Assembly: GCA_947567595.1 (NCBI GenBank)
Contig: CANOMQ010000016.1
Span: forward strand, 1-64,000
From: an uncultured Lachnospiraceae bacterium
GTDB taxonomy: Bacteria; Bacillota; Clostridia; Lachnospirales; Lachnospiraceae
Reading direction: 5' to 3'
Length of the DNA: 64,000 nucleotides
The notes beneath the pieces are model-generated. The model had not been told where the DNA came from and did no database searches. It was given only the letters and a program-made list of their open reading frames with translations. Below are positions 1 through 64,000 of the stretch, piece after piece (the stretch's first letter is position 1; each line of letters begins with the position of its first letter). The position numbers were made by a program, and so were the translations under genes.

Positions 1-1
1 C

Positions 2-412
2 AATTATGACATGGCGTTGTACAGACCGATTACGACAGAGGCGTATCAAGCCATTTTGGAGCAGACAGCTCCGTATTTTGCTGCAGAACAACAGTTTGGG
101 ATATTGTATGAAAAATGGGCTTTAGAAGAGGACGCTGGTAGAAAGGCGCAATACAAACAGGCATTAGAGAAGATGGCGCAGGATACGAGCCTGCCGCTTT
201 ATCAGATTTATACCAATAATTGCGACCACGCAGTCAGGACGCTTATTTCCCCGGTTGATTTGGATATGCAGGAATATTCGCGCCATACGCGGCGTATGAC
301 GCCAAACGGCAATCTGAAAGCTTTTGGTGCAAAGGCAAAAAACTGGGGGGTTATGGAATTGGGAGGGCAGACTGTTTATGAGAAGGTATTGATGTTTTTC
401 ATGATTTTTTGA
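2..412 (+). CDS. C-terminal part of an unrecognised protein (5' end outside window)
   Basis: The reading frame is open to the left edge (codons for N-Y-D precede the first Met at 11), so this is probably the end of a longer protein, not a 133-aa gene. The visible part is soluble, with charged helices and an N-N-C-D-H segment (about residue 77 from the Met) that loosely recalls the N-C-x-H motif of permuted papain-like domains; that resemblance is weak. It ends in TGA 9 bases before the next ATG, so the two genes are probably cotranscribed. Function unknown. Confidence 0.55.
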   Translation, partial: NYDMALYRPITTEAYQAILEQTAPYFAAEQQFGILYEKWALEEDAGRKAQYKQALEKMAQDTSLPLYQIYTNNCDHAVRTLISPVDLDMQEYSRHTRRMTPNGNLKAFGAKAKNWGVMELGGQTVYEKVLMFFMIF

Positions 413-421
413 GGAAGGGAT

Positions 422-1984
422 ATGAGAAGGGGACGAAAAGAAAACCTGACTGTATTATTGATAGGTATGTTATGCGTTATTGGCAAGGCGGGGTGCAGCA
501 GGGAGGAAACGCAGCCGCAGGTAAAGTTTATGGAGCCTGCATTACAGGAAGAGAGCCAATCGCAGGAAAAAGAACAATCGTCAGAAACGGATACAGTGGA
601 AGAAGAAATTTCCTATCTCAAGAAAATTCCGGTTGATTTTCCGTTTGATGAGTGGGATGCGTGTGAGTCGTATTCGCTGACACTGGCTTTGCGAAACGAG
701 CCTGCCGGGATGTATGAGCTAAGGCTTTCTGATGGGGCTGGTGTGGTTTTACAGCAGATTTCCTGCGGCAGTCTTACGGAACCGTTGGAGTTTCGCTTTG
801 ATGGCTTGTCCAGCGCTGCGCGGGGGGCAGATTTGGAGATTTTTTCAGCGGACAGCGACAAGGGGCTGTTGTACGCATGGGAAGGCGAGCGTTTTTTGGA
901 GGAACCGATTACCATACCGCATTATTCCAAGTTGGTAGGCAGTGCAATGCTTGTTGTGGAGGAGGACGATACGCTTGAGGAAAAAACGCTGTATCAGTTA
1001 AATGAAGGGCAAAGATGTGTGGAGCAGGCGCGAAGTTGGCGGCTAGAAAAGGATACAGGAGCGCTTGCAATCCAAAACGATTTGGATAACCAAGTGGTGT
1101 TTCAGGGGACGGCGCTGTTGAATGATGAGGGCGCTTTGGTCAATGAGACGTATTATCAAATGCTGTTTGAAAATGCGCTCTATTGGTGGTGTGAAGAACC
1201 GGAGGAGACGACGGTTTCGGTATGGTTTGATGAACCGCGGTCGGAAAGTACAATGGAGTCGAACGGAATGGAGGCGTTTGAAAACGTACAAAAAGTGGTG
1301 TTTGGCAATGATGGGCATTCGGCGGAATACGAAAGCAGGGAGGCATTTTTAGCGGACTGCGGATTTTCGGACAGTGAGCCGATGTATGAATATTACGATC
1401 AAAATGGGAATGTGCAGTTGGAATTGTATCGGGACGAAGCCACAGACCAGTTTTGCGGGATTGTCTATGAATATTGTATGAACAGCGAAAAGAAAAAGTG
1501 GGCGACAATGTGCGGGTTTACCTTCAATTCTCTTTGGGAACAGGAATGGACAGGCGGAATTTCGTTTTTGGAAACGAATATTTATGAGGATGATATGGGA
1601 GCGTATGAGGAAGTTATCGAATACACACCGACAGGGTTATTGGAGAATGTCCGTTATCAGGGCGTGACGCTGCGGCAGCAGGAGCTTGGGGAAGTCCCAG
1701 AGGAGCTTTCGACGGTAATGGAGGTCAATTACGTGTATCGGGACGACGGTACGCTGTATTACAGGGAATACTGGCATGACGCAATGGAGTTTGGCACGTC
1801 GCTTTCTTATCTGCACAGCTTTTTTGACGACAGTGCAAGGGTTGTGTATGAGAGGGGATATATTACGCACGGTGCGTTGGAATACTATTATATCTATGAG
1901 GGTGAGGGCAAAAATCCGGCGTATTGTTTGGAGATTGACCATAATCTAGGGTATGCCATTCCAAATATCGTGCGGTATCAGTAG
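422..1984 (+). CDS. putative lipoprotein of unknown function
   Basis: 520 aa. The N-terminus has a short basic stretch, a hydrophobic core (LTVLLIGMLCVIG) and then a Cys followed by acidic, Gln/Glu-rich residues, the layout of a lipoprotein signal. However, -3 is Lys (G-K-A-G-C), so the lipobox is poor and lipidation is only inferred. After the linker comes a beta-rich, acidic, aromatic-rich region with segments such as YEYYDQNGN and YVYRDDGTLYYREYW that look like irregular YD-type repeats; no catalytic motif was seen. A purine-rich GAGGAAGGG lies just before the ATG. Likely an extracytoplasmic surface protein; family not recognised. Confidence 0.6.
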   Translation: MRRGRKENLTVLLIGMLCVIGKAGCSREETQPQVKFMEPALQEESQSQEKEQSSETDTVEEEISYLKKIPVDFPFDEWDACESYSLTLALRNEPAGMYELRLSDGAGVVLQQISCGSLTEPLEFRFDGLSSAARGADLEIFSADSDKGLLYAWEGERFLEEPITIPHYSKLVGSAMLVVEEDDTLEEKTLYQLNEGQRCVEQARSWRLEKDTGALAIQNDLDNQVVFQGTALLNDEGALVNETYYQMLFENALYWWCEEPEETTVSVWFDEPRSESTMESNGMEAFENVQKVVFGNDGHSAEYESREAFLADCGFSDSEPMYEYYDQNGNVQLELYRDEATDQFCGIVYEYCMNSEKKKWATMCGFTFNSLWEQEWTGGISFLETNIYEDDMGAYEEVIEYTPTGLLENVRYQGVTLRQQELGEVPEELSTVMEVNYVYRDDGTLYYREYWHDAMEFGTSLSYLHSFFDDSARVVYERGYITHGALEYYYIYEGEGKNPAYCLEIDHNLGYAIPNIVRYQ

Positions 1985-2055
1985 GAGCTTGTTTGCAGGG
2001 TGAGGTTACCTGACACTGTGGGCAGGATTACATAAATGAACAAAATATAGAAAGG

Positions 2056-3489
2056 ATGGGAATTTTCCCAAAAAGAAAAGAGATGAGGAAAGAAAAAAAC
2101 AGAAATTCATTTTCCGGTTCCATCGGCTTTGTGCTGACGGCGGCTGGAAGTGCGGTTGGATTAGGGAACATTTGGCGTTTTCCGTATTTGGCGGCTAAGG
2201 ACGGTGGCGGACTATTTTTGGTGATTTATCTGATTTTAGCGGTTACGTTTGGCTTTACGCTGCTGACGACGGAGATTGCGATTGGCAGAAAGACGAAGCA
2301 AAGCCCGCTTACGGCGTATGGAAAGCTAAGACCAAAATGGGGCTTTCTTGGCGTTTTGGCGTGCCTTGTGCCGGTTATCATCATGCCGTATTACTGTGTG
2401 ATCGGCGGCTGGGTGGTGAAGTATTTCCTTGCGTATTTGACAGGCGGCGGGGTGGATACGGCGCAGGACAGCTATTTCACCGGATTTATCACGGGAGAGT
2501 GGCAGCCGATGGTGCTGATGGCGGTATTTTTGTTTTTGGTGGCGTTTGTCATTTTTCAGGGTGTCAATACGGGAATCGAGATGTTTTCCAAGGTGCTGAT
2601 GCCGCTTTTGCTGCTGCTTGTTGTCGGGATTGCCATCTTTTCGCTGACCATTCATGCGACAGACGCTTCTGGCGTGACGCGGACAGGCATGGAGGGCTTG
2701 AAAATTTATGTGATTCCGAATTTTGAGGGCATGACGGTACAGGGATTTTTCACGGTGCTGCTTGACGCGATGGGACAGTTGTTCTTTAGCCTGAGTGTTG
2801 CGATGGGCATTATGGTTGCGTACGGCTCATATGTCAAGGACGATGAAAATTTGGTGAAGTCGATTAATCAGATTGAGATTTTTGATACGGCGGTTGCGTT
2901 TTTGGCGGGCGTTATGATTATTCCGGCGGTGTTTACGTTTATGGGCAGGGAAGGCATGGCGGCGTCAGGACCAAGCCTGATGTTTGTTTCCTTGCCAAAG
3001 GTTTTTGAGGCGATGGGCAGGATTGGAAACTTGGTAGGCTGTCTGTTTTTTGCGATGGTGCTGTTTGCGGCATTGACGAGCGCCGTGTCGATTATGGAGG
3101 CGGTGGTGTCAAGCTTTATGGACAAGTTCCATATGTCAAGAAGGCGTGCGACCGTGCTTGAGACGGTGATTGCGCTTGTGGGCGGGATTGTTGTTTGCCT
3201 TGGGTATAATAAGTGGTACTTTGAGGTGAAGCTGCCAAACGGGGCGGTGGCGCAGATTTTGGATATTATGGACTATATCAGCAACAACCTGTTGATGCCG
3301 CTTGTGGCAATCGGGACGTGTCTGTTGATTGGCTGGGTGTTGAAGCCTTCGACGGTGATTGATGAGGTGGAAAAGTCCGGCTGTAAGTTTGGCAGGCGTA
3401 AGCTGTATCTTGTGATGATTCGCTATATTGCGCCAGTGCTGTTAGTGATTTTGCTGTTGAAATCCTTGGGAATTTTGACAATTATTTAA
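2056..3489 (+). CDS. sodium-dependent symporter, neurotransmitter:sodium symporter (SLC6/NSS) family
   Basis: 477-residue polytopic membrane protein. The N-terminal signature GSAVGLGNIWRFPYLAAKDGG is the TM1 motif of the NSS family (LeuT, MhsT, TnaT), whose members co-import amino acids with Na+. About 11-12 hydrophobic segments follow, including the TM6-like GQLFFSLSVAMGIMVAYGS. Length fits bacterial members (430-510). Start is uncertain: ATG 2056 has AGAAAGG directly against it, and ATG 2083 (MRKEKN...) gives an N-terminus closer to relatives. Substrate cannot be told from sequence; an amino acid is the family norm. No partner gene adjacent. Confidence 0.9.
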   Translation: MGIFPKRKEMRKEKNRNSFSGSIGFVLTAAGSAVGLGNIWRFPYLAAKDGGGLFLVIYLILAVTFGFTLLTTEIAIGRKTKQSPLTAYGKLRPKWGFLGVLACLVPVIIMPYYCVIGGWVVKYFLAYLTGGGVDTAQDSYFTGFITGEWQPMVLMAVFLFLVAFVIFQGVNTGIEMFSKVLMPLLLLLVVGIAIFSLTIHATDASGVTRTGMEGLKIYVIPNFEGMTVQGFFTVLLDAMGQLFFSLSVAMGIMVAYGSYVKDDENLVKSINQIEIFDTAVAFLAGVMIIPAVFTFMGREGMAASGPSLMFVSLPKVFEAMGRIGNLVGCLFFAMVLFAALTSAVSIMEAVVSSFMDKFHMSRRRATVLETVIALVGGIVVCLGYNKWYFEVKLPNGAVAQILDIMDYISNNLLMPLVAIGTCLLIGWVLKPSTVIDEVEKSGCKFGRRKLYLVMIRYIAPVLLVILLLKSLGILTII

Positions 3490-3546
3490 TAATTATATGG
3501 CAATAAAATTAGGAAGCTTTTAGGCGGACGGAAAGGAGGCTTTTTT

Positions 3547-4854
3547 ATGAGAATGTACGACCTGATTATGAAAAAACGAAATGGCGGGGCGCTTTCGGAA
3601 GAGGAAATTGCCTTTATGGTGAAAGGATATACAAACGGTGAAATTCCCGATTATCAGATGTCAGCGATGATGATGGCGATTTATTTTCAGGGAATGGACG
3701 AGGCGGAAACGCTTGCCCTTACGATGGAAATGGCAAAGAGCGGCGATTTGCTTGATCTTAGTGAAATCAAGGGAATTAAGGTGGACAAGCATTCGACGGG
3801 CGGCGTGGGCGATAAGACTTCGCTTGTGCTGACGCCGATGGTTGCGGCGCTTGGCGTGCCTGTTGCGAAAATGAGCGGCAGAGGACTTGGGCATACGGGC
3901 GGTACGATTGATAAGCTGGAGAGCTTTGCGGGCTTTTCCACAGCAATTTCGGAGGAGCAGTTTAAGGAGAATGTGAACCGGATTGGCATTGCGATTATGG
4001 GGCAGACGGCAGACCTTGCGCCTGCGGACAAAAAGCTTTACGCACTGCGGGACGTTACGGCGACGGTTGATAATCTGTCGCTGATTGCCTCGTCGATTAT
4101 GAGCAAGAAGCTTGCGGCGGGGGCGGACGCGATTGTGCTGGACGTAAAGACGGGAAGCGGCGCGTTCATGAAGACGCAGGAGGAGGCACAGGGGCTTGCG
4201 AATGCGATGGTGAAGATTGGAACGGGTGCGGGAAAAAATACGGTCGCGGTCATTTCGGATATGGACCAGCCGCTTGGCTTTGCGGTCGGGAATGCGCTTG
4301 AGGTGAAGGAAGCGATTGCGACGCTAAAGGGGGAAGGCCCGAAGGATTTGGAAGGGCTTTGTATGATGCTTGGCTCCTATATGGTCGTTGCGGCAGGAAA
4401 GGCAAACGACATTCTTACGGCGAGTGCGATGCTGAAGCAGTGCATAGAGGACGGAAGCGCTCTGAACAAGTTTGCGGAGTTTATCGAGGCGCAGGGCGGC
4501 GACAAGGAGCTTGTGTATCAGCCGGACAGACTTCCGAAAGCGTCCATCATTGAGGAAATCGAATCGCCCGCAGAGGGATATGTGCAGAGCATTGTCTGTG
4601 ATGAAATCGGTGTCTGCTCCTTGGTTTTGGGAGGCGGACGCGAGACAAAGGAGAGCGTGATTGACCTTTCGGTCGGGCTGGTGCTGCATAAAAAGGTCGG
4701 GGATTATGTGAAACAAGGCGACTCCCTTGCCACAATCCATGCAAATGACAGGGAAAAATTAAATGCGGCGAAGGAGCGGTTTTTGAATGCTTACACCATC
4801 AATGACACTCCTGTCACAAAAAAGCTGTTAATCAGGGGAATAGTAACACCTTAG
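3547..4854 (+). CDS. pdp: pyrimidine-nucleoside phosphorylase
   Basis: 435 aa, the usual length for Pdp/DeoA. It splits uridine, deoxyuridine or thymidine with phosphate into base plus (deoxy)ribose-1-phosphate in nucleoside salvage. Visible signatures are the phosphate-binding loop KHSTGGVGDKTS (about residues 80-92) and SGRGLGHTGGTIDKLES (about 109-125), both hallmarks of this family, followed by the central alpha/beta domain and the C-terminal lipoyl-like domain. The start has an ideal site (AAAGGAGG, 7 bases before ATG). A strong hairpin terminator follows at once, so it is the last gene of its unit. Pdp rather than strict thymidine phosphorylase is preferred because of the Gram-positive context. 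Confidence 0.95.
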   Translation: MRMYDLIMKKRNGGALSEEEIAFMVKGYTNGEIPDYQMSAMMMAIYFQGMDEAETLALTMEMAKSGDLLDLSEIKGIKVDKHSTGGVGDKTSLVLTPMVAALGVPVAKMSGRGLGHTGGTIDKLESFAGFSTAISEEQFKENVNRIGIAIMGQTADLAPADKKLYALRDVTATVDNLSLIASSIMSKKLAAGADAIVLDVKTGSGAFMKTQEEAQGLANAMVKIGTGAGKNTVAVISDMDQPLGFAVGNALEVKEAIATLKGEGPKDLEGLCMMLGSYMVVAAGKANDILTASAMLKQCIEDGSALNKFAEFIEAQGGDKELVYQPDRLPKASIIEEIESPAEGYVQSIVCDEIGVCSLVLGGGRETKESVIDLSVGLVLHKKVGDYVKQGDSLATIHANDREKLNAAKERFLNAYTINDTPVTKKLLIRGIVTP

Positions 4855-4861
4855 CTTACAT

Positions 4862-4894
4862 AAAATGAAGTATAGAAAACCTATACTTCATTTT
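4862..4894 (+). terminator. rho-independent terminator after pdp
   Basis: Perfect 14-bp inverted repeat (AAAATGAAGTATAG / CTATACTTCATTTT) around a 5-base loop, with A-rich left and T-rich right ends, so it could act in both directions. It sits between pdp and yqfC and separates the salvage gene from the sporulation block. Confidence 0.85.
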
Positions 4895-4907
4895 CATTTG
4901 GAGCGAT

Positions 4908-5210
4908 ATGAATAAACATGACGTATTCAGACAGGATATGATAAGCGCGGGAGAACGCTTTGCAGACGCATTTTCACTGCCGAAGGATATGGTGGTCAAC
5001 GCGACGCTCATTCATATGATTGGGAAGTCCGATGTATTTGTGGAAAATTTTAAGGGGATTATTTCCTACACCTGCCACGAAATTATTGTCAAGGGGCATG
5101 GGATTAAATTCTGTGTGTGCGGCGATTGTCTGCTGATTGAGCATTACTGCAACGACGACATGAAAATATCGGGACAGATTAGCGAAGTGCGGGTAATAAG
5201 AGAGGCATGA
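4908..5210 (+). CDS. yqfC: sporulation protein YqfC
   Basis: 100-aa YabP/YqfC-family protein. The family signature is the beta-rich segment ATLIHMIGKSDVFVENFKGI followed by Y-x-I/C-H-x-I-I-V-K-G and an I-x-G-x-I-x-x-V end. In Bacillus yqfC is a sigma-E controlled mother-cell gene expressed with yqfD; exact function unknown. GGAG lies 6 bases before the ATG. Only one base separates its stop from the yqfD start, so the pair is translationally linked. Its presence supports a spore-forming host. Confidence 0.92.
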   Translation: MNKHDVFRQDMISAGERFADAFSLPKDMVVNATLIHMIGKSDVFVENFKGIISYTCHEIIVKGHGIKFCVCGDCLLIEHYCNDDMKISGQISEVRVIREA

Positions 5211-5211
5211 G

Positions 5212-6450
5212 GTGAGGCGCTTGCAGAACAACTATATCCGTTATATAAAGGGCTGCCTTGTCGTTTCGCTTGGCGGCGATTACTTGGAGCGCTTTTTTAA
5301 TATGTGCAGGCTGCACGGGATTGATTTGTGGAACATCAGACGGGAAAACGAGACCTGTGTGTGCGAGCTGTATGCCGCGGATTTCAGAAGGCTTGTCCCG
5401 TTTTTAAGAAAGACCGGGACACGGGCGCGCGTCGTAAAAAAAAGTGGACTGCCGTTTTATATTCCTTTTCTCAAAAAAAGGATTATTTTTTTTGTGGGGG
5501 TGGCGGCATGTCTTGGTATGCTCAATTTTGTGACGGATTATGTGTGGGCGATTGAGTATGTGGGGAATTTGCAGATTAGTGATGACGAGCTGACGGATTT
5601 TTTGGAGGAGGAGGATATTCATTATGGAATTAAGAAGGCGGGGATTAACTGTGAGGAGAAGGAGAAGCGTCTGCGGGAGCGTTTTGCGAATGTGACGTGG
5701 ACGTCCATTTATTTTGAGGGGACAAAGCTCTATGTGGAGGTCAAGGAGAATGAGAAGTCGGAGCCGGTGACGGTAAAAAAGAAGGGGACGGATATTGTTG
5801 CGAATGAGGGGGGTGTGATTACGTCGATTATCACAAGAAACGGTGTGCCGATGGTGAAGGCGGGCGACAGTGTGGAGGCGGGCGACGTGCTGGTGTCGGG
5901 GAGCGTGCCTGTTTACGATGAAAACCTGCTGATTGCGGGGTATCAGATTTATGACGCGGATGCGGATATCCAGATTCGCACGCCGGTAGCGTATCAGGAT
6001 TTTATCAAAAAAAGCTACCCTGTTCTCTGCTATACGGGAAATGACACGCGTGTCAGTTTTTTGGAGGTGTTCGGGCGCCATTTTGACGCCATGCCTGTCT
6101 ATGACTTTTTTTTGGAGAAGGAGCATTCCTCGTATGAGGTGGTCACCCAGAAGGAGCAGCTTGTACTGCTGGATAATATTTATCTTCCGGTTTACTATGG
6201 TAAAATCAGCAAAAGGGAGTATTATATCCAGTATATGACGTACACGCCCGAGGAGATGGAAGCCCTGCTTTTGAAGCGGTTTGAAAAATTTATTTTTGCT
6301 TTCCATCAAAAAGGGGTAGAAATTGTTGAAAAAGATGTTAAAATAATAGAGAATAGGGACGGAATGGAAATAAATGGAGATTTGCTTGTGATAAAGTCCA
6401 CGGGGAAGCATGTGGACATCGCGGCGGCTGCAAAAGGTGAGAAGGAGTAG
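5212..6450 (+). CDS. yqfD: sporulation membrane protein YqfD
   Basis: 412 aa with a GTG start, AGAGG 6 bases upstream. Layout matches YqfD: a basic cytoplasmic N-terminal domain (to about residue 80), one membrane segment near residues 85-105 (IIFFVGVAACLGMLNFV), then a long beta-rich outer domain beginning with the WAIEYVGN segment. Family length is about 400. Known as a conserved mother-cell sporulation protein, co-occurring with yqfC and phoH. The order yqfC-yqfD-phoH-x-ybeY is the common Firmicutes arrangement, which supports the call. Confidence 0.93.
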   Translation: MRRLQNNYIRYIKGCLVVSLGGDYLERFFNMCRLHGIDLWNIRRENETCVCELYAADFRRLVPFLRKTGTRARVVKKSGLPFYIPFLKKRIIFFVGVAACLGMLNFVTDYVWAIEYVGNLQISDDELTDFLEEEDIHYGIKKAGINCEEKEKRLRERFANVTWTSIYFEGTKLYVEVKENEKSEPVTVKKKGTDIVANEGGVITSIITRNGVPMVKAGDSVEAGDVLVSGSVPVYDENLLIAGYQIYDADADIQIRTPVAYQDFIKKSYPVLCYTGNDTRVSFLEVFGRHFDAMPVYDFFLEKEHSSYEVVTQKEQLVLLDNIYLPVYYGKISKREYYIQYMTYTPEEMEALLLKRFEKFIFAFHQKGVEIVEKDVKIIENRDGMEINGDLLVIKSTGKHVDIAAAAKGEKE

Positions 6451-6454
6451 TACA

Positions 6455-7453
6455 TTGGAGAATTTTCAGTTAGGAATGCAGATTGAAGCGGAGCATATGC
6501 GCAATATCTTTGGCGGAAATGATGTATATATCAGACAGATTGAAAACGATTTAAAGGTGATAATAACAGACAGGAACGGGGAAATCCGCATTTGCGGGGA
6601 GGAGGAAAACGTCAATAAGGCGGCGCGGCTTATTCGGGAGCTGGCGGAGCTTTCCAAGCGGGGGAATACCATTGAAGAGCAGAGCGTGACATATGGCTTG
6701 GAGCTTTCCCATACCGCGCAGGAGGCGGAGCTTTTGGAGATTGACGCGGACTGTATCTGCCATACCATGATGGGAAAGCCGATTAAGCCAAAGACAGTGG
6801 GGCAGAAGCACTACATCGACGCAATCAGGAAAAACATGATTGTGTTTGGCCTTGGCCCTGCGGGAACGGGAAAGACGTATCTTGGCATGGCAATGGCGAT
6901 TACCGCATTTAAAAACCATGAGGTGGAGCGGATTATCTTGACAAGACCTGCGATTGAGGCGGGGGAGAAGCTTGGCTTTTTGCCGGGGGATTTGCAGAGT
7001 AAGGTGGATCCGTACTTAAGACCGCTTTATGACGCATTGTATCAGATTATGGGGGCGGAGAGCTTTCAGAAAAATATGGAAAAGGGGCTGATTGAGGTCG
7101 CGCCCTTGGCGTATATGCGCGGACGCACGCTGGACAATGCGTTTATTATCTTGGATGAGGCGCAGAACACGACGCCTGCGCAGATGAAGATGTTTCTGAC
7201 GCGTATCGGGTTTGGTTCTAAGGCAATCATTACGGGAGACAGCACGCAGAAGGACTTGGCGGTGGGCACGCAGTCGGGACTTGATGTGGCGCAGAAGGTG
7301 CTTCGCAGGATTGACGATATTGCCTTTGTGCAGTTGACGAGCAAGGACGTGGTCAGACACCCGCTTGTGCAGAAGATTGTGAAGGCATATGAGGATTACG
7401 AGAGTAAGCTGGGGAACAGGACAAACAATAAAAAGGGCAGGGGATTTACATGA
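6455..7453 (+). CDS. phoH: PhoH-like ATPase (PhoL/YbeZ type)
   Basis: The best start is TTG at 6455, 7 bases after AGAAGGAG, giving 332 aa; the longer frame from 6410 overlaps yqfD and has no ribosome site. An N-terminal KH-like/PhoH N-domain precedes the P-loop ATPase: Walker A GPAGTGKT (about 134-141), ILTRPAIEAGEKLGFLPGD, Walker B FIILDEAQN (about 230-238), then ITGDSTQKDL. PhoH/YbeZ proteins act with YbeY, encoded two genes downstream, in rRNA maturation and quality control; that link is inferred from family and neighbourhood. The stop overlaps the next start by 4 bases. Confidence 0.94.
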   Translation: MENFQLGMQIEAEHMRNIFGGNDVYIRQIENDLKVIITDRNGEIRICGEEENVNKAARLIRELAELSKRGNTIEEQSVTYGLELSHTAQEAELLEIDADCICHTMMGKPIKPKTVGQKHYIDAIRKNMIVFGLGPAGTGKTYLGMAMAITAFKNHEVERIILTRPAIEAGEKLGFLPGDLQSKVDPYLRPLYDALYQIMGAESFQKNMEKGLIEVAPLAYMRGRTLDNAFIILDEAQNTTPAQMKMFLTRIGFGSKAIITGDSTQKDLAVGTQSGLDVAQKVLRRIDDIAFVQLTSKDVVRHPLVQKIVKAYEDYESKLGNRTNNKKGRGFT

Positions 7454-8685
7454 AAAAGAAGGAAGAAGCCCGTTGGCAGAAGGTGCTTTTGATGATACTG
7501 ATGCTGGTGCTGTCCATACCGATGGTCGGGGCAGCCGCTTATCTGTATGGAAAGTCGTTCCGCGATATTTTCACGCTGCTGTTGATGACAGCCGCTTGCT
7601 TTGGCGTGGTGGTTTTTTCGATGGTGCAGTCAACGATATTCGGGACGCTGCATTATGACAATGGCGGTCATTATGCGCGTTTTGTGTTCTTTTTTCTGAT
7701 TTCGACGGTGGCATCCTGTGTGCTGCCGGCATTGGAGAGTGAGGGGTGGGTGGTTCCAGCGTTCGCGCTTGCGTTGTCGCTGTTTTCCAATGCGGTGACG
7801 GGGATTTTATCCTATGCGGTGCTGCTTGGAATTTGTACGTATTTGGCGTCAGCGGATATTCTTGTGTTTCTCCTTTACTTTTTTATGGGTGTGATTTTTG
7901 CGGTGCTGTTTGACAAGCTTGATGAGGATTACAAGACGGGAGGCCCGATGCTGATTGCGATGATTTTGTATGTGACGGGAATGGCGGCAAAGCTTGTGTT
8001 TGAGAGCCGCGGCATGGTATCGGAGGACAAGCTTGCCATAGCGGTCATCAATATTTTTATCACGTTTGTCATTATGCTTGCGGTTCTGCGCTTTTACTGC
8101 GCTTCCGTGATTGATAAGGAAAAGGGGAAGTACCTGATTATCAACGATCAGGAGTACAAAATGCTTGCAAAATACAAGGAGGCGGACAGGCAGCTCTACT
8201 ATAATGCCATACATACGGCGTATTTTGCGGAGAAAACGGCGAGGTTTCTGCATATGGACGTGGACGTGGCAAAAAACGGCGGCTATTATCACCGGATTAT
8301 TGTCAGCGAATGCAAGGCGCAGGAGAAGTCGCTTGAGGAAATCTGTAAGGAAAACAAATTTCCGCCAAAGGCAGTGCAGCTTTTGCAGGAATATAATTAT
8401 AAGTCCCTCCCGATGAAAATGCGCGAGACGGTGGCGGTGTATATTGCGGACTGTGTCGTGTCGGCGATTATGTATCTGATTGGGAAAAACAAGCCAAATG
8501 AAGAGGACGGGAATGAGCAGGAGAAGGCGCAGACGGACTATGCGAAGGTTGCACTGGGCGTCGTGCGCAGGAAAATCAACAGCGGGATTTTGAACAACAG
8601 CGACATTTCCCTGTCGGATTTGGGCGGACTGGAAAAAATATATACGGGAGAAAAATTATACTATGACTTTTTGCGTAGAGAATGA
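7450..8685 (+). CDS. PgpH/YqfF-position membrane protein with degenerate HD domain
   Basis: 411 aa in the slot where Firmicutes carry 7TM-HD c-di-AMP phosphodiesterase PgpH (YqfF), between phoH and ybeY. It has one N-terminal membrane segment, then a bundle of about six more (residues about 35-215) and a cytoplasmic C-terminus that aligns by eye with the PgpH HD domain: NAIHTAYFAEKTA (His255), GGYYHR (His281-Arg282), IADCVVSAIM. The defining YYHDIGK has become YYHRIIV, and the REHHG pair has become QEYNY, so most metal ligands are gone. The extracellular 7TMR-HDED domain (about 250 residues) is absent. It is likely not a phosphodiesterase; a regulatory c-di-AMP-binding or scaffold role is speculation. 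Confidence 0.75.
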   Translation: MKKKEEARWQKVLLMILMLVLSIPMVGAAAYLYGKSFRDIFTLLLMTAACFGVVVFSMVQSTIFGTLHYDNGGHYARFVFFFLISTVASCVLPALESEGWVVPAFALALSLFSNAVTGILSYAVLLGICTYLASADILVFLLYFFMGVIFAVLFDKLDEDYKTGGPMLIAMILYVTGMAAKLVFESRGMVSEDKLAIAVINIFITFVIMLAVLRFYCASVIDKEKGKYLIINDQEYKMLAKYKEADRQLYYNAIHTAYFAEKTARFLHMDVDVAKNGGYYHRIIVSECKAQEKSLEEICKENKFPPKAVQLLQEYNYKSLPMKMRETVAVYIADCVVSAIMYLIGKNKPNEEDGNEQEKAQTDYAKVALGVVRRKINSGILNNSDISLSDLGGLEKIYTGEKLYYDFLRRE

Positions 8686-9166
8686 TACAGAACAAATATT
8701 CGATTTTGATGTGGAAAAAATTGCTGTCAGGGTGATTGGGGAGGCGCTCTCCTTTGAGCAGTGCCCTTATGAAGCCGAGGTCAATGTGCTTCTTACGGAC
8801 AGTGAAAAAATCCATGCAATGAACAAGGAATTCCGGGGCATTGACAGCCCTACGGACGTGCTTTCCTTTCCCAACGTGGATTATGAAGCGCCGTCTGACT
8901 TTTCAGGGCTTGAGGCGGATTCGGAGGATTATTTTAATCCCGAGAGCGGGGAGCTTTGTCTTGGGGATATTGTGGTGAATGTGGATAAGGTCTATGAGCA
9001 GGCTTTGGAGTACGGGCATTCCCCTATGAGAGAATATGCATTTTTGATTGCGCACAGTATGCTCCACCTGCTTGGGTATGACCATATGGAGCGCGGCGAG
9101 GCTGCGGTGATGGAGGCTAAGCAGGAGGAAATTTTAAAGAGACTTGGCATTACGCGGGAGGCGTGA
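8663..9166 (+). CDS. ybeY: endoribonuclease YbeY (rRNA maturation factor)
   Basis: 167 aa UPF0054/YbeY metallo-endoribonuclease acting in 16S rRNA 3'-end maturation and ribosome quality control. The zinc-binding signature HSMLHLLGYDH (His-x3-His-x5-His, about residues 131-141) is intact, as is DSPTDVLSFP before it. It starts inside the end of the preceding gene (23-base overlap), with GGGAG about 13 bases upstream, so translation is probably coupled. Its association with phoH two genes upstream is typical. Confidence 0.95.
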   Translation: MTFCVENDTEQIFDFDVEKIAVRVIGEALSFEQCPYEAEVNVLLTDSEKIHAMNKEFRGIDSPTDVLSFPNVDYEAPSDFSGLEADSEDYFNPESGELCLGDIVVNVDKVYEQALEYGHSPMREYAFLIAHSMLHLLGYDHMERGEAAVMEAKQEEILKRLGITREA

Positions 9167-9236
9167 GTAAAAACGTTTCCGCGTATCGGTTTGTGTGACC
9201 GCAAACGGACAGGGAATTGCTAAATGGGGGTTATAC

Positions 9237-10877
9237 ATGAAAACGACAAAAAAAACGAAGTCGAATTTTATTATGCAGGGAAGCATTCTTGCGGCGGCGG
9301 GGATTATCTCCCGGATTATCGGGCTTGCGAGACGCTTTCCGATGGAGCATATTATCGGGGACAAGGGGAACGGATACTATGGCGTGGCGTATGAAATTTA
9401 TGCAATGATGCTGATTATTTCGTGCTACAGCCTGCCGCTTGCCGTGTCAAAGGTGGTGTCCGCAAAGATGAGCAGGCGCCAGTATAAAAGCGCGGAGCGC
9501 GCGTTCCAGTGTGCAATGATGTTTGCGGTTGTGGCGGGCGGAATTACGTTTTTTGTGTGCGAGGTGTTTGGCGACGCGCTTGCCGCGGCAATGCATGAGC
9601 CGATGAGTGCGCTGGCGCTTAAGGTGCTTGGACCTGCGCTATTGATTGTTTCTGTCATGGGTGTTTTGCGGGGCTATTTTCAGGGACTTGGAACAATGGT
9701 GCCGACGGCGGTTTCGCAGATACTAGAGCAGATTTTTGTGCTGGTTGGAAGTATCGCGGGAGCCTATTTTTTGTTTGATTACGGTGCAAAGGTCGGGGTG
9801 CTCCATCACAATGAGGACTTTGCGCCTGCATATGGTGCAGCAGGTGCGTCAATTGGCCCCGTGATTGGCTCTGCGGTCGGGCTGTTTTTTCTGCTGCTGA
9901 TTTTTTCGGCGTATCGCAAGGGCACAAAGGCGCAGCGCAAAAAAAGCGCGGGGCAGAAGGCGGACAGCTACGGTCAGATTTTCCGGCTGATTTTATTGAC
10001 GATTTTACCGGTGCTTTTAAGCACGACGGTTTACAATATCAGCAACGTGCTTGACATCAACATCTACAACAGGGTGATGGTGCAGAAAGGGCTTGCGGAT
10101 ATGAAGGCATACAATGTGGGCGTTTATTCGGGAAAGTACAGGGTGCTTGTGAATGTGCCGATTGCGCTCGCAAACGCGATGTGCTCGTCGATTGTTCCGG
10201 TGCTTACGGGATTAATGCAGCGGGAGGAGTATGGGCAGGCGAAGGAGCGGATTAGTCAGGCAATGCGCTTTACCATGCTTGTGGCAATCCCGAGCGCGGT
10301 CGGACTTACAGTGCTTGCGCGCCCGATTATCTCGACGCTTTACCGGGGCGAGGTTGACATGGCGGTCAATATGCTCCATATCGGCTCGGTGTCGGTTGTC
10401 TTTTACACGATGTCAACGCTGACAAACGGTGTTTTGCAGGGAATTAACAAAATGAAAATTCCCGTAAGGAACGCGGCGATTGCGCTTGTGATACACATTG
10501 CGTTTTTGTACGCTGCCTTGCAGCTTGACGTGGGAATTAACGCACTGGTGTACGCCAATATTTTGTTTGCGGTGATTGTCTGCGTGCTGAATGCGTTTGC
10601 AATCCGCAAATATTTAAGATATAAGCAGGAGTATGTGAAAACCTTTGTGATTCCGGCGATTGCGGCAGCCATTATGGGTGTTGTGATTGGACTGCTTGGA
10701 ATGCTTTTGACAAAGGCTGTCGGGAATTTGGTGACGCTTCTTGTCGGAATGTTTGTTGGCGTGGTGGTCTATTTTGTGGCAATGATTTTGCTAAAGGGAG
10801 TCAATGAGCATGATTTGAGAAAAATGCCCGGGGGACGAACCGTGCTTACGATTGCAAAACGGTTTCGGCTGATGTAG
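9237..10877 (+). CDS. lipid II / polysaccharide flippase, MurJ/SpoVB (MOP) family
   Basis: 546 aa from ATG 9237 (GGGGG upstream); an upstream in-frame ATG at 9195 lacks a ribosome site. About 14 hydrophobic segments over the whole length, beginning FIMQGSILAAAGIISRIIGLARRFPM, the typical start of the YtgP/SpoVB branch. These proteins flip undecaprenyl-linked wall precursors (lipid II) outward; SpoVB does so for spore cortex. Length is closest to YtgP (MurJ of Bacillus), but SpoVB cannot be excluded by eye. It follows ybeY by 70 bases and may be read from the same transcript. Confidence 0.88.
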   Translation: MKTTKKTKSNFIMQGSILAAAGIISRIIGLARRFPMEHIIGDKGNGYYGVAYEIYAMMLIISCYSLPLAVSKVVSAKMSRRQYKSAERAFQCAMMFAVVAGGITFFVCEVFGDALAAAMHEPMSALALKVLGPALLIVSVMGVLRGYFQGLGTMVPTAVSQILEQIFVLVGSIAGAYFLFDYGAKVGVLHHNEDFAPAYGAAGASIGPVIGSAVGLFFLLLIFSAYRKGTKAQRKKSAGQKADSYGQIFRLILLTILPVLLSTTVYNISNVLDINIYNRVMVQKGLADMKAYNVGVYSGKYRVLVNVPIALANAMCSSIVPVLTGLMQREEYGQAKERISQAMRFTMLVAIPSAVGLTVLARPIISTLYRGEVDMAVNMLHIGSVSVVFYTMSTLTNGVLQGINKMKIPVRNAAIALVIHIAFLYAALQLDVGINALVYANILFAVIVCVLNAFAIRKYLRYKQEYVKTFVIPAIAAAIMGVVIGLLGMLLTKAVGNLVTLLVGMFVGVVVYFVAMILLKGVNEHDLRKMPGGRTVLTIAKRFRLM

Positions 10878-10962
10878 ATGTGGCGCTGTGAATGAATAAA
10901 ATTGAAAAATAAGCTGATACTATATCAAAGACGCCTGATATGGAAGAGTTAGATGGAGGCTG

Positions 10963-11637
10963 ATGATGAAAAAAGGGTATAAGATTGGCTTATTTTTTGT
11001 ATGCGTTATGATTGTCGCGCTTGTGGCGGTGCTTTTGTGGAGACGCTATACAATGAACGGGTTTTTGAATGAAAATGCGCAGAATAACGACGGCGCAGGG
11101 CGCGCAGAACTGGGCGCAAGGAATATCGGGGCAGACCAGACGGATAATGGGAATGAACTGTATATGCAGGATTTGCAGGCGCAGAGTGTCAACATGGTGA
11201 CGACCTGTGATACCATCTGTGTGTATGAAAATATTGATAAAAAGGACGGCGCGGTATCGACGGAGGAGGGGAAGCTTCCGGCAAAGTATATCGGGCTTAC
11301 AAGGGAGCAGCTTGAGGACGCCCTTTTGCAGGACAGTCAGACGATGACGCTTGAGGACAGGGAGAAGGGCTTTAAGTCACAGCATCTGGAGCTGTTTTCG
11401 GCGGACAGGATTAAGGTGCTGCGGATTTACGATACCTCCAAGGACGCGGCGGGGTTTTACATTATGGAGGTTGACGGAGAAATCGGCGTTTACAGGGAGG
11501 ATAAGACGACGCTCTATTTCCGCACGGGGCTTGACCCGAAGACACTTCCTGCCGATGTGCTGGGTGAGGTACGGGAAGGGAAATATATGGACACGGAGCT
11601 TCAGGTGTATCATTTTTTGGAGTCCTACAGCAGTTAG
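10963..11637 (+). CDS. single-pass membrane protein, BofC-like C-terminal domain
   Basis: 224 aa: a short basic N-terminus, one membrane helix (residues 7-27), a polar low-complexity linker, then a mixed alpha/beta domain. The stretch YIGLTREQLEDALL ... GFKSQHLELFSADRIKVLRIY ... GFYIMEVDGEIGVYRED resembles the C-terminal domain of BofC, a forespore protein that restrains sigma-K checkpoint signalling in Bacillus. The similarity is by eye only. Good purine-rich site before ATG-ATG. In this spore-former context a BofC-like role is plausible but not shown. Confidence 0.55.
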   Translation: MMKKGYKIGLFFVCVMIVALVAVLLWRRYTMNGFLNENAQNNDGAGRAELGARNIGADQTDNGNELYMQDLQAQSVNMVTTCDTICVYENIDKKDGAVSTEEGKLPAKYIGLTREQLEDALLQDSQTMTLEDREKGFKSQHLELFSADRIKVLRIYDTSKDAAGFYIMEVDGEIGVYREDKTTLYFRTGLDPKTLPADVLGEVREGKYMDTELQVYHFLESYSS

Positions 11638-11693
11638 CGGTGTGAAAAAGCGTTCATATGATAAATTTGCGCTAAGATGAAAGAGGAAATAAG

Positions 11694-12947
11694 ATGTGTA
11701 ATGTGATAGTGGTGGGCGGCGGCGCAAGCGGCCTTACGGCGGCAATCTTTGCGGCACGAAACGGTCATCGGGTGACGATACTTGAGCATAAGGACAGAGT
11801 CGGGAAAAAAATCCTGATGACCGGAAACGGCAAATGCAATCTCACCAATATGAGTGATTTTCATGGGAAATATTATAGCAGTGACGAAAAGTCGCTGCAA
11901 AGAATTTATGACACGCTTGTCCGTTTTGGGGCGAAGGACACGAGGGCTTTTTTTGAGGGGCTTGGGCTGTACACAAGGGAAAAACGCGACGGGTGTGTCT
12001 ATCCTGTTTCGGAGCAGGCTTCGGCTGTGCTTGACGTGCTGCGAAACGAGTGCGGGCGGCTTGGAGTGCGGACGGTTACGGATTGTGCGGTGGAGACGAT
12101 TTCTTCACAAAAGAGGGGCGGCAGGGTTGGCGTTTTGCATTGTGCAAAAAACGGCGATAAGCGCAAGGAAACAATTGCTTATGACAAGCTGATTTTGGCG
12201 GCGGGAGGCAATGCGGCACCGGCTTCCGGTTCAGACGGCTCGGGGTATCGGCTTGCGGCTTCGCTTGGGCACAGGCTTGTCAAGCCGCTTCCGGCGTTGG
12301 TGCAGTTGCGATGTGAGGGCAGTTTTTTTAAGTCCGTATCGGGCGTGCGGGCACAGGCGGGCTTGACGCTTTACATAGATGGCAGGGCGGCGGCGTTGGA
12401 ACAAGGAGAGTTACAACTGACGGATTACGGGATTTCGGGGATACCTGTGTTTCAGTTTAGCCGTTTGGCGGCAAGGGCTTTGGACAGCAGGAGGGCATGT
12501 GAGGTCGGGATTGATTTTTTGCCCTTTGTGCAGGAGGCGGACAGGGATAGCTTTGTGCGCAGGAATTTCGATAATGCGGCGTTTGGCGGCAAGACGGTGG
12601 AGGAGCTTTTGTCGGGAATGGTACACAAGAAGGTTGCGGCAATGCTTTGCAGGAGGCATAAAATTGGCGCAGGCGTGCGCGTACCGGAGGCAGGCAAAAA
12701 GGCGGCGCGCGGGTGCATGGAAGCGCTGTTTGATTTTCGGGTAAGGGTGGTCGGGACAAATCCGTTTGAGAATGCGCAGGTGTGCAGCGGGGGCGTGCCG
12801 ATTGGCGAGGTGGACGACTGCTTTGCGTCGCGGCTTTGCAAGGACGTGTATCTTGTGGGGGAGCTCTTGGACTGCGACGGGATTTGCGGAGGCTATAATT
12901 TACAGTGGGCATGGGCTACGGGAGCGATTGCGGGGGCGAGTGTGTAG
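11694..12947 (+). CDS. HI0933-family flavoprotein (NAD(P)/FAD-dependent oxidoreductase)
   Basis: 417 aa. The N-terminus VIVVGGGASGLTAAIFAARNGHRVTILEH is a classical FAD-binding Rossmann GxGxxG plus acidic strand end. It is followed by the family-specific GKKILMTGNGKCNLTN, and the C-terminus has VCSGGVPIGEV ... GELLDCDGICGGYNLQWAWATG, also typical of HI0933/YhiN/BaiN proteins. The reaction is unsettled for most members; BaiN was described as a bile-acid reductase. AGAGGAAAT precedes the ATG. It stands 66 bases before a second, unrelated flavoprotein. Confidence 0.9.
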   Translation: MCNVIVVGGGASGLTAAIFAARNGHRVTILEHKDRVGKKILMTGNGKCNLTNMSDFHGKYYSSDEKSLQRIYDTLVRFGAKDTRAFFEGLGLYTREKRDGCVYPVSEQASAVLDVLRNECGRLGVRTVTDCAVETISSQKRGGRVGVLHCAKNGDKRKETIAYDKLILAAGGNAAPASGSDGSGYRLAASLGHRLVKPLPALVQLRCEGSFFKSVSGVRAQAGLTLYIDGRAAALEQGELQLTDYGISGIPVFQFSRLAARALDSRRACEVGIDFLPFVQEADRDSFVRRNFDNAAFGGKTVEELLSGMVHKKVAAMLCRRHKIGAGVRVPEAGKKAARGCMEALFDFRVRVVGTNPFENAQVCSGGVPIGEVDDCFASRLCKDVYLVGELLDCDGICGGYNLQWAWATGAIAGASV

Positions 12948-13013
12948 CGTTTCTGTACACAGGCTTTATTGATGATTTGATAATGCATTGGATTGGCGGC
13001 ATGGAGGCGGAAT

Positions 13014-14645
13014 ATGATAGCGATAAACCAGTTAAAAATGGAGATACGGTTTGGGGAAAATGGGGCGGTACAGCTTGGGGAGGCAGTGCTGCGCAAAAAG
13101 GCGGCGAAGGTTTTGGGGATAAAGGAGACGCAAATCCGGAAGCTTTCAATATTGAAGCATTCGATTGACGCGCGAAAAAAGCCGAAGCTGTTTCATGTGT
13201 ATACGCTTGGGGTTTGTTTGGACGAACGCGCGCAGGAGGAGCAGGCGGTGAAACGGTGCAGGAATGCAAATGTTTCGCTGTATGCGCCAAAGCCTTACAT
13301 ATTTCCCCAAAGTGGACAAGAAGTGATGGCGGAGCGTCCGGTAATCATCGGCATGGGACCTGCGGGATTGTTTTGCGGATATATGCTTGCAAAGCACGGG
13401 TATCGTCCCATTCTTTTGGAGCGCGGCGCAGATGTGGAAACGCGGACGCGGGCGGTTGCGGAATTTTGGAACGGCGGGCGGTTGGATTTGGACTCGAATG
13501 TGCAGTTCGGGGAGGGCGGCGCCGGAACGTTTTCGGACGGGAAGCTCAATACGCTTGTGAAGGATAAGGACGGCAGGAACCGGGAGGTGCTCCGGATTTT
13601 TGTGGAGTGCGGTGCGCCGCAGGAGATTTTGTATGAGAGCAAGCCGCATATCGGCACGGATATTCTGCGAAGGGTGCTCGCAAACATGCGGGCATTTCTT
13701 TTGGAAAATGACGCAAGTGTCAGATTTGGGGCGAAGGTCACGGGACTGGAAATTGAAAACGGCGCGCTTTCGGGCGTTATCATAAATGACGCAGATGTCA
13801 TAAAAACGAAAAACGCGGTGCTTGCAATCGGGCATAGCGCGCGGGATACGTTTGCGTATCTTGAGAATATCGGGGTGTCGATGGAGGCGAAGGCGTTTGC
13901 GGTCGGTATGCGGGTGGAGCATTTGCAAAGCCTGATTAACGAGCGTATGTATGGAGCGGAGCATGGCGCAAAGCTTCCTGCCGCGCCTTATAAGCTTACG
14001 ACACAGACGAAAAGCGGGCGCGGGGTGTATTCGTTTTGCATGTGTCCGGGAGGGTATGTTGTCAATGCGTCGAGCGAGGAGGGGCGGCTTGCCATCAACG
14101 GCATGAGCTATTCGGACAGGGGAAGCCAGAATGCAAACAGTGCGATTATCGTGCAGGTAACGCCTGCCGATTACGAGGGCAGCGGGGCGCTTTCGGGGGT
14201 GGAATTCCAGCGGCGGCTCGAGGAGCGGGCGTATGCGCTTGGGAACGGAAGCATTCCGGTGCAGTATTTTGGGGATTATGTGAAAAATGAGCCTTCGGTG
14301 GGGCGGGAAGGGCGGCTTGTACCCTGTACGAAGGGAAAATATACGTTCACAAACCTGCGGGGGCTTTTGCCTGCGTCTTGTGAGGAGGCGTTCCTTGAAG
14401 GAATGGCGCAGTTTGATCAGGTGATTTGCGGCTATGCGGGGGCGGATACCGTTTTGGCAGGAATTGAGAGCCGCACGTCGTCGCCCGTGCGGATACACCG
14501 TGACAGCGATTTGCAAAGCCCGTCAGTGCAGGGGCTATATCCGTGCGGAGAGGGCGCGGGGTATGCAGGCGGGATTACGTCGGCGGCAATGGACGGGATT
14601 TTGGTGGCGGAGCGGATTGCGAAGCGGTATCGGGCGTTTGGATAA
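13014..14645 (+). CDS. uncharacterised FAD-dependent dehydrogenase (COG2509 family)
   Basis: ATG 13014 follows GGAGG by 6 bases and gives 543 aa; the longer frame from 12993 starts before that site. An N-terminal domain of about 90 residues (RKKAAKVLGI... LKHSIDARKK) precedes the FAD-binding fold PVIIGMGPAGLFCGYMLAKHG. Then come VQFGEGGAGTFSDGKLNT and the C-terminal GAGYAGGITSAAMDGI, all hallmarks of the COG2509 dehydrogenases common in Clostridia. No biochemical role is established for them. The companion HI0933-type gene upstream suggests a shared redox setting, which is inference. Confidence 0.88.
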   Translation: MIAINQLKMEIRFGENGAVQLGEAVLRKKAAKVLGIKETQIRKLSILKHSIDARKKPKLFHVYTLGVCLDERAQEEQAVKRCRNANVSLYAPKPYIFPQSGQEVMAERPVIIGMGPAGLFCGYMLAKHGYRPILLERGADVETRTRAVAEFWNGGRLDLDSNVQFGEGGAGTFSDGKLNTLVKDKDGRNREVLRIFVECGAPQEILYESKPHIGTDILRRVLANMRAFLLENDASVRFGAKVTGLEIENGALSGVIINDADVIKTKNAVLAIGHSARDTFAYLENIGVSMEAKAFAVGMRVEHLQSLINERMYGAEHGAKLPAAPYKLTTQTKSGRGVYSFCMCPGGYVVNASSEEGRLAINGMSYSDRGSQNANSAIIVQVTPADYEGSGALSGVEFQRRLEERAYALGNGSIPVQYFGDYVKNEPSVGREGRLVPCTKGKYTFTNLRGLLPASCEEAFLEGMAQFDQVICGYAGADTVLAGIESRTSSPVRIHRDSDLQSPSVQGLYPCGEGAGYAGGITSAAMDGILVAERIAKRYRAFG

Positions 14646-14731
14646 AAGCTGTGTTTTACTGGACTTTTTAACGGTTTGGGATTAGAATAGATGTGGCTTA
14701 TTTTGGAATACATTTTTGGGAGGAAAATACA

Positions 14732-15586
14732 GTGGACGAGTTACGGGCGAGATTAAAGGACAAAAAGAGGATTGTTGTAAAGATTGGTTCTTCGTCTTTG
14801 CAACATGTGGAGACGGGAGATTTGGATTATACCAAGATGGATATTTTAGTGCGCGAGCTTTGCAATATCCGCAATCAGGGAAAGGACGTCATTCTTGTGA
14901 CCTCAGGCGCAATCGGGTGCGGGCGGCGCGCGCTGCATATCAAGCCGCCGCTGACGCTTGCGCAGAAGCAGGCGTGTGCCGCAATCGGGCAGGCAAGGCT
15001 TATGACGACCTATCAGCGGATTTTTTCCGAGTACAGTCATCAGGCAGCGCAAATTCTGATGACGCGCCATACGATTGTCTCGGATTTGAACCGCAGAAAC
15101 GCGCAGAATACGTTTAACGAGCTGCTGCGCATGGAGGCCATTCCGATTGTGAATGAGAACGATACGACTTCCACGTTTGAGGTGGAGGACGTGATTGGGG
15201 ATAACGACACGCTTTCGGCGCTTGTTACGGCGCTTACGGGTGCGGATTTGCTGATTTTGCTCTCGGATATCAACGGGCTTTACACGGACGATCCAAGGCA
15301 GAACGCGGACGCGAAGTTTATTGAGCGCGTTGATACGCTGACGGACGAGCTAATCCGCATGGGCAAGGGTACGACGGGCAGCAGTGTCGGTACGGGCGGC
15401 ATGGAAACGAAGCTTACGGCGGCAAAAATCGCGACGTACTCGGGCGCGGACATGGTCATTGCAAACGGCGCAGATGTGCGGGTGATACACCGCATTATGG
15501 AAGGCAGGAACTACGGGACGATTTTTAAGGAAAACAAAAATGCGGACTTTGATTTTGCCGCGTTTATTGAGGAACTGCATAAATAA
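14732..15586 (+). CDS. proB: glutamate 5-kinase, short form without PUA domain
   Basis: Start GTG 14732 with GGGAGG 8 bases upstream gives 284 aa; the ATG at 14693 has no ribosome site. Amino-acid kinase fold: RIVVKIGSSSL (phosphate loop), LVTSGAIGCGR, IPIVNENDTT, GDNDTLSALV, LLSDINGLYTDDP and GTGGMETKLTAAKIA, all diagnostic for ProB, which phosphorylates L-glutamate in the first step of proline synthesis. It ends right after the kinase domain, so the C-terminal PUA domain of the 367-aa E. coli enzyme is absent. proA is not next to it. Confidence 0.93.
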   Translation: MDELRARLKDKKRIVVKIGSSSLQHVETGDLDYTKMDILVRELCNIRNQGKDVILVTSGAIGCGRRALHIKPPLTLAQKQACAAIGQARLMTTYQRIFSEYSHQAAQILMTRHTIVSDLNRRNAQNTFNELLRMEAIPIVNENDTTSTFEVEDVIGDNDTLSALVTALTGADLLILLSDINGLYTDDPRQNADAKFIERVDTLTDELIRMGKGTTGSSVGTGGMETKLTAAKIATYSGADMVIANGADVRVIHRIMEGRNYGTIFKENKNADFDFAAFIEELHK

Positions 15587-15587
15587 T

Positions 15588-17180
15588 TTATTCCTTGTAT
15601 GTAACAACCAGATCATTTTCCAAAATCACGGTTTTCCCGTCCGGTATGAGCGTCTCTTCGCCGCGGATAATCATCGCAATCAGCTCATCCGGCGCAAGAC
15701 TGAGCTCGGAAATGCTGTGATTGCACCAGTTATTGTCACTGTCAATCCGCGTTTCGGTCAGTTGCTCGCTGTCGCTTGGCTCATAGGCGGGGACGCTTAG
15801 GATAATCGTGTCGTTTGCCAAAATCCGCGTGTCGCCCTTTGTGATAATCGTTTCGTGGTTGCGCTTAATCATCAGGGCGAGTGAGCCGGTCGGAAAGTTG
15901 ACTTCGCGCACCAGCCTGTTTTCGTAGTTATGCCCCTTTGGAATAAACATGCGCATCAGCGTAATCGCAGAGTCTTCCTGATAATCGTTGAACGTCTTTC
16001 TGACATCGGCGTTGTCGTCAAGCATATCGAGCCTTGCCGCGACCTTTGGCAGCAGCGTGCCCTGAACCGCCACCGAAAACAGGGAGACCATAAAGACAAT
16101 ATGAAACAGGTTGTGGGACATGCAGACGCCGCTTGCCACTGCCATAATCGCAAACACGGAAGAGGAAGCACCGCGCAGTCCCGCCCATGATACCAAAAGG
16201 CATTGCCGCATGGAACAGCGAAACGGTTTTAGCAGCAAAAAGACCGCAACGGGGCGCGCAACCAGTGTGAGGATTGCCGTGATGACCAGCGCCGCCGGAA
16301 TGACCGCAGGCATTTGGTGCGGAAAGGTCAGAAGTCCCAGCAAAAAGAAAATCAAAATCTGTGCAAGCGTCGTGACGCCGTCAAAAAATGCAATCATTGT
16401 TGCCTTGCTTTTAATCGGGCTGTTTCCGATAAAAATACCCATGATATAGACGCTTAGGTACGCGTTTCCGCCCGAAAGCTGTGACAGGGCGTAGCAGATT
16501 AACAGCATTGCAACCATAAAGATGGTATCAAGCCCTTCGGAAATCAGGCTTGTTTCGCGCAGCAGCCGGATAGCCAGAAATGCAAAAGCCGCGCCGATAA
16601 GCGTGCCAAAGGTCGCCTGCAAAAAAATCTGCTGCAAAATATGCTCGGCTTTTCCGGCACGGATAATTTCGATTGCGATAAAGGTGAGCATATATGCCAT
16701 CGGATCGTTACTTCCGCTTTCCAGCTCGAGCAGCGAGGCGCTGCCGTCTTTTAAATTCAGTTTTTTCTTACGTAAAATCGAGAACACGCTTGCGGCGTCG
16801 GTAGAACCAAGCACCGCACCGACCAGAAAGCTTTCCAGCCATGTAAATCCAAGCGCAAATTTGACAAGCAGTGCCGTCACGAAGGCTGTGACAGCTACAC
16901 CGAAGGTTGAGAGCAGCACTGATTTTACGGCAACGCTTTTTGCGGCTTTCCATTTCAGGTTGAAACCGCCGTAGAACATGATAAAAAGCAGTGCAATAGA
17001 ACATATGTTTTCAGCAAGCACATAGTCGTCGAACGGGATTTTAAAAATACCGTCGCTTCCAAAAAGCATACCGATAAACATAAAGAAAATCAGCGCGGGC
17101 ATTCCGAACTTTCCCGAAAATTTCTCTGCGAGCACGCAGAGCAGTATTACAATCGCAACAAGCAGCAGTGTAACTGTCAT
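15588..17180 (-). CDS. K+/H+-type cation antiporter (CPA1/NhaP2-like) with RCK_C domain
   Basis: 530 aa. Twelve or so membrane segments over residues 1-390 with CPA signatures GAVLGSTDAASVFSIL and ELESGSNDPMAYMLT (the Asn-Asp ion-binding pair). After the membrane part is a soluble region beginning near residue 400 with VNFPTGSLALMIKRN, the form of a TrkA-C/RCK_C ligand-binding domain, then a second acidic segment. NhaP2/CvrA-type proteins exchange K+ (or Na+) for protons, and RCK_C domains in Firmicutes often bind c-di-AMP; both are family inference. Convergent with proB (1 base between stops) and preceded by two microprotein genes on the same strand. Confidence 0.88.
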   Translation of the reverse strand: MTVTLLLVAIVILLCVLAEKFSGKFGMPALIFFMFIGMLFGSDGIFKIPFDDYVLAENICSIALLFIMFYGGFNLKWKAAKSVAVKSVLLSTFGVAVTAFVTALLVKFALGFTWLESFLVGAVLGSTDAASVFSILRKKKLNLKDGSASLLELESGSNDPMAYMLTFIAIEIIRAGKAEHILQQIFLQATFGTLIGAAFAFLAIRLLRETSLISEGLDTIFMVAMLLICYALSQLSGGNAYLSVYIMGIFIGNSPIKSKATMIAFFDGVTTLAQILIFFLLGLLTFPHQMPAVIPAALVITAILTLVARPVAVFLLLKPFRCSMRQCLLVSWAGLRGASSSVFAIMAVASGVCMSHNLFHIVFMVSLFSVAVQGTLLPKVAARLDMLDDNADVRKTFNDYQEDSAITLMRMFIPKGHNYENRLVREVNFPTGSLALMIKRNHETIITKGDTRILANDTIILSVPAYEPSDSEQLTETRIDSDNNWCNHSISELSLAPDELIAMIIRGEETLIPDGKTVILENDLVVTYKE

Positions 17181-17238
17181 TCAAATCCTCCTGTTTTTGT
17201 TTTCTTTTATGTAATGTTTTTTCTGTGATGAAAAGCCT

Positions 17239-17382
17239 TTATGCGTAGAAAGACGCATGGTATTTTATTTTGCGGTAGATTTTATAAAAAATCACTGCAA
17301 AAAGTGAGACGATAATGTAAAGGGTAGACAACGCGCCTGTAGCGCCTCCGATAAAAACTAAAATCCATAATCCGATATTCAT
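17239..17382 (-). CDS. 47-aa membrane microprotein B upstream of antiporter
   Basis: Translated by hand from the minus strand: starts MNIGLWILVFIGG, one strongly hydrophobic helix (about residues 4-32), then a basic tail ending YHASFYA and stop TAA. Its ATG overlaps the stop of microprotein A in an ATGA arrangement, so the two are translationally coupled; AAAGGA lies about 11 bases before the start. It ends 58 bases before the antiporter gene on the same strand. Family not recognised. A small accessory subunit of the antiporter is a guess based only on position. Confidence 0.55.
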   Translation of the reverse strand: MNIGLWILVFIGGATGALSTLYIIVSLFAVIFYKIYRKIKYHASFYA

Positions 17383-17522
17383 GATTCTTTTATTCCTTTC
17401 TCTGAGTCGTTGTTTTTTATTTCCGTATGTTTTTTTGGGCTGCCGCCGATTTCATAAATACAGGTAAAGACTCCTGCACCCAAAGCAATGACAATCATAA
17501 TTCCAAATATAATGTTTTCCAT
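17379..17522 (-). CDS. 47-aa membrane microprotein A upstream of antiporter
   Basis: Hand-translated minus-strand frame starting MENIIFGIMIVIALGAG, with one hydrophobic helix (residues 4-22) followed by a charged tail (SPKKHTEIKNNDSEKGIKES). An ideal GGAGG lies 7 bases before the ATG, the main reason to believe it. Stop TGA overlaps the ATG of microprotein B. The probable order is unknown 139-aa gene, microprotein A, microprotein B, antiporter, all on the minus strand. Not recognised as a known family. Confidence 0.6.
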   Translation of the reverse strand: MENIIFGIMIVIALGAGVFTCIYEIGGSPKKHTEIKNNDSEKGIKES

Positions 17523-17607
17523 GTGAAACCTCCGTTTGAACTGTTCAAAATCCGTTTAACGGTACGACAAAAAGACGCCCGTTACGCGTTTCGTTACTGG
17601 ATACCGA

Positions 17608-18027
17608 TTATATTGTGGAATTGTGTTTTTTACCGTCCTTGCGGTGAATGTATTGAAGAGTCCTTACCCTGTAGCGGTTTTTGTATAAGCCGTTCAGAGA
17701 AAGGGGTGTGAAGAAAATCGCTGTCAGGGTAAATGCGCCGCCCCAAAAGAGCAGTAAAAGAAGCGGGTTTAGGCGCAGGATTGTCGCGCCGCGCGGATTG
17801 GACCTTGCAAGCGTGAACTCGCCAAGCCCCGAAAGCCTGTTTTCCTCATGATAGATATGTGCATTCAACACTCCGCCCGTCATGCGCGTAATGGAAGCGG
17901 CGGGGGAAGCTGCGGTATTCGAAAAAGGGGAAGACGGCAGGGGTTCTTCCTTGCAGTACATTCCCAGCGTAAGCATGGATACAATTAAAACAATGCAGAA
18001 CAGTTTTATCTGTATTTTGCCCTTCAT
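17608..18027 (-). CDS. hypothetical protein with two membrane segments
   Basis: 139 aa from ATG 18027 (AAGGAG 7 bases upstream; a GTG three bases earlier is too close to it). Residues 4-24 form a hydrophobic signal or anchor ending in GMYCKEE. After an extracytoplasmic stretch of about 60 residues comes a second hydrophobic segment (LLLLLFWGGAFTLTAIFF, about 92-110) and a very basic tail. No family recognised. It lies 85 bases upstream of microprotein A on the same strand and could head that operon. Confidence 0.55.
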   Translation of the reverse strand: MKGKIQIKLFCIVLIVSMLTLGMYCKEEPLPSSPFSNTAASPAASITRMTGGVLNAHIYHEENRLSGLGEFTLARSNPRGATILRLNPLLLLLFWGGAFTLTAIFFTPLSLNGLYKNRYRVRTLQYIHRKDGKKHNSTI

Positions 18028-18095
18028 CACGCAGCTCCTTTTTTCGGATTGTTGTAAAACAACTCATGATACATGATAACAAAAGGAAGGGGAAT

Positions 18096-18758
18096 ATGCA
18101 AGGGGTTGTGTTTATAAAATTTTTGGTAGACGAAGCAGTAACCTTCACACAAAAATGGGTAGAAGAAGCAGTCCGGCATTTTTTGAAGAACCCACAGGAA
18201 CCCATTACGACGCAGGACTTGGCATGGATTAAATATTTAAAAATCGGAGAAAGCTTTGACAATGATTTTATCATAGAGCTGTCCGAACAATGCCCGCCCG
18301 AGCCGTTTGCGGATACGGACGGCGGCGACGAATGGATTTTTGCCTTGCAGGGGAAGGACATTGAGCGATTTTTGACGGATTCTGACACAGACCTTCACTG
18401 CCTTTCAGCGTTTGGATTTGAATATGAGGAAAATCACGCTGCCGGTTCCAAAACGGCTAGAAAAAACTGGGATGACTATCAAAAGACAATTTAGCAGGAG
18501 CGCTATTATGAAGAAATAGCGGATTACGACAAGTGGGAGCAGTGGTATGAGGAGACGAAAGCAAATATTTACAGGGATTTGCGTTTTTTTACAGGGCTTA
18601 TCGTGCTTCGGATTTACGGGACGGAAATGCCCGATTATACACCGTTTGCAGGAATGGGGAGCCTTGCGGTGATGGAGCTTGTGGGAACCTGCTTTGCGGA
18701 TAAGGACGGGATTGAGAAGCTGTATGGATTAAAGCAGTTATCGTGCTGGTTGGATTAG
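18096..18758 (+). pseudogene. unknown protein gene interrupted by one in-frame amber codon
   Basis: The frame starts at ATG 18096 (AAGGAAGGGG upstream) and meets TAG at 18492-18494 after 132 codons (...WDDYQKTI). It then continues open in the same frame for a further 87 codons (QERYYEEIADYDKWEQWYEE ... KQLSCWLD) to TAG 18756-18758. The downstream part has the same codon style and balanced composition as real coding sequence, so a single nonsense change in a 220-codon gene is the simplest reading. The protein is acidic and soluble; family not recognised. A terminator follows 5 bases after the final stop. Alternatives are a base-call error or stop readthrough. Confidence 0.7.
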
Positions 18759-18763
18759 AATGG

Positions 18764-18811
18764 AAAAACAGGCATTCCTTGAAATTTGGGATACAAGGAA
18801 TACCTGTTTTT
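18764..18811. terminator. bidirectional terminator between convergent genes
   Basis: 18-nt arms (AAAAACAGGCATTCCTTG / CAAGGAATACCTGTTTTT) with a single mismatch and a 12-base loop; A-tract on one side and T-tract on the other. It lies between the amber-interrupted plus-strand gene and the minus-strand MATE gene and can serve both. Confidence 0.85.
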
Positions 18812-18812
18812 G

Positions 18813-20186
18813 TTATTTATGCTTTTTGCGAAACGTCGGCTTTTTCCAAATATTCATACGATAAAGCAGATACAAAATCGCCGCGGAAATGCCGTTGCTG
18901 ACAACGACGCTGTACCAAATACTGCGCACGCCCATATGAAAGACCGTTTCGCAGACAAACAGCGTCAGAAACCGGAATACCCAAAGCCTTGTCGCGTCAA
19001 TAATCATGGTAACCTCTGTGTGCCCCGTGCCCTGAAACAGTCCGCTTGTGGCGTTGTGAATGCCGTTTGTCCAGCACCAGAATGCCATAATGCTAAGGAA
19101 ATCCGCTGCCATGCCAATCACGGCATCGTTATCAGAAAAAATACTGACAATGCTCCTTGAAATCGGGGCGCGCGATAAGATAAACCCACCGATAAACAGG
19201 AACACGACACTGATGTTGCGGGACAGCTTATAGCCACGCTCTGCTCTGTCATATTGGTGTGCGCCGATGTTCTGACCGACAATGGTTGCGACGGCGGAGC
19301 CGATTCCGTTTGAGGGAAGTGTAATCAGTCCGTTTACTTTATTTCCAATACCGTATGCCGCCATTGCCTGCGTGCCGTATTTATAGACATTTTTGCTCAT
19401 CAGTAAAAATCCAAGCTGCATGGTGGAGCCGCCGATTGCGGTCGGCAGCCCCACGCGGAAAATAGAAAGCAGCTTTTCTTTCTCAAACCGCAGGTGCCTG
19501 ATGTCAAGATAAACCGTCTGCGTGCGCCGCGTGAGCGCCCAAAAGGCAATCAGTGCGGAAGGGAGTTTCGCAAGCAGTGTTGCAAGCGCGGCACCCTTGA
19601 TGTTGAGACCGAGTGTAATCATCAAAAGCGGATCCAAGACTATGTTGATGAGGATACCAAGAAAGTTTAAAAGCATCGGACGAACCGTGTCGCCCTGCGC
19701 CTGATGAATGGCATTGTAAATGTTGATGGTATACAAAAGCGGCATATCGAGCACGACAATCTGCAAATAGATGGTGCCGTACCCAAACGTGATGCCGTCC
19801 GCCCCAAGCCAGCGCACAATCGAGGGCGTTGCAACAAAGCAGACGCCAGCACACACAACGGCAAAAATCATTGCGCAGGCAAAAATCTGATTTGCCATGC
19901 TTTTTGCGTTTTCGTCGTCCCTTGCGCCGATGTACTGCGCGATGAGGACGGAGCCGGCAACCGTAATTCCGGTACCGAAATTTAAGATGATATTCTGCAC
20001 GGGCGTCACAAGGTTGATTGCCGCAAGCTGTTCCGTGCCGATTTTCCCAAGCCAGTAGGTGTCGGTGAGGTTGTACATGGTCTGTAAAAACGAGTTAATC
20101 ACGACGGGAATGGCAATCGAGAGGATTGCCTGCAGCATATTTCCGTTTAAAATTAAGTCGCGGTTTATCTTTCTGCCTGCTTTCAT
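18813..20186 (-). CDS. MATE family efflux transporter
   Basis: 457 aa, the typical MATE length, with 12 membrane segments in two homologous halves. The N-terminal LSIAIPVVINSFLQTMYNLTDTYWLGKIGTEQLAAI and NFGTGITVAGSVLIAQYIGARD are characteristic of the DinF/NorM-like Firmicutes branch; the second half repeats the pattern (RVGLPTAIGGSTMQLGFLLM). These pumps export cationic drugs or metabolites using Na+ or H+. AAAGGA lies before the start. Substrate unknown. The 290 bases between it and the divergent pectin operon hold no promoter I would defend. Confidence 0.92.
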   Translation of the reverse strand: MKAGRKINRDLILNGNMLQAILSIAIPVVINSFLQTMYNLTDTYWLGKIGTEQLAAINLVTPVQNIILNFGTGITVAGSVLIAQYIGARDDENAKSMANQIFACAMIFAVVCAGVCFVATPSIVRWLGADGITFGYGTIYLQIVVLDMPLLYTINIYNAIHQAQGDTVRPMLLNFLGILINIVLDPLLMITLGLNIKGAALATLLAKLPSALIAFWALTRRTQTVYLDIRHLRFEKEKLLSIFRVGLPTAIGGSTMQLGFLLMSKNVYKYGTQAMAAYGIGNKVNGLITLPSNGIGSAVATIVGQNIGAHQYDRAERGYKLSRNISVVFLFIGGFILSRAPISRSIVSIFSDNDAVIGMAADFLSIMAFWCWTNGIHNATSGLFQGTGHTEVTMIIDATRLWVFRFLTLFVCETVFHMGVRSIWYSVVVSNGISAAILYLLYRMNIWKKPTFRKKHK

Positions 20187-20479
20187 TTTTATGGTGTTCC
20201 TTTCAAAATTTGTAAATCCATTCGCAAATCCGGACGTCTTATTTTAAGAAAGCCCGAGGTTTTTTGTCATGGATTATCATATAACAGAATAAACACAAAT
20301 GCCATCGGATTTTTACATCATAACATACAGACGAAAAATTGCATGATAATATGACAAGAAATTGTAAGAATTAAAAGAATTAAAAATTTTTTTAGTAGCT
20401 ATTTATTCCCAAATGTGTTATCGTAGATGTATATGAAAATTGTCGGGCGGTTGTGCTGCCGGACAGAATGGAGGAATTT

Positions 20480-22030
20480 ATGAAGTACGAAGTAATCTAC
20501 AAAACTTCTACAAGCTTTGTTGTTGAAATTATGGATAACGGATATTTTTCGTCAGAGCATATGCATGAAATTTATGTAAATGGAAGTCTTGTAGAAAAAA
20601 GCGACCGGAATGTGGCGAGCGTGTTTGGGCTTAGCCCCGCGACCACGTATGATGTGGAGCTTCGCTATGACGGGGAAACGCAGCGCTTTGCGGTGACGAC
20701 GGACGATGAGTATGTGACCTTGGATGTAAAGGCGTTCGGCGCAAAGGGCGACGGGGAAACGGACGATACCTTATTTATCCAGTGTGCAATCAATGCGTGC
20801 CCGAAGGGCGGCAGGGTGTACATTCCGGAAGGCGTTTACAAGATTTATCCGTTATTTTTAAAGAGCGACCTTGTGCTGGAGCTTGGAAAGGGCGCGGTGC
20901 TTTCCGCATTTACGGACAGGACAAAATTCCCTATTCTGCCGGGAAAAATCGAGTGCGTTGACAAGGAGAAGGAATATCTGCTTGGAACGTGGGAGGGCGA
21001 TCCGCTTGATATGTTTGCGGGCATTATAACGGGTATCAACGTGGAGAACGTCGTAATCACGGGACAGGGAACGATTGACGGCTGCGCGACGCATCAGAAC
21101 TGGTGGGAGAATGCGAAGGTAAAGCGCATTGCATGGAGACCACGCATGATTTTCCTAAACCACTGTAAAAATGTCGTGCTTCACGGAATTACGGTACAAA
21201 ACAGCCCGTCGTGGAATATCCACCCTTATTTTTCACAGGATTTGCGGTTTATCGGTATCAGCGTGCTTGGGCCGAAGGACTCGCCAAATACGGACGGTTT
21301 AGACCCTGAATCGTGCAAAAATGTTGAGATTGTCGGCGTTTACTTCTCGGTCGGCGACGACTGCATTGCGATTAAATCGGGAAAGATTTACATGGGCTCC
21401 AAATACAAGACGCCTTCGGAAAACCTTACAATCAGACAGTGCTGCATGAGGGACGGGCACGGTTCGATTACGATTGGAAGCGAGATGGCGGGCGGTGTGA
21501 AAAACTTAAGTGTTGAGAACTGCCGGTTCCTCCATACGGACAGGGGACTGCGTATCAAGACAAGGCGCGGGCGCGGCAAGGACGCGATTGTAACGGGAAT
21601 TAAATTTGAAAACATCATCATGGATCATGTGATGACGCCGGTGGTAATCAATTCGTTTTATTATTGTGACGCGGACGGACATTCTGACTATGTGCAGTCA
21701 AAGGAGTTCCATCCCGTGGACGAGCGCACGCCGTATCTAGGGGACTTTTTGTTTAAAAACCTGACGGCAATGAACTGCCATGCGGCAGCGTCGTATCTGT
21801 ACGGGCTTCCGGAGCAGAAAATCCATCATGTGGTATTTGAGAACGCGGCGTTTTCTTTTGCGGAAAATCCGACGGCGGGCATTCCCGCAATGATGGACGG
21901 CGTTGACGAGCAGACGAATACGGGAATTTTTGCAAAGAACATTGAGAAACTGGAATTAAAGCAGGTAACGGTGCAGGGGCAGTACGGCGACGCGGTTATC
22001 AGCGATGGAATTGATGAGTTTGTGCGATAG
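20480..22030 (+). CDS. GH28 polygalacturonase, intracellular
   Basis: ATG 20480 is preceded by GGAGGAATTT, so the longer frame from 20453 is rejected; 516 aa. There is no signal peptide. Residues about 1-85 form a fibronectin-like beta domain, then DVKAFGAKGDGETDDT opens the right-handed beta-helix. GH28 catalytic signatures are all visible: NTDGLDPESC (about 270), GDDCIAIKSG (about 294), RDGHGSITIGSE and RIKTRRGRG. It hydrolyses alpha-1,4-galacturonosyl links. Being cytoplasmic it probably trims imported oligogalacturonides, likely exo-acting. First gene of a four-gene pectin operon. Confidence 0.93.
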   Translation: MKYEVIYKTSTSFVVEIMDNGYFSSEHMHEIYVNGSLVEKSDRNVASVFGLSPATTYDVELRYDGETQRFAVTTDDEYVTLDVKAFGAKGDGETDDTLFIQCAINACPKGGRVYIPEGVYKIYPLFLKSDLVLELGKGAVLSAFTDRTKFPILPGKIECVDKEKEYLLGTWEGDPLDMFAGIITGINVENVVITGQGTIDGCATHQNWWENAKVKRIAWRPRMIFLNHCKNVVLHGITVQNSPSWNIHPYFSQDLRFIGISVLGPKDSPNTDGLDPESCKNVEIVGVYFSVGDDCIAIKSGKIYMGSKYKTPSENLTIRQCCMRDGHGSITIGSEMAGGVKNLSVENCRFLHTDRGLRIKTRRGRGKDAIVTGIKFENIIMDHVMTPVVINSFYYCDADGHSDYVQSKEFHPVDERTPYLGDFLFKNLTAMNCHAAASYLYGLPEQKIHHVVFENAAFSFAENPTAGIPAMMDGVDEQTNTGIFAKNIEKLELKQVTVQGQYGDAVISDGIDEFVR

Positions 22031-22063
22031 GGCACCAAAAACACTGTTAATATGGAGGAAAAA

Positions 22064-23197
22064 ATGGCGATTGAAATAGTAGATAAGTATGTAAACGGGT
22101 TGATTGACAGAAGCACACTGGACGAGCCGGTGTGGAATATTGAGAAAATCAGGGCAGGCAAGAAGGCAACATGGGACTATATTGACGGGTGCATGATTAT
22201 GTCGCTTTTGGAGCTTTACAAGGTGACGAAGAATGAGAAGTTTCTGAAATTTTCGGACGAATATATCGGGCACCGCGTGGAGGAGGACGGTACAATCCGG
22301 GGGTATGATAAGGACGAGCTGAACCTTGACCATATTAATGAAGGGAAAAATCTGTTTACGCTTTATGATTTGACGGGCAAGGAAAAGTATGCGAAGGCGA
22401 CCAAAAATATCTATGCGCAGATTTTGGAAATGCCCCGCACGAAGGAAGGGAATTTCTGGCATAAAAAGATTTATCCGAATCAGGTGTGGCTGGACGGACT
22501 GTATATGGCGCAGCCGTTTTATATGGAATATGAGAAGCGCTTCAATGACAAGAAGAATTATTCGGATATTTACAATCAGTTTTTTAATGTTGAGAAGTTT
22601 TTAAAGGACGAGGAGACGGGATTGTATTATCACGCGTTTGACTCAGAGAAGCAGATGTTTTGGGCAGATCCCGAGACGGGGCTTTCCAAGAATTTCTGGC
22701 TTCGGGCGCTTGGGTGGTTTTCGATGGCGCTGCTTGACACGCTGACGCTTGCAGACGAAGGGACACCGGAATATGAGCATTTGGCAAAAATGTATAAGGA
22801 TTTGATTGACGCAATGCTTCAGTATCAGTCGCCGGAGGGCATGTGGTATCAGGTGCCGAATTTCCCGGGCAGGGAAAAGAACTATCTGGAGACAAGCGGC
22901 AGTTCGATTATGGCGTACTGTCTGATGAAGGGCGCACGGCTTGGGTATCTTCCGAAGGAATACAGTGCATATGGCGTGAAGGCGTTTCAAGGTATTTGTG
23001 ACAAATATTTAACAGAGGTTGACGGGAACATGAGCCTTGACGGTATCTGCCTTGTGGCAGGTCTTGGACCGGCGGATAAATTGAGACGTGACGGGACGTA
23101 TGAGTATTATATGTCAGAGCCGATTGTAAAGGACGACGCAAAAGGGACGGCACCGTTTTTGCTTGCGTATGCGGAGATTTGTAGATTGGAGAAATAG
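22064..23197 (+). CDS. GH105 unsaturated galacturonyl/rhamnogalacturonyl hydrolase
   Basis: ATG 22064 after GGAGG (the ATG at 22052 precedes that site); 377 aa, normal for YteR/YesR. An (alpha/alpha)6 barrel enzyme that hydrates and removes the delta-4,5-unsaturated uronic acid left by pectate or rhamnogalacturonan lyases. Visible motifs: WDYIDGCMIMSLLELYK, QVWLDGLYMAQPFY (catalytic Asp region) and WLRALGWFSMALLD, plus LETSGSSIMAYCLMKG. No signal peptide, so it acts in the cytoplasm on imported oligosaccharides. 33 bases after the GH28 gene. Confidence 0.93.
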   Translation: MAIEIVDKYVNGLIDRSTLDEPVWNIEKIRAGKKATWDYIDGCMIMSLLELYKVTKNEKFLKFSDEYIGHRVEEDGTIRGYDKDELNLDHINEGKNLFTLYDLTGKEKYAKATKNIYAQILEMPRTKEGNFWHKKIYPNQVWLDGLYMAQPFYMEYEKRFNDKKNYSDIYNQFFNVEKFLKDEETGLYYHAFDSEKQMFWADPETGLSKNFWLRALGWFSMALLDTLTLADEGTPEYEHLAKMYKDLIDAMLQYQSPEGMWYQVPNFPGREKNYLETSGSSIMAYCLMKGARLGYLPKEYSAYGVKAFQGICDKYLTEVDGNMSLDGICLVAGLGPADKLRRDGTYEYYMSEPIVKDDAKGTAPFLLAYAEICRLEK

Positions 23198-23214
23198 AGA
23201 GGAAAATTGCAATT

Positions 23215-24174
23215 ATGGAGGTTAAGGAGCTGCGTGTCTGCGTGGGTGATGAGACGGCGTTTTCCAATATAGGCGAGGCGCTTGAGGCGGCAAAGCAGTA
23301 TGATGGCATGAAGGTTGTGATACACATTGCGCCGGGTGTATATTGCGAACGGGTTGTCGTAAACCAAAATCATGTTTCGTTTGTGGGCGAAGATGAGCAT
23401 ACGACAAAAATTACGTATTCGGACGCAGCGCAGGACATTATGCCGGAGGGCGATAAGCGCGGGACGTTCCGGACGCCAAGTGTCTTTATTGACGCGGACA
23501 ATTTCTATGCCTGCCATATTTCGTTTCTGAATGAGGCAGGGCAGGGCGTCAAGGTCGGGCAGGCGCTTGCCGTCTATGCGGACGGGGACTGCCTCACGTT
23601 TGAGAACTGTCGCTTTGAGGGTTATCAGGATACGCTTTTTACCGCGCCGCTGCCAAAACAGGAAAAGCAGATGGGCGGGTTTAAGGGACCAAAGGAATTT
23701 GCGCCGCGCCGTCATGGCAGACATCTTTATAAGGATTGTTTTATTTCGGGAAACATTGATTTTATTTTTGGCAGCGCGACGGCATATTTCGAGAACTGCG
23801 AGCTGTTTATGCGCGACCGGCAGGGGGAGGACATCAAGGGGTATGTGACGGCGCCGTCTACCTATGAGGGCGAGCGGTACGGGTATGTGTTTAACCATTG
23901 CCGTTTTACGAGCGACTGCCCGAGGGAGAGCGCGTACCTTGGCAGACCGTGGAGAAATTTTGCGAAGGCGGTTGTGATGAACTCGGAAATCGGCGCGCAC
24001 ATCAAAAAGGAAGGCTGGCATGACTGGAACAACAAGGACGCATGGGAAACAATGTTTTTTGCGGAATATCACAATTTCGGGGAAGGCGCGGGAACACAGC
24101 GCGCGCCGTTTGTGCGGTTTTTGACGGACAGCGAGGCGGCACAATATACGCGCGAGAAGGTGCTTGGATTTTAA
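23215..24174 (+). CDS. CE8 pectinesterase, intracellular
   Basis: 319 aa with the full pectin methylesterase signature set: GQALAVYADGD (oxyanion Gln), CRFEGYQDTLF (catalytic Asp), GNIDFIFGSATAYFENC (second Asp), and AYLGRPWRNFAKAV (Arg). It removes methyl (or possibly other) esters from galacturonate residues. Unlike most pectinesterases it has no signal peptide, and its small size means only the beta-helix core is present. It starts 17 bases after the GH105 stop with GAGAGG as ribosome site. Acts with its neighbours on imported oligogalacturonides. Confidence 0.92.
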   Translation: MEVKELRVCVGDETAFSNIGEALEAAKQYDGMKVVIHIAPGVYCERVVVNQNHVSFVGEDEHTTKITYSDAAQDIMPEGDKRGTFRTPSVFIDADNFYACHISFLNEAGQGVKVGQALAVYADGDCLTFENCRFEGYQDTLFTAPLPKQEKQMGGFKGPKEFAPRRHGRHLYKDCFISGNIDFIFGSATAYFENCELFMRDRQGEDIKGYVTAPSTYEGERYGYVFNHCRFTSDCPRESAYLGRPWRNFAKAVVMNSEIGAHIKKEGWHDWNNKDAWETMFFAEYHNFGEGAGTQRAPFVRFLTDSEAAQYTREKVLGF

Positions 24175-24194
24175 ATGGATTTAGGAGGTAGGGT

Positions 24195-25031
24195 ATGCAG
24201 TTTGGAATAAGACTACATGACGCGGTTAAGGCTCCGCTGGAGGAACGGCTTAAGGCAGTGCGTGAGCAGGGATTTGCCTGTGCGCACCTTGCACTTTCGA
24301 AGGTCATCAGCGAAAATTCGGTGGCGGAGAGTGCGCTGACGCCGGGGTATGCGATGTATCTGAAGCGGCTTTTTGACAAGTATGGGCTTGACGTTGCCGT
24401 GCTTGGCTGTTATCTGAATTTAGCCAATCCCGACGCTGGGAAATTGAAGGCAATTCAGGATAAATATATGGCAAATATCCGCTTTGCGGCGCATCTGGGT
24501 GCAGGCGTGGTCGGTACGGAGACGGGTGCGCCCAACCTTGAGTACAAGTTTGAGGAAGCGTGCTGGAACGAGGAGTCCCTGCAGATTTTCATCAACAACC
24601 TGCGTCCGGTCGTAAAATACGCGGAGCAGATGGGCGTGCTGATGGCGATTGAGCCGGTGGTGCGTCATATCGTCTGCAATCCTGTGCGTGCAAGGCGTGT
24701 GCTGGACGAAATCAATTCGCCGAATTTGCGGATTATCCTTGATCCGGTCAATCTGCTTGAGATTTATAATTATGAGAAGCAGGACGAGATTTTGGACGAA
24801 GCGGTGGAGCTGCTTGGCAAGGATGTTGCCGTGCTCCATGTAAAGGATTTCCAAATTCAGGACGGGAAGCTGGTGTCCGTGCCCGTGGGACAGGGAATGT
24901 GCCACTGGGAGCGCGTCATTCCGTATATGAAAAAGGAAAAGCCGTTTATGCACGCCACGCTGGAAAACACCAGTCCCGACAATGCGGTGGCGGCGCTGGC
25001 GCATATCAGGGAGATTTATCAGAACAGTTAA
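24195..25031 (+). CDS. sugar isomerase/epimerase-like TIM-barrel protein (AP endonuclease family 2 fold)
   Basis: 278 aa, with the xylose-isomerase-like TIM barrel pattern: the N-terminal MQFGIRLHDAVKAPLEERLKAV strand/helix, GAGVVGTETG (about 95-105), MAIEPVVRHIVCNPVRARRVLDEI (metal-ligand Glu region), IILDPVNLLEI (Asp) and VAVLHVKDFQI (His/Asp). These are the usual metal-site strands of sugar phosphate isomerases/epimerases. Exact substrate unknown. As last gene of the pectin operon it may handle a uronate-derived sugar. AGGAGG lies 7 bases before ATG. Confidence 0.82.
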   Translation: MQFGIRLHDAVKAPLEERLKAVREQGFACAHLALSKVISENSVAESALTPGYAMYLKRLFDKYGLDVAVLGCYLNLANPDAGKLKAIQDKYMANIRFAAHLGAGVVGTETGAPNLEYKFEEACWNEESLQIFINNLRPVVKYAEQMGVLMAIEPVVRHIVCNPVRARRVLDEINSPNLRIILDPVNLLEIYNYEKQDEILDEAVELLGKDVAVLHVKDFQIQDGKLVSVPVGQGMCHWERVIPYMKKEKPFMHATLENTSPDNAVAALAHIREIYQNS

Positions 25032-25038
25032 GGTTTTT

Positions 25039-25068
25039 AAAGGGAGCTTGCGCAGGCAGGCTCTTTTT
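25039..25068 (+). terminator. terminator at end of pectin operon
   Basis: AAAGGGAGC ... GCTCTTTTT hairpin with a 12-base loop and T-run, 8 bases after the isomerase stop. Confidence 0.65.
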
Positions 25069-25191
25069 ATGGACAAAATTCTTTCCGGCTTGATGAAATT
25101 AGGGGTTGCAAGCTTGTTAAAAATATGTCAAAATAGGGGTAAGTAAGAAATCGGTCATTTGGAAGGCAAAGAAAGGGGTGCGGTTCAGATT

Positions 25192-26697
25192 ATGAGAGGA
25201 ATTGATACACAGGTCAAGAAGACAAGGCGCGCGATATTCAGAGAGGTGGCAAATTTGGCGTACCATTCCGAGAATATTGTGGACGATATGGAGGCGCTTC
25301 CGTATAAGCTGGTTGACGCAGAAAATTCGCCATATTGGGACAACATATACCGGGAGCGTGAGATTGTGCGCGAGCGCACAAGGCTTGCGATGGGAATGTC
25401 GCTTCGCCCGGAGGATGAGCCGGTGCAGGTCAGTCAGGGCGTGGAGGAGAGCAATATTGACGAAAAATATTATGAGCCGCCCTTAATGCAGGTGATTGCG
25501 TCGGCGTGCAATGCGTGCGCGGAAAATAAATACGAGGTGACCAACAAATGCATGGGCTGTCTTGCACATCCTTGTAATGAAGTGTGCCCGCGCGGTGCGA
25601 TTACCATGCAGAATGGACGCTCGGTCATTGATCAGGAAAAATGTATCAAGTGTGGAAAATGTAAGACGGTCTGCCCGTATGACGCGATTTCCCATCAGCA
25701 GCGTCCGTGCCTTGCGCACTGCGGCGTCAATGCCATTTACTCGGATAAGCATGGCAGGGCGGTGATTGACGAGGAAAAATGTGTTTCCTGCGGACAGTGC
25801 ATGGTAAGCTGCCCGTTTGGCGCGATTGCCGACAAGTCGCAGATTTTCCAGCTAATCCGCGCAATGCAGTCGGGAAGGAAAATCATTGCACAGGTGGCGC
25901 CTGCGTTTGTGGGGCAGTTTGGTTCAAAGGTGACGCCGGATATGTTCAAGACGGCGCTAAAGGAGCTTGGCTTCTATGATGTCTATGAGACGGCAATCGG
26001 TGCGGATATGGGCGCGATGACGGAGGCGGAGCATTATGTGAATGAGGTTGCGACGGGCGAGGTGCCGTTTCTTCTGACTTCATGTTGTCCGTCTTGGTCA
26101 ATGCTTGCAAAGAAATTCTTCCCCGAGACGATTGACAAAATCAGCAACGCGCTTACGCCGATGGTGGCGACCGCAAGGGTGATTAAGGAAGAACACCCTG
26201 ATGCGAGCGTGGTCTTTATTGGGCCGTGCGCAAGCAAAAAGCTTGAGGCAATGCGAAGGACGGTGCGCTCCGACGTGGATTTTGTGATTACGTTTGAGGA
26301 GCTTACGGGAATGTTTGAGGCAAAGGGCATTCTGCTTGAGGAGATAAAAGCGCTTGACACGATGGAAGATGAAAAGGCGGCGACGGCGGCAGGGCGCGGC
26401 TATGGCGTTGCAGGCGGCGTTGCGAGCGCGATAGAGAGCTGCATTAAGGAATATTATCCCGACACGGAAATCCATATCGAGCACGCGGAGAGCCTTTCGG
26501 AGTGCAAAAAAATCCTCATGCTTGCAAAGGCGGGGAAGAAAAACGGCTGCCTGATAGAAGGCATGGCGTGCCCCGGCGGGTGTGTTGCAGGCGCGGGAAC
26601 GAATATCGCAATTCCCGTCGCGGCGAAGGATTTGCTTGGATTTAAGAATGCCTCCGAGAAAAAACTGCCGGACGCAGGGGTGCGGCAGCCGGAATAA
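25192..26697 (+). CDS. monomeric [FeFe] hydrogenase with ferredoxin-like clusters (group B-like)
   Basis: 501 aa from ATG 25192; the frame could extend to a TTG at 25159 but that lacks a ribosome site. An N-terminal region of about 100 residues precedes Cys-rich segments CNACAENKYEVTNKC, then two 4Fe-4S ferredoxin motifs (CIKCGKCKTVCP and CVSCGQCMVSCP). The H-cluster domain follows with L1 TSCCPSW (about 296), L2 GPCASKKLE and L3 EGMACPGGC. These carry the four cysteines binding the H-cluster. The enzyme reversibly reduces protons with ferredoxin. The L1 sequence and unusual N-terminal Cys pattern resemble the little-studied group B enzymes. Maturation genes hydEFG are not in the window. Confidence 0.9.
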   Translation: MRGIDTQVKKTRRAIFREVANLAYHSENIVDDMEALPYKLVDAENSPYWDNIYREREIVRERTRLAMGMSLRPEDEPVQVSQGVEESNIDEKYYEPPLMQVIASACNACAENKYEVTNKCMGCLAHPCNEVCPRGAITMQNGRSVIDQEKCIKCGKCKTVCPYDAISHQQRPCLAHCGVNAIYSDKHGRAVIDEEKCVSCGQCMVSCPFGAIADKSQIFQLIRAMQSGRKIIAQVAPAFVGQFGSKVTPDMFKTALKELGFYDVYETAIGADMGAMTEAEHYVNEVATGEVPFLLTSCCPSWSMLAKKFFPETIDKISNALTPMVATARVIKEEHPDASVVFIGPCASKKLEAMRRTVRSDVDFVITFEELTGMFEAKGILLEEIKALDTMEDEKAATAAGRGYGVAGGVASAIESCIKEYYPDTEIHIEHAESLSECKKILMLAKAGKKNGCLIEGMACPGGCVAGAGTNIAIPVAAKDLLGFKNASEKKLPDAGVRQPE

Positions 26698-26725
26698 GAG
26701 AGAGGGGAAGCGCCGGATAAATTGC

Positions 26726-26753
26726 TTGAAAAAGTCAAGAAATCTGATATAAT
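26726..26753 (+). promoter_or_regulatory. sigma-A type promoter upstream of gltX
   Basis: TTGAAA, 16-base spacer, TATAAT, about 100 bases before the gltX start. The leader in between contains a small AAGTC/GACTT hairpin but no recognised riboswitch. Confidence 0.7.
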
Positions 26754-26853
26754 GAATACATTATGGGCAAAAGTCATGTTCCCGACTTTGAAAACAGATT
26801 TCGATGAATGATTTCATCTATGACAGGACAATAGAAATATGGAGGAAGATAAA

Positions 26854-28317
26854 ATGGCACAAAAGGTAAGGTGCAGGTTTGCGCCAAGTCCCACGGGAAA
26901 AATGCATGTCGGAAACCTGCGTTCCGCGTTATATGAGTTTTTGATTGCAAAGCACGCGGGAGGAGATTTCGTGTTCCGTATTGAGGATACGGACCGTGAG
27001 CGGTATGTTGAGGGCGCCACGGAAATTATTTATAAGACGCTGGAGCAGACGGGGCTTGTCTATGACGAGGGACCAGATAAGGACAAGGGGTATGGTCCAT
27101 ACGTGCAGAGCGAGCGCGTGAAGGCGGGCATTTACATGAAGTACGCAAAGGAGCTGGTTGATAAGGGCGAGGCATATTACTGCTTTTGCGATAAGGAGCG
27201 GCTTGCAAGCCTGAAATCGGAGGTTGTAGAGGGAAAGGAAATCACGGTCTACGATAAGCACTGTCTCGGGCTTTCCAAGGAGGAGGTTGCCAAAAAGCTT
27301 GCGAGTGGTATCCCGTATGTCATCAGGCAGAACAACCCGACAGAGGGCACGACGAGCTTTCATGATGAGCTGTACGGGGATATTTCCGTGGATAATTCAG
27401 AGCTGGACGATATGATTTTGATAAAGTCGGACGGGTATCCGACCTATAATTTTGCGAATGTCGTGGACGACCATCTGATGGAAATTACGCATGTGGTGCG
27501 CGGAAATGAGTACCTTTCCTCAACGCCGAAGTACAACAGGCTTTATGAGGCGTTTGGCTGGGAAATCCCGGTATATGTGCACCTGCCGCTGATTACGGAC
27601 GAGGAGCATAAGAAGCTCAGCAAGCGCAGCGGACACTCGTCGTTTGAGGATATTGTGGAGCAGGGAATTTTGCCGGAGGCGATTATTAACTTTGTGGCGC
27701 TTTTGGGGTGGAGCCCGGAGGACAATCGGGAAATTTTTACGCTGGACGAGCTGATTGCTGATTTTGACTACACGCGGATTAACAAGTCGCCTTCCGTTTT
27801 TGACATGAACAAGCTCAAATGGATGAACGGGGAGTACATTAAGGCGATGGATTTTGACCGTTTTTATGAGATGGCGCTGCCGTATCTTAAAAAGGTCATT
27901 CACAAGGACTTGGATTTGAAAAAGATTGCGGAAATGGTCAAGACGCGTATTGAGGTCTTTCCTGACATTGAAAACCTGATTGGGTTTTTTGAGACGTTGC
28001 CGGAGTATGATACGGCGATGTATGCGCATAAGAAAATGAAAACCACAGAGGAAAGCGCGCTTGCGGTCTTAAAGGACGTGCTTCCAATGCTAGAGGCGCA
28101 GGAGGATTATACAAACGACGCGCTTTACCAGCTTCTGCTCGCTTATGTTGCCGAGAAGGAAGTGAAAAACGGCTACGTGATGTGGCCAATCAGAACAGCA
28201 GTTTCGGGACTTCAGATGACGCCGGCGGGTGCGACGGAAATCATGGAGGTGCTTGGGAAAGAAGAAACGCTTGTTCGGATACGAAAGGGCATTGAATTAC
28301 TGGAATATGCACAATGA
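26854..28317 (+). CDS. gltX: glutamate--tRNA ligase
   Basis: ATG 26854 follows GGAGGA by 8 bases (the ATG at 26839 precedes it); 487 aa, normal for bacterial GltX. Class I synthetase: [20 protein letters not shown] contains the HIGH-equivalent (HVGN), [15 protein letters not shown] binds substrate, and KLSKRSG is the KMSKS motif (about 250). The C-terminal anticodon-binding helical domain is present. It charges tRNA-Glu, and in Clostridia usually also tRNA-Gln for later amidation; the latter is not testable here. Overlaps the helicase gene by 11 bases. Confidence 0.97.
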
Positions 28318-30193
28318 TTTAAATGTAAATGAGGCGCAGTATGCCGCCATTACACACGGGGACGGGGCTATGCTTGTACTGGCAGGTCCCGGCTCCGGAA
28401 AGACTTTTGTCATCACCCGAAGGATTCAATATTTAATCGAGGAACATCATGTAAAACCGGAAGACATTCTTGTTATCACGTTCACAAAGGCTGCCGCGAT
28501 GGAAATGCAGGAGCGGTTCCTTCAAATTTCAAATCAAAAAGGCTGTCCTGTTCAGTTCGGAACATTTCACGCCACGTTTTTCCAAATTTTAAAGCATACC
28601 TATAAATTCAGCGCCGAGAACATTATCAGGGAGGGCGATAAATATCAGTTGATTGCGCAGATTTTAGCCGCGTTGCCGCCGGAGCTTGAAAGTCAGGACG
28701 AGGCGCAGGACATGGAGCAGGACGCGGACAATGACAGGATACAACGTCTTTTGTCGGAAATTAGCAAAGTGAAAAACAATGGAATGGAACCGCAGGAGTT
28801 TGAGAGCGAGACGGTATCGCAGGAGCTGTTTTTGTATCTCTATCAGGCGTACAAGAAGGAGATGAACCGCCGCAGGCTGATTGATTTTGATGATATGGTG
28901 CTTTTGTGCCGCGATTTGCTGCTTGCGCGTCCCGAAACGCTTAGGCTATGGCAGGAGCGGTTTCGCTATATCCTGATTGACGAGTTTCAGGACATCTGCC
29001 CATTGCAGTATGAGGTGGTACGACTGCTTGCCAAGCCAAGGGATAACCTGTTTATCGTGGGGGACGACGATCAGGCGATTTATGGCTTTCGCGGCTCGAA
29101 GCCGGAGATTATGCTGAATTTTCAGAAGGACTATCCAAATGCGAAGCAGGTTCTGCTCAATGTCAACTACAGGAGCAGGCGGGACATTGTGGAGACTGCG
29201 GGAAGGCTGATTGCGCACAATAAGACGCGCTTTTCCAAGCAGGTGGAGACGAACAATCCGATGACCGGAGGAGTCAAAATATATCCGTTTTCGTCCAAGC
29301 AGCAGCAGGCAAAAAACACTGCGCTCCTAATCAGACAGTATATGGAGCAGGAGGGCGCGCGGTACAGTGACATTGCTATTTTGTACCGCACGGGCAGTCA
29401 CATGGTCAACACGGCGCAGTGCCTGATACAGGAGGGCATCCCGTTTCAGATGAAGGAAAAGCCAAAGAACATCTACAAATCGCCAATTGCACTGGATTTG
29501 ACGGCATATCTTCGCTATGCCCTTTATGAGGACAGTGTTTCGGACTTTTTCCGCATTATGAACAGCCCGGTGCGCTATATCCGCAGAAGCAGTGTGCCGC
29601 TTAAGCCGTTTTCCATGCAGGAGCTGCTAAATGCCTGCCGGCAGGAGGATTATGTGGTGCGAAATATTGTGCAGTTGTATGATGATTTGCATTTTATCAA
29701 GGGGCTAAGTCCGTACGCGGCGGTGAATTTTATCCGAAAGGGTGCAGGCTATGACGGGCATATTCAGAAGCAGTGCCAAAAAAGGGGCGTTGACAGTAAG
29801 GAGAAGCTGGCGGAGCTTGACGCCTTGCAGGAGCTTGCAAAGGAGTTTGAGACCATTGAGGAATGGCTCTCGCATATCGCGTGCTATGACGCGGTTTTAC
29901 AGAATGCGGTTTCGCAAAATGCGGCTTCGGGCAGCAAAAAGGATACGGGCGACGCCGTCAGCCTTGTGACAATGCACGCTTCGAAGGGCTTGGAGTGGAA
30001 GGTTGTGATTTTGCCGGACGTAAACGAGGGTGTCGTGCCGCACAAGAAGGCGGTGACGGACGCGGAGCTTGAGGAGGAGCGGCGGATGTTTTATGTGGCG
30101 ATGACGCGCGCGAAGGAAATGCTGTTTTTGTTTTATATAGAAGAAAAAGAGGCAGGAAATTTCCTGCCCTCGAGATTTCTGAATGAATTGTGA
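28307..30193 (+). CDS. UvrD/PcrA-like superfamily 1 DNA helicase
   Basis: ATG 28307 inside the end of gltX gives 628 aa, shorter than UvrD/PcrA (about 720-740). All SF1A motifs are present: Q-motif NEAQYAAI, Walker [16 protein letters not shown], motif [15 protein letters not shown], motif [16 protein letters not shown], motif [12 protein letters not shown], motif [27 protein letters not shown] and motif [20 protein letters not shown]. The protein ends right after motif VI, so the C-terminal RNA-polymerase-binding extension of PcrA is lacking. A 3'-5' DNA helicase is expected; repair role inferred. Confidence 0.92.
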
Positions 30194-30208
30194 TTGTATG
30201 TAAGAAGA

Positions 30209-30958
30209 TTAATCGTTTTCGTGCAGCTTTGATGCGACAAGATCTTTTAGCTCCAGACTCTTGTCTTTGAGACGGGGCGAGGTGCTTCTGTTTGTGACCA
30301 CGCCGGAGAGAAGCTGCATACAGGTCTGATATTCGCCCTTTTTGTAGGCATAGTAGGAGAGAAGGTAGTCAAGCGTCGTCTCGTTCATGCCTGCAATCGG
30401 GAAATTTTCCTTCATTCTTGCGTTGGTGAGGTGTTCGTATGCCTTGAATGCGGCGTTGTCCGCTTCTTTGAGATAGAGCGCGCGCTTTTCCGGTGTTGCG
30501 GGGTCATTCTCGTCAAGCTCCTCTGCAAGGGCTTCATACAGCCAGCTTATTTTGACGCACACGTTTCCGATTTCGCTGTCCTTTCCGCCCTTTGTTACGG
30601 TGCATAGAAGCGCCATTTTCATGCGGCTGATTGCAACCTCGGTCGTGTAGGTGTCACACTCGACTTCCTCATGCGATTTGTAGTTTGCCTGTATCTGTTC
30701 GCGGATTAGCTTGCGCTGCGTGGCTGTCGTGTTGGTAAAATTTTTGGTGAGCGCCGAAAAGCCGCAGTTAGGGCAGCAGACGGCATCGTATTTTGTGACA
30801 TTGATATTGTTGTGAATCGGTCTTAAATCCGCCATTGTGTCAATAAATTTCGCGGAGCTGGACTTCACCGATTTTGCGCGTATTTTTTTATCACATACAG
30901 GGCAGGTGTATGTCCTGTCTATGATCAGTGATTTCTCCTTCGCAATTGCATCTTCCAT
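30209..30958 (-). CDS. DUF2225 family protein
   Basis: 249 aa. The N-terminus holds two zinc-ribbon-like pairs, CPVCDKK and CCPNCGFSAL, followed by a helical, TPR-like region (ISWLYEALAEELDENDPATPEKRALYLKEADNAAFKAYEHL). This is the layout of DUF2225 proteins, widespread in Firmicutes, with no defined function. AAGGAGG lies 10 bases before the chosen ATG. It is transcribed from the minus strand behind the DUF1292 gene (20-base gap), so the pair is an operon convergent with the helicase. Confidence 0.85.
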   Translation of the reverse strand: MEDAIAKEKSLIIDRTYTCPVCDKKIRAKSVKSSSAKFIDTMADLRPIHNNINVTKYDAVCCPNCGFSALTKNFTNTTATQRKLIREQIQANYKSHEEVECDTYTTEVAISRMKMALLCTVTKGGKDSEIGNVCVKISWLYEALAEELDENDPATPEKRALYLKEADNAAFKAYEHLTNARMKENFPIAGMNETTLDYLLSYYAYKKGEYQTCMQLLSGVVTNRSTSPRLKDKSLELKDLVASKLHEND

Positions 30959-30978
30959 TATTCATAATCCTCCTTGTT

Positions 30979-31314
30979 TTAACTGTTTTTATCAGAGTCG
31001 ATAAGCTCATCAAATTCGGCGTTATCAAGATATTCGTCGAACGCGTCGGCTACGGTTTCATATTCCTCGTCATTGTCAATATATGAAAGGGAAGGCTCGG
31101 CGTCCGGATTGTCTTCGTCCTCCGAATACCGATAAAACCACACCTCACCGTCCTCATTGTTTCCGTCTTCGTCAAGCGGAAGAAGAACAATATAATCCTT
31201 TTGCGCGACCGTTAAAATGGTGATTATCGCACAACTGACCGTTTTGCCGTCTTCAAGCTCAAGCTCGACGGTCATTTCCTCATCATCATAGCCGTTTGTC
31301 TGTGTTCCAGCCAT
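30979..31314 (-). CDS. DUF1292 family protein
   Basis: Chosen start at 31314 (AGGAA 5 bases upstream) gives 111 aa; a longer frame to 31377 adds a basic stretch with no ribosome site. The sequence is very acidic and begins MTVELELEDGKTVSCAIITIL, continues DYIVLLPLDEDGNNEDGEVWFYRY, and ends in an acidic helical tail. That is the DUF1292/YrzB pattern, usually found near yrrK (ruvX) in Firmicutes, though not here. Function unknown. Operon with the downstream DUF2225 gene. Confidence 0.85.
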   Translation of the reverse strand: MAGTQTNGYDDEEMTVELELEDGKTVSCAIITILTVAQKDYIVLLPLDEDGNNEDGEVWFYRYSEDEDNPDAEPSLSYIDNDEEYETVADAFDEYLDNAEFDELIDSDKNS

Positions 31315-31471
31315 TTTTTCCTGTACCATGCCTTTCCATGCCCTCTTGTTTCCAAAACGGCAAAAATTTTTATACAATTATATATTACCTAAATTGTCTT
31401 TACAAATCAAGGTATTCTTGAGAAATTACAGGATAAATGTTTGTGTAATGCCACAACCTTTGCGTATGTAC

Positions 31472-31501
31472 TTGACACGGGGCGGGGGAAGCGAGTATTA
31501 T
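31472..31501 (+). promoter_or_regulatory. sigma-A type promoter before the Sir2-like gene
   Basis: Consensus TTGACA, 18-base G-rich spacer, TATTAT, 38 bases before the Sir2-like start. Probably drives the Sir2-like / GH13-like / DUF5662 genes, since no other clear promoter is seen before 34930. Confidence 0.7.
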
Positions 31502-31539
31502 GAAAGTGGGGTATCGTTGGAAAAGCAGAGGGACGGTCT

Positions 31540-32286
31540 ATGGGATTAGAAACAGATGAAAAGGTAGTCAATTATATACGGAAAATGGTTGCGCAGGCAA
31601 GAAGTGTCGTGGCAGTGCTTGGTATTGAAATGCTGGTGGAGGGCGGTGGCTACGACCTTGATACAAATGAGGAGACCTACAGGGTAGAGGAGCTTTACGG
31701 TTACACGCCGGAGGATATGCTTTCCACTAGTTTTTTTAACGCGAAGGTGGAGCGGTTTTTCCGCTTTTATAAGAATGAAATCCTGACGATGGAGGTAAAT
31801 GCGACGCCTGCGTATGACGCGCTTTTAAAGCTGCAGGCGCAGGGGAAGCTCTCGGCGGTCATCTGTCAGAACTTTCACGGCATTCCGCATGGTATTCGGT
31901 TTCACAAAACGATTGAGCTGAACGGGAATATCAATTCGAACAAATGTCCGCACTGCAACAAGCTGTTTGATTTGAATTACATGAAAAACGCGGCAGGCAT
32001 TCCGCTTTGTGACAATTGCAAAAAGACGGCGGTCAGACCGAATATCCGCCTGCTTGGCGAGCGCGTGAACGCAAAGCTGATGACGGAGGCGGCGAATGTC
32101 TGCGAGGCAGCAGATGTGCTGCTGATTATGGGAAAGGACATGTATAATGACCGGCTCGAATATAATACGGATCCCAGCCGCAGCCAGTTAAAAATCCTGT
32201 TTTCGCGGGAGCAGCAGCTATCGGAGCGGAAGGTCGATTTTGTCATACATGATGAGATACAACTGTTTTTACCTGCTATCGTCTAG
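31540..32286 (+). CDS. divergent Sir2-like protein lacking the catalytic His
   Basis: 248 aa. The sirtuin frame is recognisable: ATPAYDALLKLQAQGKLSAVICQNFHGIPH (equivalent of the TQNIDGLH region), TIELNGNINSNKCPHC and C-D-N-C (four-Cys zinc site intact), then RPNIRLLGE. However, the GAGxS NAD loop has become VLGIEMLVEGGG, Asp of QNxD is His, and the catalytic His of the ELHG segment is Asn128. NAD-dependent deacylation is therefore unlikely. Possible roles are a peptide- or nucleotide-binding regulator. The next gene also encodes a catalytically degenerate enzyme. GGGACGG is the weak ribosome site. Confidence 0.8.
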   Translation: MGLETDEKVVNYIRKMVAQARSVVAVLGIEMLVEGGGYDLDTNEETYRVEELYGYTPEDMLSTSFFNAKVERFFRFYKNEILTMEVNATPAYDALLKLQAQGKLSAVICQNFHGIPHGIRFHKTIELNGNINSNKCPHCNKLFDLNYMKNAAGIPLCDNCKKTAVRPNIRLLGERVNAKLMTEAANVCEAADVLLIMGKDMYNDRLEYNTDPSRSQLKILFSREQQLSERKVDFVIHDEIQLFLPAIV

Positions 32287-32377
32287 CATGCGATTGCCGG
32301 ATGTGTTATGGGTTGACATAATATTGCTGGGACGAAGCAGTGTAATGGGCTGAAACAGAAAGAATAATGAGGTTTTT

Positions 32378-34375
32378 ATGAGAAAACTAAGAATCAAGAA
32401 CGGACATCCTTATCCATTGGGCGCCTCCCTGAACGCGGACGGCAGCATTAATTTCTCAATGGTGAACAATACGAATGAAGAATGCGGGATTATCCTTTAC
32501 CGCAAGGGAGTGGAGCAGAAGGAACGGATTTTATTTGACAAAAGGCATCGGGTAGGAAATATTTTCTGTGCCCTGATAGAAGGGATTGACAGTACGCGTT
32601 ATGAGTACAACTTTTTCATAGGGGAGAGGGTGCTTGTGGATACGTATGCGAAGCGTATTGTCGGAAATGAGAAATGGCGGGGCGGTGAGTTTAAGCGCCC
32701 GTTTTTGCGTGGAAGCTTTTATAATCATGTGTTTGACTGGCAGGGTACGGAGCGCCTTTGCATTCCGTATAGCGAGAGCATTGTGTATTGTCTGAACGTG
32801 CGCAGCTTTACAAGGCACGCTTCGTCGAAGGTAAAGCACAAGGGAACGTTTGCCGGAATGGTGGAAAAGCTTCCTTATCTGAAGGAGCTTGGCATTAACG
32901 CGGTGGAGCTTATGCCGGCGTATGAGTTTGAAGAGTGCGAGTGGGAGAACGTGCCGGACACTGCCGTGACGCACACGATTGAGTATCAGGTGGAGCATAT
33001 CGACGCCAAGATTGAGGCGGACGAAGAGCCTGTGCGTGCAAAGCGGATTAACTGCTGGGGCTATAAGGAGGCATTTTATTTCGCGCCGAAGGCGTCCTTT
33101 GCGGCGGGCGACGACGCGGTGACGGAGTTTAAGGAGATGGTGCGGGAATTCCACAAAAACGGTATTGAGGTCATCATGCAGTTTTATTTCCCGACGAACA
33201 TCAAACAGGGATATATTTTGGAGATTTTAAAGCACTGGGTACTGGAGTATCAGATAGACGGGTTTCATTTAAAGGGCGAGCGTGTGCCTGCGACGCTGAT
33301 TGCGACGGAGCCGCTTTTTGCGACCACGAAGCTGATGTGTCAGGATTTCAGGCTTTCGGAGATTTATCATGGCACGGACGGGGCGGCCTGCAAGAACCTT
33401 GCCTATTACAGGGACGAGTTTATGTATGACATGCGCAAGTATTTGAAGGGCGATTACGGAATGCTCAAAAGCTTCCAGTACCATATGCGCAATTACCATA
33501 CAAGGTGCGGTATTATCAATTACATGGCAAATTATTATGGCTTTACGCTTGCGGACCTTGTTTCGTATGAGACAAAGCACAACGAGGCAAACGGCGAGGA
33601 CAATATGGACGGCGCCGAGCAGAATTATAGCTGGAACTGCGGCGCGGAAGGCCCTTCACGCAAGAAGGCAATCAATCGGCTGCGGCATACACAGATGAAA
33701 AACGCGTTAAGCTTCCTGTTTTTGGCGCAGGGAACGCCGCTCATTATGGCGGGCGATGAATTTGGAAACAGTCAGAATGGAAATAACAACTGTTATTGTC
33801 AGGATAACGAGACGGGCTGGGTTGACTGGCGCGGTCTTGTGAAGAATGCGGATATCCATGCGTATGTGAAGGAGCTGATTGCGTTCCGGCGCGTACATCC
33901 GATGGTACATTTTGATGCGGTGATGTCCATGCTTGACCGTTTTGGTCATGGGTATCCCGATTTGTCCTATCATGGCGAGGAGGCGTGGAAGGTTCAGCTC
34001 AACGACAACAACCGGCATATCGGCATTATGTACTGCGGACATGCGGCGGACAAGGAGAGTGCGGATTACATCTACATCGCCAGCAACATGCACTGGAATT
34101 CGCACCGTTTTGCACTGCCGTCCATTGCAAACTATGAGTGGGTGAAGGCGGTTGAGACGACGGAAAACATGCTTGTGACGGACTATGAGAAAAATACGGG
34201 CTATATTGACATTTCACCAAGAAGTGTTGCGGTGCTTGTCGGGAAAAAGCTTCCGGAGCCTGCGCCTGCAAAGAAAAGCCCGAAAAAGACAGCCGGAAAA
34301 AAGCCAGACGGGAAACGCAAGCAGGAAGGTCAGGCAAAAAATCAGATGGATTGTGAGAAGGATAAACAGGAGTGA
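32378..34375 (+). CDS. GH13 debranching-enzyme-like protein lacking all three catalytic acids
   Basis: 665 aa resembling GlgX/isoamylase: an N-terminal CBM48-like beta domain (about 1-120), a GH13 barrel and a C-terminal beta domain. Fold landmarks are clear (YCLNVRSFTRHASS; FTLADLVSYETKHNEANGEDNMDG; LFLAQGTPLIMAGDEFGNSQNGNNNCYCQD). The nucleophile Asp of GFRFD is Lys299 (GFHLK), the acid Glu of AEPWD is Gln322 (CQDFR), and the third Asp of TAHDG is Tyr387 (NYYG). Region I is also altered (MQFYFPTN). The enzyme should be inactive; glycan binding or regulation is possible. A Lys/Pro-rich tail of about 40 residues ends the protein. Confidence 0.85.
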   Translation: MRKLRIKNGHPYPLGASLNADGSINFSMVNNTNEECGIILYRKGVEQKERILFDKRHRVGNIFCALIEGIDSTRYEYNFFIGERVLVDTYAKRIVGNEKWRGGEFKRPFLRGSFYNHVFDWQGTERLCIPYSESIVYCLNVRSFTRHASSKVKHKGTFAGMVEKLPYLKELGINAVELMPAYEFEECEWENVPDTAVTHTIEYQVEHIDAKIEADEEPVRAKRINCWGYKEAFYFAPKASFAAGDDAVTEFKEMVREFHKNGIEVIMQFYFPTNIKQGYILEILKHWVLEYQIDGFHLKGERVPATLIATEPLFATTKLMCQDFRLSEIYHGTDGAACKNLAYYRDEFMYDMRKYLKGDYGMLKSFQYHMRNYHTRCGIINYMANYYGFTLADLVSYETKHNEANGEDNMDGAEQNYSWNCGAEGPSRKKAINRLRHTQMKNALSFLFLAQGTPLIMAGDEFGNSQNGNNNCYCQDNETGWVDWRGLVKNADIHAYVKELIAFRRVHPMVHFDAVMSMLDRFGHGYPDLSYHGEEAWKVQLNDNNRHIGIMYCGHAADKESADYIYIASNMHWNSHRFALPSIANYEWVKAVETTENMLVTDYEKNTGYIDISPRSVAVLVGKKLPEPAPAKKSPKKTAGKKPDGKRKQEGQAKNQMDCEKDKQE

Positions 34376-34929
34376 AGGTTTGGAAGCATTTTAAAACAAT
34401 TACAGAGCATAAAATCATGGTGATGAAGGGCTGCTTTTCGGTGGGATTGTACCGTCAGGGGCTGCTGCATGATTTGTCAAAATATATGCCGAGCGAGTTT
34501 TTGGTGGGCGCGCGCTATTATCAGGGGACGCAGAGCCCAAACAATGCGGAGCGTCTTGACAAAGGGTATTCGTCGGCGTGGCTCCATCACAAGGGCAGGA
34601 ATAAGCACCATTATGAATACTGGATGGATTACAGCTCGAAGCGGGGTGCGGGGATTATTCCCGCAAAAATGCCGCTGCGGTATGTCGTGGAGATGTTTAT
34701 GGACCGTGTGGCGGCGTCGAAGAATTATAACAAGGGCAGGTATACGGACGCGCTGCCGTTGAAATATTACCGGAGCGGGAACGCGGCTAAGTTTATGCAC
34801 GAGGATACGAGAAGGCTTTTGGAGCGGCTGCTTGTCATGCTCTCCAAGAAGGGTGAGCGCTATACCGTGCGTTATATCCGCAAAAAAATAATTCCGCAAA
34901 TCTGGTTGGAAGAGCGTCATAAACTGTAA
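34372..34929 (+). CDS. DUF5662 family protein (HD-like)
   Basis: 185 aa; GTG start overlapping the stop of the GH13-like gene by 4 bases (GTGA), so translation is coupled. Basic protein with RQGLLHDLSKYMPSEF near the N-terminus (His-Asp pair), WLHHKGRNKHHYEYW and YVVEMFMDRVAASKNY, the arrangement of the DUF5662 family, distantly like HD hydrolases with their His/Asp metal ligands. No function is established. Its coupling to two degenerate enzymes makes the trio a candidate functional unit. A terminator follows. Confidence 0.85.
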   Translation: MKVWKHFKTITEHKIMVMKGCFSVGLYRQGLLHDLSKYMPSEFLVGARYYQGTQSPNNAERLDKGYSSAWLHHKGRNKHHYEYWMDYSSKRGAGIIPAKMPLRYVVEMFMDRVAASKNYNKGRYTDALPLKYYRSGNAAKFMHEDTRRLLERLLVMLSKKGERYTVRYIRKKIIPQIWLEERHKL

Positions 34930-34940
34930 CAAAAAGAAAT

Positions 34941-34995
34941 ACTCCTCATACATTAGTTATTAGAATAAGTGCTTAATGTATGAGGAGTTGTTTTT
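34941..34995 (+). terminator. terminator hairpin that also contains the SD of the next gene
   Basis: Perfect 15-bp inverted repeat (ACTCCTCATACATTA at 34941-34955, TAATGTATGAGGAGT at 34974-34988) followed by TGTTTTT and immediately by the ATG of the Cys-rich microprotein. The right arm holds GAGGAG, that gene's only Shine-Dalgarno, so the folded hairpin would both end the upstream transcript and hide the ribosome site. Confidence 0.75.
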
Positions 34996-35220
34996 ATGAA
35001 TTGTTGTTGCTTATTGATTTTGTTACTGCTTTTTGGAGGAAACAATTGTGGGACTTCGTGCGGTTGCGGGAATAACCACTGTTGTAACGACGAACATAGA
35101 CCGATGCCCCTTCCGGCGCCCGCACCGCCCTGCGGATGTGACGACGACAGGATACAGCCGCGCGGATTTGCAGGCTTTTCCGGTGTCGGCACATGCGGCT
35201 GCGAGGAAAAGAACGACTGA
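34996..35220 (+). CDS. Cys-rich microprotein with N-terminal hydrophobic segment
   Basis: 74 aa, with 11 Cys. The N-terminus MNCCCLLILLLLFGG is hydrophobic (signal or anchor); then come C-G-T-S-C-G-C and H-C-C clusters, a Pro-rich linker, CGCDDD and a final TCGCEEK. GAGGAG is 8 bases before ATG. Similar tiny Cys-rich proteins with CCC-LLLL starts are often seen in Lachnospiraceae, but I know no assigned function; metal or thiol binding or a spore-coat role are guesses. Overlapping frames on both strands are less convincing. Confidence 0.6.
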   Translation: MNCCCLLILLLLFGGNNCGTSCGCGNNHCCNDEHRPMPLPAPAPPCGCDDDRIQPRGFAGFSGVGTCGCEEKND

Positions 35221-35248
35221 TAAAAGGGTATGATAAAAGGTCTTTGCG

Positions 35249-35273
35249 GAAAGCGGGCGTGGCGCCTGCTTTC
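35249..35273 (+). terminator. GC-rich hairpin after the Cys-rich gene
   Basis: GAAAGCGGGCG / CGCCTGCTTTC arms (one mismatch) with a 3-base loop, then TGTCTTG. Lacks a clean T-run, so termination is likely but not certain. Confidence 0.5.
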
Positions 35274-35375
35274 TGTCTTGACTTGCGGGGGACATGATGG
35301 TAGACTTTGAATAGTTATTTCAGATGGTTATTTTAGGTAGTTATTAGAGATTGTTATATCGGGTATTTTATAGAA

Positions 35376-36086
35376 GTGATGATGGGTTTGGAACAGAAAG
35401 ATGGAATGATGGAGCGAAACGATAAGGAGCTTGCGGACGCAGTCAGCCGCAATGAAATTTACAGGTATCTTGGTTATGGCACGAATGCGCCGGACGCTGC
35501 GGTGTGCGCGCTTGTGGACGAGGTGCTTTCGGAGCTTTTTGGGGTAATCAAGCCAAAGAGCTGCTACAGGATTTATGATTGCAGGACGGACGGCGAATAT
35601 GTGTTTGTCGGGGATTGGAAAATAAAGAGTGCCAATCTTGCGGGAAACCTTGCGCAGTGCGGGACGGCTGCGCTTTTGGCGGCGACGCTCGGGCTTGAGG
35701 CGGACAAGCTTTTGCAGCGCTATGAGGTTTTAAATATGGCAAAGGCGTCTGTCGTGCAGGCGTGCGCGGCGGCATGTATTGAGGCGTACTGCAACCTTAT
35801 TCAGGAGGACATCCGGTTTGACGCGCAGAAACAATGCGGTGCGCCGCTTTTTATCAGACCGCGTTTTAGTCCGGGTTACGGGGATTTGCCGCTTGAGATA
35901 CAGCGGGAATTTTTTTCGGTGCTTGACTGTACCAAACGGATTGGGCTTACACTGACGCAAAATCTTTTGATGTACCCGACAAAGAGCGTCACGGCGTTTA
36001 TCGGGCTGACGAGGAACCCCGAGAACTGTCATATTGAAAAGTGCAAGCGGTGCGGGAAGACGGACTGCGCGTTTCGGGTTTTATAA
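35376..36086 (+). CDS. stand-alone vitamin B12-dependent methionine synthase activation domain protein
   Basis: 236 aa. The C-terminal half has RPRFSPGYGDLPLEIQREFF ... GLTLTQNLLMYPTKSVTAFIGL, corresponding to the AdoMet-binding activation domain of MetH (RPxPGYP and PxxSVSA motifs), and ends with CKRCGKTDCAFR. The MetH gene 15 bases downstream lacks this domain, so the two proteins together would make a complete reactivatable methionine synthase. The start may be 35376 or one of the Met codons 10-11 residues later; no strong ribosome site decides. Confidence 0.85.
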   Translation: MMMGLEQKDGMMERNDKELADAVSRNEIYRYLGYGTNAPDAAVCALVDEVLSELFGVIKPKSCYRIYDCRTDGEYVFVGDWKIKSANLAGNLAQCGTAALLAATLGLEADKLLQRYEVLNMAKASVVQACAAACIEAYCNLIQEDIRFDAQKQCGAPLFIRPRFSPGYGDLPLEIQREFFSVLDCTKRIGLTLTQNLLMYPTKSVTAFIGLTRNPENCHIEKCKRCGKTDCAFRVL

Positions 36087-36101
36087 GAATGGAGGAGTCA
36101 A

Positions 36102-38534
36102 ATGGGCTTTAGAGAGGAAATTGGAAAAGAACTGTTGTTTTTTGACGGCGGAATGGGGACGCTTTTGCAGGAGCGCGGATTAAAAGCGGGGGAGGTGCCG
36201 GAAACGTGGAACCTGCTTCACCCCGAGGTCATTGAACAGATTAACAGGGAATACCTTCTTGCGGGCTGCAACGTCGTATCGGCAAATACGTTCGGCGTAA
36301 ACCGTTTTAAGTGCAAAGACCTTGCATATAGCGTGGACGAGCTTGTGGGCGCGGGTGTGCGGATTGCAAGGTCTGCGATGGTGTCCGTGCGTGATACGGA
36401 GGGCGGCGCGCGGCAAAAGATGTACTGCGCGCTGGATATTGGCTCACTTGGAAAGCTGTTAAAGCCACTTGGTGAAATTTCCTTTGATGAGGCGTACGAC
36501 GCGTTTCGGGAGATTATTTTGGCAGGCGACAAGGCGGGGGCGGATTTGGTTTTGATTGAGACGGTCAGCGACCCGTATGAGATTAAGGCGGCGGTGCTTG
36601 CGGCAAAGGAGAACACAAAGCTTCCGGTCGTCGTTACCATGATTTTTGATGAAAACGGGAAGCTTTTGACGGGCGGCGACGTGGAGAGTGTGACGGCAAT
36701 GCTTGAGGGGCTTGGCGTGGATGCGGTGGGCTTTAACTGCGGATTAGGACCTGAGCAGATGAAAAAGCTGCTGCCCGAGCTTACGGCGTGCTGCTCGCTT
36801 CCGATTGTGATTAATCCAAATGCAGGGCTTCCTGTCGTGGTAAACGGGCAGACGATGTTCACGGTGGAGCCTGACGAATTTGCCAAGAGTGTCAGGACGC
36901 TTGTAGAGATGGGGGCAAGCGCGGTCGGCGGCTGCTGCGGGACGACACCGGAGCATATCCGCAGGGTGGTTGCGCTTTGCAACGGTATGAAAATAACACC
37001 TGTTACGGATAAAGGGCTGACGGTTGTCTCTTCCTATAATCATGCGGTTCGTTTTTCGAGAAAGCCGCTGATTATCGGCGAGCGGATTAATCCGACGGGA
37101 AAGCCGAAGCTAAAGCAGGCGCTTCGTGACAGCAACATGGAATACATTTACAAGGAGGGACTTGCGCAGGAGGAAAACGGGGCGCATATTTTGGACGTGA
37201 ACGTGGGGCTTCCCGAAATCGACGAGCCGGCGTTAATGCAGGAGGCGGTGACGGGCATTCAGGCGATTATTGACCTCCCGCTTCAGATTGACACGTCGGA
37301 TACTGCGGCGATGGAGCGGGGGCTTCGGTATTATAACGGAAAGCCGATGTTAAATTCGGTAAACGGGAAAAAGGAGTCAATGGAAAGCGTTTTTCCGATT
37401 GCAAAAAAATACGGCGCAGTGGTTGTGTGCCTTTGTCTTGACGAGGACGGCATTCCCGAGACGGTGGAGGGCAGGATAAAGGTGGCGCGCAAAATCGTGG
37501 ATACTGCCGCCTCGTATGGGATTGCAAAGAAAAATCTTGTGATGGACGCGCTTGTGCTCACCATCAGCACGGGGCAGGACAATGCGCGCGTGACGCTGGA
37601 GACGCTTTATAAAATCCGCCATGAGATGGGGCTTCATACGGTGTTAGGCGTATCTAATATCTCGTTCGGGCTTCCTGACAGGGTTAAGATTAACACGGCG
37701 TTTTTTACGATGGCGATGCACAATGGCTTGAGCGCGGGGATTGTCAATCCGGCGAGCGAGGCGATGATGGCGGCGTATTACAGCTTTAACGCGCTGATTG
37801 GCGAGGACGAGCAGTGTATGGCGTATATTGCGCAGTGCGAGAAGGGAAAGGCAAAGGAGGAGCCGCAGGCAAAGGCGCCGAGGCAGCAGGAGGCGGGGGC
37901 GCTTGGTCTGCATGACGCGATTGTCAAGGGGCTTTCGGAGAGTGCGCATCAGGCGACAATCCGACTGCTGGAGGAAAAGACGCAGGCGCTTTCGATTATC
38001 AATGAAATGCTCATTCCTGCGCTCGATGTGGTGGGAAAGGGCTTTGAGGAGAAGCGGATGTTTCTGCCGCAGCTTTTGATGAGCGCGGACGCGGCGAAGG
38101 CGTCGTTTGAGGCGATTAAGGAGACGCTGTCAAAGCAGGGGCAAAACCGTGAGAGCAAGGGAAAAATCGTGATTGCGACGGTGAAGGGGGATATTCATGA
38201 CATTGGGAAGAATATCGTGAAGACGCTTTTGGAAAATTACGGGTTTGAGATGATTGATTTGGGGAAAGATGTGGAGCCGGAGGTGATTTTGCGCACGGTG
38301 CAGGAGAACGGCGTCCGGCTTGTGGGGCTGAGCGCGCTGATGACGACGACGGTGGTTTATATGGAGGAGACGATTAAGCTGCTACGGGAGAAGGACGCGG
38401 GGTGCAAGGTGATGGTCGGCGGCGCGGTGCTGACGCAGGAGTATGCGGATATGATTGGGGCGGATTTTTATTCAAAGGACGCGATGGGGTCGGTGCGGTA
38501 TGCGAATGCGTTGTATGAGAGAGGGGAATTATGA
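36102..38534 (+). CDS. metH: cobalamin-dependent methionine synthase (lacking activation domain)
   Basis: 810 aa. Residues 1-300: homocysteine methyltransferase barrel (FFDGGMGTLLQERG; zinc ligands in GFNCGLGP and GGCCGTTPEHI). About 320-580: pterin-binding barrel (PLIIGERINPTGKPK; ILDVNVGLPEIDE). About 610-700: B12 cap helices. About 705-810: B12-binding Rossmann domain with DIHDIGKNIV, whose His ligates cobalt. Transfers methyl from methyl-tetrahydrofolate to homocysteine. It stops where E. coli MetH (1227 aa) continues into the activation domain, which the preceding gene supplies. No cobalamin riboswitch was recognised upstream. Confidence 0.95.
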   Translation: MGFREEIGKELLFFDGGMGTLLQERGLKAGEVPETWNLLHPEVIEQINREYLLAGCNVVSANTFGVNRFKCKDLAYSVDELVGAGVRIARSAMVSVRDTEGGARQKMYCALDIGSLGKLLKPLGEISFDEAYDAFREIILAGDKAGADLVLIETVSDPYEIKAAVLAAKENTKLPVVVTMIFDENGKLLTGGDVESVTAMLEGLGVDAVGFNCGLGPEQMKKLLPELTACCSLPIVINPNAGLPVVVNGQTMFTVEPDEFAKSVRTLVEMGASAVGGCCGTTPEHIRRVVALCNGMKITPVTDKGLTVVSSYNHAVRFSRKPLIIGERINPTGKPKLKQALRDSNMEYIYKEGLAQEENGAHILDVNVGLPEIDEPALMQEAVTGIQAIIDLPLQIDTSDTAAMERGLRYYNGKPMLNSVNGKKESMESVFPIAKKYGAVVVCLCLDEDGIPETVEGRIKVARKIVDTAASYGIAKKNLVMDALVLTISTGQDNARVTLETLYKIRHEMGLHTVLGVSNISFGLPDRVKINTAFFTMAMHNGLSAGIVNPASEAMMAAYYSFNALIGEDEQCMAYIAQCEKGKAKEEPQAKAPRQQEAGALGLHDAIVKGLSESAHQATIRLLEEKTQALSIINEMLIPALDVVGKGFEEKRMFLPQLLMSADAAKASFEAIKETLSKQGQNRESKGKIVIATVKGDIHDIGKNIVKTLLENYGFEMIDLGKDVEPEVILRTVQENGVRLVGLSALMTTTVVYMEETIKLLREKDAGCKVMVGGAVLTQEYADMIGADFYSKDAMGSVRYANALYERGEL

Positions 38535-38848
38535 CGGAACATGAGGTAATGCAGGAGACTACACTTAATAAGTGTTTTGAGCTTATCAGGACATATTGCA
38601 ACAGCGCGGATTACAAGAAAGCGCAGGAGGAGCTTGACAAAATCGAATCATATTGTAAGACGCCTGCTGATTTGGCGCGCTTTCATTATTCATGCGGTTA
38701 TGTAAACTCTGCATCTGTAAGCCAGCTTTTGGCTCTTGCGGAATACCGAAAAGGGCTTAGGGCGGATCCTGCAGATACCCTGAACTTAAAGAAGGAGTAC
38801 AAATATTCCCGGAAACTGCTTTCAGTACCGGATACCATGCATGTATAA
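38531..38848 (+). CDS. small helical (TPR-like) protein, unknown
   Basis: 105 aa. ATG overlaps the metH stop (ATGA) with GAGAGGGG upstream, so it would be coupled to metH. Predicted all-helical with a TPR-like feel (YKKAQEELDKIESYC ... LALAEYRKGLRADPADTLNLKKEY). It ends at TAA 38846-38848, and the same frame runs on into the next remnant, which looks unrelated. It may itself be a truncated protein. Function unknown. Confidence 0.5.
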   Translation: MTEHEVMQETTLNKCFELIRTYCNSADYKKAQEELDKIESYCKTPADLARFHYSCGYVNSASVSQLLALAEYRKGLRADPADTLNLKKEYKYSRKLLSVPDTMHV

Positions 38849-39379
38849 CCGTTTCTATGTTCTCTGCTTCGTTATATGCAGGCATTACTACATACAAAAT
38901 ATCCATTTTATATTCCTCCTCAGTATAAATGCAATGAACTGGACTTTCAAAAATATCATGTCTTATTTTTTATGCCTGATTGGATTGATTTGGCAATGTA
39001 TTCGTGTCAGGTATATGCAAATAGAGCGGTGGAGAATCATTCTGATGCGGTGATGGAGGTTTGTCAGTTTATTGCTTCGAATACGACTGGGGAGGAAAAA
39101 ATTTCCGTATATGGGAATTGGGATATCATTTATGTTATGTCACAGAGACTATCTGCATCTAAATATTCCTATCAGTATCCGATTGGGAGTGTTGCACCTG
39201 ACATAATGGATGAATATTTTAATGAACTGGAAATGTCCCTGCCTAAGATAATCGTTATTGAGTCAGGGCGCATGGATGAAAGAATGAAAAATTTTATAAA
39301 TGAAAAGAATTATGAAGAAGCACGGTACCAGAAGGATACGGATGGGAAAAAGATTTTAGTATATAAGCTTATAGAATAA
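38849..39379 (+). pseudogene. C-terminal remnant, probably of a membrane glycosyltransferase-like protein
   Basis: An open stretch with no ribosome site at its first Met (38876) and noticeably higher A+T than its neighbours. The sequence YANRAVENHSDAVMEVCQFI ... ISVYGNWDIIYVMSQRLSASKYSYQYP ... LPKIIVIESGRMDERM resembles the extracellular tail of GT39/ArnT-like multi-pass glycosyltransferases (names, place and 'ASKYSYQYP' style). No membrane segments remain. I read it as the 3' end of a lost gene left by a rearrangement; the family match is by eye and tentative. Confidence 0.5.
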
Positions 39380-39398
39380 GGCGGGGGAGGCGAGGAGA

Positions 39399-39536
39399 GT
39401 GAAACAGGGTACGCATGCCCATTCCCGAATCGAAGGAAAACTGTATGACACCAAGCTGACTGCAGATGACTTTTCTTTGGAACAGATAAGAAAATACGGG
39501 TTTGCGTTTCAGGGAAAGGAATGTCTAACCGGATAA
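39399..39536 (+). CDS. possible 45-aa ORF
   Basis: GTG start with GGCGAGGAGA just upstream; translation begins MKQGTHAHSRIEGKLYDT and ends FQGKECLTG. It is soluble and mixed charge, with no recognised family. It follows the glycosyltransferase-like remnant by 19 bases and is followed by a terminator. Equally likely to be another gene fragment. Confidence 0.3.
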   Translation: MKQGTHAHSRIEGKLYDTKLTADDFSLEQIRKYGFAFQGKECLTG

Positions 39537-39546
39537 ATAGCGAACG

Positions 39547-39588
39547 AATGTAAAGTCTTATGAAAAACCATAAGGCTTTACATTTTTT
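39547..39588 (+). terminator. rho-independent terminator
   Basis: AATGTAAAGTCTTATG / CATAAGGCTTTACATT arms with one mismatch, 6-base loop, T-run. Its core closely matches the terminator at 52121-52161. Confidence 0.8.
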
Positions 39589-39645
39589 ATGCACACGGAC
39601 ACCTAGGCGAAATTTGTCAGCAGAGCTAATGGGTGTCTGGCGCGG

Positions 39646-39689
39646 CGAGTAGTGGAGAAGAACGTTCCCCTACTCGATTGCATTTTTTT
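39646..39689 (+). terminator. second terminator hairpin before the GntR operon
   Basis: CGAGTAGTGG / CCCCTACTCG arms (one mismatch), 11-base loop, then ATTGCATTTTTTT. With the previous hairpin it insulates the GntR promoter from upstream reading. Confidence 0.7.
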
Positions 39690-39704
39690 ATACCCTAAAC
39701 CCTA

Positions 39705-39733
39705 TTGACACCCACCCCCAAATAGCATATACT
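39705..39733 (+). promoter_or_regulatory. sigma-A promoter of the GntR/ABC operon
   Basis: TTGACA, exactly 17 bases, TATACT: near-consensus, 49 bases upstream of the gntR GTG start. Confidence 0.85.
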
Positions 39734-39737
39734 ATAT

Positions 39738-39760
39738 CTGTATTAATTGTATTAATACAG
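39738..39760 (+). promoter_or_regulatory. palindromic operator overlapping the transcription start
   Basis: Perfect inverted repeat CTGTATTAAT-TGT-ATTAATACAG starting 4 bases after the -10 box. Position and symmetry fit autorepression by the GntR-family protein encoded directly downstream, as in YtrA-type operons. Confidence 0.75.
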
Positions 39761-39781
39761 ATAAGAAGGGAGGGGGGGAAT

Positions 39782-40168
39782 GTGATTTTGATTGACCACA
39801 AAGACCGACGTCCGATTTACGAGCAGATTATCGAACGCTTTGAGCAGTTCATTCTCTGCGGGGCATTGGAGAAGAACGCGCCCATGCCGTCGGTGCGAAG
39901 TCTTGCGATGGAGCTTTCGTTAAATCCTAACACCATTCAGCGCGCCTATCAGGAGCTTGAGCGCGCGGGGTATATCTATACAATCAAGGGCAAGGGAAGC
40001 TTTGTGAGCGAGACTTCTCAAAACGCGGACAAAAAGCGGCAGGAAATCAAAAAGGAGATGCTTGTCGGCATTGAGAAAGCGCTGCTTGCGGGCATTTTGC
40101 CAGAAGAGCTAAGGCAGATGCTTGAAGAGTGCATTGAAGAAGTAAAAAGGGGGAGGGAACAATTATGA
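39782..40168 (+). CDS. GntR family transcriptional regulator, YtrA subfamily
   Basis: 128 aa with a GTG start after a run of G-rich purines. Winged-helix DNA-binding domain in residues 1-75: PIYEQIIERFEQFILCGAL, MPSVRSLAMELSLNPNTIQRAYQELERAGYIYTIKGKGSFV, followed by a short helical dimerisation tail. YtrA-type regulators repress the ABC exporter operon they head; inducers are often wall-active antibiotics. Overlaps the ATPase gene by 4 bases. Its likely operator is the palindrome at 39738-39760. Confidence 0.93.
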   Translation: MILIDHKDRRPIYEQIIERFEQFILCGALEKNAPMPSVRSLAMELSLNPNTIQRAYQELERAGYIYTIKGKGSFVSETSQNADKKRQEIKKEMLVGIEKALLAGILPEELRQMLEECIEEVKRGREQL

Positions 40169-41067
40169 TAACGGCGACACATATCAGTAAAAAGTTTGAT
40201 AAGACGCAGGCTGTTAAAGATGTGAGCGTCAGTATTAAGAACGGAGAAGTATTCGGGCTGATTGGAACGAATGGCGCGGGGAAGAGCACATTTTTGCGCA
40301 TGGCGTGCGGTGTGCTAAAGCCGGACAGCGGCGAAATCCTCGTGGACGAACAGAAGGTGTATGAAAACAACACAGCCAAGGCAGAAATTTTTTACATATC
40401 GGACGATCAGTACTTTTTGCCAAACGCCACGCCGATTGACATGGCGGATTTTTACAAGGACTATTATGTAAAATTTGACATGGCGCGGTTTCGGGATCTG
40501 CTTGGAAAATTTCAGCTGGAAGGGCGGCGAAAGGTTACGACTTTTTCAAAGGGCATGAAAAAACAGCTCTCGGTATTGCTTGGCGTCTGTGCAAATACCA
40601 AATATATGTTCTGCGATGAGACGTTTGACGGCTTGGACCCGATGATGCGGCAGGCGGTAAAAAGTATTTTTGCAGGGGAGCTTGCGGAGCGGGATTTTAC
40701 GCCGGTCATTGCCTCGCACAACCTTCGGGAGCTGGAGGATATTTGTGACAGTGTGGGGATTTTGCATCAGGGCGGCGTGTTAATGCAGAAGGATTTGGAG
40801 GAAATGAAGCTCAATATCCACAATATCCAGTGTGTGTTCCATACGCCGGAGGACGAGGCGGCGGCACTAGAAGGGCTTGAGGTTGTAAATGCCGAGAAGC
40901 GCGGCTCGCTCAATACGCTTACGGTGCGGGGAAAAATTGAAGAGATTATGGCAGGCATTAACCTTCATAATCCGGTGTTTGCGGAAAATATTTCGCTCAC
41001 ACTTGAGGAAATTTTTATCAGTGAAACGGAGGTGGCAGGCTATGACATCAAAAACCTTATTTTTTAA
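40165..41067 (+). CDS. ABC transporter ATP-binding protein (YtrB-like)
   Basis: 300 aa. Walker A GTNGAGKST (about 34-42), a degenerate signature loop FSKGMKKQLSVLLG, Walker B KYMFCDETFDGLDP and switch His in IASHNLREL. A C-terminal extension of about 80 residues follows, as in exporters of the YtrB/CcmA-like group. It pairs with the permease directly downstream. Expression is probably controlled by the GntR protein. Substrate unknown. Confidence 0.93.
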   Translation: MITATHISKKFDKTQAVKDVSVSIKNGEVFGLIGTNGAGKSTFLRMACGVLKPDSGEILVDEQKVYENNTAKAEIFYISDDQYFLPNATPIDMADFYKDYYVKFDMARFRDLLGKFQLEGRRKVTTFSKGMKKQLSVLLGVCANTKYMFCDETFDGLDPMMRQAVKSIFAGELAERDFTPVIASHNLRELEDICDSVGILHQGGVLMQKDLEEMKLNIHNIQCVFHTPEDEAAALEGLEVVNAEKRGSLNTLTVRGKIEEIMAGINLHNPVFAENISLTLEEIFISETEVAGYDIKNLIF

Positions 41068-43234
41068 GCTTATCAAGCAAGATGTGAAAAAACGCGTCTG
41101 GTGTCCGATTATCATTTTTTTGGGATATTTTTTAGCCTTTGAGGTCAATATGCTGCGCATGATCGGCAGGATTGAGGAACGAACGGAATATACGTACGCG
41201 TTAAAAGATATTTTGGAGTACGTGGAAAAGGTGCTGTTTGGCTCGAATGTAAAGGCGTTTGCAGTACTTGCATGCCTTGCGGCGTTTTTGTGCGCGGTAA
41301 GCGGCTTTTCGTATCTGCACTCAAGGGTGCAGCTTGACCTGTACCAAAGCCTTCCGGCAAACCGGACGCAGACTTTTTTGGCAAAATATGTGTCGGGCGT
41401 GCTGCAGTTTTTCCTTCCTTTTGCGATTCATGTCGTAATCTGTATGGGGATTGCTGCAGGAAAAGCTGCATTTTCGGGTGTGGTATTTGGAAATGCCATT
41501 AAAATGGTCGGCGTGGTATCGCTGGTCTTTCTGCTAAGCTATGGCATGTGCCTGATGGCAGTCTGCCTGACGGGGAATATCATTATCAGTGTGTTTGGCT
41601 GTATTGTGCTGTTTTTTTACAGTTCGGTGGTGTCGGTTTTGACAAGCTCCCTGTTTCAGACGTTTTTTCCGACTTATATGTTTGTCTCGATTGAGGGCAA
41701 TGGCTTGGATTATACTCCGTATTGGCGGTTTTCTCCGGTTTCCATGCTGGTGGATTTGTTTGAGCCGCGTTATACAGGGGCATTCCGGGACGATACCTAT
41801 TTCCGGTACAATGCGGACTGTCTTTGGAAGGTAGCGGCGGCTATGCTTGTGTACACGCTGATTGCGTATGTGCTATACAGAAAGCGCGCGTCGGAGGCGG
41901 CGGGAAAGGCGATTGCGTTTTGGTGGGCGGAGTCTGTGATTAAGACAATGCTTGTCCTTCCGGCGGCACTGATGGCGGGATTGTTTTTCCGGGAGATTGC
42001 TCCGGAAAAGGGTGTGGATACATGGTATCTGTTTGGCGTGGTGTTTGGGTTTGCGCTGGCGGCGGTTTTGCTGGAGATTATTTTCCGGCTGGATATCCGC
42101 GGGGCGTTGTGCCACAAGAAGCAGTTTGTGTTTAACGCGGCATGCCTTGCGGTGATTGTGCTTGTCCTGCGCTTTGACGTGCTGGGCTACAATACGTATG
42201 TCCCTGCGGATTCGGAGCTTGAAAGCTGTGCGGTCTCGCTTGAGGGGCTGATGAGCGTGTCGCCTGCGAAAAGCTCGGGATACGGAAGGACGGTATGGTA
42301 TACGTATATCGGGACGACGGATTACCGCATGGGGAACGTGAAGCTTCAGGGAAATCCGAGTGTGATGGATTTGGCAAGAAAGGCGGCGAAGGAACAGCTT
42401 ACGTATGAAGGTGATGATGAGGCGCAGAAGGACTACAAGGCGGTCGCGTTTGGGTATAACCTAAAGAACGGAAAGCATATTTACAGAATGTATACGGTTG
42501 ACATGGCGGACGCGCAGACGAAGGCGCTTGTGGCGGATATTTTCAATGACAGCAGCTATAAGACGGGAACCAGCCCGATGTTAAGTGACGGGTGGAAAAA
42601 GGAATACAGGAAGCTCTACGGCGTGGGGACGTTTGGCGCTGCGGACTTGGATATGACGCCGGAGTTTCAGGCAAAGCTTTTGGAGACATATCAGGAGGAG
42701 TATTTGCAGCTTGACTTTGACACCGTGCTTGATACGTATCCGGTCGGGTGCTTTTCGCTGCTGACGGACGAGGAGTATCAGGCGGATTTGGATTGGAGGC
42801 ATGGCGCACGGTATGACCGGTATGACGGAAGCCTCATTTACCCGCAGTTTACCAAGACGATTGCGCTGCTTAAGGAGCATGGATTTGATGTGTATGAGAT
42901 GGTTGATATGGAGGATATTGATTTTATCAACGTGATTTACTGCAAAGAGAACATGGAATTTGACGGGGAGGGTGTTTCTTATGTGAGCTATGATTATGTT
43001 GAGGTCGGCTCGGTGTATGACGCGGCGCAGCAGGAGGAGCTTTTAAATCAGGTAATTAACACGGATTATGGCTGGCAGGTGCGAAATTATGCGGACATTG
43101 TGGACGGGGATTTTGAAATTTCCATTCATTCAAAGACAGACAACGAGGCTTTACAGCGCAAATTTGATTTTAAGAAGGGACAGATACCGCAGTTTATTTA
43201 TGAAATGGAGGGATATCAAAAGGCTATGGAATAA
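41042..43234 (+). CDS. ABC transporter permease with large C-terminal soluble domain (DUF6449-like)
   Basis: ATG 41042 with GGAGG about 8 bases upstream, overlapping the ATPase gene by 26 bases; the frame is open further up but only within the ATPase gene. 730 aa. The N-terminal half has about eight to nine membrane segments (FLGYFLAFEVNML ... AVLIVL-type helices up to about residue 380). The C-terminal half is soluble and mixed alpha/beta (YVPADSELESCAVSLEGLM ... YDEVGSVYD-like strands). The layout matches permeases annotated with DUF6449 in Lachnospiraceae. Function inferred as export or sensing with the ATPase. Confidence 0.8.
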   Translation: MTSKTLFFKLIKQDVKKRVWCPIIIFLGYFLAFEVNMLRMIGRIEERTEYTYALKDILEYVEKVLFGSNVKAFAVLACLAAFLCAVSGFSYLHSRVQLDLYQSLPANRTQTFLAKYVSGVLQFFLPFAIHVVICMGIAAGKAAFSGVVFGNAIKMVGVVSLVFLLSYGMCLMAVCLTGNIIISVFGCIVLFFYSSVVSVLTSSLFQTFFPTYMFVSIEGNGLDYTPYWRFSPVSMLVDLFEPRYTGAFRDDTYFRYNADCLWKVAAAMLVYTLIAYVLYRKRASEAAGKAIAFWWAESVIKTMLVLPAALMAGLFFREIAPEKGVDTWYLFGVVFGFALAAVLLEIIFRLDIRGALCHKKQFVFNAACLAVIVLVLRFDVLGYNTYVPADSELESCAVSLEGLMSVSPAKSSGYGRTVWYTYIGTTDYRMGNVKLQGNPSVMDLARKAAKEQLTYEGDDEAQKDYKAVAFGYNLKNGKHIYRMYTVDMADAQTKALVADIFNDSSYKTGTSPMLSDGWKKEYRKLYGVGTFGAADLDMTPEFQAKLLETYQEEYLQLDFDTVLDTYPVGCFSLLTDEEYQADLDWRHGARYDRYDGSLIYPQFTKTIALLKEHGFDVYEMVDMEDIDFINVIYCKENMEFDGEGVSYVSYDYVEVGSVYDAAQQEELLNQVINTDYGWQVRNYADIVDGDFEISIHSKTDNEALQRKFDFKKGQIPQFIYEMEGYQKAME

Positions 43235-43312
43235 TTTATGTAACTGTTCCGTGCAGCGCTGCGCACTTGCTGCGAAGCGCGTGGCACAATTTAGGTACTG
43301 AATGGTTACTAA

Positions 43313-43342
43313 TTGACAACATTTTCCATGATGGGCTATAAT
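43313..43342 (+). promoter_or_regulatory. sigma-A promoter before the 302-aa unknown gene
   Basis: TTGACA, 18 bases, TATAAT; the start codon of the next gene is 60 bases downstream. Confidence 0.8.
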
Positions 43343-43401
43343 GGGCTTATGATACCTGCTTTGGCAGGGATTAAAAAAATACCGTCAGGAGGTTGTTTCA
43401 A

Positions 43402-44310
43402 ATGGGTTCAAAATTATCAAATCTGTTACAATTGTTTCGCAGTGTGCTTCCCGCCCGCAATATGGAGGACTTGGAGCAGCGGCTCTTAAAGGCGCAGGAG
43501 AAGAAGGATTTGCCGGAAATGGCAAAAATTTACTACGATATGGGCGTCCACTGCATGAAAAATGACGACGCAAACCGTGCGAGAATGTATTTGAGCCGGT
43601 GTGACAGTATCTACAGCTCAGATGACGATGTGTATGAAAAGGTCAAAAAATCAATCCGTGAGGACTGCTCCGAGCGGCTTGGTGAGCTGGAGGAGCTGCC
43701 GCTTCTGACAAACGAGATACCGCAGCAAATAGAGGAGCAGGCAGAAGAGCTAAGCGATGTGCAAATCCGTCTGTGGGGATTGATGACGATGGCGCGTCTT
43801 GTGCAGGTGGGAAAGCGGCTGTCTCACATTGCGGGCTGTGAGGTGCTGGGGGATTTGGACGAGGCAGTGGACGTGATTTTGCGCTCTTTTCAGGAGCCGG
43901 TTTCACAGGCGGATTTCCAGTTTCTGACCGATGTCTGCGACGAGCTTTATGACTTGGGCGATGATGAGTTTGCAGGACAGGTGGAGGTGCCCGGCGGCGC
44001 CCCGTTCCAAGTGTTTGATTTGGACGGTCTTTTGGTGGCGACAGAGCTCAATCTTTATTTTGACAGCCACCTGCGGCTTTTGAGCGAGGGACCGGAAGAC
44101 AGCCCGACAGAGACGGGAATGATTGCCTGTGCGCTTTTGCCGGATTATTACCTGCGCACCTGTAAGGAGGACTTGGCGTCACTTCCGCAGATTTTACAGG
44201 AGGTGGAGCGCATTCAGGCGGACTATGAGTTTGTCAGCTCACAGATGACTTGGGAAGGGATTGCGCAGCGGATTGCAGGGTATAAGGAGCTGGATATCCT
44301 TGCCGGCTGA
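43402..44310 (+). CDS. conserved-looking protein of unknown function
   Basis: 302 aa from ATG 43402 with AGGAGG 9 bases upstream; a TTG three codons earlier lies on the ribosome site. Residues 20-85 are helical and TPR-like (LEQRLLKAQEKKDLPEMAKIYYDMGVHCMKNDDANRARMYLSRCDSIY). The remainder is acidic mixed alpha/beta, with VEVPGGAPFQVFDLDGLLVATELNLY in the middle. No signal peptide, membrane helix or catalytic motif. It has its own near-consensus promoter. Not recognised. Confidence 0.75.
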   Translation: MGSKLSNLLQLFRSVLPARNMEDLEQRLLKAQEKKDLPEMAKIYYDMGVHCMKNDDANRARMYLSRCDSIYSSDDDVYEKVKKSIREDCSERLGELEELPLLTNEIPQQIEEQAEELSDVQIRLWGLMTMARLVQVGKRLSHIAGCEVLGDLDEAVDVILRSFQEPVSQADFQFLTDVCDELYDLGDDEFAGQVEVPGGAPFQVFDLDGLLVATELNLYFDSHLRLLSEGPEDSPTETGMIACALLPDYYLRTCKEDLASLPQILQEVERIQADYEFVSSQMTWEGIAQRIAGYKELDILAG

Positions 44311-44363
44311 CAGGACAGGATACGGGTATTCATTATAAATATGGAAAGCTTTCTTTAAAATGC

Positions 44364-44392
44364 TTAACAAATAAAAAATCCTGTGATATAAT
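44364..44392 (+). promoter_or_regulatory. sigma-A promoter before the beta-propeller gene
   Basis: TTAACA, 17 bases, TATAAT, 37 bases before the ATG of the lactonase-like gene. Confidence 0.75.
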
Positions 44393-44429
44393 TTTCACAA
44401 AGAAGAATTTCGTCATAAGGAGGCTCATC

Positions 44430-45488
44430 ATGGCAAAAAAATATGTTGCATATGTATCGACTTACACAATGAAGGAAAATCACAGGGGAATCAAGATTTA
44501 TGACGTGGATATGGAACACGGACGTTTTACGGAGCGGTGCGATATCATTATCACCAATTCCTCATATGTTACAATCTCACATAATCGAAAATATTTGTAT
44601 GCGATAACGGATACAGGAGTATCGAGCTATAAGATTTTACCTGACGGCAATCTTGAGTTTGTGAATACCGCGTCCACGAATAGTATGAGGGGCTGCTATC
44701 TTTCTACGGATTATGAGGACAAGTTTTTATTCTGTGCAGGCTATCATGACGGGAAGATTACGGTACTTCATTTGGATGAGAGCTGCGGCGCGGTAGATGC
44801 GATTACGGACGAGGTATTCCACAAGGGCTTGGGAAGCATCGCGGAGCGCAGCTACAGACCGCATATCAGTTGTGTGAAGATGACGAGGGACAACAAATAT
44901 CTGTGTGCTGCGGATTTGGGGATTGATTATGTAAACATTTACAGGCTTGACCATGAGAGAGGAACGCTCAGACAGGTGGATATTATCCGCTGTGACATTG
45001 ATTCGGCTCCAAGGCATCTGAAATTTTCGGAGGACGGGCGCTTTTTGTACATTATCAGTGAGATGAAGAACTGTATTGATGTTTATCATTATCATGAGGA
45101 AGGCAATGTTCCATATTTTGACCTGATACAGACAGTGCCGACTTCGGACAAATATAATGTGAAGGGGGTTGCCGCCAGCGCATTGAACATTTCTATGGAC
45201 GGAAGGTATATTTTAGCGTCCACGGCGGGGGATAACTGTGTTGCGCTGTTTGAGATTAACCAAAAGACAGGGGAATTAAACCGTTTGTTCTCTCTGCCGG
45301 TGAGCGGCGAGTATCCAAAGGACGCGGCGCTGTTTCCCGACAACAGGCACCTTGTCAGCTTAAACCATGAGTCGGATACGATGACATTCTTCCGGGTGGA
45401 TTATGAAAACAACTGTATTGTAATGAACGGAAAAGAGATGCGGGTTTGTCAGGCGAACTGTGTTATCTTTCATGAATTGAAAGAGTAG
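44430..45488 (+). CDS. lactonase-family seven-bladed beta-propeller protein
   Basis: 352 aa with repeated propeller strands such as YVTISHNRKYLYAITD, GCYLSTDYEDKFLFCAGY, VKMTRDNKYLCAADLGIDYVNIY, LKFSEDGRFLYIISE and LNISMDGRYILAST. The pattern is that of the YbhE-like 6-phosphogluconolactonase/lactonase family. Whether it hydrolyses 6-phosphogluconolactone is not certain; many members are uncharacterised. No signal peptide, so cytoplasmic. AAGGAGG lies 8 bases before the ATG. A strong bidirectional terminator follows. Confidence 0.82.
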   Translation: MAKKYVAYVSTYTMKENHRGIKIYDVDMEHGRFTERCDIIITNSSYVTISHNRKYLYAITDTGVSSYKILPDGNLEFVNTASTNSMRGCYLSTDYEDKFLFCAGYHDGKITVLHLDESCGAVDAITDEVFHKGLGSIAERSYRPHISCVKMTRDNKYLCAADLGIDYVNIYRLDHERGTLRQVDIIRCDIDSAPRHLKFSEDGRFLYIISEMKNCIDVYHYHEEGNVPYFDLIQTVPTSDKYNVKGVAASALNISMDGRYILASTAGDNCVALFEINQKTGELNRLFSLPVSGEYPKDAALFPDNRHLVSLNHESDTMTFFRVDYENNCIVMNGKEMRVCQANCVIFHELKE

Positions 45489-45514
45489 GCTTTGCCGGGA
45501 CAACCGAAGGATAC

Positions 45515-45561
45515 AATATAAAATCAGGGCTGTGCGCAGGCACGCCCTGATTTTATATTGG
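45515..45561. terminator. bidirectional terminator between lactonase-like gene and aroC
   Basis: Perfect 17-bp arms (CAATATAAAATCAGGGC / GCCCTGATTTTATATTG) with a 13-base loop, A-rich and T-rich flanks; serves both convergent genes. Confidence 0.9.
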
Positions 45562-45564
45562 GTG

Positions 45565-46665
45565 TTATCTTTTATAAAAATGCTCCAAGTGCGCCATCTG
45601 CGCCGTCATGTTCTGTAACAGCATGTCAAAGACGGTAATCGCCGTCATTGCTTCAACAACAACAACTGCCCTTGGCACGATAATCGGATCGTGGCGTCCC
45701 TTGATTTGGACGGTAATGTTCTCGCCGTCACGGTTTACGGTATTCTGCTCCTGAAAGATGGAGGGGGTTGGCTTAAAGTAGGCTTTGATAAGAAGCTCGG
45801 AGCCGTCGCTGATACCGCCCAAAACGCCGCCTGCATGGTTTGTGGTCTTGACTACGGTGCCGTTTTCCATACAAAAACAGTCATTATTGATAGAGCCGTT
45901 CAATTTTGCCGCCGCCGTACCGTCGCCGATTTCAAAGGCTTTTACGGCGCCAATGGACAAGATTGCCTTTGCGAGGTTGGCGTCAAGCTTCTCAAACACG
46001 GGCTCGCCGATACCTGCAGGAAGGTTCTCCACGCGGCAGGCAACGACGCCGCCCGCGGAATCAAGGCGTTCCATGCAGGCTTTCAGATACTGCGCCGCCT
46101 GCTCGCTTGCTTCCTTGTCGGGCATTCCGGTGTGGTTTGTTCTTGCCTCCTCAAGGTCGAAGTGTTCCATATTGATGGTAATGTCGCCGATGGCGTGGGT
46201 GTAGGCGGTGACGGTAATGCCAAGCTGCGCCAGCGCCTTTGCGGCGATTGCACCGGCTGCGACGCGCCCGATGGTTTCCCGCCCTGACGAGCGTCCGCCG
46301 CCGCGGTAATCGCGGAAGCCGTATTTTTGGTCAAAGGTGTAGTCGGCGTGACCGGGGCGGTAGTAGGACGCGATTTCACTGTAGTCTGCCGAGCGCTGCG
46401 AGGTGTTTCGCACAAGCATGGAAATAGGGGTTCCGGTTGTCTTTCCTTCAAACACGCCGGAAAGGATTTCCACGCTGTCTGATTCCTTTCTTTGTGTGGC
46501 AAATTTGGTTGCACCGGGTTTTCTGCGGTCTAGGTAGTTTTGAATGTCCTCCTCGTTTAGGGAAAGTCCTGCCGGACAGCCGTCCACGACGACGCCGAGC
46601 GCTTCGCCGTGCGATTCCCCCCATGTTGTTATTTTAAAGAGCGTTCCGAATGTAGAGCCTGCCAT
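45565..46665 (-). CDS. aroC: chorismate synthase
   Basis: 366 aa. Signatures: STFGTLFKITTWGESHGEALGVVVDGCPAG (residues 3-32), RKPGATKFATQRKESDSVEILSGVFEGKTTGTPI, and RGGGRSSGRETIGRVAAGAIA, all diagnostic for AroC, which converts EPSP to chorismate using reduced FMN. GGAGG is 8 bases before ATG. It stands alone on the minus strand, without other aro genes in the window. The terminator at 45515-45561 ends it. Confidence 0.97.
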   Translation of the reverse strand: MAGSTFGTLFKITTWGESHGEALGVVVDGCPAGLSLNEEDIQNYLDRRKPGATKFATQRKESDSVEILSGVFEGKTTGTPISMLVRNTSQRSADYSEIASYYRPGHADYTFDQKYGFRDYRGGGRSSGRETIGRVAAGAIAAKALAQLGITVTAYTHAIGDITINMEHFDLEEARTNHTGMPDKEASEQAAQYLKACMERLDSAGGVVACRVENLPAGIGEPVFEKLDANLAKAILSIGAVKAFEIGDGTAAAKLNGSINNDCFCMENGTVVKTTNHAGGVLGGISDGSELLIKAYFKPTPSIFQEQNTVNRDGENITVQIKGRHDPIIVPRAVVVVEAMTAITVFDMLLQNMTAQMAHLEHFYKR

Positions 46666-47141
46666 AAAGTTCCTCCGTTTCTATATAAAATGTAGTTTTT
46701 TATTTTCGCGAGGGTTAAATACCCTGCAGCCTGCTGTGTTTCCATCTTGATGTATCGCAGCCTGCTATGGGGGATTTGACTGTTTTAGCGAAAAAAATCA
46801 AAAAGTTGAAAATTATTTATAAGAATGTATTGCATAATTTCAAAGTAACGTATATTATTATAATCGTATTAGTATGCAAAGTCAATAACCGCGATGAAGC
46901 GGCGGTTACCGGATAGGTATTCTTATCATAAAATAAGGCGTGTTTCATGGGGATTGTTGCTGGGTTGCTGATATAAAAATAACACTTGGTTTTTAACAAA
47001 ATTTTTGCATTTTTTGATGCAAAAGAAAAAATGATGTGTTATGATATAAGTAACAGACTTGTTAAGATGCGCATTGTGATATGTTCGTGAAAAGTTCGGG
47101 GATATATAAGGGGGCACAGGCGTTTGTAATTTCATACGGGG
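46666..47141. other. 476-bp AT-rich intergenic region between divergent aroC and VanY-type gene
   Basis: No convincing gene. It contains a small AGGGT/ACCCT hairpin (46711-46725), a direct repeat GCAGCCTGCTGTG / GCAGCCTGCTATG (46726-46738 and 46757-46769), a possible plus-strand promoter TTGCAT, 17 bases, TATTAT (46830-46858), a CCGC/GCGG hairpin near 46890, and a TTGCAT/ATGCAA hairpin near 47004-47021. If the promoter is real, the downstream gene has a leader of almost 280 bases. Short minus-strand frames here look like chance. Confidence 0.45.
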
Positions 47142-48188
47142 ATGATGGACATGAAAAGAACATGGAAGGAAAACATGACGGCAAAAATTAAACAAATGAT
47201 TAAACGACACCGGTATTTAAGGCTGCCATTGACAGTGTATATGATTGTGGTCACTATTTTCTATAACATATGTTATTATTTTACGCACAACACGAAGCGG
47301 TTTGCAAGTGTTTTGGCTGTTCTCATATTTTTTGTGGCTAGCAGCAGTTTTTCGTTTTTATCGCCGGAAGAGCAGCTTGGCATTGTGCCGGAATCACAGG
47401 AGTGGGCGCAGATACAGGAGAATTATGAGTATGTGCCGACAACCTTTCATATTTCCGCTACGGAAGTGATTGATGACAATGATGTGTTGGAAGGATATGA
47501 CAATCAGGAGCTTGAGGTCGCGGTTTCGGATATTGACCAGTATTCGCTCGACGATTTTCTTGAGGCGGAGGTCGCAGGTGAGGCGAAAAAGGAAAAAAGC
47601 CCGTCGCTTGCAAAGCTTTCGAAGGATGACTGGCAGCTTGTGCTTGTCAATAAGCAGCATCCTGTGCCTGACGATTATACCTTTACACTTGGTAAAATCA
47701 AGGGTACTATGAAGTGCGACGCACGGATTATTGATGACCTTACGGAAATGATGAAGGCGGCGAAGAAGGACGGGATTAATCTGATGGTGTGTTCGCCGTA
47801 CAGGGATTACAACAGGCAGACGGTGTTGTTTAACAGAAAGATTGATTATTATATGGAAAAGGGCTATTCCTATCTTGAGGCGTACAAGATTTCGTCGATG
47901 ACGGTGACGGTGCCGGGCGCGAGCGAACATCAGATTGGTTTGGCGCTTGACATTATCAGCAATAGATATTATGCGCTTGATGAAGGTTTTGGAGAGACCG
48001 AGGCGGGCATTTGGCTGCGGGAGAACTGTGACGAGTATGGATTTATCCTGCGTTATCCGCAAGGGAAGGAGTATATCACGGGCATTCAGTATGAGCCGTG
48101 GCATTTCCGCTATGTTGGTAAGGAGGCGGCGCACAATATCATGGAGCGCGGCATTACGTTGGAGGAGTTTTTGGAAGATTTGGAGTAA
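47142..48188 (+). CDS. membrane-anchored D-Ala-D-Ala carboxypeptidase, VanY/M15B family
   Basis: 348 aa. Residues 25-75 contain one or two hydrophobic segments (LPLTVYMIVVTIFYNICYYF; FASVLAVLIFFVASSSFSFL). A linker leads to the peptidase: VCSPYRDYNRQTVLFNRKI, SEHQIGLALDI (His and Asp zinc ligands) and YEPWHFRYVG (Glu base and His ligand). It trims the terminal D-Ala from peptidoglycan stem peptides outside the membrane. Length is typical. The start may be 47142 or the Met three codons later. No van resistance genes nearby, so a housekeeping wall role is likely. Confidence 0.9.
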   Translation: MMDMKRTWKENMTAKIKQMIKRHRYLRLPLTVYMIVVTIFYNICYYFTHNTKRFASVLAVLIFFVASSSFSFLSPEEQLGIVPESQEWAQIQENYEYVPTTFHISATEVIDDNDVLEGYDNQELEVAVSDIDQYSLDDFLEAEVAGEAKKEKSPSLAKLSKDDWQLVLVNKQHPVPDDYTFTLGKIKGTMKCDARIIDDLTEMMKAAKKDGINLMVCSPYRDYNRQTVLFNRKIDYYMEKGYSYLEAYKISSMTVTVPGASEHQIGLALDIISNRYYALDEGFGETEAGIWLRENCDEYGFILRYPQGKEYITGIQYEPWHFRYVGKEAAHNIMERGITLEEFLEDLE

Positions 48189-48203
48189 TGGAGATTTTAA
48201 TTC

Positions 48204-49337
48204 ATGTATCGATTATTAAAACAGGAGGGGCGTGCCAAGCGCGCGGAGGTTACGACCGTGCACGGCACAATCCAAACGCCTGTGTTCATGAATGTAGGTA
48301 CAGTTGCCGCGATTAAGGGCGCTGTATCTACTGCTGATTTAGAGGAAATCGGGACGCAGGTGCAGCTATCCAATACGTATCACCTGCATGTGCGGACGGG
48401 GGACGAGACGATTAAGAAGCTGGGCGGACTGCACCGTTTTATGTCGTGGGACAGACCGATTTTAACGGATTCGGGCGGATTTCAGGTTTTTTCGCTTGCG
48501 GGGCTTCGGCGGATTAAGGAGGAAGGCGTTTATTTCAATTCGCATATTGACGGGAAAAAGATTTTTATGGGACCGGAGGAGAGTATGCAAATCCAGTCCA
48601 ACCTTGCCTCGACAATTGCGATGGCGTTTGACGAGTGCCCGCCCAGTAAGGCGGAGCGCAGATACGTGGAAAACTCAGTCGCGCGCACGACACGGTGGTT
48701 AGAGCGGTGCAAGGCAGAAATGAATCGGTTAAATGCGCTGGAGGATACGATTAATCAACAACAGATGTTATTTGGAATTAATCAGGGCGCTGTTTTTGCG
48801 GATATCCGGATTGAACATGCGAAGCGGATTGCCCAGCTTGACCTTGACGGTTATGCGGTGGGCGGACTTGCAGTGGGCGAGACGCATGAGGAGATGTATT
48901 ATATATTGGAAGAAACAGTGCCGTATCTTCCCAAGGACAAGCCGACGTATCTTATGGGCGTGGGGACGCCTGCCAATATTTTGGAAGGTGTGGAGCGCGG
49001 GATTGACTTTTTTGACTGCGTGTACCCTTCGAGGAACGGAAGACACGGGCATTTGTATACCAATCACGGCAAAATCAATCTGTTTAATGCAAAGTATGAG
49101 CTGGACGAGCGTCCGATTGAGGAGGGTTGCCAGTGCCCGGCGTGCAGGCGGTATTCGAGGGCGTATATCCGTCATTTGTTAAAAGCGAAGGAAATGCTTG
49201 GAATGCGGCTTTGCGTGCTGCATAATCTTTACTTTTACAATACGATGATGACGGAAATCCGTGACGCGCTTGATGCGGGGGAATTTGCGGCGTATAAGAA
49301 GCGTAAGCTTGAGGGAATGGCGCAAAGCCAGCAGTAG
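48204..49337 (+). CDS. tgt: tRNA-guanine transglycosylase (queuine tRNA-ribosyltransferase)
   Basis: 377 aa, standard length. ILTDSGGFQVFSL (catalytic Asp region), MAFDECPP, QGAVFADIR, VGGLAVGE and GIDFFDCVYPSRNGRHG (nucleophile Asp) are intact. So is the zinc site C-x-C-x2-C ... His (CQCPAC ... LHNLYFY). It swaps guanine 34 for preQ1 in GUN-anticodon tRNAs. GGAG is 10 bases before ATG. It precedes yajC by about 125 bases, the widespread tgt-yajC order. Confidence 0.97.
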   Translation: MYRLLKQEGRAKRAEVTTVHGTIQTPVFMNVGTVAAIKGAVSTADLEEIGTQVQLSNTYHLHVRTGDETIKKLGGLHRFMSWDRPILTDSGGFQVFSLAGLRRIKEEGVYFNSHIDGKKIFMGPEESMQIQSNLASTIAMAFDECPPSKAERRYVENSVARTTRWLERCKAEMNRLNALEDTINQQQMLFGINQGAVFADIRIEHAKRIAQLDLDGYAVGGLAVGETHEEMYYILEETVPYLPKDKPTYLMGVGTPANILEGVERGIDFFDCVYPSRNGRHGHLYTNHGKINLFNAKYELDERPIEEGCQCPACRRYSRAYIRHLLKAKEMLGMRLCVLHNLYFYNTMMTEIRDALDAGEFAAYKKRKLEGMAQSQQ

Positions 49338-49381
49338 CGGTCAGAGTTTGGAGTTTATGAATCTTTTTATAAATATTTTAC

Positions 49382-49410
49382 TTGATGTATTGGTAAAATT
49401 TGTGTATGAT
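49382..49410 (+). promoter_or_regulatory. possible sigma-A promoter before yajC
   Basis: TTGATG, 17 bases, TATGAT, 52 bases before the yajC start; suggests yajC can be transcribed apart from tgt. Confidence 0.6.
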
Positions 49411-49462
49411 AGTTCTTGTGTACCAAAAGGGATACACGGTTGAGAAAGGAGCAGTTATAGAG

Positions 49463-49792
49463 ATGAGTTTATTGTTGGCAGAGGCAGGCGACGCTGCGGC
49501 GGCAGGTGCGGGAACGGCGAGCATGCTTTCGATGGTTTTGATGATTGCCGTATGGTTTGTCATTATTTATTTCCTGATGATTCGTCCGCAGAAGAAGGAG
49601 CAGAAGAAGAAGGCAGCTTTGGTAAATTCCGTTGCAGTCGGGGACAGCATTCTTACGACAAGCGGGTTTTACGGGATTGTGATTGACGTTACGGACGACG
49701 ACGTGATTGTGGAGTTTGGTAACAACAAGAACTGCCGTATCCCGATGAAAAAGGCGGCGATTGAGCAGGTTGAGAAGCCGGATTCGGAATAA
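49463..49792 (+). CDS. yajC: preprotein translocase subunit YajC
   Basis: 109 aa from ATG 49463 (AAAGGAG about 11 bases upstream); a longer frame to 49400 has no site. One membrane helix (SMVLMIAVWFVIIYFLMI) followed by the signature RPQKKEQKKK and a small soluble domain with VGDSILTTSGFYGIVIDVTDDDVIVEFG. YajC associates with SecDF in the Sec translocon and is not essential. secD/secF are not in the window. Terminator directly after. Confidence 0.95.
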   Translation: MSLLLAEAGDAAAAGAGTASMLSMVLMIAVWFVIIYFLMIRPQKKEQKKKAALVNSVAVGDSILTTSGFYGIVIDVTDDDVIVEFGNNKNCRIPMKKAAIEQVEKPDSE

Positions 49793-49815
49793 TTGAATAT
49801 TTTGAATAATTGATG

Positions 49816-49864
49816 AAAAAAAGATGCAAAGTCCGATGAAATCAGGGACGATGCATCTTTTTTT
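49816..49864 (+). terminator. terminator after yajC
   Basis: Perfect 13-bp arms AAAAAAAGATGCA / TGCATCTTTTTTT with an inner GTCC/GGAC pairing; could work in both directions. Confidence 0.85.
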
Positions 49865-50028
49865 ATGCACACGCTCCTTAGCCAAATGAAGCGGCAAGCG
49901 TTTAAGATTAGTCACACCAAATTAAGCTATTCAAATGGTGAGTTTGTTATTGCAGAACGATGAATTCCCGTTTATCGGGGAAATTCAAAACAGTTAAATG
50001 ATATGAAAATTGAATATTGTTTACCTTT

Positions 50029-50068
50029 GGGTAGCGATTATCTTAACAGACAATCAGCTACCCTTTTT
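50029..50068 (+). terminator. terminator-like hairpin inside the apparent 5' end of the sigma-factor frame
   Basis: GGGTAGC ... GCTACCC arms (21-base loop) followed by TTTTT. It lies in the first 22 codons of the frame that opens at 50003, which argues that those codons are not real coding sequence. A second short hairpin lies at 49962-49986. Confidence 0.55.
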
Positions 50069-50101
50069 ATTTTCAGAGACTATCAACACAACACAGAAAG
50101 A

Positions 50102-50815
50102 ATGAGGTATTTCAATATCGCAAAATCCATCGGCAGTCTTAATCAGCCGGAGGCATTTTTATCATGGGCAGGCCCGATTGCAAGACGGGAATGCTATGCA
50201 TATCTTAAAAAGAATAAAAACATCGTGCCGATTGACACGGACGATGAAATTTTCGGGAATATGGAAGCGGACGAGGAGTTCATACCAGAAAACATCATGC
50301 AGGATAAGGAGAAGCAGCGGCTTATCCGGGAAGTCATAAACGGGTTAAGCGAGCTGCAGCGGCTTTGCGTTATCGCATATTATTATGAAGGGAAAAAGCA
50401 GGAAGAGATTGCGCAGGAGCTTGATATTCCGGTAAATTCCGTAAAATCCCACATTTTGCGTGTGAAAGCAAAAATTAAGGAGGAAGTGCTTACAATCGAG
50501 AAGGAACAGGGCACCAAGCTCTTCAGCGTTGCACCATTGCTTTTGCTGCTGCTTGACGACGAGCTTGCGCAGTGCATTCTGCCACAGTCCCTGCAGGAGG
50601 CAGTCATGAAAAAGGCAGGGGTACCTTATCGGGCAGCGGTAAAGAAGGCGGCTGTGGAGGCGGCAAAAAAGACGGTTCAGATGAAAATCATCATCGGGGC
50701 GGTTGCGACGGCAGCAGTGATTGGCGGAGGCATTGCCCTGTTTTATCAGGCAAATGCGGGAAATACGCTGACAGCAGCGGTCTGGTGGAAGGGGAGACAG
50801 CGCTTGTGGTTGTAG
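50102..50815 (+). CDS. ECF-type sigma-70 factor, 5'-truncated, joined to a membrane anchor; frameshifted at its 3' end
   Basis: The frame opens at 50003, but its first 33 codons look non-coding, so ATG 50102 is given (237 aa). Only the second half of sigma region 2 remains (IGSLNQPEAFLSWAGPIARRECYAYLKKNK), followed by an intact region 4: LSELQRLCVIAYYYEGKKQEEIAQELDIPVNSVKSHILRVKAKIKEE (helix-turn-helix). A membrane helix (IIIGAVATAAVIGGGIALFY) follows. The last residues (VWWKGRQRLWL) are out of frame; the proper continuation is in another frame at 50779. Related intact proteins would be membrane-tethered sigma factors with an outer WG-repeat domain. Likely non-functional. Confidence 0.7.
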   Translation: MRYFNIAKSIGSLNQPEAFLSWAGPIARRECYAYLKKNKNIVPIDTDDEIFGNMEADEEFIPENIMQDKEKQRLIREVINGLSELQRLCVIAYYYEGKKQEEIAQELDIPVNSVKSHILRVKAKIKEEVLTIEKEQGTKLFSVAPLLLLLLDDELAQCILPQSLQEAVMKKAGVPYRAAVKKAAVEAAKKTVQMKIIIGAVATAAVIGGGIALFYQANAGNTLTAAVWWKGRQRLWL

Positions 50816-51378
50816 AACCGGTTTCCCAAATCCAGTCCTTCGAGGAACAGACGGCAGAAGAACAGACACAGGAAGAACAGACTGCACAAGAGCAGACAGC
50901 AGAAGAACAGTCGGACGAAGAAACCGTGTTTGAGGCAGTGATGGATTTTAGTGAATTTGAAGCGTTCGGAAATGCGCATGGCAATGTGATTCCTGTCAAA
51001 AAGGACGGGCTGTGGGGCGCTGTCAATTATCAGAAGGAGGAAATCGTGCCTTGCGAATATACGGGATTTTGGGCAGCGCCGGATAGCGAGGGGACATTTA
51101 TCCTGACCAATTCAACGTATGATGAATATGATTTGGAGCGGCTTACGTATTACATCTTTAACAGGGACGGGAAGCTGCTGTACGAGAGCGGTGCGGATGA
51201 TGACAAGGTGACTGTATCAGGCGGCTTATACTGTGTGGCAGACTCGATTGATTATGATGATACGAGCGGTGAGATTTTGGGAAGGGTTTCGTATTACAAG
51301 GCAGACGGAACGATGATTTATTCCGAGCCCTGCGAAATCACGGCAATGAAACATTTCGTGGGAAAGATATCAGATTGA
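50779..51378 (+). pseudogene. middle fragment of the sigma/WG-repeat gene (frame -1)
   Basis: Continues the sigma-membrane gene in the next frame: GLVEGETALVVVEP, then a Glu/Gln/Thr repeat linker, then WG-repeat-like strands VIPVKKDGLWGAVNYQKEEIVPCEY and similar. It has no start codon of its own and would be extracytoplasmic after the membrane helix. It ends at TGA 51376-51378 while the coding signal moves back to the first frame near 51360. WG-repeat domains form beta-propeller-like ligand-binding folds; role unknown. Confidence 0.65.
50842..50916 (+). repeat. 15-nt tandem repeat encoding the E-E-Q-T-A linker
   Basis: Five imperfect units of GAAGAACAGACAGCA (first unit GAGGAACAGACGGCA, fifth diverged), coding E-E-Q-T-A-like pentapeptides between the membrane helix and the WG-repeat domain. 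Tandem units of this kind vary in copy number by slippage. Confidence 0.85.
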
Positions 51379-51874
51379 TGGTGCGTTTTACTCCAATTAT
51401 GGCTCCAAGATGGTGCTGACGTTTGACGGCAGGGACGTGCTGGTGGATTTGAGCCTGTATCCGGGAATGACGTATGAGAACGCGGACGGGCGCATTGTAC
51501 AGGCGGTGTATGATACGATTGTCCTGTCGGAGGAAACATACTGTCTTGCCTGCGATGGAGAGCGATGGGGATATATTGACCACGATGGCAGAAAAATGCA
51601 GTTTTATGACGACGCGTCGGAATTTTGCAACGGAAAGGCGCTTGTCATGGAAGACGGTATGGCGTATTTGATTAATGAAAATTTTGAGAAGATCAAGGAG
51701 CTTGGCGCGGCAGAGGGCATAAGCTGGCGTGGTGATTTCTTTGTGGTGTACAACGGGGAGAGCAGGCAGTTGTATCCGGTGGGTGACTTACAGGGCTTCT
51801 CCAAAGACGTTCAGATTACAAGAAAGCTGGGGGAAGGACTTGCAGATGTAATGGACTTTATATCTAAATTATGA
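51362..51874 (+). pseudogene. C-terminal fragment of the sigma/WG-repeat gene (original frame)
   Basis: In the same frame as the sigma part, the sequence runs ERYQIDGAFYSNYGSKMVLTF ... CDGERWGYIDHDGRKMQFYDDASEFCNGKALVMEDGMAYLINENFEKI. This includes a classic WG repeat (RWGYIDHDGRKM) and completes the domain. The first Met in frame (51410) has no ribosome site. The shift from the middle fragment occurs near 51355-51365. Confidence 0.65.
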
Positions 51875-51929
51875 TATACTTGCATTGTAGCAGTCAATGT
51901 AAGCCACATAATATGAAAGAGGTGATTAT

Positions 51930-52076
51930 ATGGGTATGACAGATAGTCAGTTCAAGGGGTTTATCCGATTTGTCCTTGATGACATCAACGAAGTACTTGA
52001 AAATATGCCGGACGGTAAAGAGAAAGATAAGCTGCAGAAGGTGGCGGATAACTTACAGCAAACACTTGAGGATTAG
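51930..52076 (+). CDS. 48-aa acidic small protein
   Basis: Hand-translated: begins MGMTDSQFKGFIRFVLDDIN and ends DNLQQTLED, stop TAG. AAAGAGGTG lies 7 bases before the ATG. Two amphipathic helices are predicted by eye, joined at a turn (MPDGKEKDK); no membrane segment. It stands alone, with a terminator 45 bases after its stop. The regular helical pattern and good ribosome site favour a real gene. Family not recognised. Confidence 0.65.
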   Translation: MGMTDSQFKGFIRFVLDDINEVLENMPDGKEKDKLQKVADNLQQTLED

Positions 52077-52120
52077 GGCATTTTTCAAACGTGCCCATAA
52101 GCAACTATATCATACAAGCC

Positions 52121-52161
52121 AAGATGTAAAGTCTGTTTCTTTAAGGCTTTACATCTTTTTT
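52121..52161 (+). terminator. terminator after the 48-aa gene
   Basis: AAGATGTAAAG / CTTTACATCTT arms around a 15-base loop, then a T-run. Core shared with the hairpin at 39547-39588. Confidence 0.85.
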
Positions 52162-52216
52162 GTATACAAATGCAGGACTTAGAAATAAGCTTTTTGAAGG
52201 AATTTAATGGTTACAG

Positions 52217-52245
52217 TTGAAATTTTTTGTCGAATGTAATATGAT
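52217..52245 (+). promoter_or_regulatory. sigma-A promoter of leuB-ilvD-ilvB
   Basis: TTGAAA, 17 bases, TATGAT; the leader to leuB is about 60 bases and contains a small CTGCC/GGCAG hairpin. It is too short for a T-box, so no leader regulation is claimed. Confidence 0.7.
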
Positions 52246-52313
52246 AAAAAATATGTATATTATTCACTGACTGCCAATTACGGCAGGAAGTCGTAAAAAA
52301 GGAGTTAATCGGA

Positions 52314-53414
52314 ATGAATTTAAATATCGTATGTATCCCCGGCGACGGGATTGGTCCTGAAATTGTAGCGGAAGCCAAGAAGGTATTAGATAAAGTCGCG
52401 GACAAATTTGGTCACACGATTTCTTATCAGGATATTCTGATGGGCGGCGCATCGATTGACGCGTGCGGCAAGCCGCTGACAGATGAGGCGGTTGCGACGG
52501 CGAAGGCTGCCGACGCGGTGCTTATGGGTTCAATCGGAGGAAATACCGCGACTTCACCGTGGTACAAGCTGCCGCCCGAGCTTCGGCCGGAAGCAGGTTT
52601 GTTAAAGCTTCGCAAGGAGTTAAACCTGTTTGCGAATTTAAGACCTGCATATTTATACGAAGAATTAAAGGAAGCATGCCCGCTGCGCGACGACATTATC
52701 GGGAGCGGCTTTGACATGATGATTATGCGCGAGCTTACAGGCGGTCTGTACTTTGGAGAGCGCAGCACAAAAGAAGTTGACGGCGTGATGACGGCGGTCG
52801 ATACGCTTACCTATACAGAACAGGAAATCAGGCGCATTGCAATCAAGGGATTTGACATTGCGATGAAGCGCAGGAAAAAGGTCACAAGCGTTGACAAGGC
52901 AAACGTGCTGGATTCCTCAAGGCTTTGGCGCAAGGTCGTGGAGGAGGTCGCAAAGGACTATCCCGAGGTGACGCTGGAGCATATGCTTGTGGATAACTGC
53001 GCAATGCAGCTTGTGAAAGACCCGAAGCAGTTTGATGTGATTTTAACCGAAAACATGTTCGGAGACATTTTGTCCGACGAGGCAAGCATGGTAACGGGCT
53101 CTATCGGAATGCTTTCTTCGGCAAGCTTAAACGACACAAAGTTCGGCTTGTACGAGCCAAGCGGCGGTTCCGCGCCGGATATTGCGGGAAAAGGGATTGC
53201 CAACCCGATTGCGACGATTTTGAGCGCTGCGATGATGTTACGCTATTCGTTTGATTTGGACAAAGAGGCGGCGGCAATTGAAGAAGCCGTAAAGAAGGTA
53301 CTAAAGGAAGGATACCGCACAATTGACATTATGCCACAGGCAGAAGCAAAGCGCGCAGGCGTGACACAGATTGGCACGGCACAGATGGGCGATTTGATTG
53401 CGGAACGGATATAA
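52314..53414 (+). CDS. leuB: 3-isopropylmalate dehydrogenase
   Basis: 366 aa. [22 protein letters not shown] at the N-terminus, [31 protein letters not shown], and the metal/NAD signature [22 protein letters not shown] near residue 245 identify LeuB of the leucine pathway, which oxidatively decarboxylates 3-isopropylmalate with NAD+. AAGGAG lies 9 bases before ATG. leuA and leuCD are not in the window. First gene of the branched-chain operon. Confidence 0.96.
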
Positions 53415-53443
53415 ATGACGACGGAAAGGAGTATCGTGATACA

Positions 53444-55117
53444 ATGAGAAGTGATAATGTAAAAAAGGGAATGCAGCAGGCACCCCATAGAAGCCTGTTT
53501 AACGCACTTGGATTTACTGAGGAGGAAATGAACAAGCCAATGGTCGGCATTGTCAGCTCCTACAATGAGATTGTTCCCGGGCATATGAATTTGGATAAGA
53601 TTGTCAATGCCGTAAAGCTTGGCGTGGCGGAGGCGGGCGGCGTTCCGGTCGTATTTCCGGCAATCGCCGTGTGCGACGGGATTGCGATGGGACATATCGG
53701 AATGAAATATTCGCTTGTGACAAGGGACTTGATTGCGGACTCGACAGAGGCGATGGCGTTAGCACACCAGTTCGACGCGCTTGTCATGGTGCCTAACTGT
53801 GATAAAAACGTGCCGGGGCTTTTGATGGCGGCGGCGCGCATCAATGTGCCAACCGTGTTTGTGTCAGGCGGGCCAATGCTTGCAGGACATGTAAAGGGGC
53901 AGAAGAGAAGTCTTTCTTCCATGTTTGAGGCGGTCGGCTCTTACGCGGCAGGCACGATGACAGAGGAGGACGTTTGTGAATTTGAAAATAAAACGTGTCC
54001 GACTTGCGGTTCATGCTCCGGCATGTACACGGCAAATTCGATGAACTGCCTGACGGAGGCGCTTGGCATGGGCTTACAGGGCAACGGCACAATCCCTGCG
54101 GTGTATTCGGAGCGTATCAAGCTTGCAAAACACGCGGGAATGGCGGTTATGGAGCTGTTAAAGGCAAATATCTGCCCGCGTGACATTATGACGAAGGAAG
54201 CGGTGCTGAATGCGCTGACGGTGGACATGGCACTTGGCTGTTCGACGAACTCCATGCTCCATCTTCCGGCGATTGCGCATGAAATCGGCTTTGATTTTGA
54301 TATTGCGTTTGCAAATGAAATCAGTGAAAAGACACCGAATTTATGTCACCTTGCACCCGCAGGTCCGACTTACATGGAGGATTTGAACGAGGCGGGCGGC
54401 GTGTATGCCGTGATGAACCAGCTTTCGGAGCTTGGGCTTTTAAACACGGATTGCATGACCGTTACGGGAAAGACAATCGGTGAGAATATCAAGAATGCAA
54501 AGAATAAAAACCCCGAGGTTATCAGACCAAATGATAATCCATATAGTAAAACAGGCGGTCTTGCGGTATTAAAGGGCAATCTGGCTCCTGACGGGAGCGT
54601 TGTAAAGCGTTCTGCGGTTGCGCCGGAAATGCTGGTGCATGAAGGCCCTGCGCGTGTGTTTGAGTGTGAGGAGGACGCGATTGAGGCAATCAAGGGCGGC
54701 AAGATTGTGGCAGGCGATGTGGTTGTTATCCGCTATGAAGGCCCGAAGGGCGGTCCGGGTATGCGCGAGATGTTAAATCCGACCTCGGCAATTGCGGGCA
54801 TGGGACTTGGCTCGACGGTTGCGCTGATTACGGACGGGCGGTTCTCCGGTGCGTCGAGGGGCGCGTCGATTGGTCATGTTTCCCCGGAGGCTGCGGTTTG
54901 TGGACCAATTGCTTTGGTGGAAGAGGGCGATATTATTTCGATCAATATTCCGGAATATTCCTTAAACGTCAAGGTTTCGGATGAAGAGCTTGCGGCGCGC
55001 AAGGCAAAGTGGCAGTCAAGGGAGCCGAAGATTACGACAGGCTACCTTGCAAGGTACAGGGAGCTTGTGACAAGCGGCAACAGGGGGGCAATTTTGGAAA
55101 TCCCGAAGAAAAATTAA
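53444..55117 (+). CDS. ilvD: dihydroxy-acid dehydratase
   Basis: 557 aa, usual length. Fe-S cluster ligands are visible in PNCDKNVPG (about residue 110-130) and [25 protein letters not shown] (about 185-210). [21 protein letters not shown] near the C-terminus is the IlvD/Edd signature. It dehydrates dihydroxy-isovalerate and -methylvalerate to the keto acids of valine and isoleucine. AAAGGAG precedes the ATG, 29 bases after leuB. Confidence 0.97.
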
Positions 55118-55143
55118 TCGTTTTTTGAAAAGGAGAATGATAC

Positions 55144-56820
55144 ATGCAGTTGACAGGTTCACAGATTGTAATTGAATGTCTGAAGGAACAGGGGGTAGAT
55201 ACCGTATTCGGGTATCCCGGCGGTTCGATTTTAAATATTTATGATGAATTATACAAGCATAGCGACGAGATTAAGCATATCCTGACCTCCCACGAGCAGG
55301 GCGCGTCTCACGCGGCGGACGGCTATGCGCGCGCGACAGGTAAGGTCGGCGTATGCTTCGCCACAAGTGGTCCGGGTGCGACCAATCTAGTGACGGGCAT
55401 TGCCACGGCGTACATGGATTCCGTGCCGATGGTAGCGATTACCGCAAACGTGACGCTTCCTCTGCTTGGCAAGGACTCGTTTCAGGAGGTTGACATTGCG
55501 GGTGTGACCATGCCGATTACGAAGCACGGGTATATTGTTAAAGATGTAACAAAACTTGCCGATACCATCAGGGAGGCATTTAAGATTGCAAAATCCGGCA
55601 GACCGGGACCGGTTTTGGTCGACATTACAAAGGACGCGACGGCAAACAAGTGCGAGTTTACGCCTGTGAAGCCGGAAGCGCCTGCACTGAAAAATGCTTA
55701 CAGCGAGCAGGATATTCATGTGGCGTTGGAGCTGATTAAAAATGCGAAAAAACCGTACATCTATCTTGGCGGCGGCGCGATTATCTCAAACGCGTCAAGG
55801 GAAGTGAAGGAGTTTGCGGAGAAAATTCAGGCTCCGGTGTGCGATACGCTGATGGCAAAGGGCGCATTCGACGCAAAAAGCGCGCTCTATACAGGCATGA
55901 TTGGTATGCACGGCACAAAGACGTCCAACTTTGGCGTCAGCCAGTGCGATTTACTGATTGCGCTTGGCGCGCGGTTTTCTGACCGTGTGATTGGCAATCC
56001 GAAGAAGTTTGCCGAGAATGCGAAGATTTTGCAGATTGATATTGACGCGGCGGAGGTCAACAAAAACATTAAGACGGACGCGGCGGTCATCGGCGACTTA
56101 AAGACCGTTTTAAAGGAGCTCAACAGTAAGCTAGAGCAGCAGAACCATGACGCTTGGATTGCACAAATTCAGGATATGAAAGCAAAATATCCGTTAAAAT
56201 ATGAGTCCGATAAGCTGACCTGCCCGTATGTGATTGAAGAGCTTGACCGCATTACAAAGGGCGAGGCGATTATCTCAACGGACGTCGGACAGCACCAGAT
56301 GTGGGCGGCGCAGTTTTACCAGTACACACAGCCGCGTACCTTCCTTTCATCAGGCGGACTTGGCACAATGGGATACGGGCTTGGCGCATGTATCGGTGCG
56401 AAGGTTGGAAGACCGGACAAAATCTGTGTCAATATTGCGGGCGATGGGTGCTTCCGTATGAATATGAACGAGCTTGCGACGGCGAGCCGGTACAACATTC
56501 CGATTATACAGATTGTGATTAACAACCATGTGCTTGGCATGGTGCGGCAGTGGCAGACGCTGTTTTATGAGAAGCGTTATTCGCAGACGGTGCTTTCTGA
56601 CAAGGTTGACTTTGTGAAGGTGTCGGAGGGGCTTGGCTGTGAGGCAATCCGCGTGACGACGCGCGAGGAGGTTGCGCCTGCGATTGAGAAGGCGATTGCG
56701 CTGCAAAAGCCGGTTGTGATTGAGTGCGTGATTGAGGAGGACGACAAGGTATTCCCGATGGTTCCGGCAGGCGCGCCAATCAGTGACGCTTTTGACGCAG
56801 ATGATTTGAACAACAAATAA
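55144..56820 (+). CDS. ilvB: acetolactate synthase, large (catalytic) subunit
   Basis: 558 aa. Thiamine-diphosphate enzyme: VFGYPGGSILNIYDEL, SHEQGASHAADGYARATGKVGVC (catalytic Glu), GKDSFQEVDI, and the C-terminal ThDP site GDGCFRMNMNELATASRYNIPIIQIVINN. It condenses pyruvate to acetolactate or acetohydroxybutyrate. The biosynthetic type (FAD-binding middle domain) is inferred from operon context and length. The regulatory subunit ilvN and ilvC are not adjacent. AAGGAG lies 9 bases before ATG. Confidence 0.96.
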   Translation: MQLTGSQIVIECLKEQGVDTVFGYPGGSILNIYDELYKHSDEIKHILTSHEQGASHAADGYARATGKVGVCFATSGPGATNLVTGIATAYMDSVPMVAITANVTLPLLGKDSFQEVDIAGVTMPITKHGYIVKDVTKLADTIREAFKIAKSGRPGPVLVDITKDATANKCEFTPVKPEAPALKNAYSEQDIHVALELIKNAKKPYIYLGGGAIISNASREVKEFAEKIQAPVCDTLMAKGAFDAKSALYTGMIGMHGTKTSNFGVSQCDLLIALGARFSDRVIGNPKKFAENAKILQIDIDAAEVNKNIKTDAAVIGDLKTVLKELNSKLEQQNHDAWIAQIQDMKAKYPLKYESDKLTCPYVIEELDRITKGEAIISTDVGQHQMWAAQFYQYTQPRTFLSSGGLGTMGYGLGACIGAKVGRPDKICVNIAGDGCFRMNMNELATASRYNIPIIQIVINNHVLGMVRQWQTLFYEKRYSQTVLSDKVDFVKVSEGLGCEAIRVTTREEVAPAIEKAIALQKPVVIECVIEEDDKVFPMVPAGAPISDAFDADDLNNK

Positions 56821-56834
56821 TGACGTAAGGAAAA

Positions 56835-58253
56835 ATGAAAAAAATACTGTTTCGATTATTTGGTACAATAGCAGTGACGGCTGTGCTCTTGGCGGCGGCT
56901 GTCATTGCTTTGAATGAGCTTTATTACAAAGAGGCATTCCCGATGGGAGTGTGGATTAACGGTGTTTACTGTACCGGAATGACGCCGCAGGACGTGACGG
57001 CGCGGCTGGACGGCACCGAGGGGCTTTTAGGAAGCGTCAATATCTATACCCTTGACGGCGCTGTACATACGATTCTGCTTGACGCGTGCGGGGTGCAGGC
57101 TTCGTATGCGCCTGCCGTGGAGGAAATTTATCATCAGAACAAAGGCTATGCGTGGCTTTCCCGTCTTGCGGGGGGCGGCGCTTATCAGGCTGTGCCCAAA
57201 TACAGCTACGATTTGGCACAGATGAAGGAGACGCTTGGCGGACTGGACTGGCTCAACGAGCGGCTCTACAATCCCGCAAATTCCGTATCCATTGTAAAGA
57301 GCGACGTGGCAGGATATGTGCTTGTGGACGAAACAAGGGATTTACTTTTGAAAGAGAATGCGGTAGAATTGATTTGCGACGGGATTGTTAATGAATTAAC
57401 AGATATAGACCTTGCGGCAGACGTAAATAAGGCGCTTTGCTACCGCAGTGTGCCGTATACAGCGGAAATGAAAGACACGCTTCAAAAATGGGAGGGCGTT
57501 CGGGATTTTCAGGACTTTCAGATGACGTATGTGTTTGGTGACCGGACGGAGGAAATTGACGAGAACGTGGTGTGCGACTGGATGGCACTTGACGACGACG
57601 GGAACATTGTGTTTGACGATGACAACAATCCGGTGCTTGATCCGTCCCTGATACAGGAATACGTGGAATATTTATCGGCGACGTATGACACGGTCGGCAT
57701 GGAGCGGGAGTTTCAGGCAACGAGCGGCAAGCTTGTCACGGTTGCCGGAGGAAGCTTTGGCAATGCGATTGATACCGCGCAGGAGTATGCGTTTTTGCTC
57801 AATGCCTTTTTGAATGATGAGAGCGGCACAAGGGTGCCCAAGTACCGGACGGAGGTTTGGGAAAAGGGCGCGGACGACATTGGCGACACGTATGTCGAGG
57901 TGGATATGGGCGAGCAGCACATGTACTATTATCAGGACGGTGCGCTTGTGATTGATACGCCTGTGGTGACGGGGAACCACTCGAGGGGGTGGGATACGCC
58001 GGCGAAGGTGTGCCATGTGTATTTCAAGCAGCAAAACAGGGTGCTTCGGGGCAGGAATTACGCGACGCCCGTGAAATACTGGATGGCGGTGGACGGCAAT
58101 ATCGGCATTCACGACGCGACGTGGCGCAAGGAGTTTGGCGGGGACATTTATCTGACGAACGGCTCACACGGGTGCATTAACACGCCGCTTGAGATTATGA
58201 GCGAGCTGTATGGGATTGTGGAAAAAGGAACGCCTGTTATTTTGTTTTATTGA
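56835..58253 (+). CDS. membrane-anchored L,D-transpeptidase (YkuD) with PG-binding-4-like domain
   Basis: 472 aa. Residues 5-28 form the membrane anchor. The middle (about 35-330) resembles the VanW-associated/PG_binding_4 type region (FPMGVWINGVYCTGMTPQDVTARL). The catalytic YkuD domain is at 350-472: VEVDMGEQHMYYYQDGALVIDTPVVTGN, IGIHDATWR and NGSHGCINTP, with the catalytic SHGC Cys. It forms 3-3 peptidoglycan crosslinks or attaches proteins outside the membrane. Starts 14 bases after ilvB but is functionally unrelated. Confidence 0.9.
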   Translation: MKKILFRLFGTIAVTAVLLAAAVIALNELYYKEAFPMGVWINGVYCTGMTPQDVTARLDGTEGLLGSVNIYTLDGAVHTILLDACGVQASYAPAVEEIYHQNKGYAWLSRLAGGGAYQAVPKYSYDLAQMKETLGGLDWLNERLYNPANSVSIVKSDVAGYVLVDETRDLLLKENAVELICDGIVNELTDIDLAADVNKALCYRSVPYTAEMKDTLQKWEGVRDFQDFQMTYVFGDRTEEIDENVVCDWMALDDDGNIVFDDDNNPVLDPSLIQEYVEYLSATYDTVGMEREFQATSGKLVTVAGGSFGNAIDTAQEYAFLLNAFLNDESGTRVPKYRTEVWEKGADDIGDTYVEVDMGEQHMYYYQDGALVIDTPVVTGNHSRGWDTPAKVCHVYFKQQNRVLRGRNYATPVKYWMAVDGNIGIHDATWRKEFGGDIYLTNGSHGCINTPLEIMSELYGIVEKGTPVILFY

Positions 58254-58350
58254 TTGGATTTAGGCAGGATAGAAATATTCAACATCAAAATGTTGTATAT
58301 ATAGAAACGGGGAATATCCCGAATTTAAGGAGAAATCAGGAGGAGAAAAC

Positions 58351-59433
58351 GTGGCAAGAGTGTATAACTTTTCAGCAGGTCCGGCAGTTTTACCTGAAGA
58401 AGTGTTGAAAGAAGCTGCAGACGAGATGTTAGATTACAAGGGAACCGGAATGTCGGTGATGGAGATGAGCCACCGCTCGAAGGCGTATGATACGATTATC
58501 AAGGAAGCCGAGGCGGATTTGCGGGAGCTGATGAACATTCCCGACAATTACAAGGTGCTGTTTTTACAGGGCGGCGCAAGCCAGCAGTTTGCGATGATTC
58601 CGATGAATTTGATGAAAAACGGCGTTGCGGATTATATCGTGACGGGACAGTGGGCAAAGAAGGCATATCAGGAGGCTTGCATTTACGGCAAGGCAAACAA
58701 GATTGCTTCCAGCGAGGATCAGACCTTCTCATACATACCGGACTGCTCGGATTTACCGATTTCCGAGGACGCGGACTATGTTTATATCTGCGAGAACAAC
58801 ACGATTTACGGCACGAAGTTTAAGACGCTTCCGAACACAAAGGGCAAGACGCTGGTGGCGGACGTTTCGTCATGCTTTTTGTCAGAGCCGGTTGACGTGA
58901 CAAAGTACGGCGTGATTTACGGCGGCGTCCAGAAGAATATCGGGCCGGCAGGCGTGGTGATTGTGATTATCAGAGAGGATTTAATCACGGACGACGTGCT
59001 TGCGGGCACACCGACCATGCTCAAGTATAAGACGCATGCGGACAACGGTTCGCTCTACAATACACCGCCTGCGTATGGCATTTATATCTGCGGCAAGGTG
59101 TTCAAGTGGCTCAAGAAGAGGGGCGGACTTGAGAAGATGAAGGAATACAACGAGAAGAAGGCTAAGATTTTGTATGATTTCTTGGACGAGAGCAAGCTCT
59201 TTAAGGGAACGGTGCGAAAGGAAGACCGCTCTTTGATGAACGTGCCGTTTGTGACGGGAAGCGAGGAGCTTGACGCGAAGTTTGTAAAAGAGGCGAAGGA
59301 AGCAGGCTTTGAGAACTTAAAGGGACACAGGACAGTTGGCGGTATGCGTGCAAGTATTTACAATGCAATGCCGATTGAGGGGGTGGAGAAGCTTGTGGAG
59401 TTTATGAAAAAGTTTGAGGAGGCTAACTCATAA
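58351..59433 (+). CDS. serC: phosphoserine aminotransferase
   Basis: 360 aa with a GTG start 8 bases after AGGAGGA. RVYNFSAGPAVLPEEVLKEAADEML, SHRSKAYDTIIKEAEADLREL, LFLQGGASQQFAMIPMNL and IYGGVQKNIGPAGVVIVI (PLP-binding Lys) are diagnostic for SerC, which transaminates 3-phosphohydroxypyruvate to phosphoserine. An inverted repeat CAACAT/ATGTTG lies upstream (58280-58295). The last base of its stop is the first of the serA ATG. Confidence 0.97.
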   Translation: MARVYNFSAGPAVLPEEVLKEAADEMLDYKGTGMSVMEMSHRSKAYDTIIKEAEADLRELMNIPDNYKVLFLQGGASQQFAMIPMNLMKNGVADYIVTGQWAKKAYQEACIYGKANKIASSEDQTFSYIPDCSDLPISEDADYVYICENNTIYGTKFKTLPNTKGKTLVADVSSCFLSEPVDVTKYGVIYGGVQKNIGPAGVVIVIIREDLITDDVLAGTPTMLKYKTHADNGSLYNTPPAYGIYICGKVFKWLKKRGGLEKMKEYNEKKAKILYDFLDESKLFKGTVRKEDRSLMNVPFVTGSEELDAKFVKEAKEAGFENLKGHRTVGGMRASIYNAMPIEGVEKLVEFMKKFEEANS

Positions 59434-60596
59434 TGTATCAATATCATTGTCTAAATCCGATTTCCAATATCGGGTTATCAAGGTTTACGGAGAATTATCA
59501 GAAAACGGACAGCATGGAAAATGCACAGGGCGTGCTTGTAAGAAGTGCGGCAATGCACGACATGGAGCTGCCAAAGGAGCTGCTTGCGGTGGCAAGGGCA
59601 GGCGCGGGTACAAACAATATCCCGCTTGAGAAGTGCGCCGAGCAGGGCATTGTGGTATTTAACACACCGGGCGCGAATGCAAACGGCGTAAAGGAGCTTG
59701 TTCTCTGCGGTATGCTGCTTGCGTCAAGGGACGTGACGGGCGGCATTGACTGGGTAAAGGCGAACGCGGACGTTGAGACGGTCGGCAAGGACGCGGAGAA
59801 GGCGAAGAAGAATTTTGCGGGTACGGAGGTTTACGGCAAGAAGCTTGGTGTAATCGGACTTGGCGCAATTGGCGTGAAGGTGGCAAATGCGGCGGTTGCC
59901 TTGGGCATGGAGGTATACGGCTATGATCCTTATCTTTCCGTTCATGCGGCGCTGATGCTGACAAGGGAAGTAAAGATTGTAAAAAATGTAGAGGATATTT
60001 ATGCAGAGTGCGATTACATTACGGTGCATGTTCCTCTGATAGACGCGACAAAGGGCATGGTTGACGCTGCTGCCATCGAGAAGATGAAAGAGGGCGTGAT
60101 TGTCTTAAACTTCGCGAGAGACCAGCTTGTAAATGAGAAGGATATGATTGCCGCGATTGAGGCGGGGAAGGTGAGAAAGTATGTTTCCGATTTCCCGAAC
60201 CCGACGACGGCAGGCAAGAAGGGCTGTATCGTCATACCGCACCTTGGCGCTTCAACGGAGGAGTCGGAGGACAATTGTGCGATGATGGCGGTTGATGAGA
60301 TGATGGATTACCTTGAGAACGGTAATATCAAAAACAGCGTGAACTATCCTTCGTGCGATATGGGCGTCTGCTCAAATGTCGGCAGAGTGGCAATCCTGCA
60401 TAAAAATATTGCAAACATGATTACGCAGTTTACGGCGGCGTTTGGCGAGGCCGGCATTAATATCAGTGACATGACGAATAAGTCAAGGGGCGAGTATGCG
60501 TACACGCTGATGGATATTGCTGCTGCGGCGGACGAGAAAATCCTTGCACGCTTAAACCGCATTGACGGCGTGTTCCGTGTAAGAGTGGTAAAATAA
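59433..60596 (+). CDS. serA: D-3-phosphoglycerate dehydrogenase
   Basis: 387 aa. NAD-binding Rossmann core KKLGVIGLGAIGVKVANAAVALGMEVYGYDP, catalytic Arg in NFARDQLVNEKDM, and His in IPHLGASTEESEDNCA. A C-terminal ACT domain (VAILHKNIANMITQFTAAFGEAGINISDMTNKSRG) is expected for serine feedback inhibition. It is short (E. coli 410, long forms over 520), i.e. without the intervening ASB domain. Overlaps serC by one base, so the pair is translationally coupled. Confidence 0.95.
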   Translation: MYQYHCLNPISNIGLSRFTENYQKTDSMENAQGVLVRSAAMHDMELPKELLAVARAGAGTNNIPLEKCAEQGIVVFNTPGANANGVKELVLCGMLLASRDVTGGIDWVKANADVETVGKDAEKAKKNFAGTEVYGKKLGVIGLGAIGVKVANAAVALGMEVYGYDPYLSVHAALMLTREVKIVKNVEDIYAECDYITVHVPLIDATKGMVDAAAIEKMKEGVIVLNFARDQLVNEKDMIAAIEAGKVRKYVSDFPNPTTAGKKGCIVIPHLGASTEESEDNCAMMAVDEMMDYLENGNIKNSVNYPSCDMGVCSNVGRVAILHKNIANMITQFTAAFGEAGINISDMTNKSRGEYAYTLMDIAAAADEKILARLNRIDGVFRVRVVK

Positions 60597-60612
60597 GCAG
60601 AACGTATGAACT

Positions 60613-61644
60613 ATGAGTATTGCGTTTTTAGGTCTTGAAATTTTTTGTATTGGAATCATTGTTTTTGCGTTATTTCTTTTGTTAAAGGGCGACGGATCGC
60701 GGGAACAGAAGCTCATGCAGTATTTCCTGCTCGGCTCGCTGGTGCAGAACGTCGGATATTTGCTGGAAATGACCGCGCCCTCGATGGAGGCGGCGATTGT
60801 GGCTGTGAAGGTGCAGTATTTAGGCTCGATTACGGTCACAATCAGCTATTGCCACTTTATCTTTAATTACTGCCGCGTGAAAACGCCCCAAAGGATTTTA
60901 ACGCTGATGAAGCTGGCTGACGTTTTGGTGCTGGCGCTTGTTTTTACGTGCGACTTTCATCGGCTGCATTACCGCAGTATCGAATGGATTACAATCGAGG
61001 ACGCCGCAAGGCATGGCTATCTGCATTTGATATACGGACCGGGCTATTGGATTTTTATGCTGTGTGGGACGATTATTCCCTATGCGTCGTCCATCTATGC
61101 GCTGCTGCACACCTGTATCAGGAAACCGGAGTTTGCGGAGGAGCGCAAGTGCAGTCTGATTTTAATCCTTTCCTGCCTGCCCGTGGGGGCGCTCTGCCTG
61201 TATGTTTTTAAGCTGACGCAGGGCTATGACCTGACTCCTGTGGTGATGGGCGTGGTTCTTTCCGGCGTGGTAATCCTGATATGGAGCAGGAATGTCTATG
61301 ATTTTAGCAGCCTTGCCTCGTGGATTTTGCTTGACAGTATGAGCGACGGCGTGATTGCGATTGATGAACAAATGCGGATTGCAAGCTACAATCCTGCCGC
61401 AACGCGCATTTTTGAGGATTTGGGCAGCCGTGCGGTCGGAAGGCAGATTCTTTCGCTTCAGGGCTTTCCGCAGAACATGCTTGGCAGGGAGGACGATGTA
61501 AAAGAAGAGTTCTCACTAAATGGCAGATTTTATCAGGGGCACTTGGAACCGATTGTGGACCGGTACGGGAAAAAAAGGGGTTCTGTCACGTCGCCAAAAG
61601 CGCGTTCCTTGCCAATATGTCTCACGAAATCCGCACGCCGATGA
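60613..61644 (+). pseudogene. N-terminal part of a hybrid histidine kinase (7TM and PAS), frameshifted
   Basis: Residues 1-220 hold about seven membrane segments of the histidine-kinase N-terminal 7TM type (AFLGLEIFCIGIIVFALFLLL ... VVMGVVLSGVVILIWS). A PAS domain follows (LDSMSDGVIAIDEQMRIASYNPAATRIFEDLG ... FSLNGRFYQGHLEPIVDRYGKKRG). Then the frame goes wrong: SVTSPKARSLPICLTKSARR is out-of-frame reading of the conserved AKSAFLANMSHEIRTP region. The coding signal jumps to another frame near 61580-61590, with the usual PAS end and linker helix (some 30 residues) missing. Weak ribosome site. Follows serA by 16 bases. Confidence 0.7.
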
Positions 61645-63290
61645 ATGCGATTGTGGGCTTAAGTGATATTATCATGGAGGAGAGCAGGGGGCGCAAGGTG
61701 TATGAATATGCCTGCGACATCAAGGCAGCCTCCCGCAATCTTTTGTCGCTGATTAACGATATTTTGGATTTGTCAAAGGTGGAAGCGGGCAAGATGGAGC
61801 TGGTGCTGTCAGAGTACCATCTCAAGACGCTTGTCAATGAGGTGCTGAACATGATGGACATCATGGCGTCGCAGCGCGGGCTTTTGCTGAAAAGTGATTT
61901 TGACATGTCCATTCCGTGCCGCTATCTTGGCGACGAGGGCAGAATCAAGCAGATTCTGATTAATATTCTGAACAACGCCCTGAAATTCACGAAAGAAGGC
62001 TACGTGAAGATTTCCGTCAGCGGCACAAGACAGGACGAGGCAGATGTCGATCGGCTTGTCTTTCGCATTGAGGATACGGGGTGCGGCATTAAGGAAGCGG
62101 ACATTGAGGGCATTTTTGAGAATTTCAAGCAGGTCGATTCCAAGAGAAACCGTACGGTGGAGGGAACCGGGCTTGGACTTTCCATCACCAAGCATTTGGT
62201 GGAGCTTATGCAGGGAACAATCCGGGTAGAGAGCGTATATGGCAAGGGCAGTACGTTTACCGTGGAAATCCTGCAAAAGATTGTTGACCAGAGACCTTTG
62301 TCCGAGGTTCCGGAGACGGAAGTTATCAAGGAACGCAAGATTGAGCCGTTTATCGTGGAAAACTGCAAGGCGCTTGTGGTCGATGACAATATGGTTAACC
62401 GCAAGATTGTGCGCATTATGCTGCAATCCTACGGTTTTGACGTGACGGAGGCGGATAGTGGACGGGCGGCAATCGCGCTTGTCGGGGAAACATGCTATGA
62501 CCTTATTTTTATGGATCATATGATGCCGGAGATGGACGGAATCGAAGCCTTGCAGATTATCCGCAGCGAATGCGGGGAAAACGGCACGCGTCCGGTTGTG
62601 ATTGCGCTGACTGCCAATGCGATGGAGGGCGTCCGGGAAACCTTTTTGCAAAACGGGTTTCAGGACTTTGTCACAAAGCCGCTTGACAGAAAGCCGCTGC
62701 ACGAGGCGCTGCTGCGGTGGATACCAAAGGAGCGGCGCATGGCAAGCGTGGAATGGGCTGACTTTGGGAAGCAGGATGACAGCAGAAAGCAGGAAATCCA
62801 GAATATATTGATTGAGGGCATTGACACCGATGAGGTGGTGAAGCATTACTCCGGCAGTGCCGCGGACTACAGGGAGCTTTTGAGCCTGTACTGCTTGGAC
62901 GGGGAGCGCAAGCTGCCGCTTTTGCGCACGCTTTGGGAACAGCAGGATTATAAGAATTATGGGATTGAGGTGCATGGGCTAAAGAGCGCCTCTGCCAATA
63001 TTGGCGCCATGAAGGTTTCCAACCATGCAAGGGAGCAGGAAAATGCGATTAACCGGGGAGATGAGACATTTGTTGACGAACATGTGTTTCAACTCCTGAC
63101 AGAGTATGAGGAGCAAATCAGGCATATCACGGCTTATTTGAACATGGAAAAGCAGTCAGGCGGTGATAAAAAACCGCAGGGGAAGGCGGCAATCTCCAAC
63201 GGTGATTATGCTGACGTCAAAGCAGGAGAAGGAAACGATTTTGGAAACGTCCATGCTGGGGATTTGCGACTATGTGCTCAAGCCCTTTAA
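61617..63290 (+). pseudogene. C-terminal part of the same hybrid kinase (HisKA, HATPase, receiver, Hpt)
   Basis: The coding signal begins before the first Met as AKSAFLANMSHEIRTPMNA (from about 61593). Order: HisKA with phospho-His in SHEIRTP; HATPase_c with DEGRIKQILINILNNALKFT, FRIEDTGCGI and GTGLGLSITKHLV; receiver with KALVVDDNMVNRK, DLIFMDHMMPEMDG and TANAM ... VTKPLD; Hpt with VHGLKSASANIGA. After the Hpt domain the frame runs into nonsense (ISNGDYADVKAGEG). If translated from the internal ATG it would yield a soluble kinase lacking its sensor, which seems unlikely to be useful. Confidence 0.7.
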
Positions 63291-63336
63291 GGGAGAGGAT
63301 TTGCAGCAGCGTATCAGACGCGTTTTGCATTTATAA
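63199..63336 (+). pseudogene. 3' tail of a second receiver domain, out of frame with the kinase
   Basis: In a different frame from the preceding part, the sequence reads TVIMLTSKQEKETILETSML ... CDYVLKPFKGEDLQQRIRRVLHL and stops at 63334-63336. This is the end of a receiver domain (T-loop and KPF motif). Its N-terminal half with the phospho-Asp is absent, so the original kinase probably had a second receiver of which most was deleted with a frame change. Confidence 0.6.
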
Positions 63337-63351
63337 TTTACAAGGATTGAT

Positions 63352-63400
63352 AAAAAACGCAGAATGGCACAGGCTTTCGCGGTGTCGTTCTGCGTTTTTT
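63352..63400. terminator. bidirectional terminator after the kinase remnants
   Basis: Perfect 13-bp arms AAAAAACGCAGAA / TTCTGCGTTTTTT, 23-base loop; shared with the convergent small gene on the minus strand. Confidence 0.85.
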
Positions 63401-63410
63401 GGAAACAGCA

Positions 63411-63683
63411 TTACGCGTCGTGTACGTCGCCGTATTTTGTCATGTTTCCGATGGTGTTTTGGAATTTGGTCTCGCGCTCTGCCGTCACCTCGCTTGCCAA
63501 GTCCATGTATTTGATAAAGATTTCCTCAACGCTTGCGCCCTTTTCCTTGGCAATTTCTTCCATGACTGGCTTGATTTTTTCAAGCTGGAATGAAACCTGC
63601 GTCTTCTGCGGGTCAAAATCCTTTAAGACCTTGTCCGCGTAGTCGTTAATCCGGTCAAGTAACTGCCTGTCTTCCGATGTCAT
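63411..63683 (-). CDS. small soluble helical protein, unknown
   Basis: 90 aa from ATG 63683 (AGGAAG 7 bases upstream; a GTG two codons earlier is too close to it). Entirely helical by eye and charged: SEDRQLLDRINDYADKVLKDF ... LEKIKPVMEEIAKEKGASVEEIFIKYMDLASEVTAERETKF. No motif recognised. It is a single gene convergent with the kinase remnants and divergent from the DUF1015 gene. Confidence 0.7.
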   Translation of the reverse strand: MTSEDRQLLDRINDYADKVLKDFDPQKTQVSFQLEKIKPVMEEIAKEKGASVEEIFIKYMDLASEVTAERETKFQNTIGNMTKYGDVHDA

Positions 63684-63758
63684 ATGCACTCTTCCTTTCT
63701 ACTACTTTTTATAAATTGTTTCTTTAGATTAATTTTACTATATCACGATAAGGTCAGC

Positions 63759-63787
63759 TTGTCAAAGGAGGGAAAACACGGTAGAAT
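63759..63787 (+). promoter_or_regulatory. sigma-A promoter before the DUF1015 gene
   Basis: TTGTCA, 17 bases, TAGAAT, 43 bases before the start codon. Confidence 0.6.
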
Positions 63788-63829
63788 AGGTTTTAACAAC
63801 TGATAAAAAATAGAGGAGGACGTATCATT

Positions 63830-64000
63830 ATGGCAGTAATCAGACCATTTCAGGCATATAGACCAAAGAAGGGGCTTGAGGACAAAATCGCGGCGCTTCC
63901 GTATGACGTGTACAACCGCGAGGAGGCGTGCGCGGCGGTGAAGGGAAACCCGCTGTCGTTCTTAAATATCGACAGGGCGGAGACGCAGTTTGACGACAGC
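63830..64000 (+). CDS. DUF1015 family protein, N-terminal part (continues past window)
   Basis: 57 codons visible. ATG 63830 follows GAGGAGG. The start MAVIRPFQAYRP, then IAALPYDVYNREEA and NPLSFLNIDRAE are typical of DUF1015 proteins, which are about 410 aa and widespread in Clostridia, often found beside serC/serA as here. Function unestablished; a link to serine metabolism has been suggested only by neighbourhood. Confidence 0.88.
   Translation, partial: MAVIRPFQAYRPKKGLEDKIAALPYDVYNREEACAAVKGNPLSFLNIDRAETQFDDS

Follow-up and report, generated by a model that had tools for sequence, protein, structure and literature searches.

An isoamylase-type protein common in Lachnospiraceae lacks the GH13 catalytic residues and may serve as a non-cutting glycogen factor

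Why would a bacterium keep a full-length protein of the glycogen debranching type whose catalytic residues are gone? The question is raised by a gene, here called the pseudo-isoamylase (pseudo-GlgX) gene, in a window of 64,000 nucleotides from an uncultured Lachnospiraceae bacterium (the whole stretch of DNA that was analysed). The preliminary description of this gene, made from the sequence alone, had read it as a GH13 debranching-enzyme fold with all three catalytic carboxylates replaced, under selection for a non-catalytic role. The features discussed below are collected in Table 1.

The identity of the protein as a GH13 member of the isoamylase/GlgX type was upheld by the searches. The protein matched the Pfam alpha-amylase family (7.4e-11) and the NCBIfam GlgX model TIGR02100 (E 1.4e-92), the latter with 311 bits, which is less than half of the curated cut-off of 640.9 and does not reach it. 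The closest solved relative was Chlamydomonas ISA1 (1.7e-75), the isoamylase fold was found over the full length, and the best structural matches included chains of the rice ISA1-ISA2 complex. No signal peptide was seen by eye. As had been described, the reading frame showed neither a stop nor a frameshift. Meanwhile, none of the residues that define GlgX/isoamylase catalysis (Asp/Glu/Asp and the D..NH of region I) was present in the window protein.

Table 1. Features of the pseudo-isoamylase gene and its downstream neighbour (positions in the window)
Feature	Position	Strand	Remark
Pseudo-isoamylase (pseudo-GlgX) CDS	32378..34375	+	ATG start, 665 aa
Former catalytic region I, residues 268-273	33179..33196	+	QFYFPT for DVVFNH in the alignment with the own GlgX
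Former region II/nucleophile slot, residues 293-299	33254..33274	+	IDGFHLK for VDGFRFD; slot without Asp
Former region III (acid/base), residues 318-326	33329..33355	+	GlgX Glu390 = Gln322
Former region IV (transition-state Asp), residues 379-390	33512..33547	+	GlgX Asp463 = Tyr387
Retained border-lobe loop HNEANGEDNMDG...SWNCGAEG, residues 400-425	33575..33652	+	N402 77/77, E407 77/77, W419 72/77
Retained GDEFGNSQNGNNNCYCQDN segment, residues 459-477	33752..33808	+	D460, E461, N469, N471 each 77/77
Lys-rich C-terminal tail, residues 640-665	34295..34372	+	Low model confidence, pLDDT under 50
DUF5662 gene	34372..34929	+	GTG start overlaps pseudo-isoamylase stop (GTGA)

The catalytic positions were located by reference to the intact GlgX encoded in the same genome (L005). 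In this alignment, the acid/base Glu fell on Gln322, the transition-state Asp on Tyr387 and region I on a segment without its motif, just as had been proposed. The proposed replacement of the nucleophile by Lys299 stood only in part. The Asp is indeed absent, but Lys299 fills its slot only if the sequences are aligned without a gap, and the family alignment opens a gap at this point, since the Asp-bearing loop has been shortened. For this reason, "loop lost" is a more exact wording than "Asp replaced by Lys".

For the comparison with relatives, 110 loci were classified, namely the best 30 from matches in 172 of the 200 genomes of the bacterial family and the best 80 of the 593 confirmed in a scan of named genomes. 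They were sorted by the nucleophile column: 77 loci were without Asp and 33 were intact, and the latter together with the own GlgX gave 34 active proteins. The absence of the nucleophile from all 77 therefore holds by construction and is no proof alone. The D, N and H of region I were together complete in none of these 77 listed relatives, and each of the three was present in all 34 active proteins. The acid/base Glu was found in 14 of the 77 versus 34 of 34, the transition-state Asp in 17 versus 33 of 34 (the remaining active protein being gapped), and the two residues occurred together in a single listed relative (L052). The loop that bears the nucleophile (GlgX 352-372) had 5-6 residues in the 77 versus 20 in the active enzymes, and the stretch following region I (GlgX 284-336) had 7-8 versus 49-53; both loops of the catalytic face were short in every one of the 77. 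The shortening of the second stretch means that the fold outside the active site, which had been called well kept, is so only partly.

It had also been expected that orthologues would carry the same Lys/Gln/Tyr substitutions. This did not hold for the family, in which the shared trait is the loss and the replacing residues vary. The 77 listed relatives have mainly Asn (18), Met (16) or Lys (10) in the ungapped nucleophile slot, Tyr (15), Glu (14) or Asp (11) in the acid/base column and Asn (29), Asp (17) or Tyr (12) in the transition-state column, and the protein of the sister species (L010, genome G196) carries Glu in the acid/base column. Such free variation speaks against new chemistry. As far as the alignments can tell, the cutting site is dismantled through loop loss.

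A fold of this kind could conceivably still act on branched glucans via other residues. The Glu and Asp that persist at the old sites in a minority of the listed relatives would agree with this, as would L182 (genome G005), a family member outside the 77 that has an Asp in the ungapped slot (IDGFVLDEW) and has lost regions I and III. However, the slots vary freely, and only L052 combines the Glu with the Asp, with region I incomplete there as elsewhere. Nor was a relocated carboxylate triad, such as would have spoken for activity, seen in the sequence columns of the 77. In 16 columns, 90% or more of the 77 carried Asp or Glu, and in 15 of these columns the majority of the 34 active proteins did so as well; the one that differed, D520, stands in a column that is mostly gapped in the active enzymes and is situated past the GDE and GNNN segments. 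We consider catalysis by other residues highly improbable, even with the gap in debranching enzymes that it would fill in some carriers (see below). L182 belongs to a group of shorter relatives of 559-630 aa (L050, L051, L055, L094, L179-L183 and L185) with a different region II, in which most of region III is gone and the border-lobe motifs are mostly intact.

In a quick, unrooted tree, one branch (SH-aLRT 100) separated the 77 listed dead forms from the 34 active proteins, and the split, judged by SH-aLRT only, persisted when the catalytic columns were removed. Most of the named members on the dead side were Lachnospiraceae, and a few bore the label Clostridiaceae, Eubacteriaceae, Bacillota or simply "bacterium"; the active side spanned several phyla. 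In a class-wide draw, the dead form was present in 8 of the 10 genomes of the own family; outside the family, 6 of 281 genomes had a match at 1e-20, and all six kept the nucleophile Asp. Since active relatives are spread over several phyla and the dead form was seen in a single family (Lachnospiraceae, by the named relatives), the ancestor was probably an active enzyme of the debranching type.

Between the pseudo-isoamylase and its sister-species counterpart L010, dN was 0.162 and dS 1.50, giving a dN/dS of about 0.11, which is rough as dS exceeds 1; the corresponding values for GlgX were 0.071 and 1.67. Purifying selection on the pseudo-isoamylase is clear, and it is weaker than on GlgX. At 177 positions, the identity among the 34 active proteins is 94% or higher. 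The residue is shared by 90% or more of the 77 listed relatives at 62 of these positions, by less than 20% at 58 and by an intermediate fraction at 57. Together with the intact frame and the presence of the gene in an estimated 161 of 200 genomes, these values bear out the earlier proposal: there is good support for selection, as opposed to decay, on a role in which the GH13 catalytic residues are dispensable. A pseudogene was ruled out by the open frame, the dN/dS ratio and the retention of the gene across the family.

The retained positions are unevenly spread. The active-enzyme consensus was retained at 0.00-0.30 in GlgX residues 281-440 against 0.92-0.96 in residues 481-560, and the latter block and its start hold the motifs HNE.NGE..DG and GNNN.YC. 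Residues of the Streptomyces venezuelae GlgX and the maize ISA1 were mapped onto the family by motif and spacing, without a printed chain alignment. According to passages of PMC9530166, Arg212, Glu470, Asn534 and Tyr536 of the S. venezuelae GlgX contact outer sugars of acarbose; the last three map to E407 (Glu in all 77 listed relatives), N471 (Asn in all 77) and residue 473 (Tyr in 74, Trp in 3). Two further acarbose contacts named there, W222 and Y224, map to positions that are Trp and Tyr/Phe, respectively, in 77 of 77. The contacts H271, E378, W380 and H449 from the same passages are not kept as such, with His at the H449 position in 24 and Trp at the W380 position in 11 of the 77. In maize ISA1, passages of PMC12510319 name N561, W578 and N628 as border-lobe residues, with W578 said to contact glucan at SBS2. 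With the same spacing of 17 and 50 residues, they map to N402, W419 and N469; W419, at the position of the plant glucan contact, is Ser or Phe in the five listed relatives that lack it. It should be noted that most of the retained border-lobe residues are equally conserved in the active enzymes, so they could be structural, and their conservation does not point to a glucan role in particular.

In the monomer model, which was built from 29 sequences, pLDDT was under 50 for residues 397-416 and 420-424. The poor modelling of this invariant loop may be due to the shallow alignment or may hint at a needed ligand or partner. The outer-contact column at residue 483 of the own GlgX showed Glu in all 77 dead forms and Glu (18), Trp (15) or Tyr (1) among the 34 active proteins, which perhaps marks a difference in specificity among bacterial GlgX enzymes.

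The estimate of 161 carriers combines 150 genomes with a best match at 3.2e-83 or better, 31 of them checked by motif, with 11 of 14 intermediate genomes checked by motif; three of these 11 hold the N-terminal part only and one (L187) is divergent. In the class search, no active GlgX matched the same query better than at 1.8e-68. GlgX itself was counted by hand, fragments included, in 59 of the 200 genomes: 56 had both proteins, 105 the pseudo-isoamylase only, 3 GlgX only and 36 neither. Co-occurrence thus exceeded expectation (Fisher odds ratio 6.4, p 0.0007, from hand-typed lists and with kinship ignored). The search for debranching enzymes covered GlgX, type I pullulanase and GDE_C. Type I pullulanase was over the cut-off in 49 of 200 genomes and strong GDE_C (E 1e-54 or better; the over-cut-off tally is 59) in 38, and neither was associated with the pseudo-isoamylase. 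When the three families were pooled, 86 genomes had the pseudo-isoamylase and a debrancher, 75 the pseudo-isoamylase only, 11 a debrancher only and 28 neither (odds ratio 2.9, p 0.007, kinship ignored). In 75 of the 161 carriers, therefore, a search for these three families detected none of them, with type I pullulanase judged by the cut-off and GDE_C by a strong match. Genomes of this kind include G022, G027, G135 and G177, and 74 of the 75 have the glycogen synthase gene glgA over the cut-off, so that a residual activity on branched glucans would find a gap to fill there.

These counts bear on the reading in which the protein is an obligate partner of the ISA2 type, forming a heteromer with active GlgX and tuning it as plant ISA2 does ISA1. 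The intact GlgX of the host genome, both positive associations and the rice ISA1-ISA2 chains among the best structural matches are in its favour. On the other hand, 105 of the 161 carriers are without a GlgX orthologue at the threshold used, and the 75 just described are without all three families; in the host, a draft genome, GlgX lies on another contig (C8) than the pseudo-isoamylase (C16), and a pairing could exist in the 56 genomes only. As the pseudo-isoamylase cannot depend on GlgX in the 105, an obligate partnership is unlikely. Over the whole sample, glgA was above the cut-off in 194 of 200 genomes, and a gene so nearly universal leaves co-occurrence unable to test a glycogen role. Among the 39 genomes estimated to lack the pseudo-isoamylase, 35 have glgA over the cut-off, which indicates that the protein is not needed for glycogen synthesis.

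The gene neighbourhood was examined with the window neighbours as queries. A DUF5662 reading frame of 150-230 aa was accepted in 53 of the 77 listed pseudo loci, 30 of which hold at most 1.5 kb of flank, and several further loci end at contig ends. Among 47 named pseudo loci, several of them cut by contig ends, the neighbours were DUF5662 in 28, DUF1292 in 21, UvrD-like in 20, GltX in 19 and Sir2-like in 3. No glycogen gene was recognised among the neighbours inspected with these queries. The frequent company of DUF5662 and the overlap of the two genes would suit a protein repurposed without a glucan ligand, with the isoamylase fold serving as a protein-protein platform, for example for the DUF5662 product. 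The stripped loops of the catalytic face fit such a use, as does the low model confidence of the invariant loop in the monomer, which could mark an interface. However, there are genomes with DUF5662 that lack the pseudo-isoamylase (e.g. G002, G021 and G025), many others have the two genes on separate contigs, and the residues that were kept fall on positions mapped as glucan contacts in active relatives. We regard the platform as rather unlikely.

The neighbours deserve a short description. The DUF5662 protein was detected in 167 of the 200 genomes of the family, against none of 14 control genomes; H33, D34, H72, H73, H79, H80 and D111 were invariant in 45 sequences, and the model (pLDDT 93.7) showed a weak structural resemblance to HD-domain hydrolases. 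No paper was found under the name DUF5662. Upstream of the pseudo-isoamylase, a Sir2-like gene (31540-32286, + strand; Pfam SIR2, 4.5e-18) has LGIEM at the NAD-binding GAGIS, QNFH at QNID and Asn at the catalytic His (ELNGN for ELHGS), the motifs GAGIS, QNID and ELHGS being those that we take as the reference. Among 19 aligned relatives from the bacterial family, GAGIS was degenerate in 14 and the His was kept in 17. This protein is possibly a second dead enzyme beside the pseudo-isoamylase.

We return to a glycogen-associated pseudoenzyme of the isoamylase/GlgX type, which we judge the probable explanation: a protein that would hold glycogen via its border lobe and serve, without cutting, as a scaffold, shield or targeting factor. 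It is a GH13 protein, probably cytosolic, from which the loops bearing the nucleophile and following region I have been removed, and with these loops gone no alpha-1,6 hydrolysis by the GH13 mechanism is expected. Purifying selection has preserved large parts of the N-terminal half, some of the C-terminal domain and the border-lobe segments, in which the putative glucan contacts lie. The cell's own glycogen chains would most likely still be held on the border-lobe side, and the protein could in this way influence glycogen build-up or breakdown; where GlgX is present, as in the host, it may also pair with it. Inactivity, glucan binding and role are all inferred. The link to glycogen is indirect, being drawn from the homology, the lack of a signal peptide by eye, the near-universal glgA and the positions mapped to GlgX and ISA1 contacts.

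A wider reading is a real possibility that we put forward tentatively. The protein would be a widespread dead isoamylase of single origin in Lachnospiraceae, a border-lobe glycogen binder that organises glycogen architecture or turnover without a canonical debrancher, and thus a counterpart of ISA2 whose catalysis was probably lost independently. In maize, removal of ISA2 alters the polyglucan even with ISA1 inactive, and the reason for keeping a non-catalytic isoamylase is called "not understood" in plants (passages of PMC12510319). A bacterial family with a like loss, in many genomes without a recognised debranching partner, would separate a non-catalytic role from the regulation of a partner and would make such a role testable in a simpler cell. 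If the reading is true, a non-enzymatic glycogen factor is common in gut anaerobes. The label "alpha-amylase" or "GlgX-like" in such anaerobes need not imply debranching activity, and the 75 carriers without the three debranching families call for caution in reading debranching from annotation. In the titles, abstract openings and passages of the literature on GH13, isoamylase and GlgX pseudoenzymes and on Lachnospiraceae glycogen, no description of such a protein was found.

Hydrolase folds in other roles are known from 4F2hc and rBAT, which are non-catalytic relatives of starch/amylase enzymes. Like these two and BAM4, the last as given in a reference title, the pseudo-isoamylase is a hydrolase fold that has lost catalysis; their families and cell compartments differ from its own. 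Compared with bacterial GlgX and isoamylase (GH13_11, TIGR02100; 7u3b, 2wsk, 2vnc), it lacks the nucleophile and region I, and two loops of the catalytic face are nearly gone. With the c-di-GMP-regulated GlgX of S. venezuelae, it has the fold in common and keeps the mapped outer contacts; the residues of the c-di-GMP site are absent from TreX, Vnz25270 and E. coli GlgX (passages of PMC9530166). The nearest parallel in kind is plant ISA2 (GH13_11; 9j6x_C, 9xvi_C), in which the catalytic residues are likewise lost and the isoamylase fold is selected beside an active paralogue, according to passages of PMC12510319 and PMC12892837. By sequence, the host too encodes both an active isoamylase-type enzyme and a non-catalytic paralogue of it. 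However, plant ISA2 is reported in passages of PMC12510319 to keep only SBS1, without the SBS2 sequence, and the pseudo-isoamylase keeps the residues mapped to SBS2/the border lobe, so what was retained differs between the two dead isoamylases. In the profile search, ISA2 (1.7e-67) was a far weaker match to the pseudo-isoamylase than ISA1 (8.3e-124). Dead isoamylases are thus a kind already known; what is new here is one that, unlike plant ISA2, is bacterial, has short loops on the catalytic face, is carried by most of the family genomes sampled and usually stands without an active GlgX.
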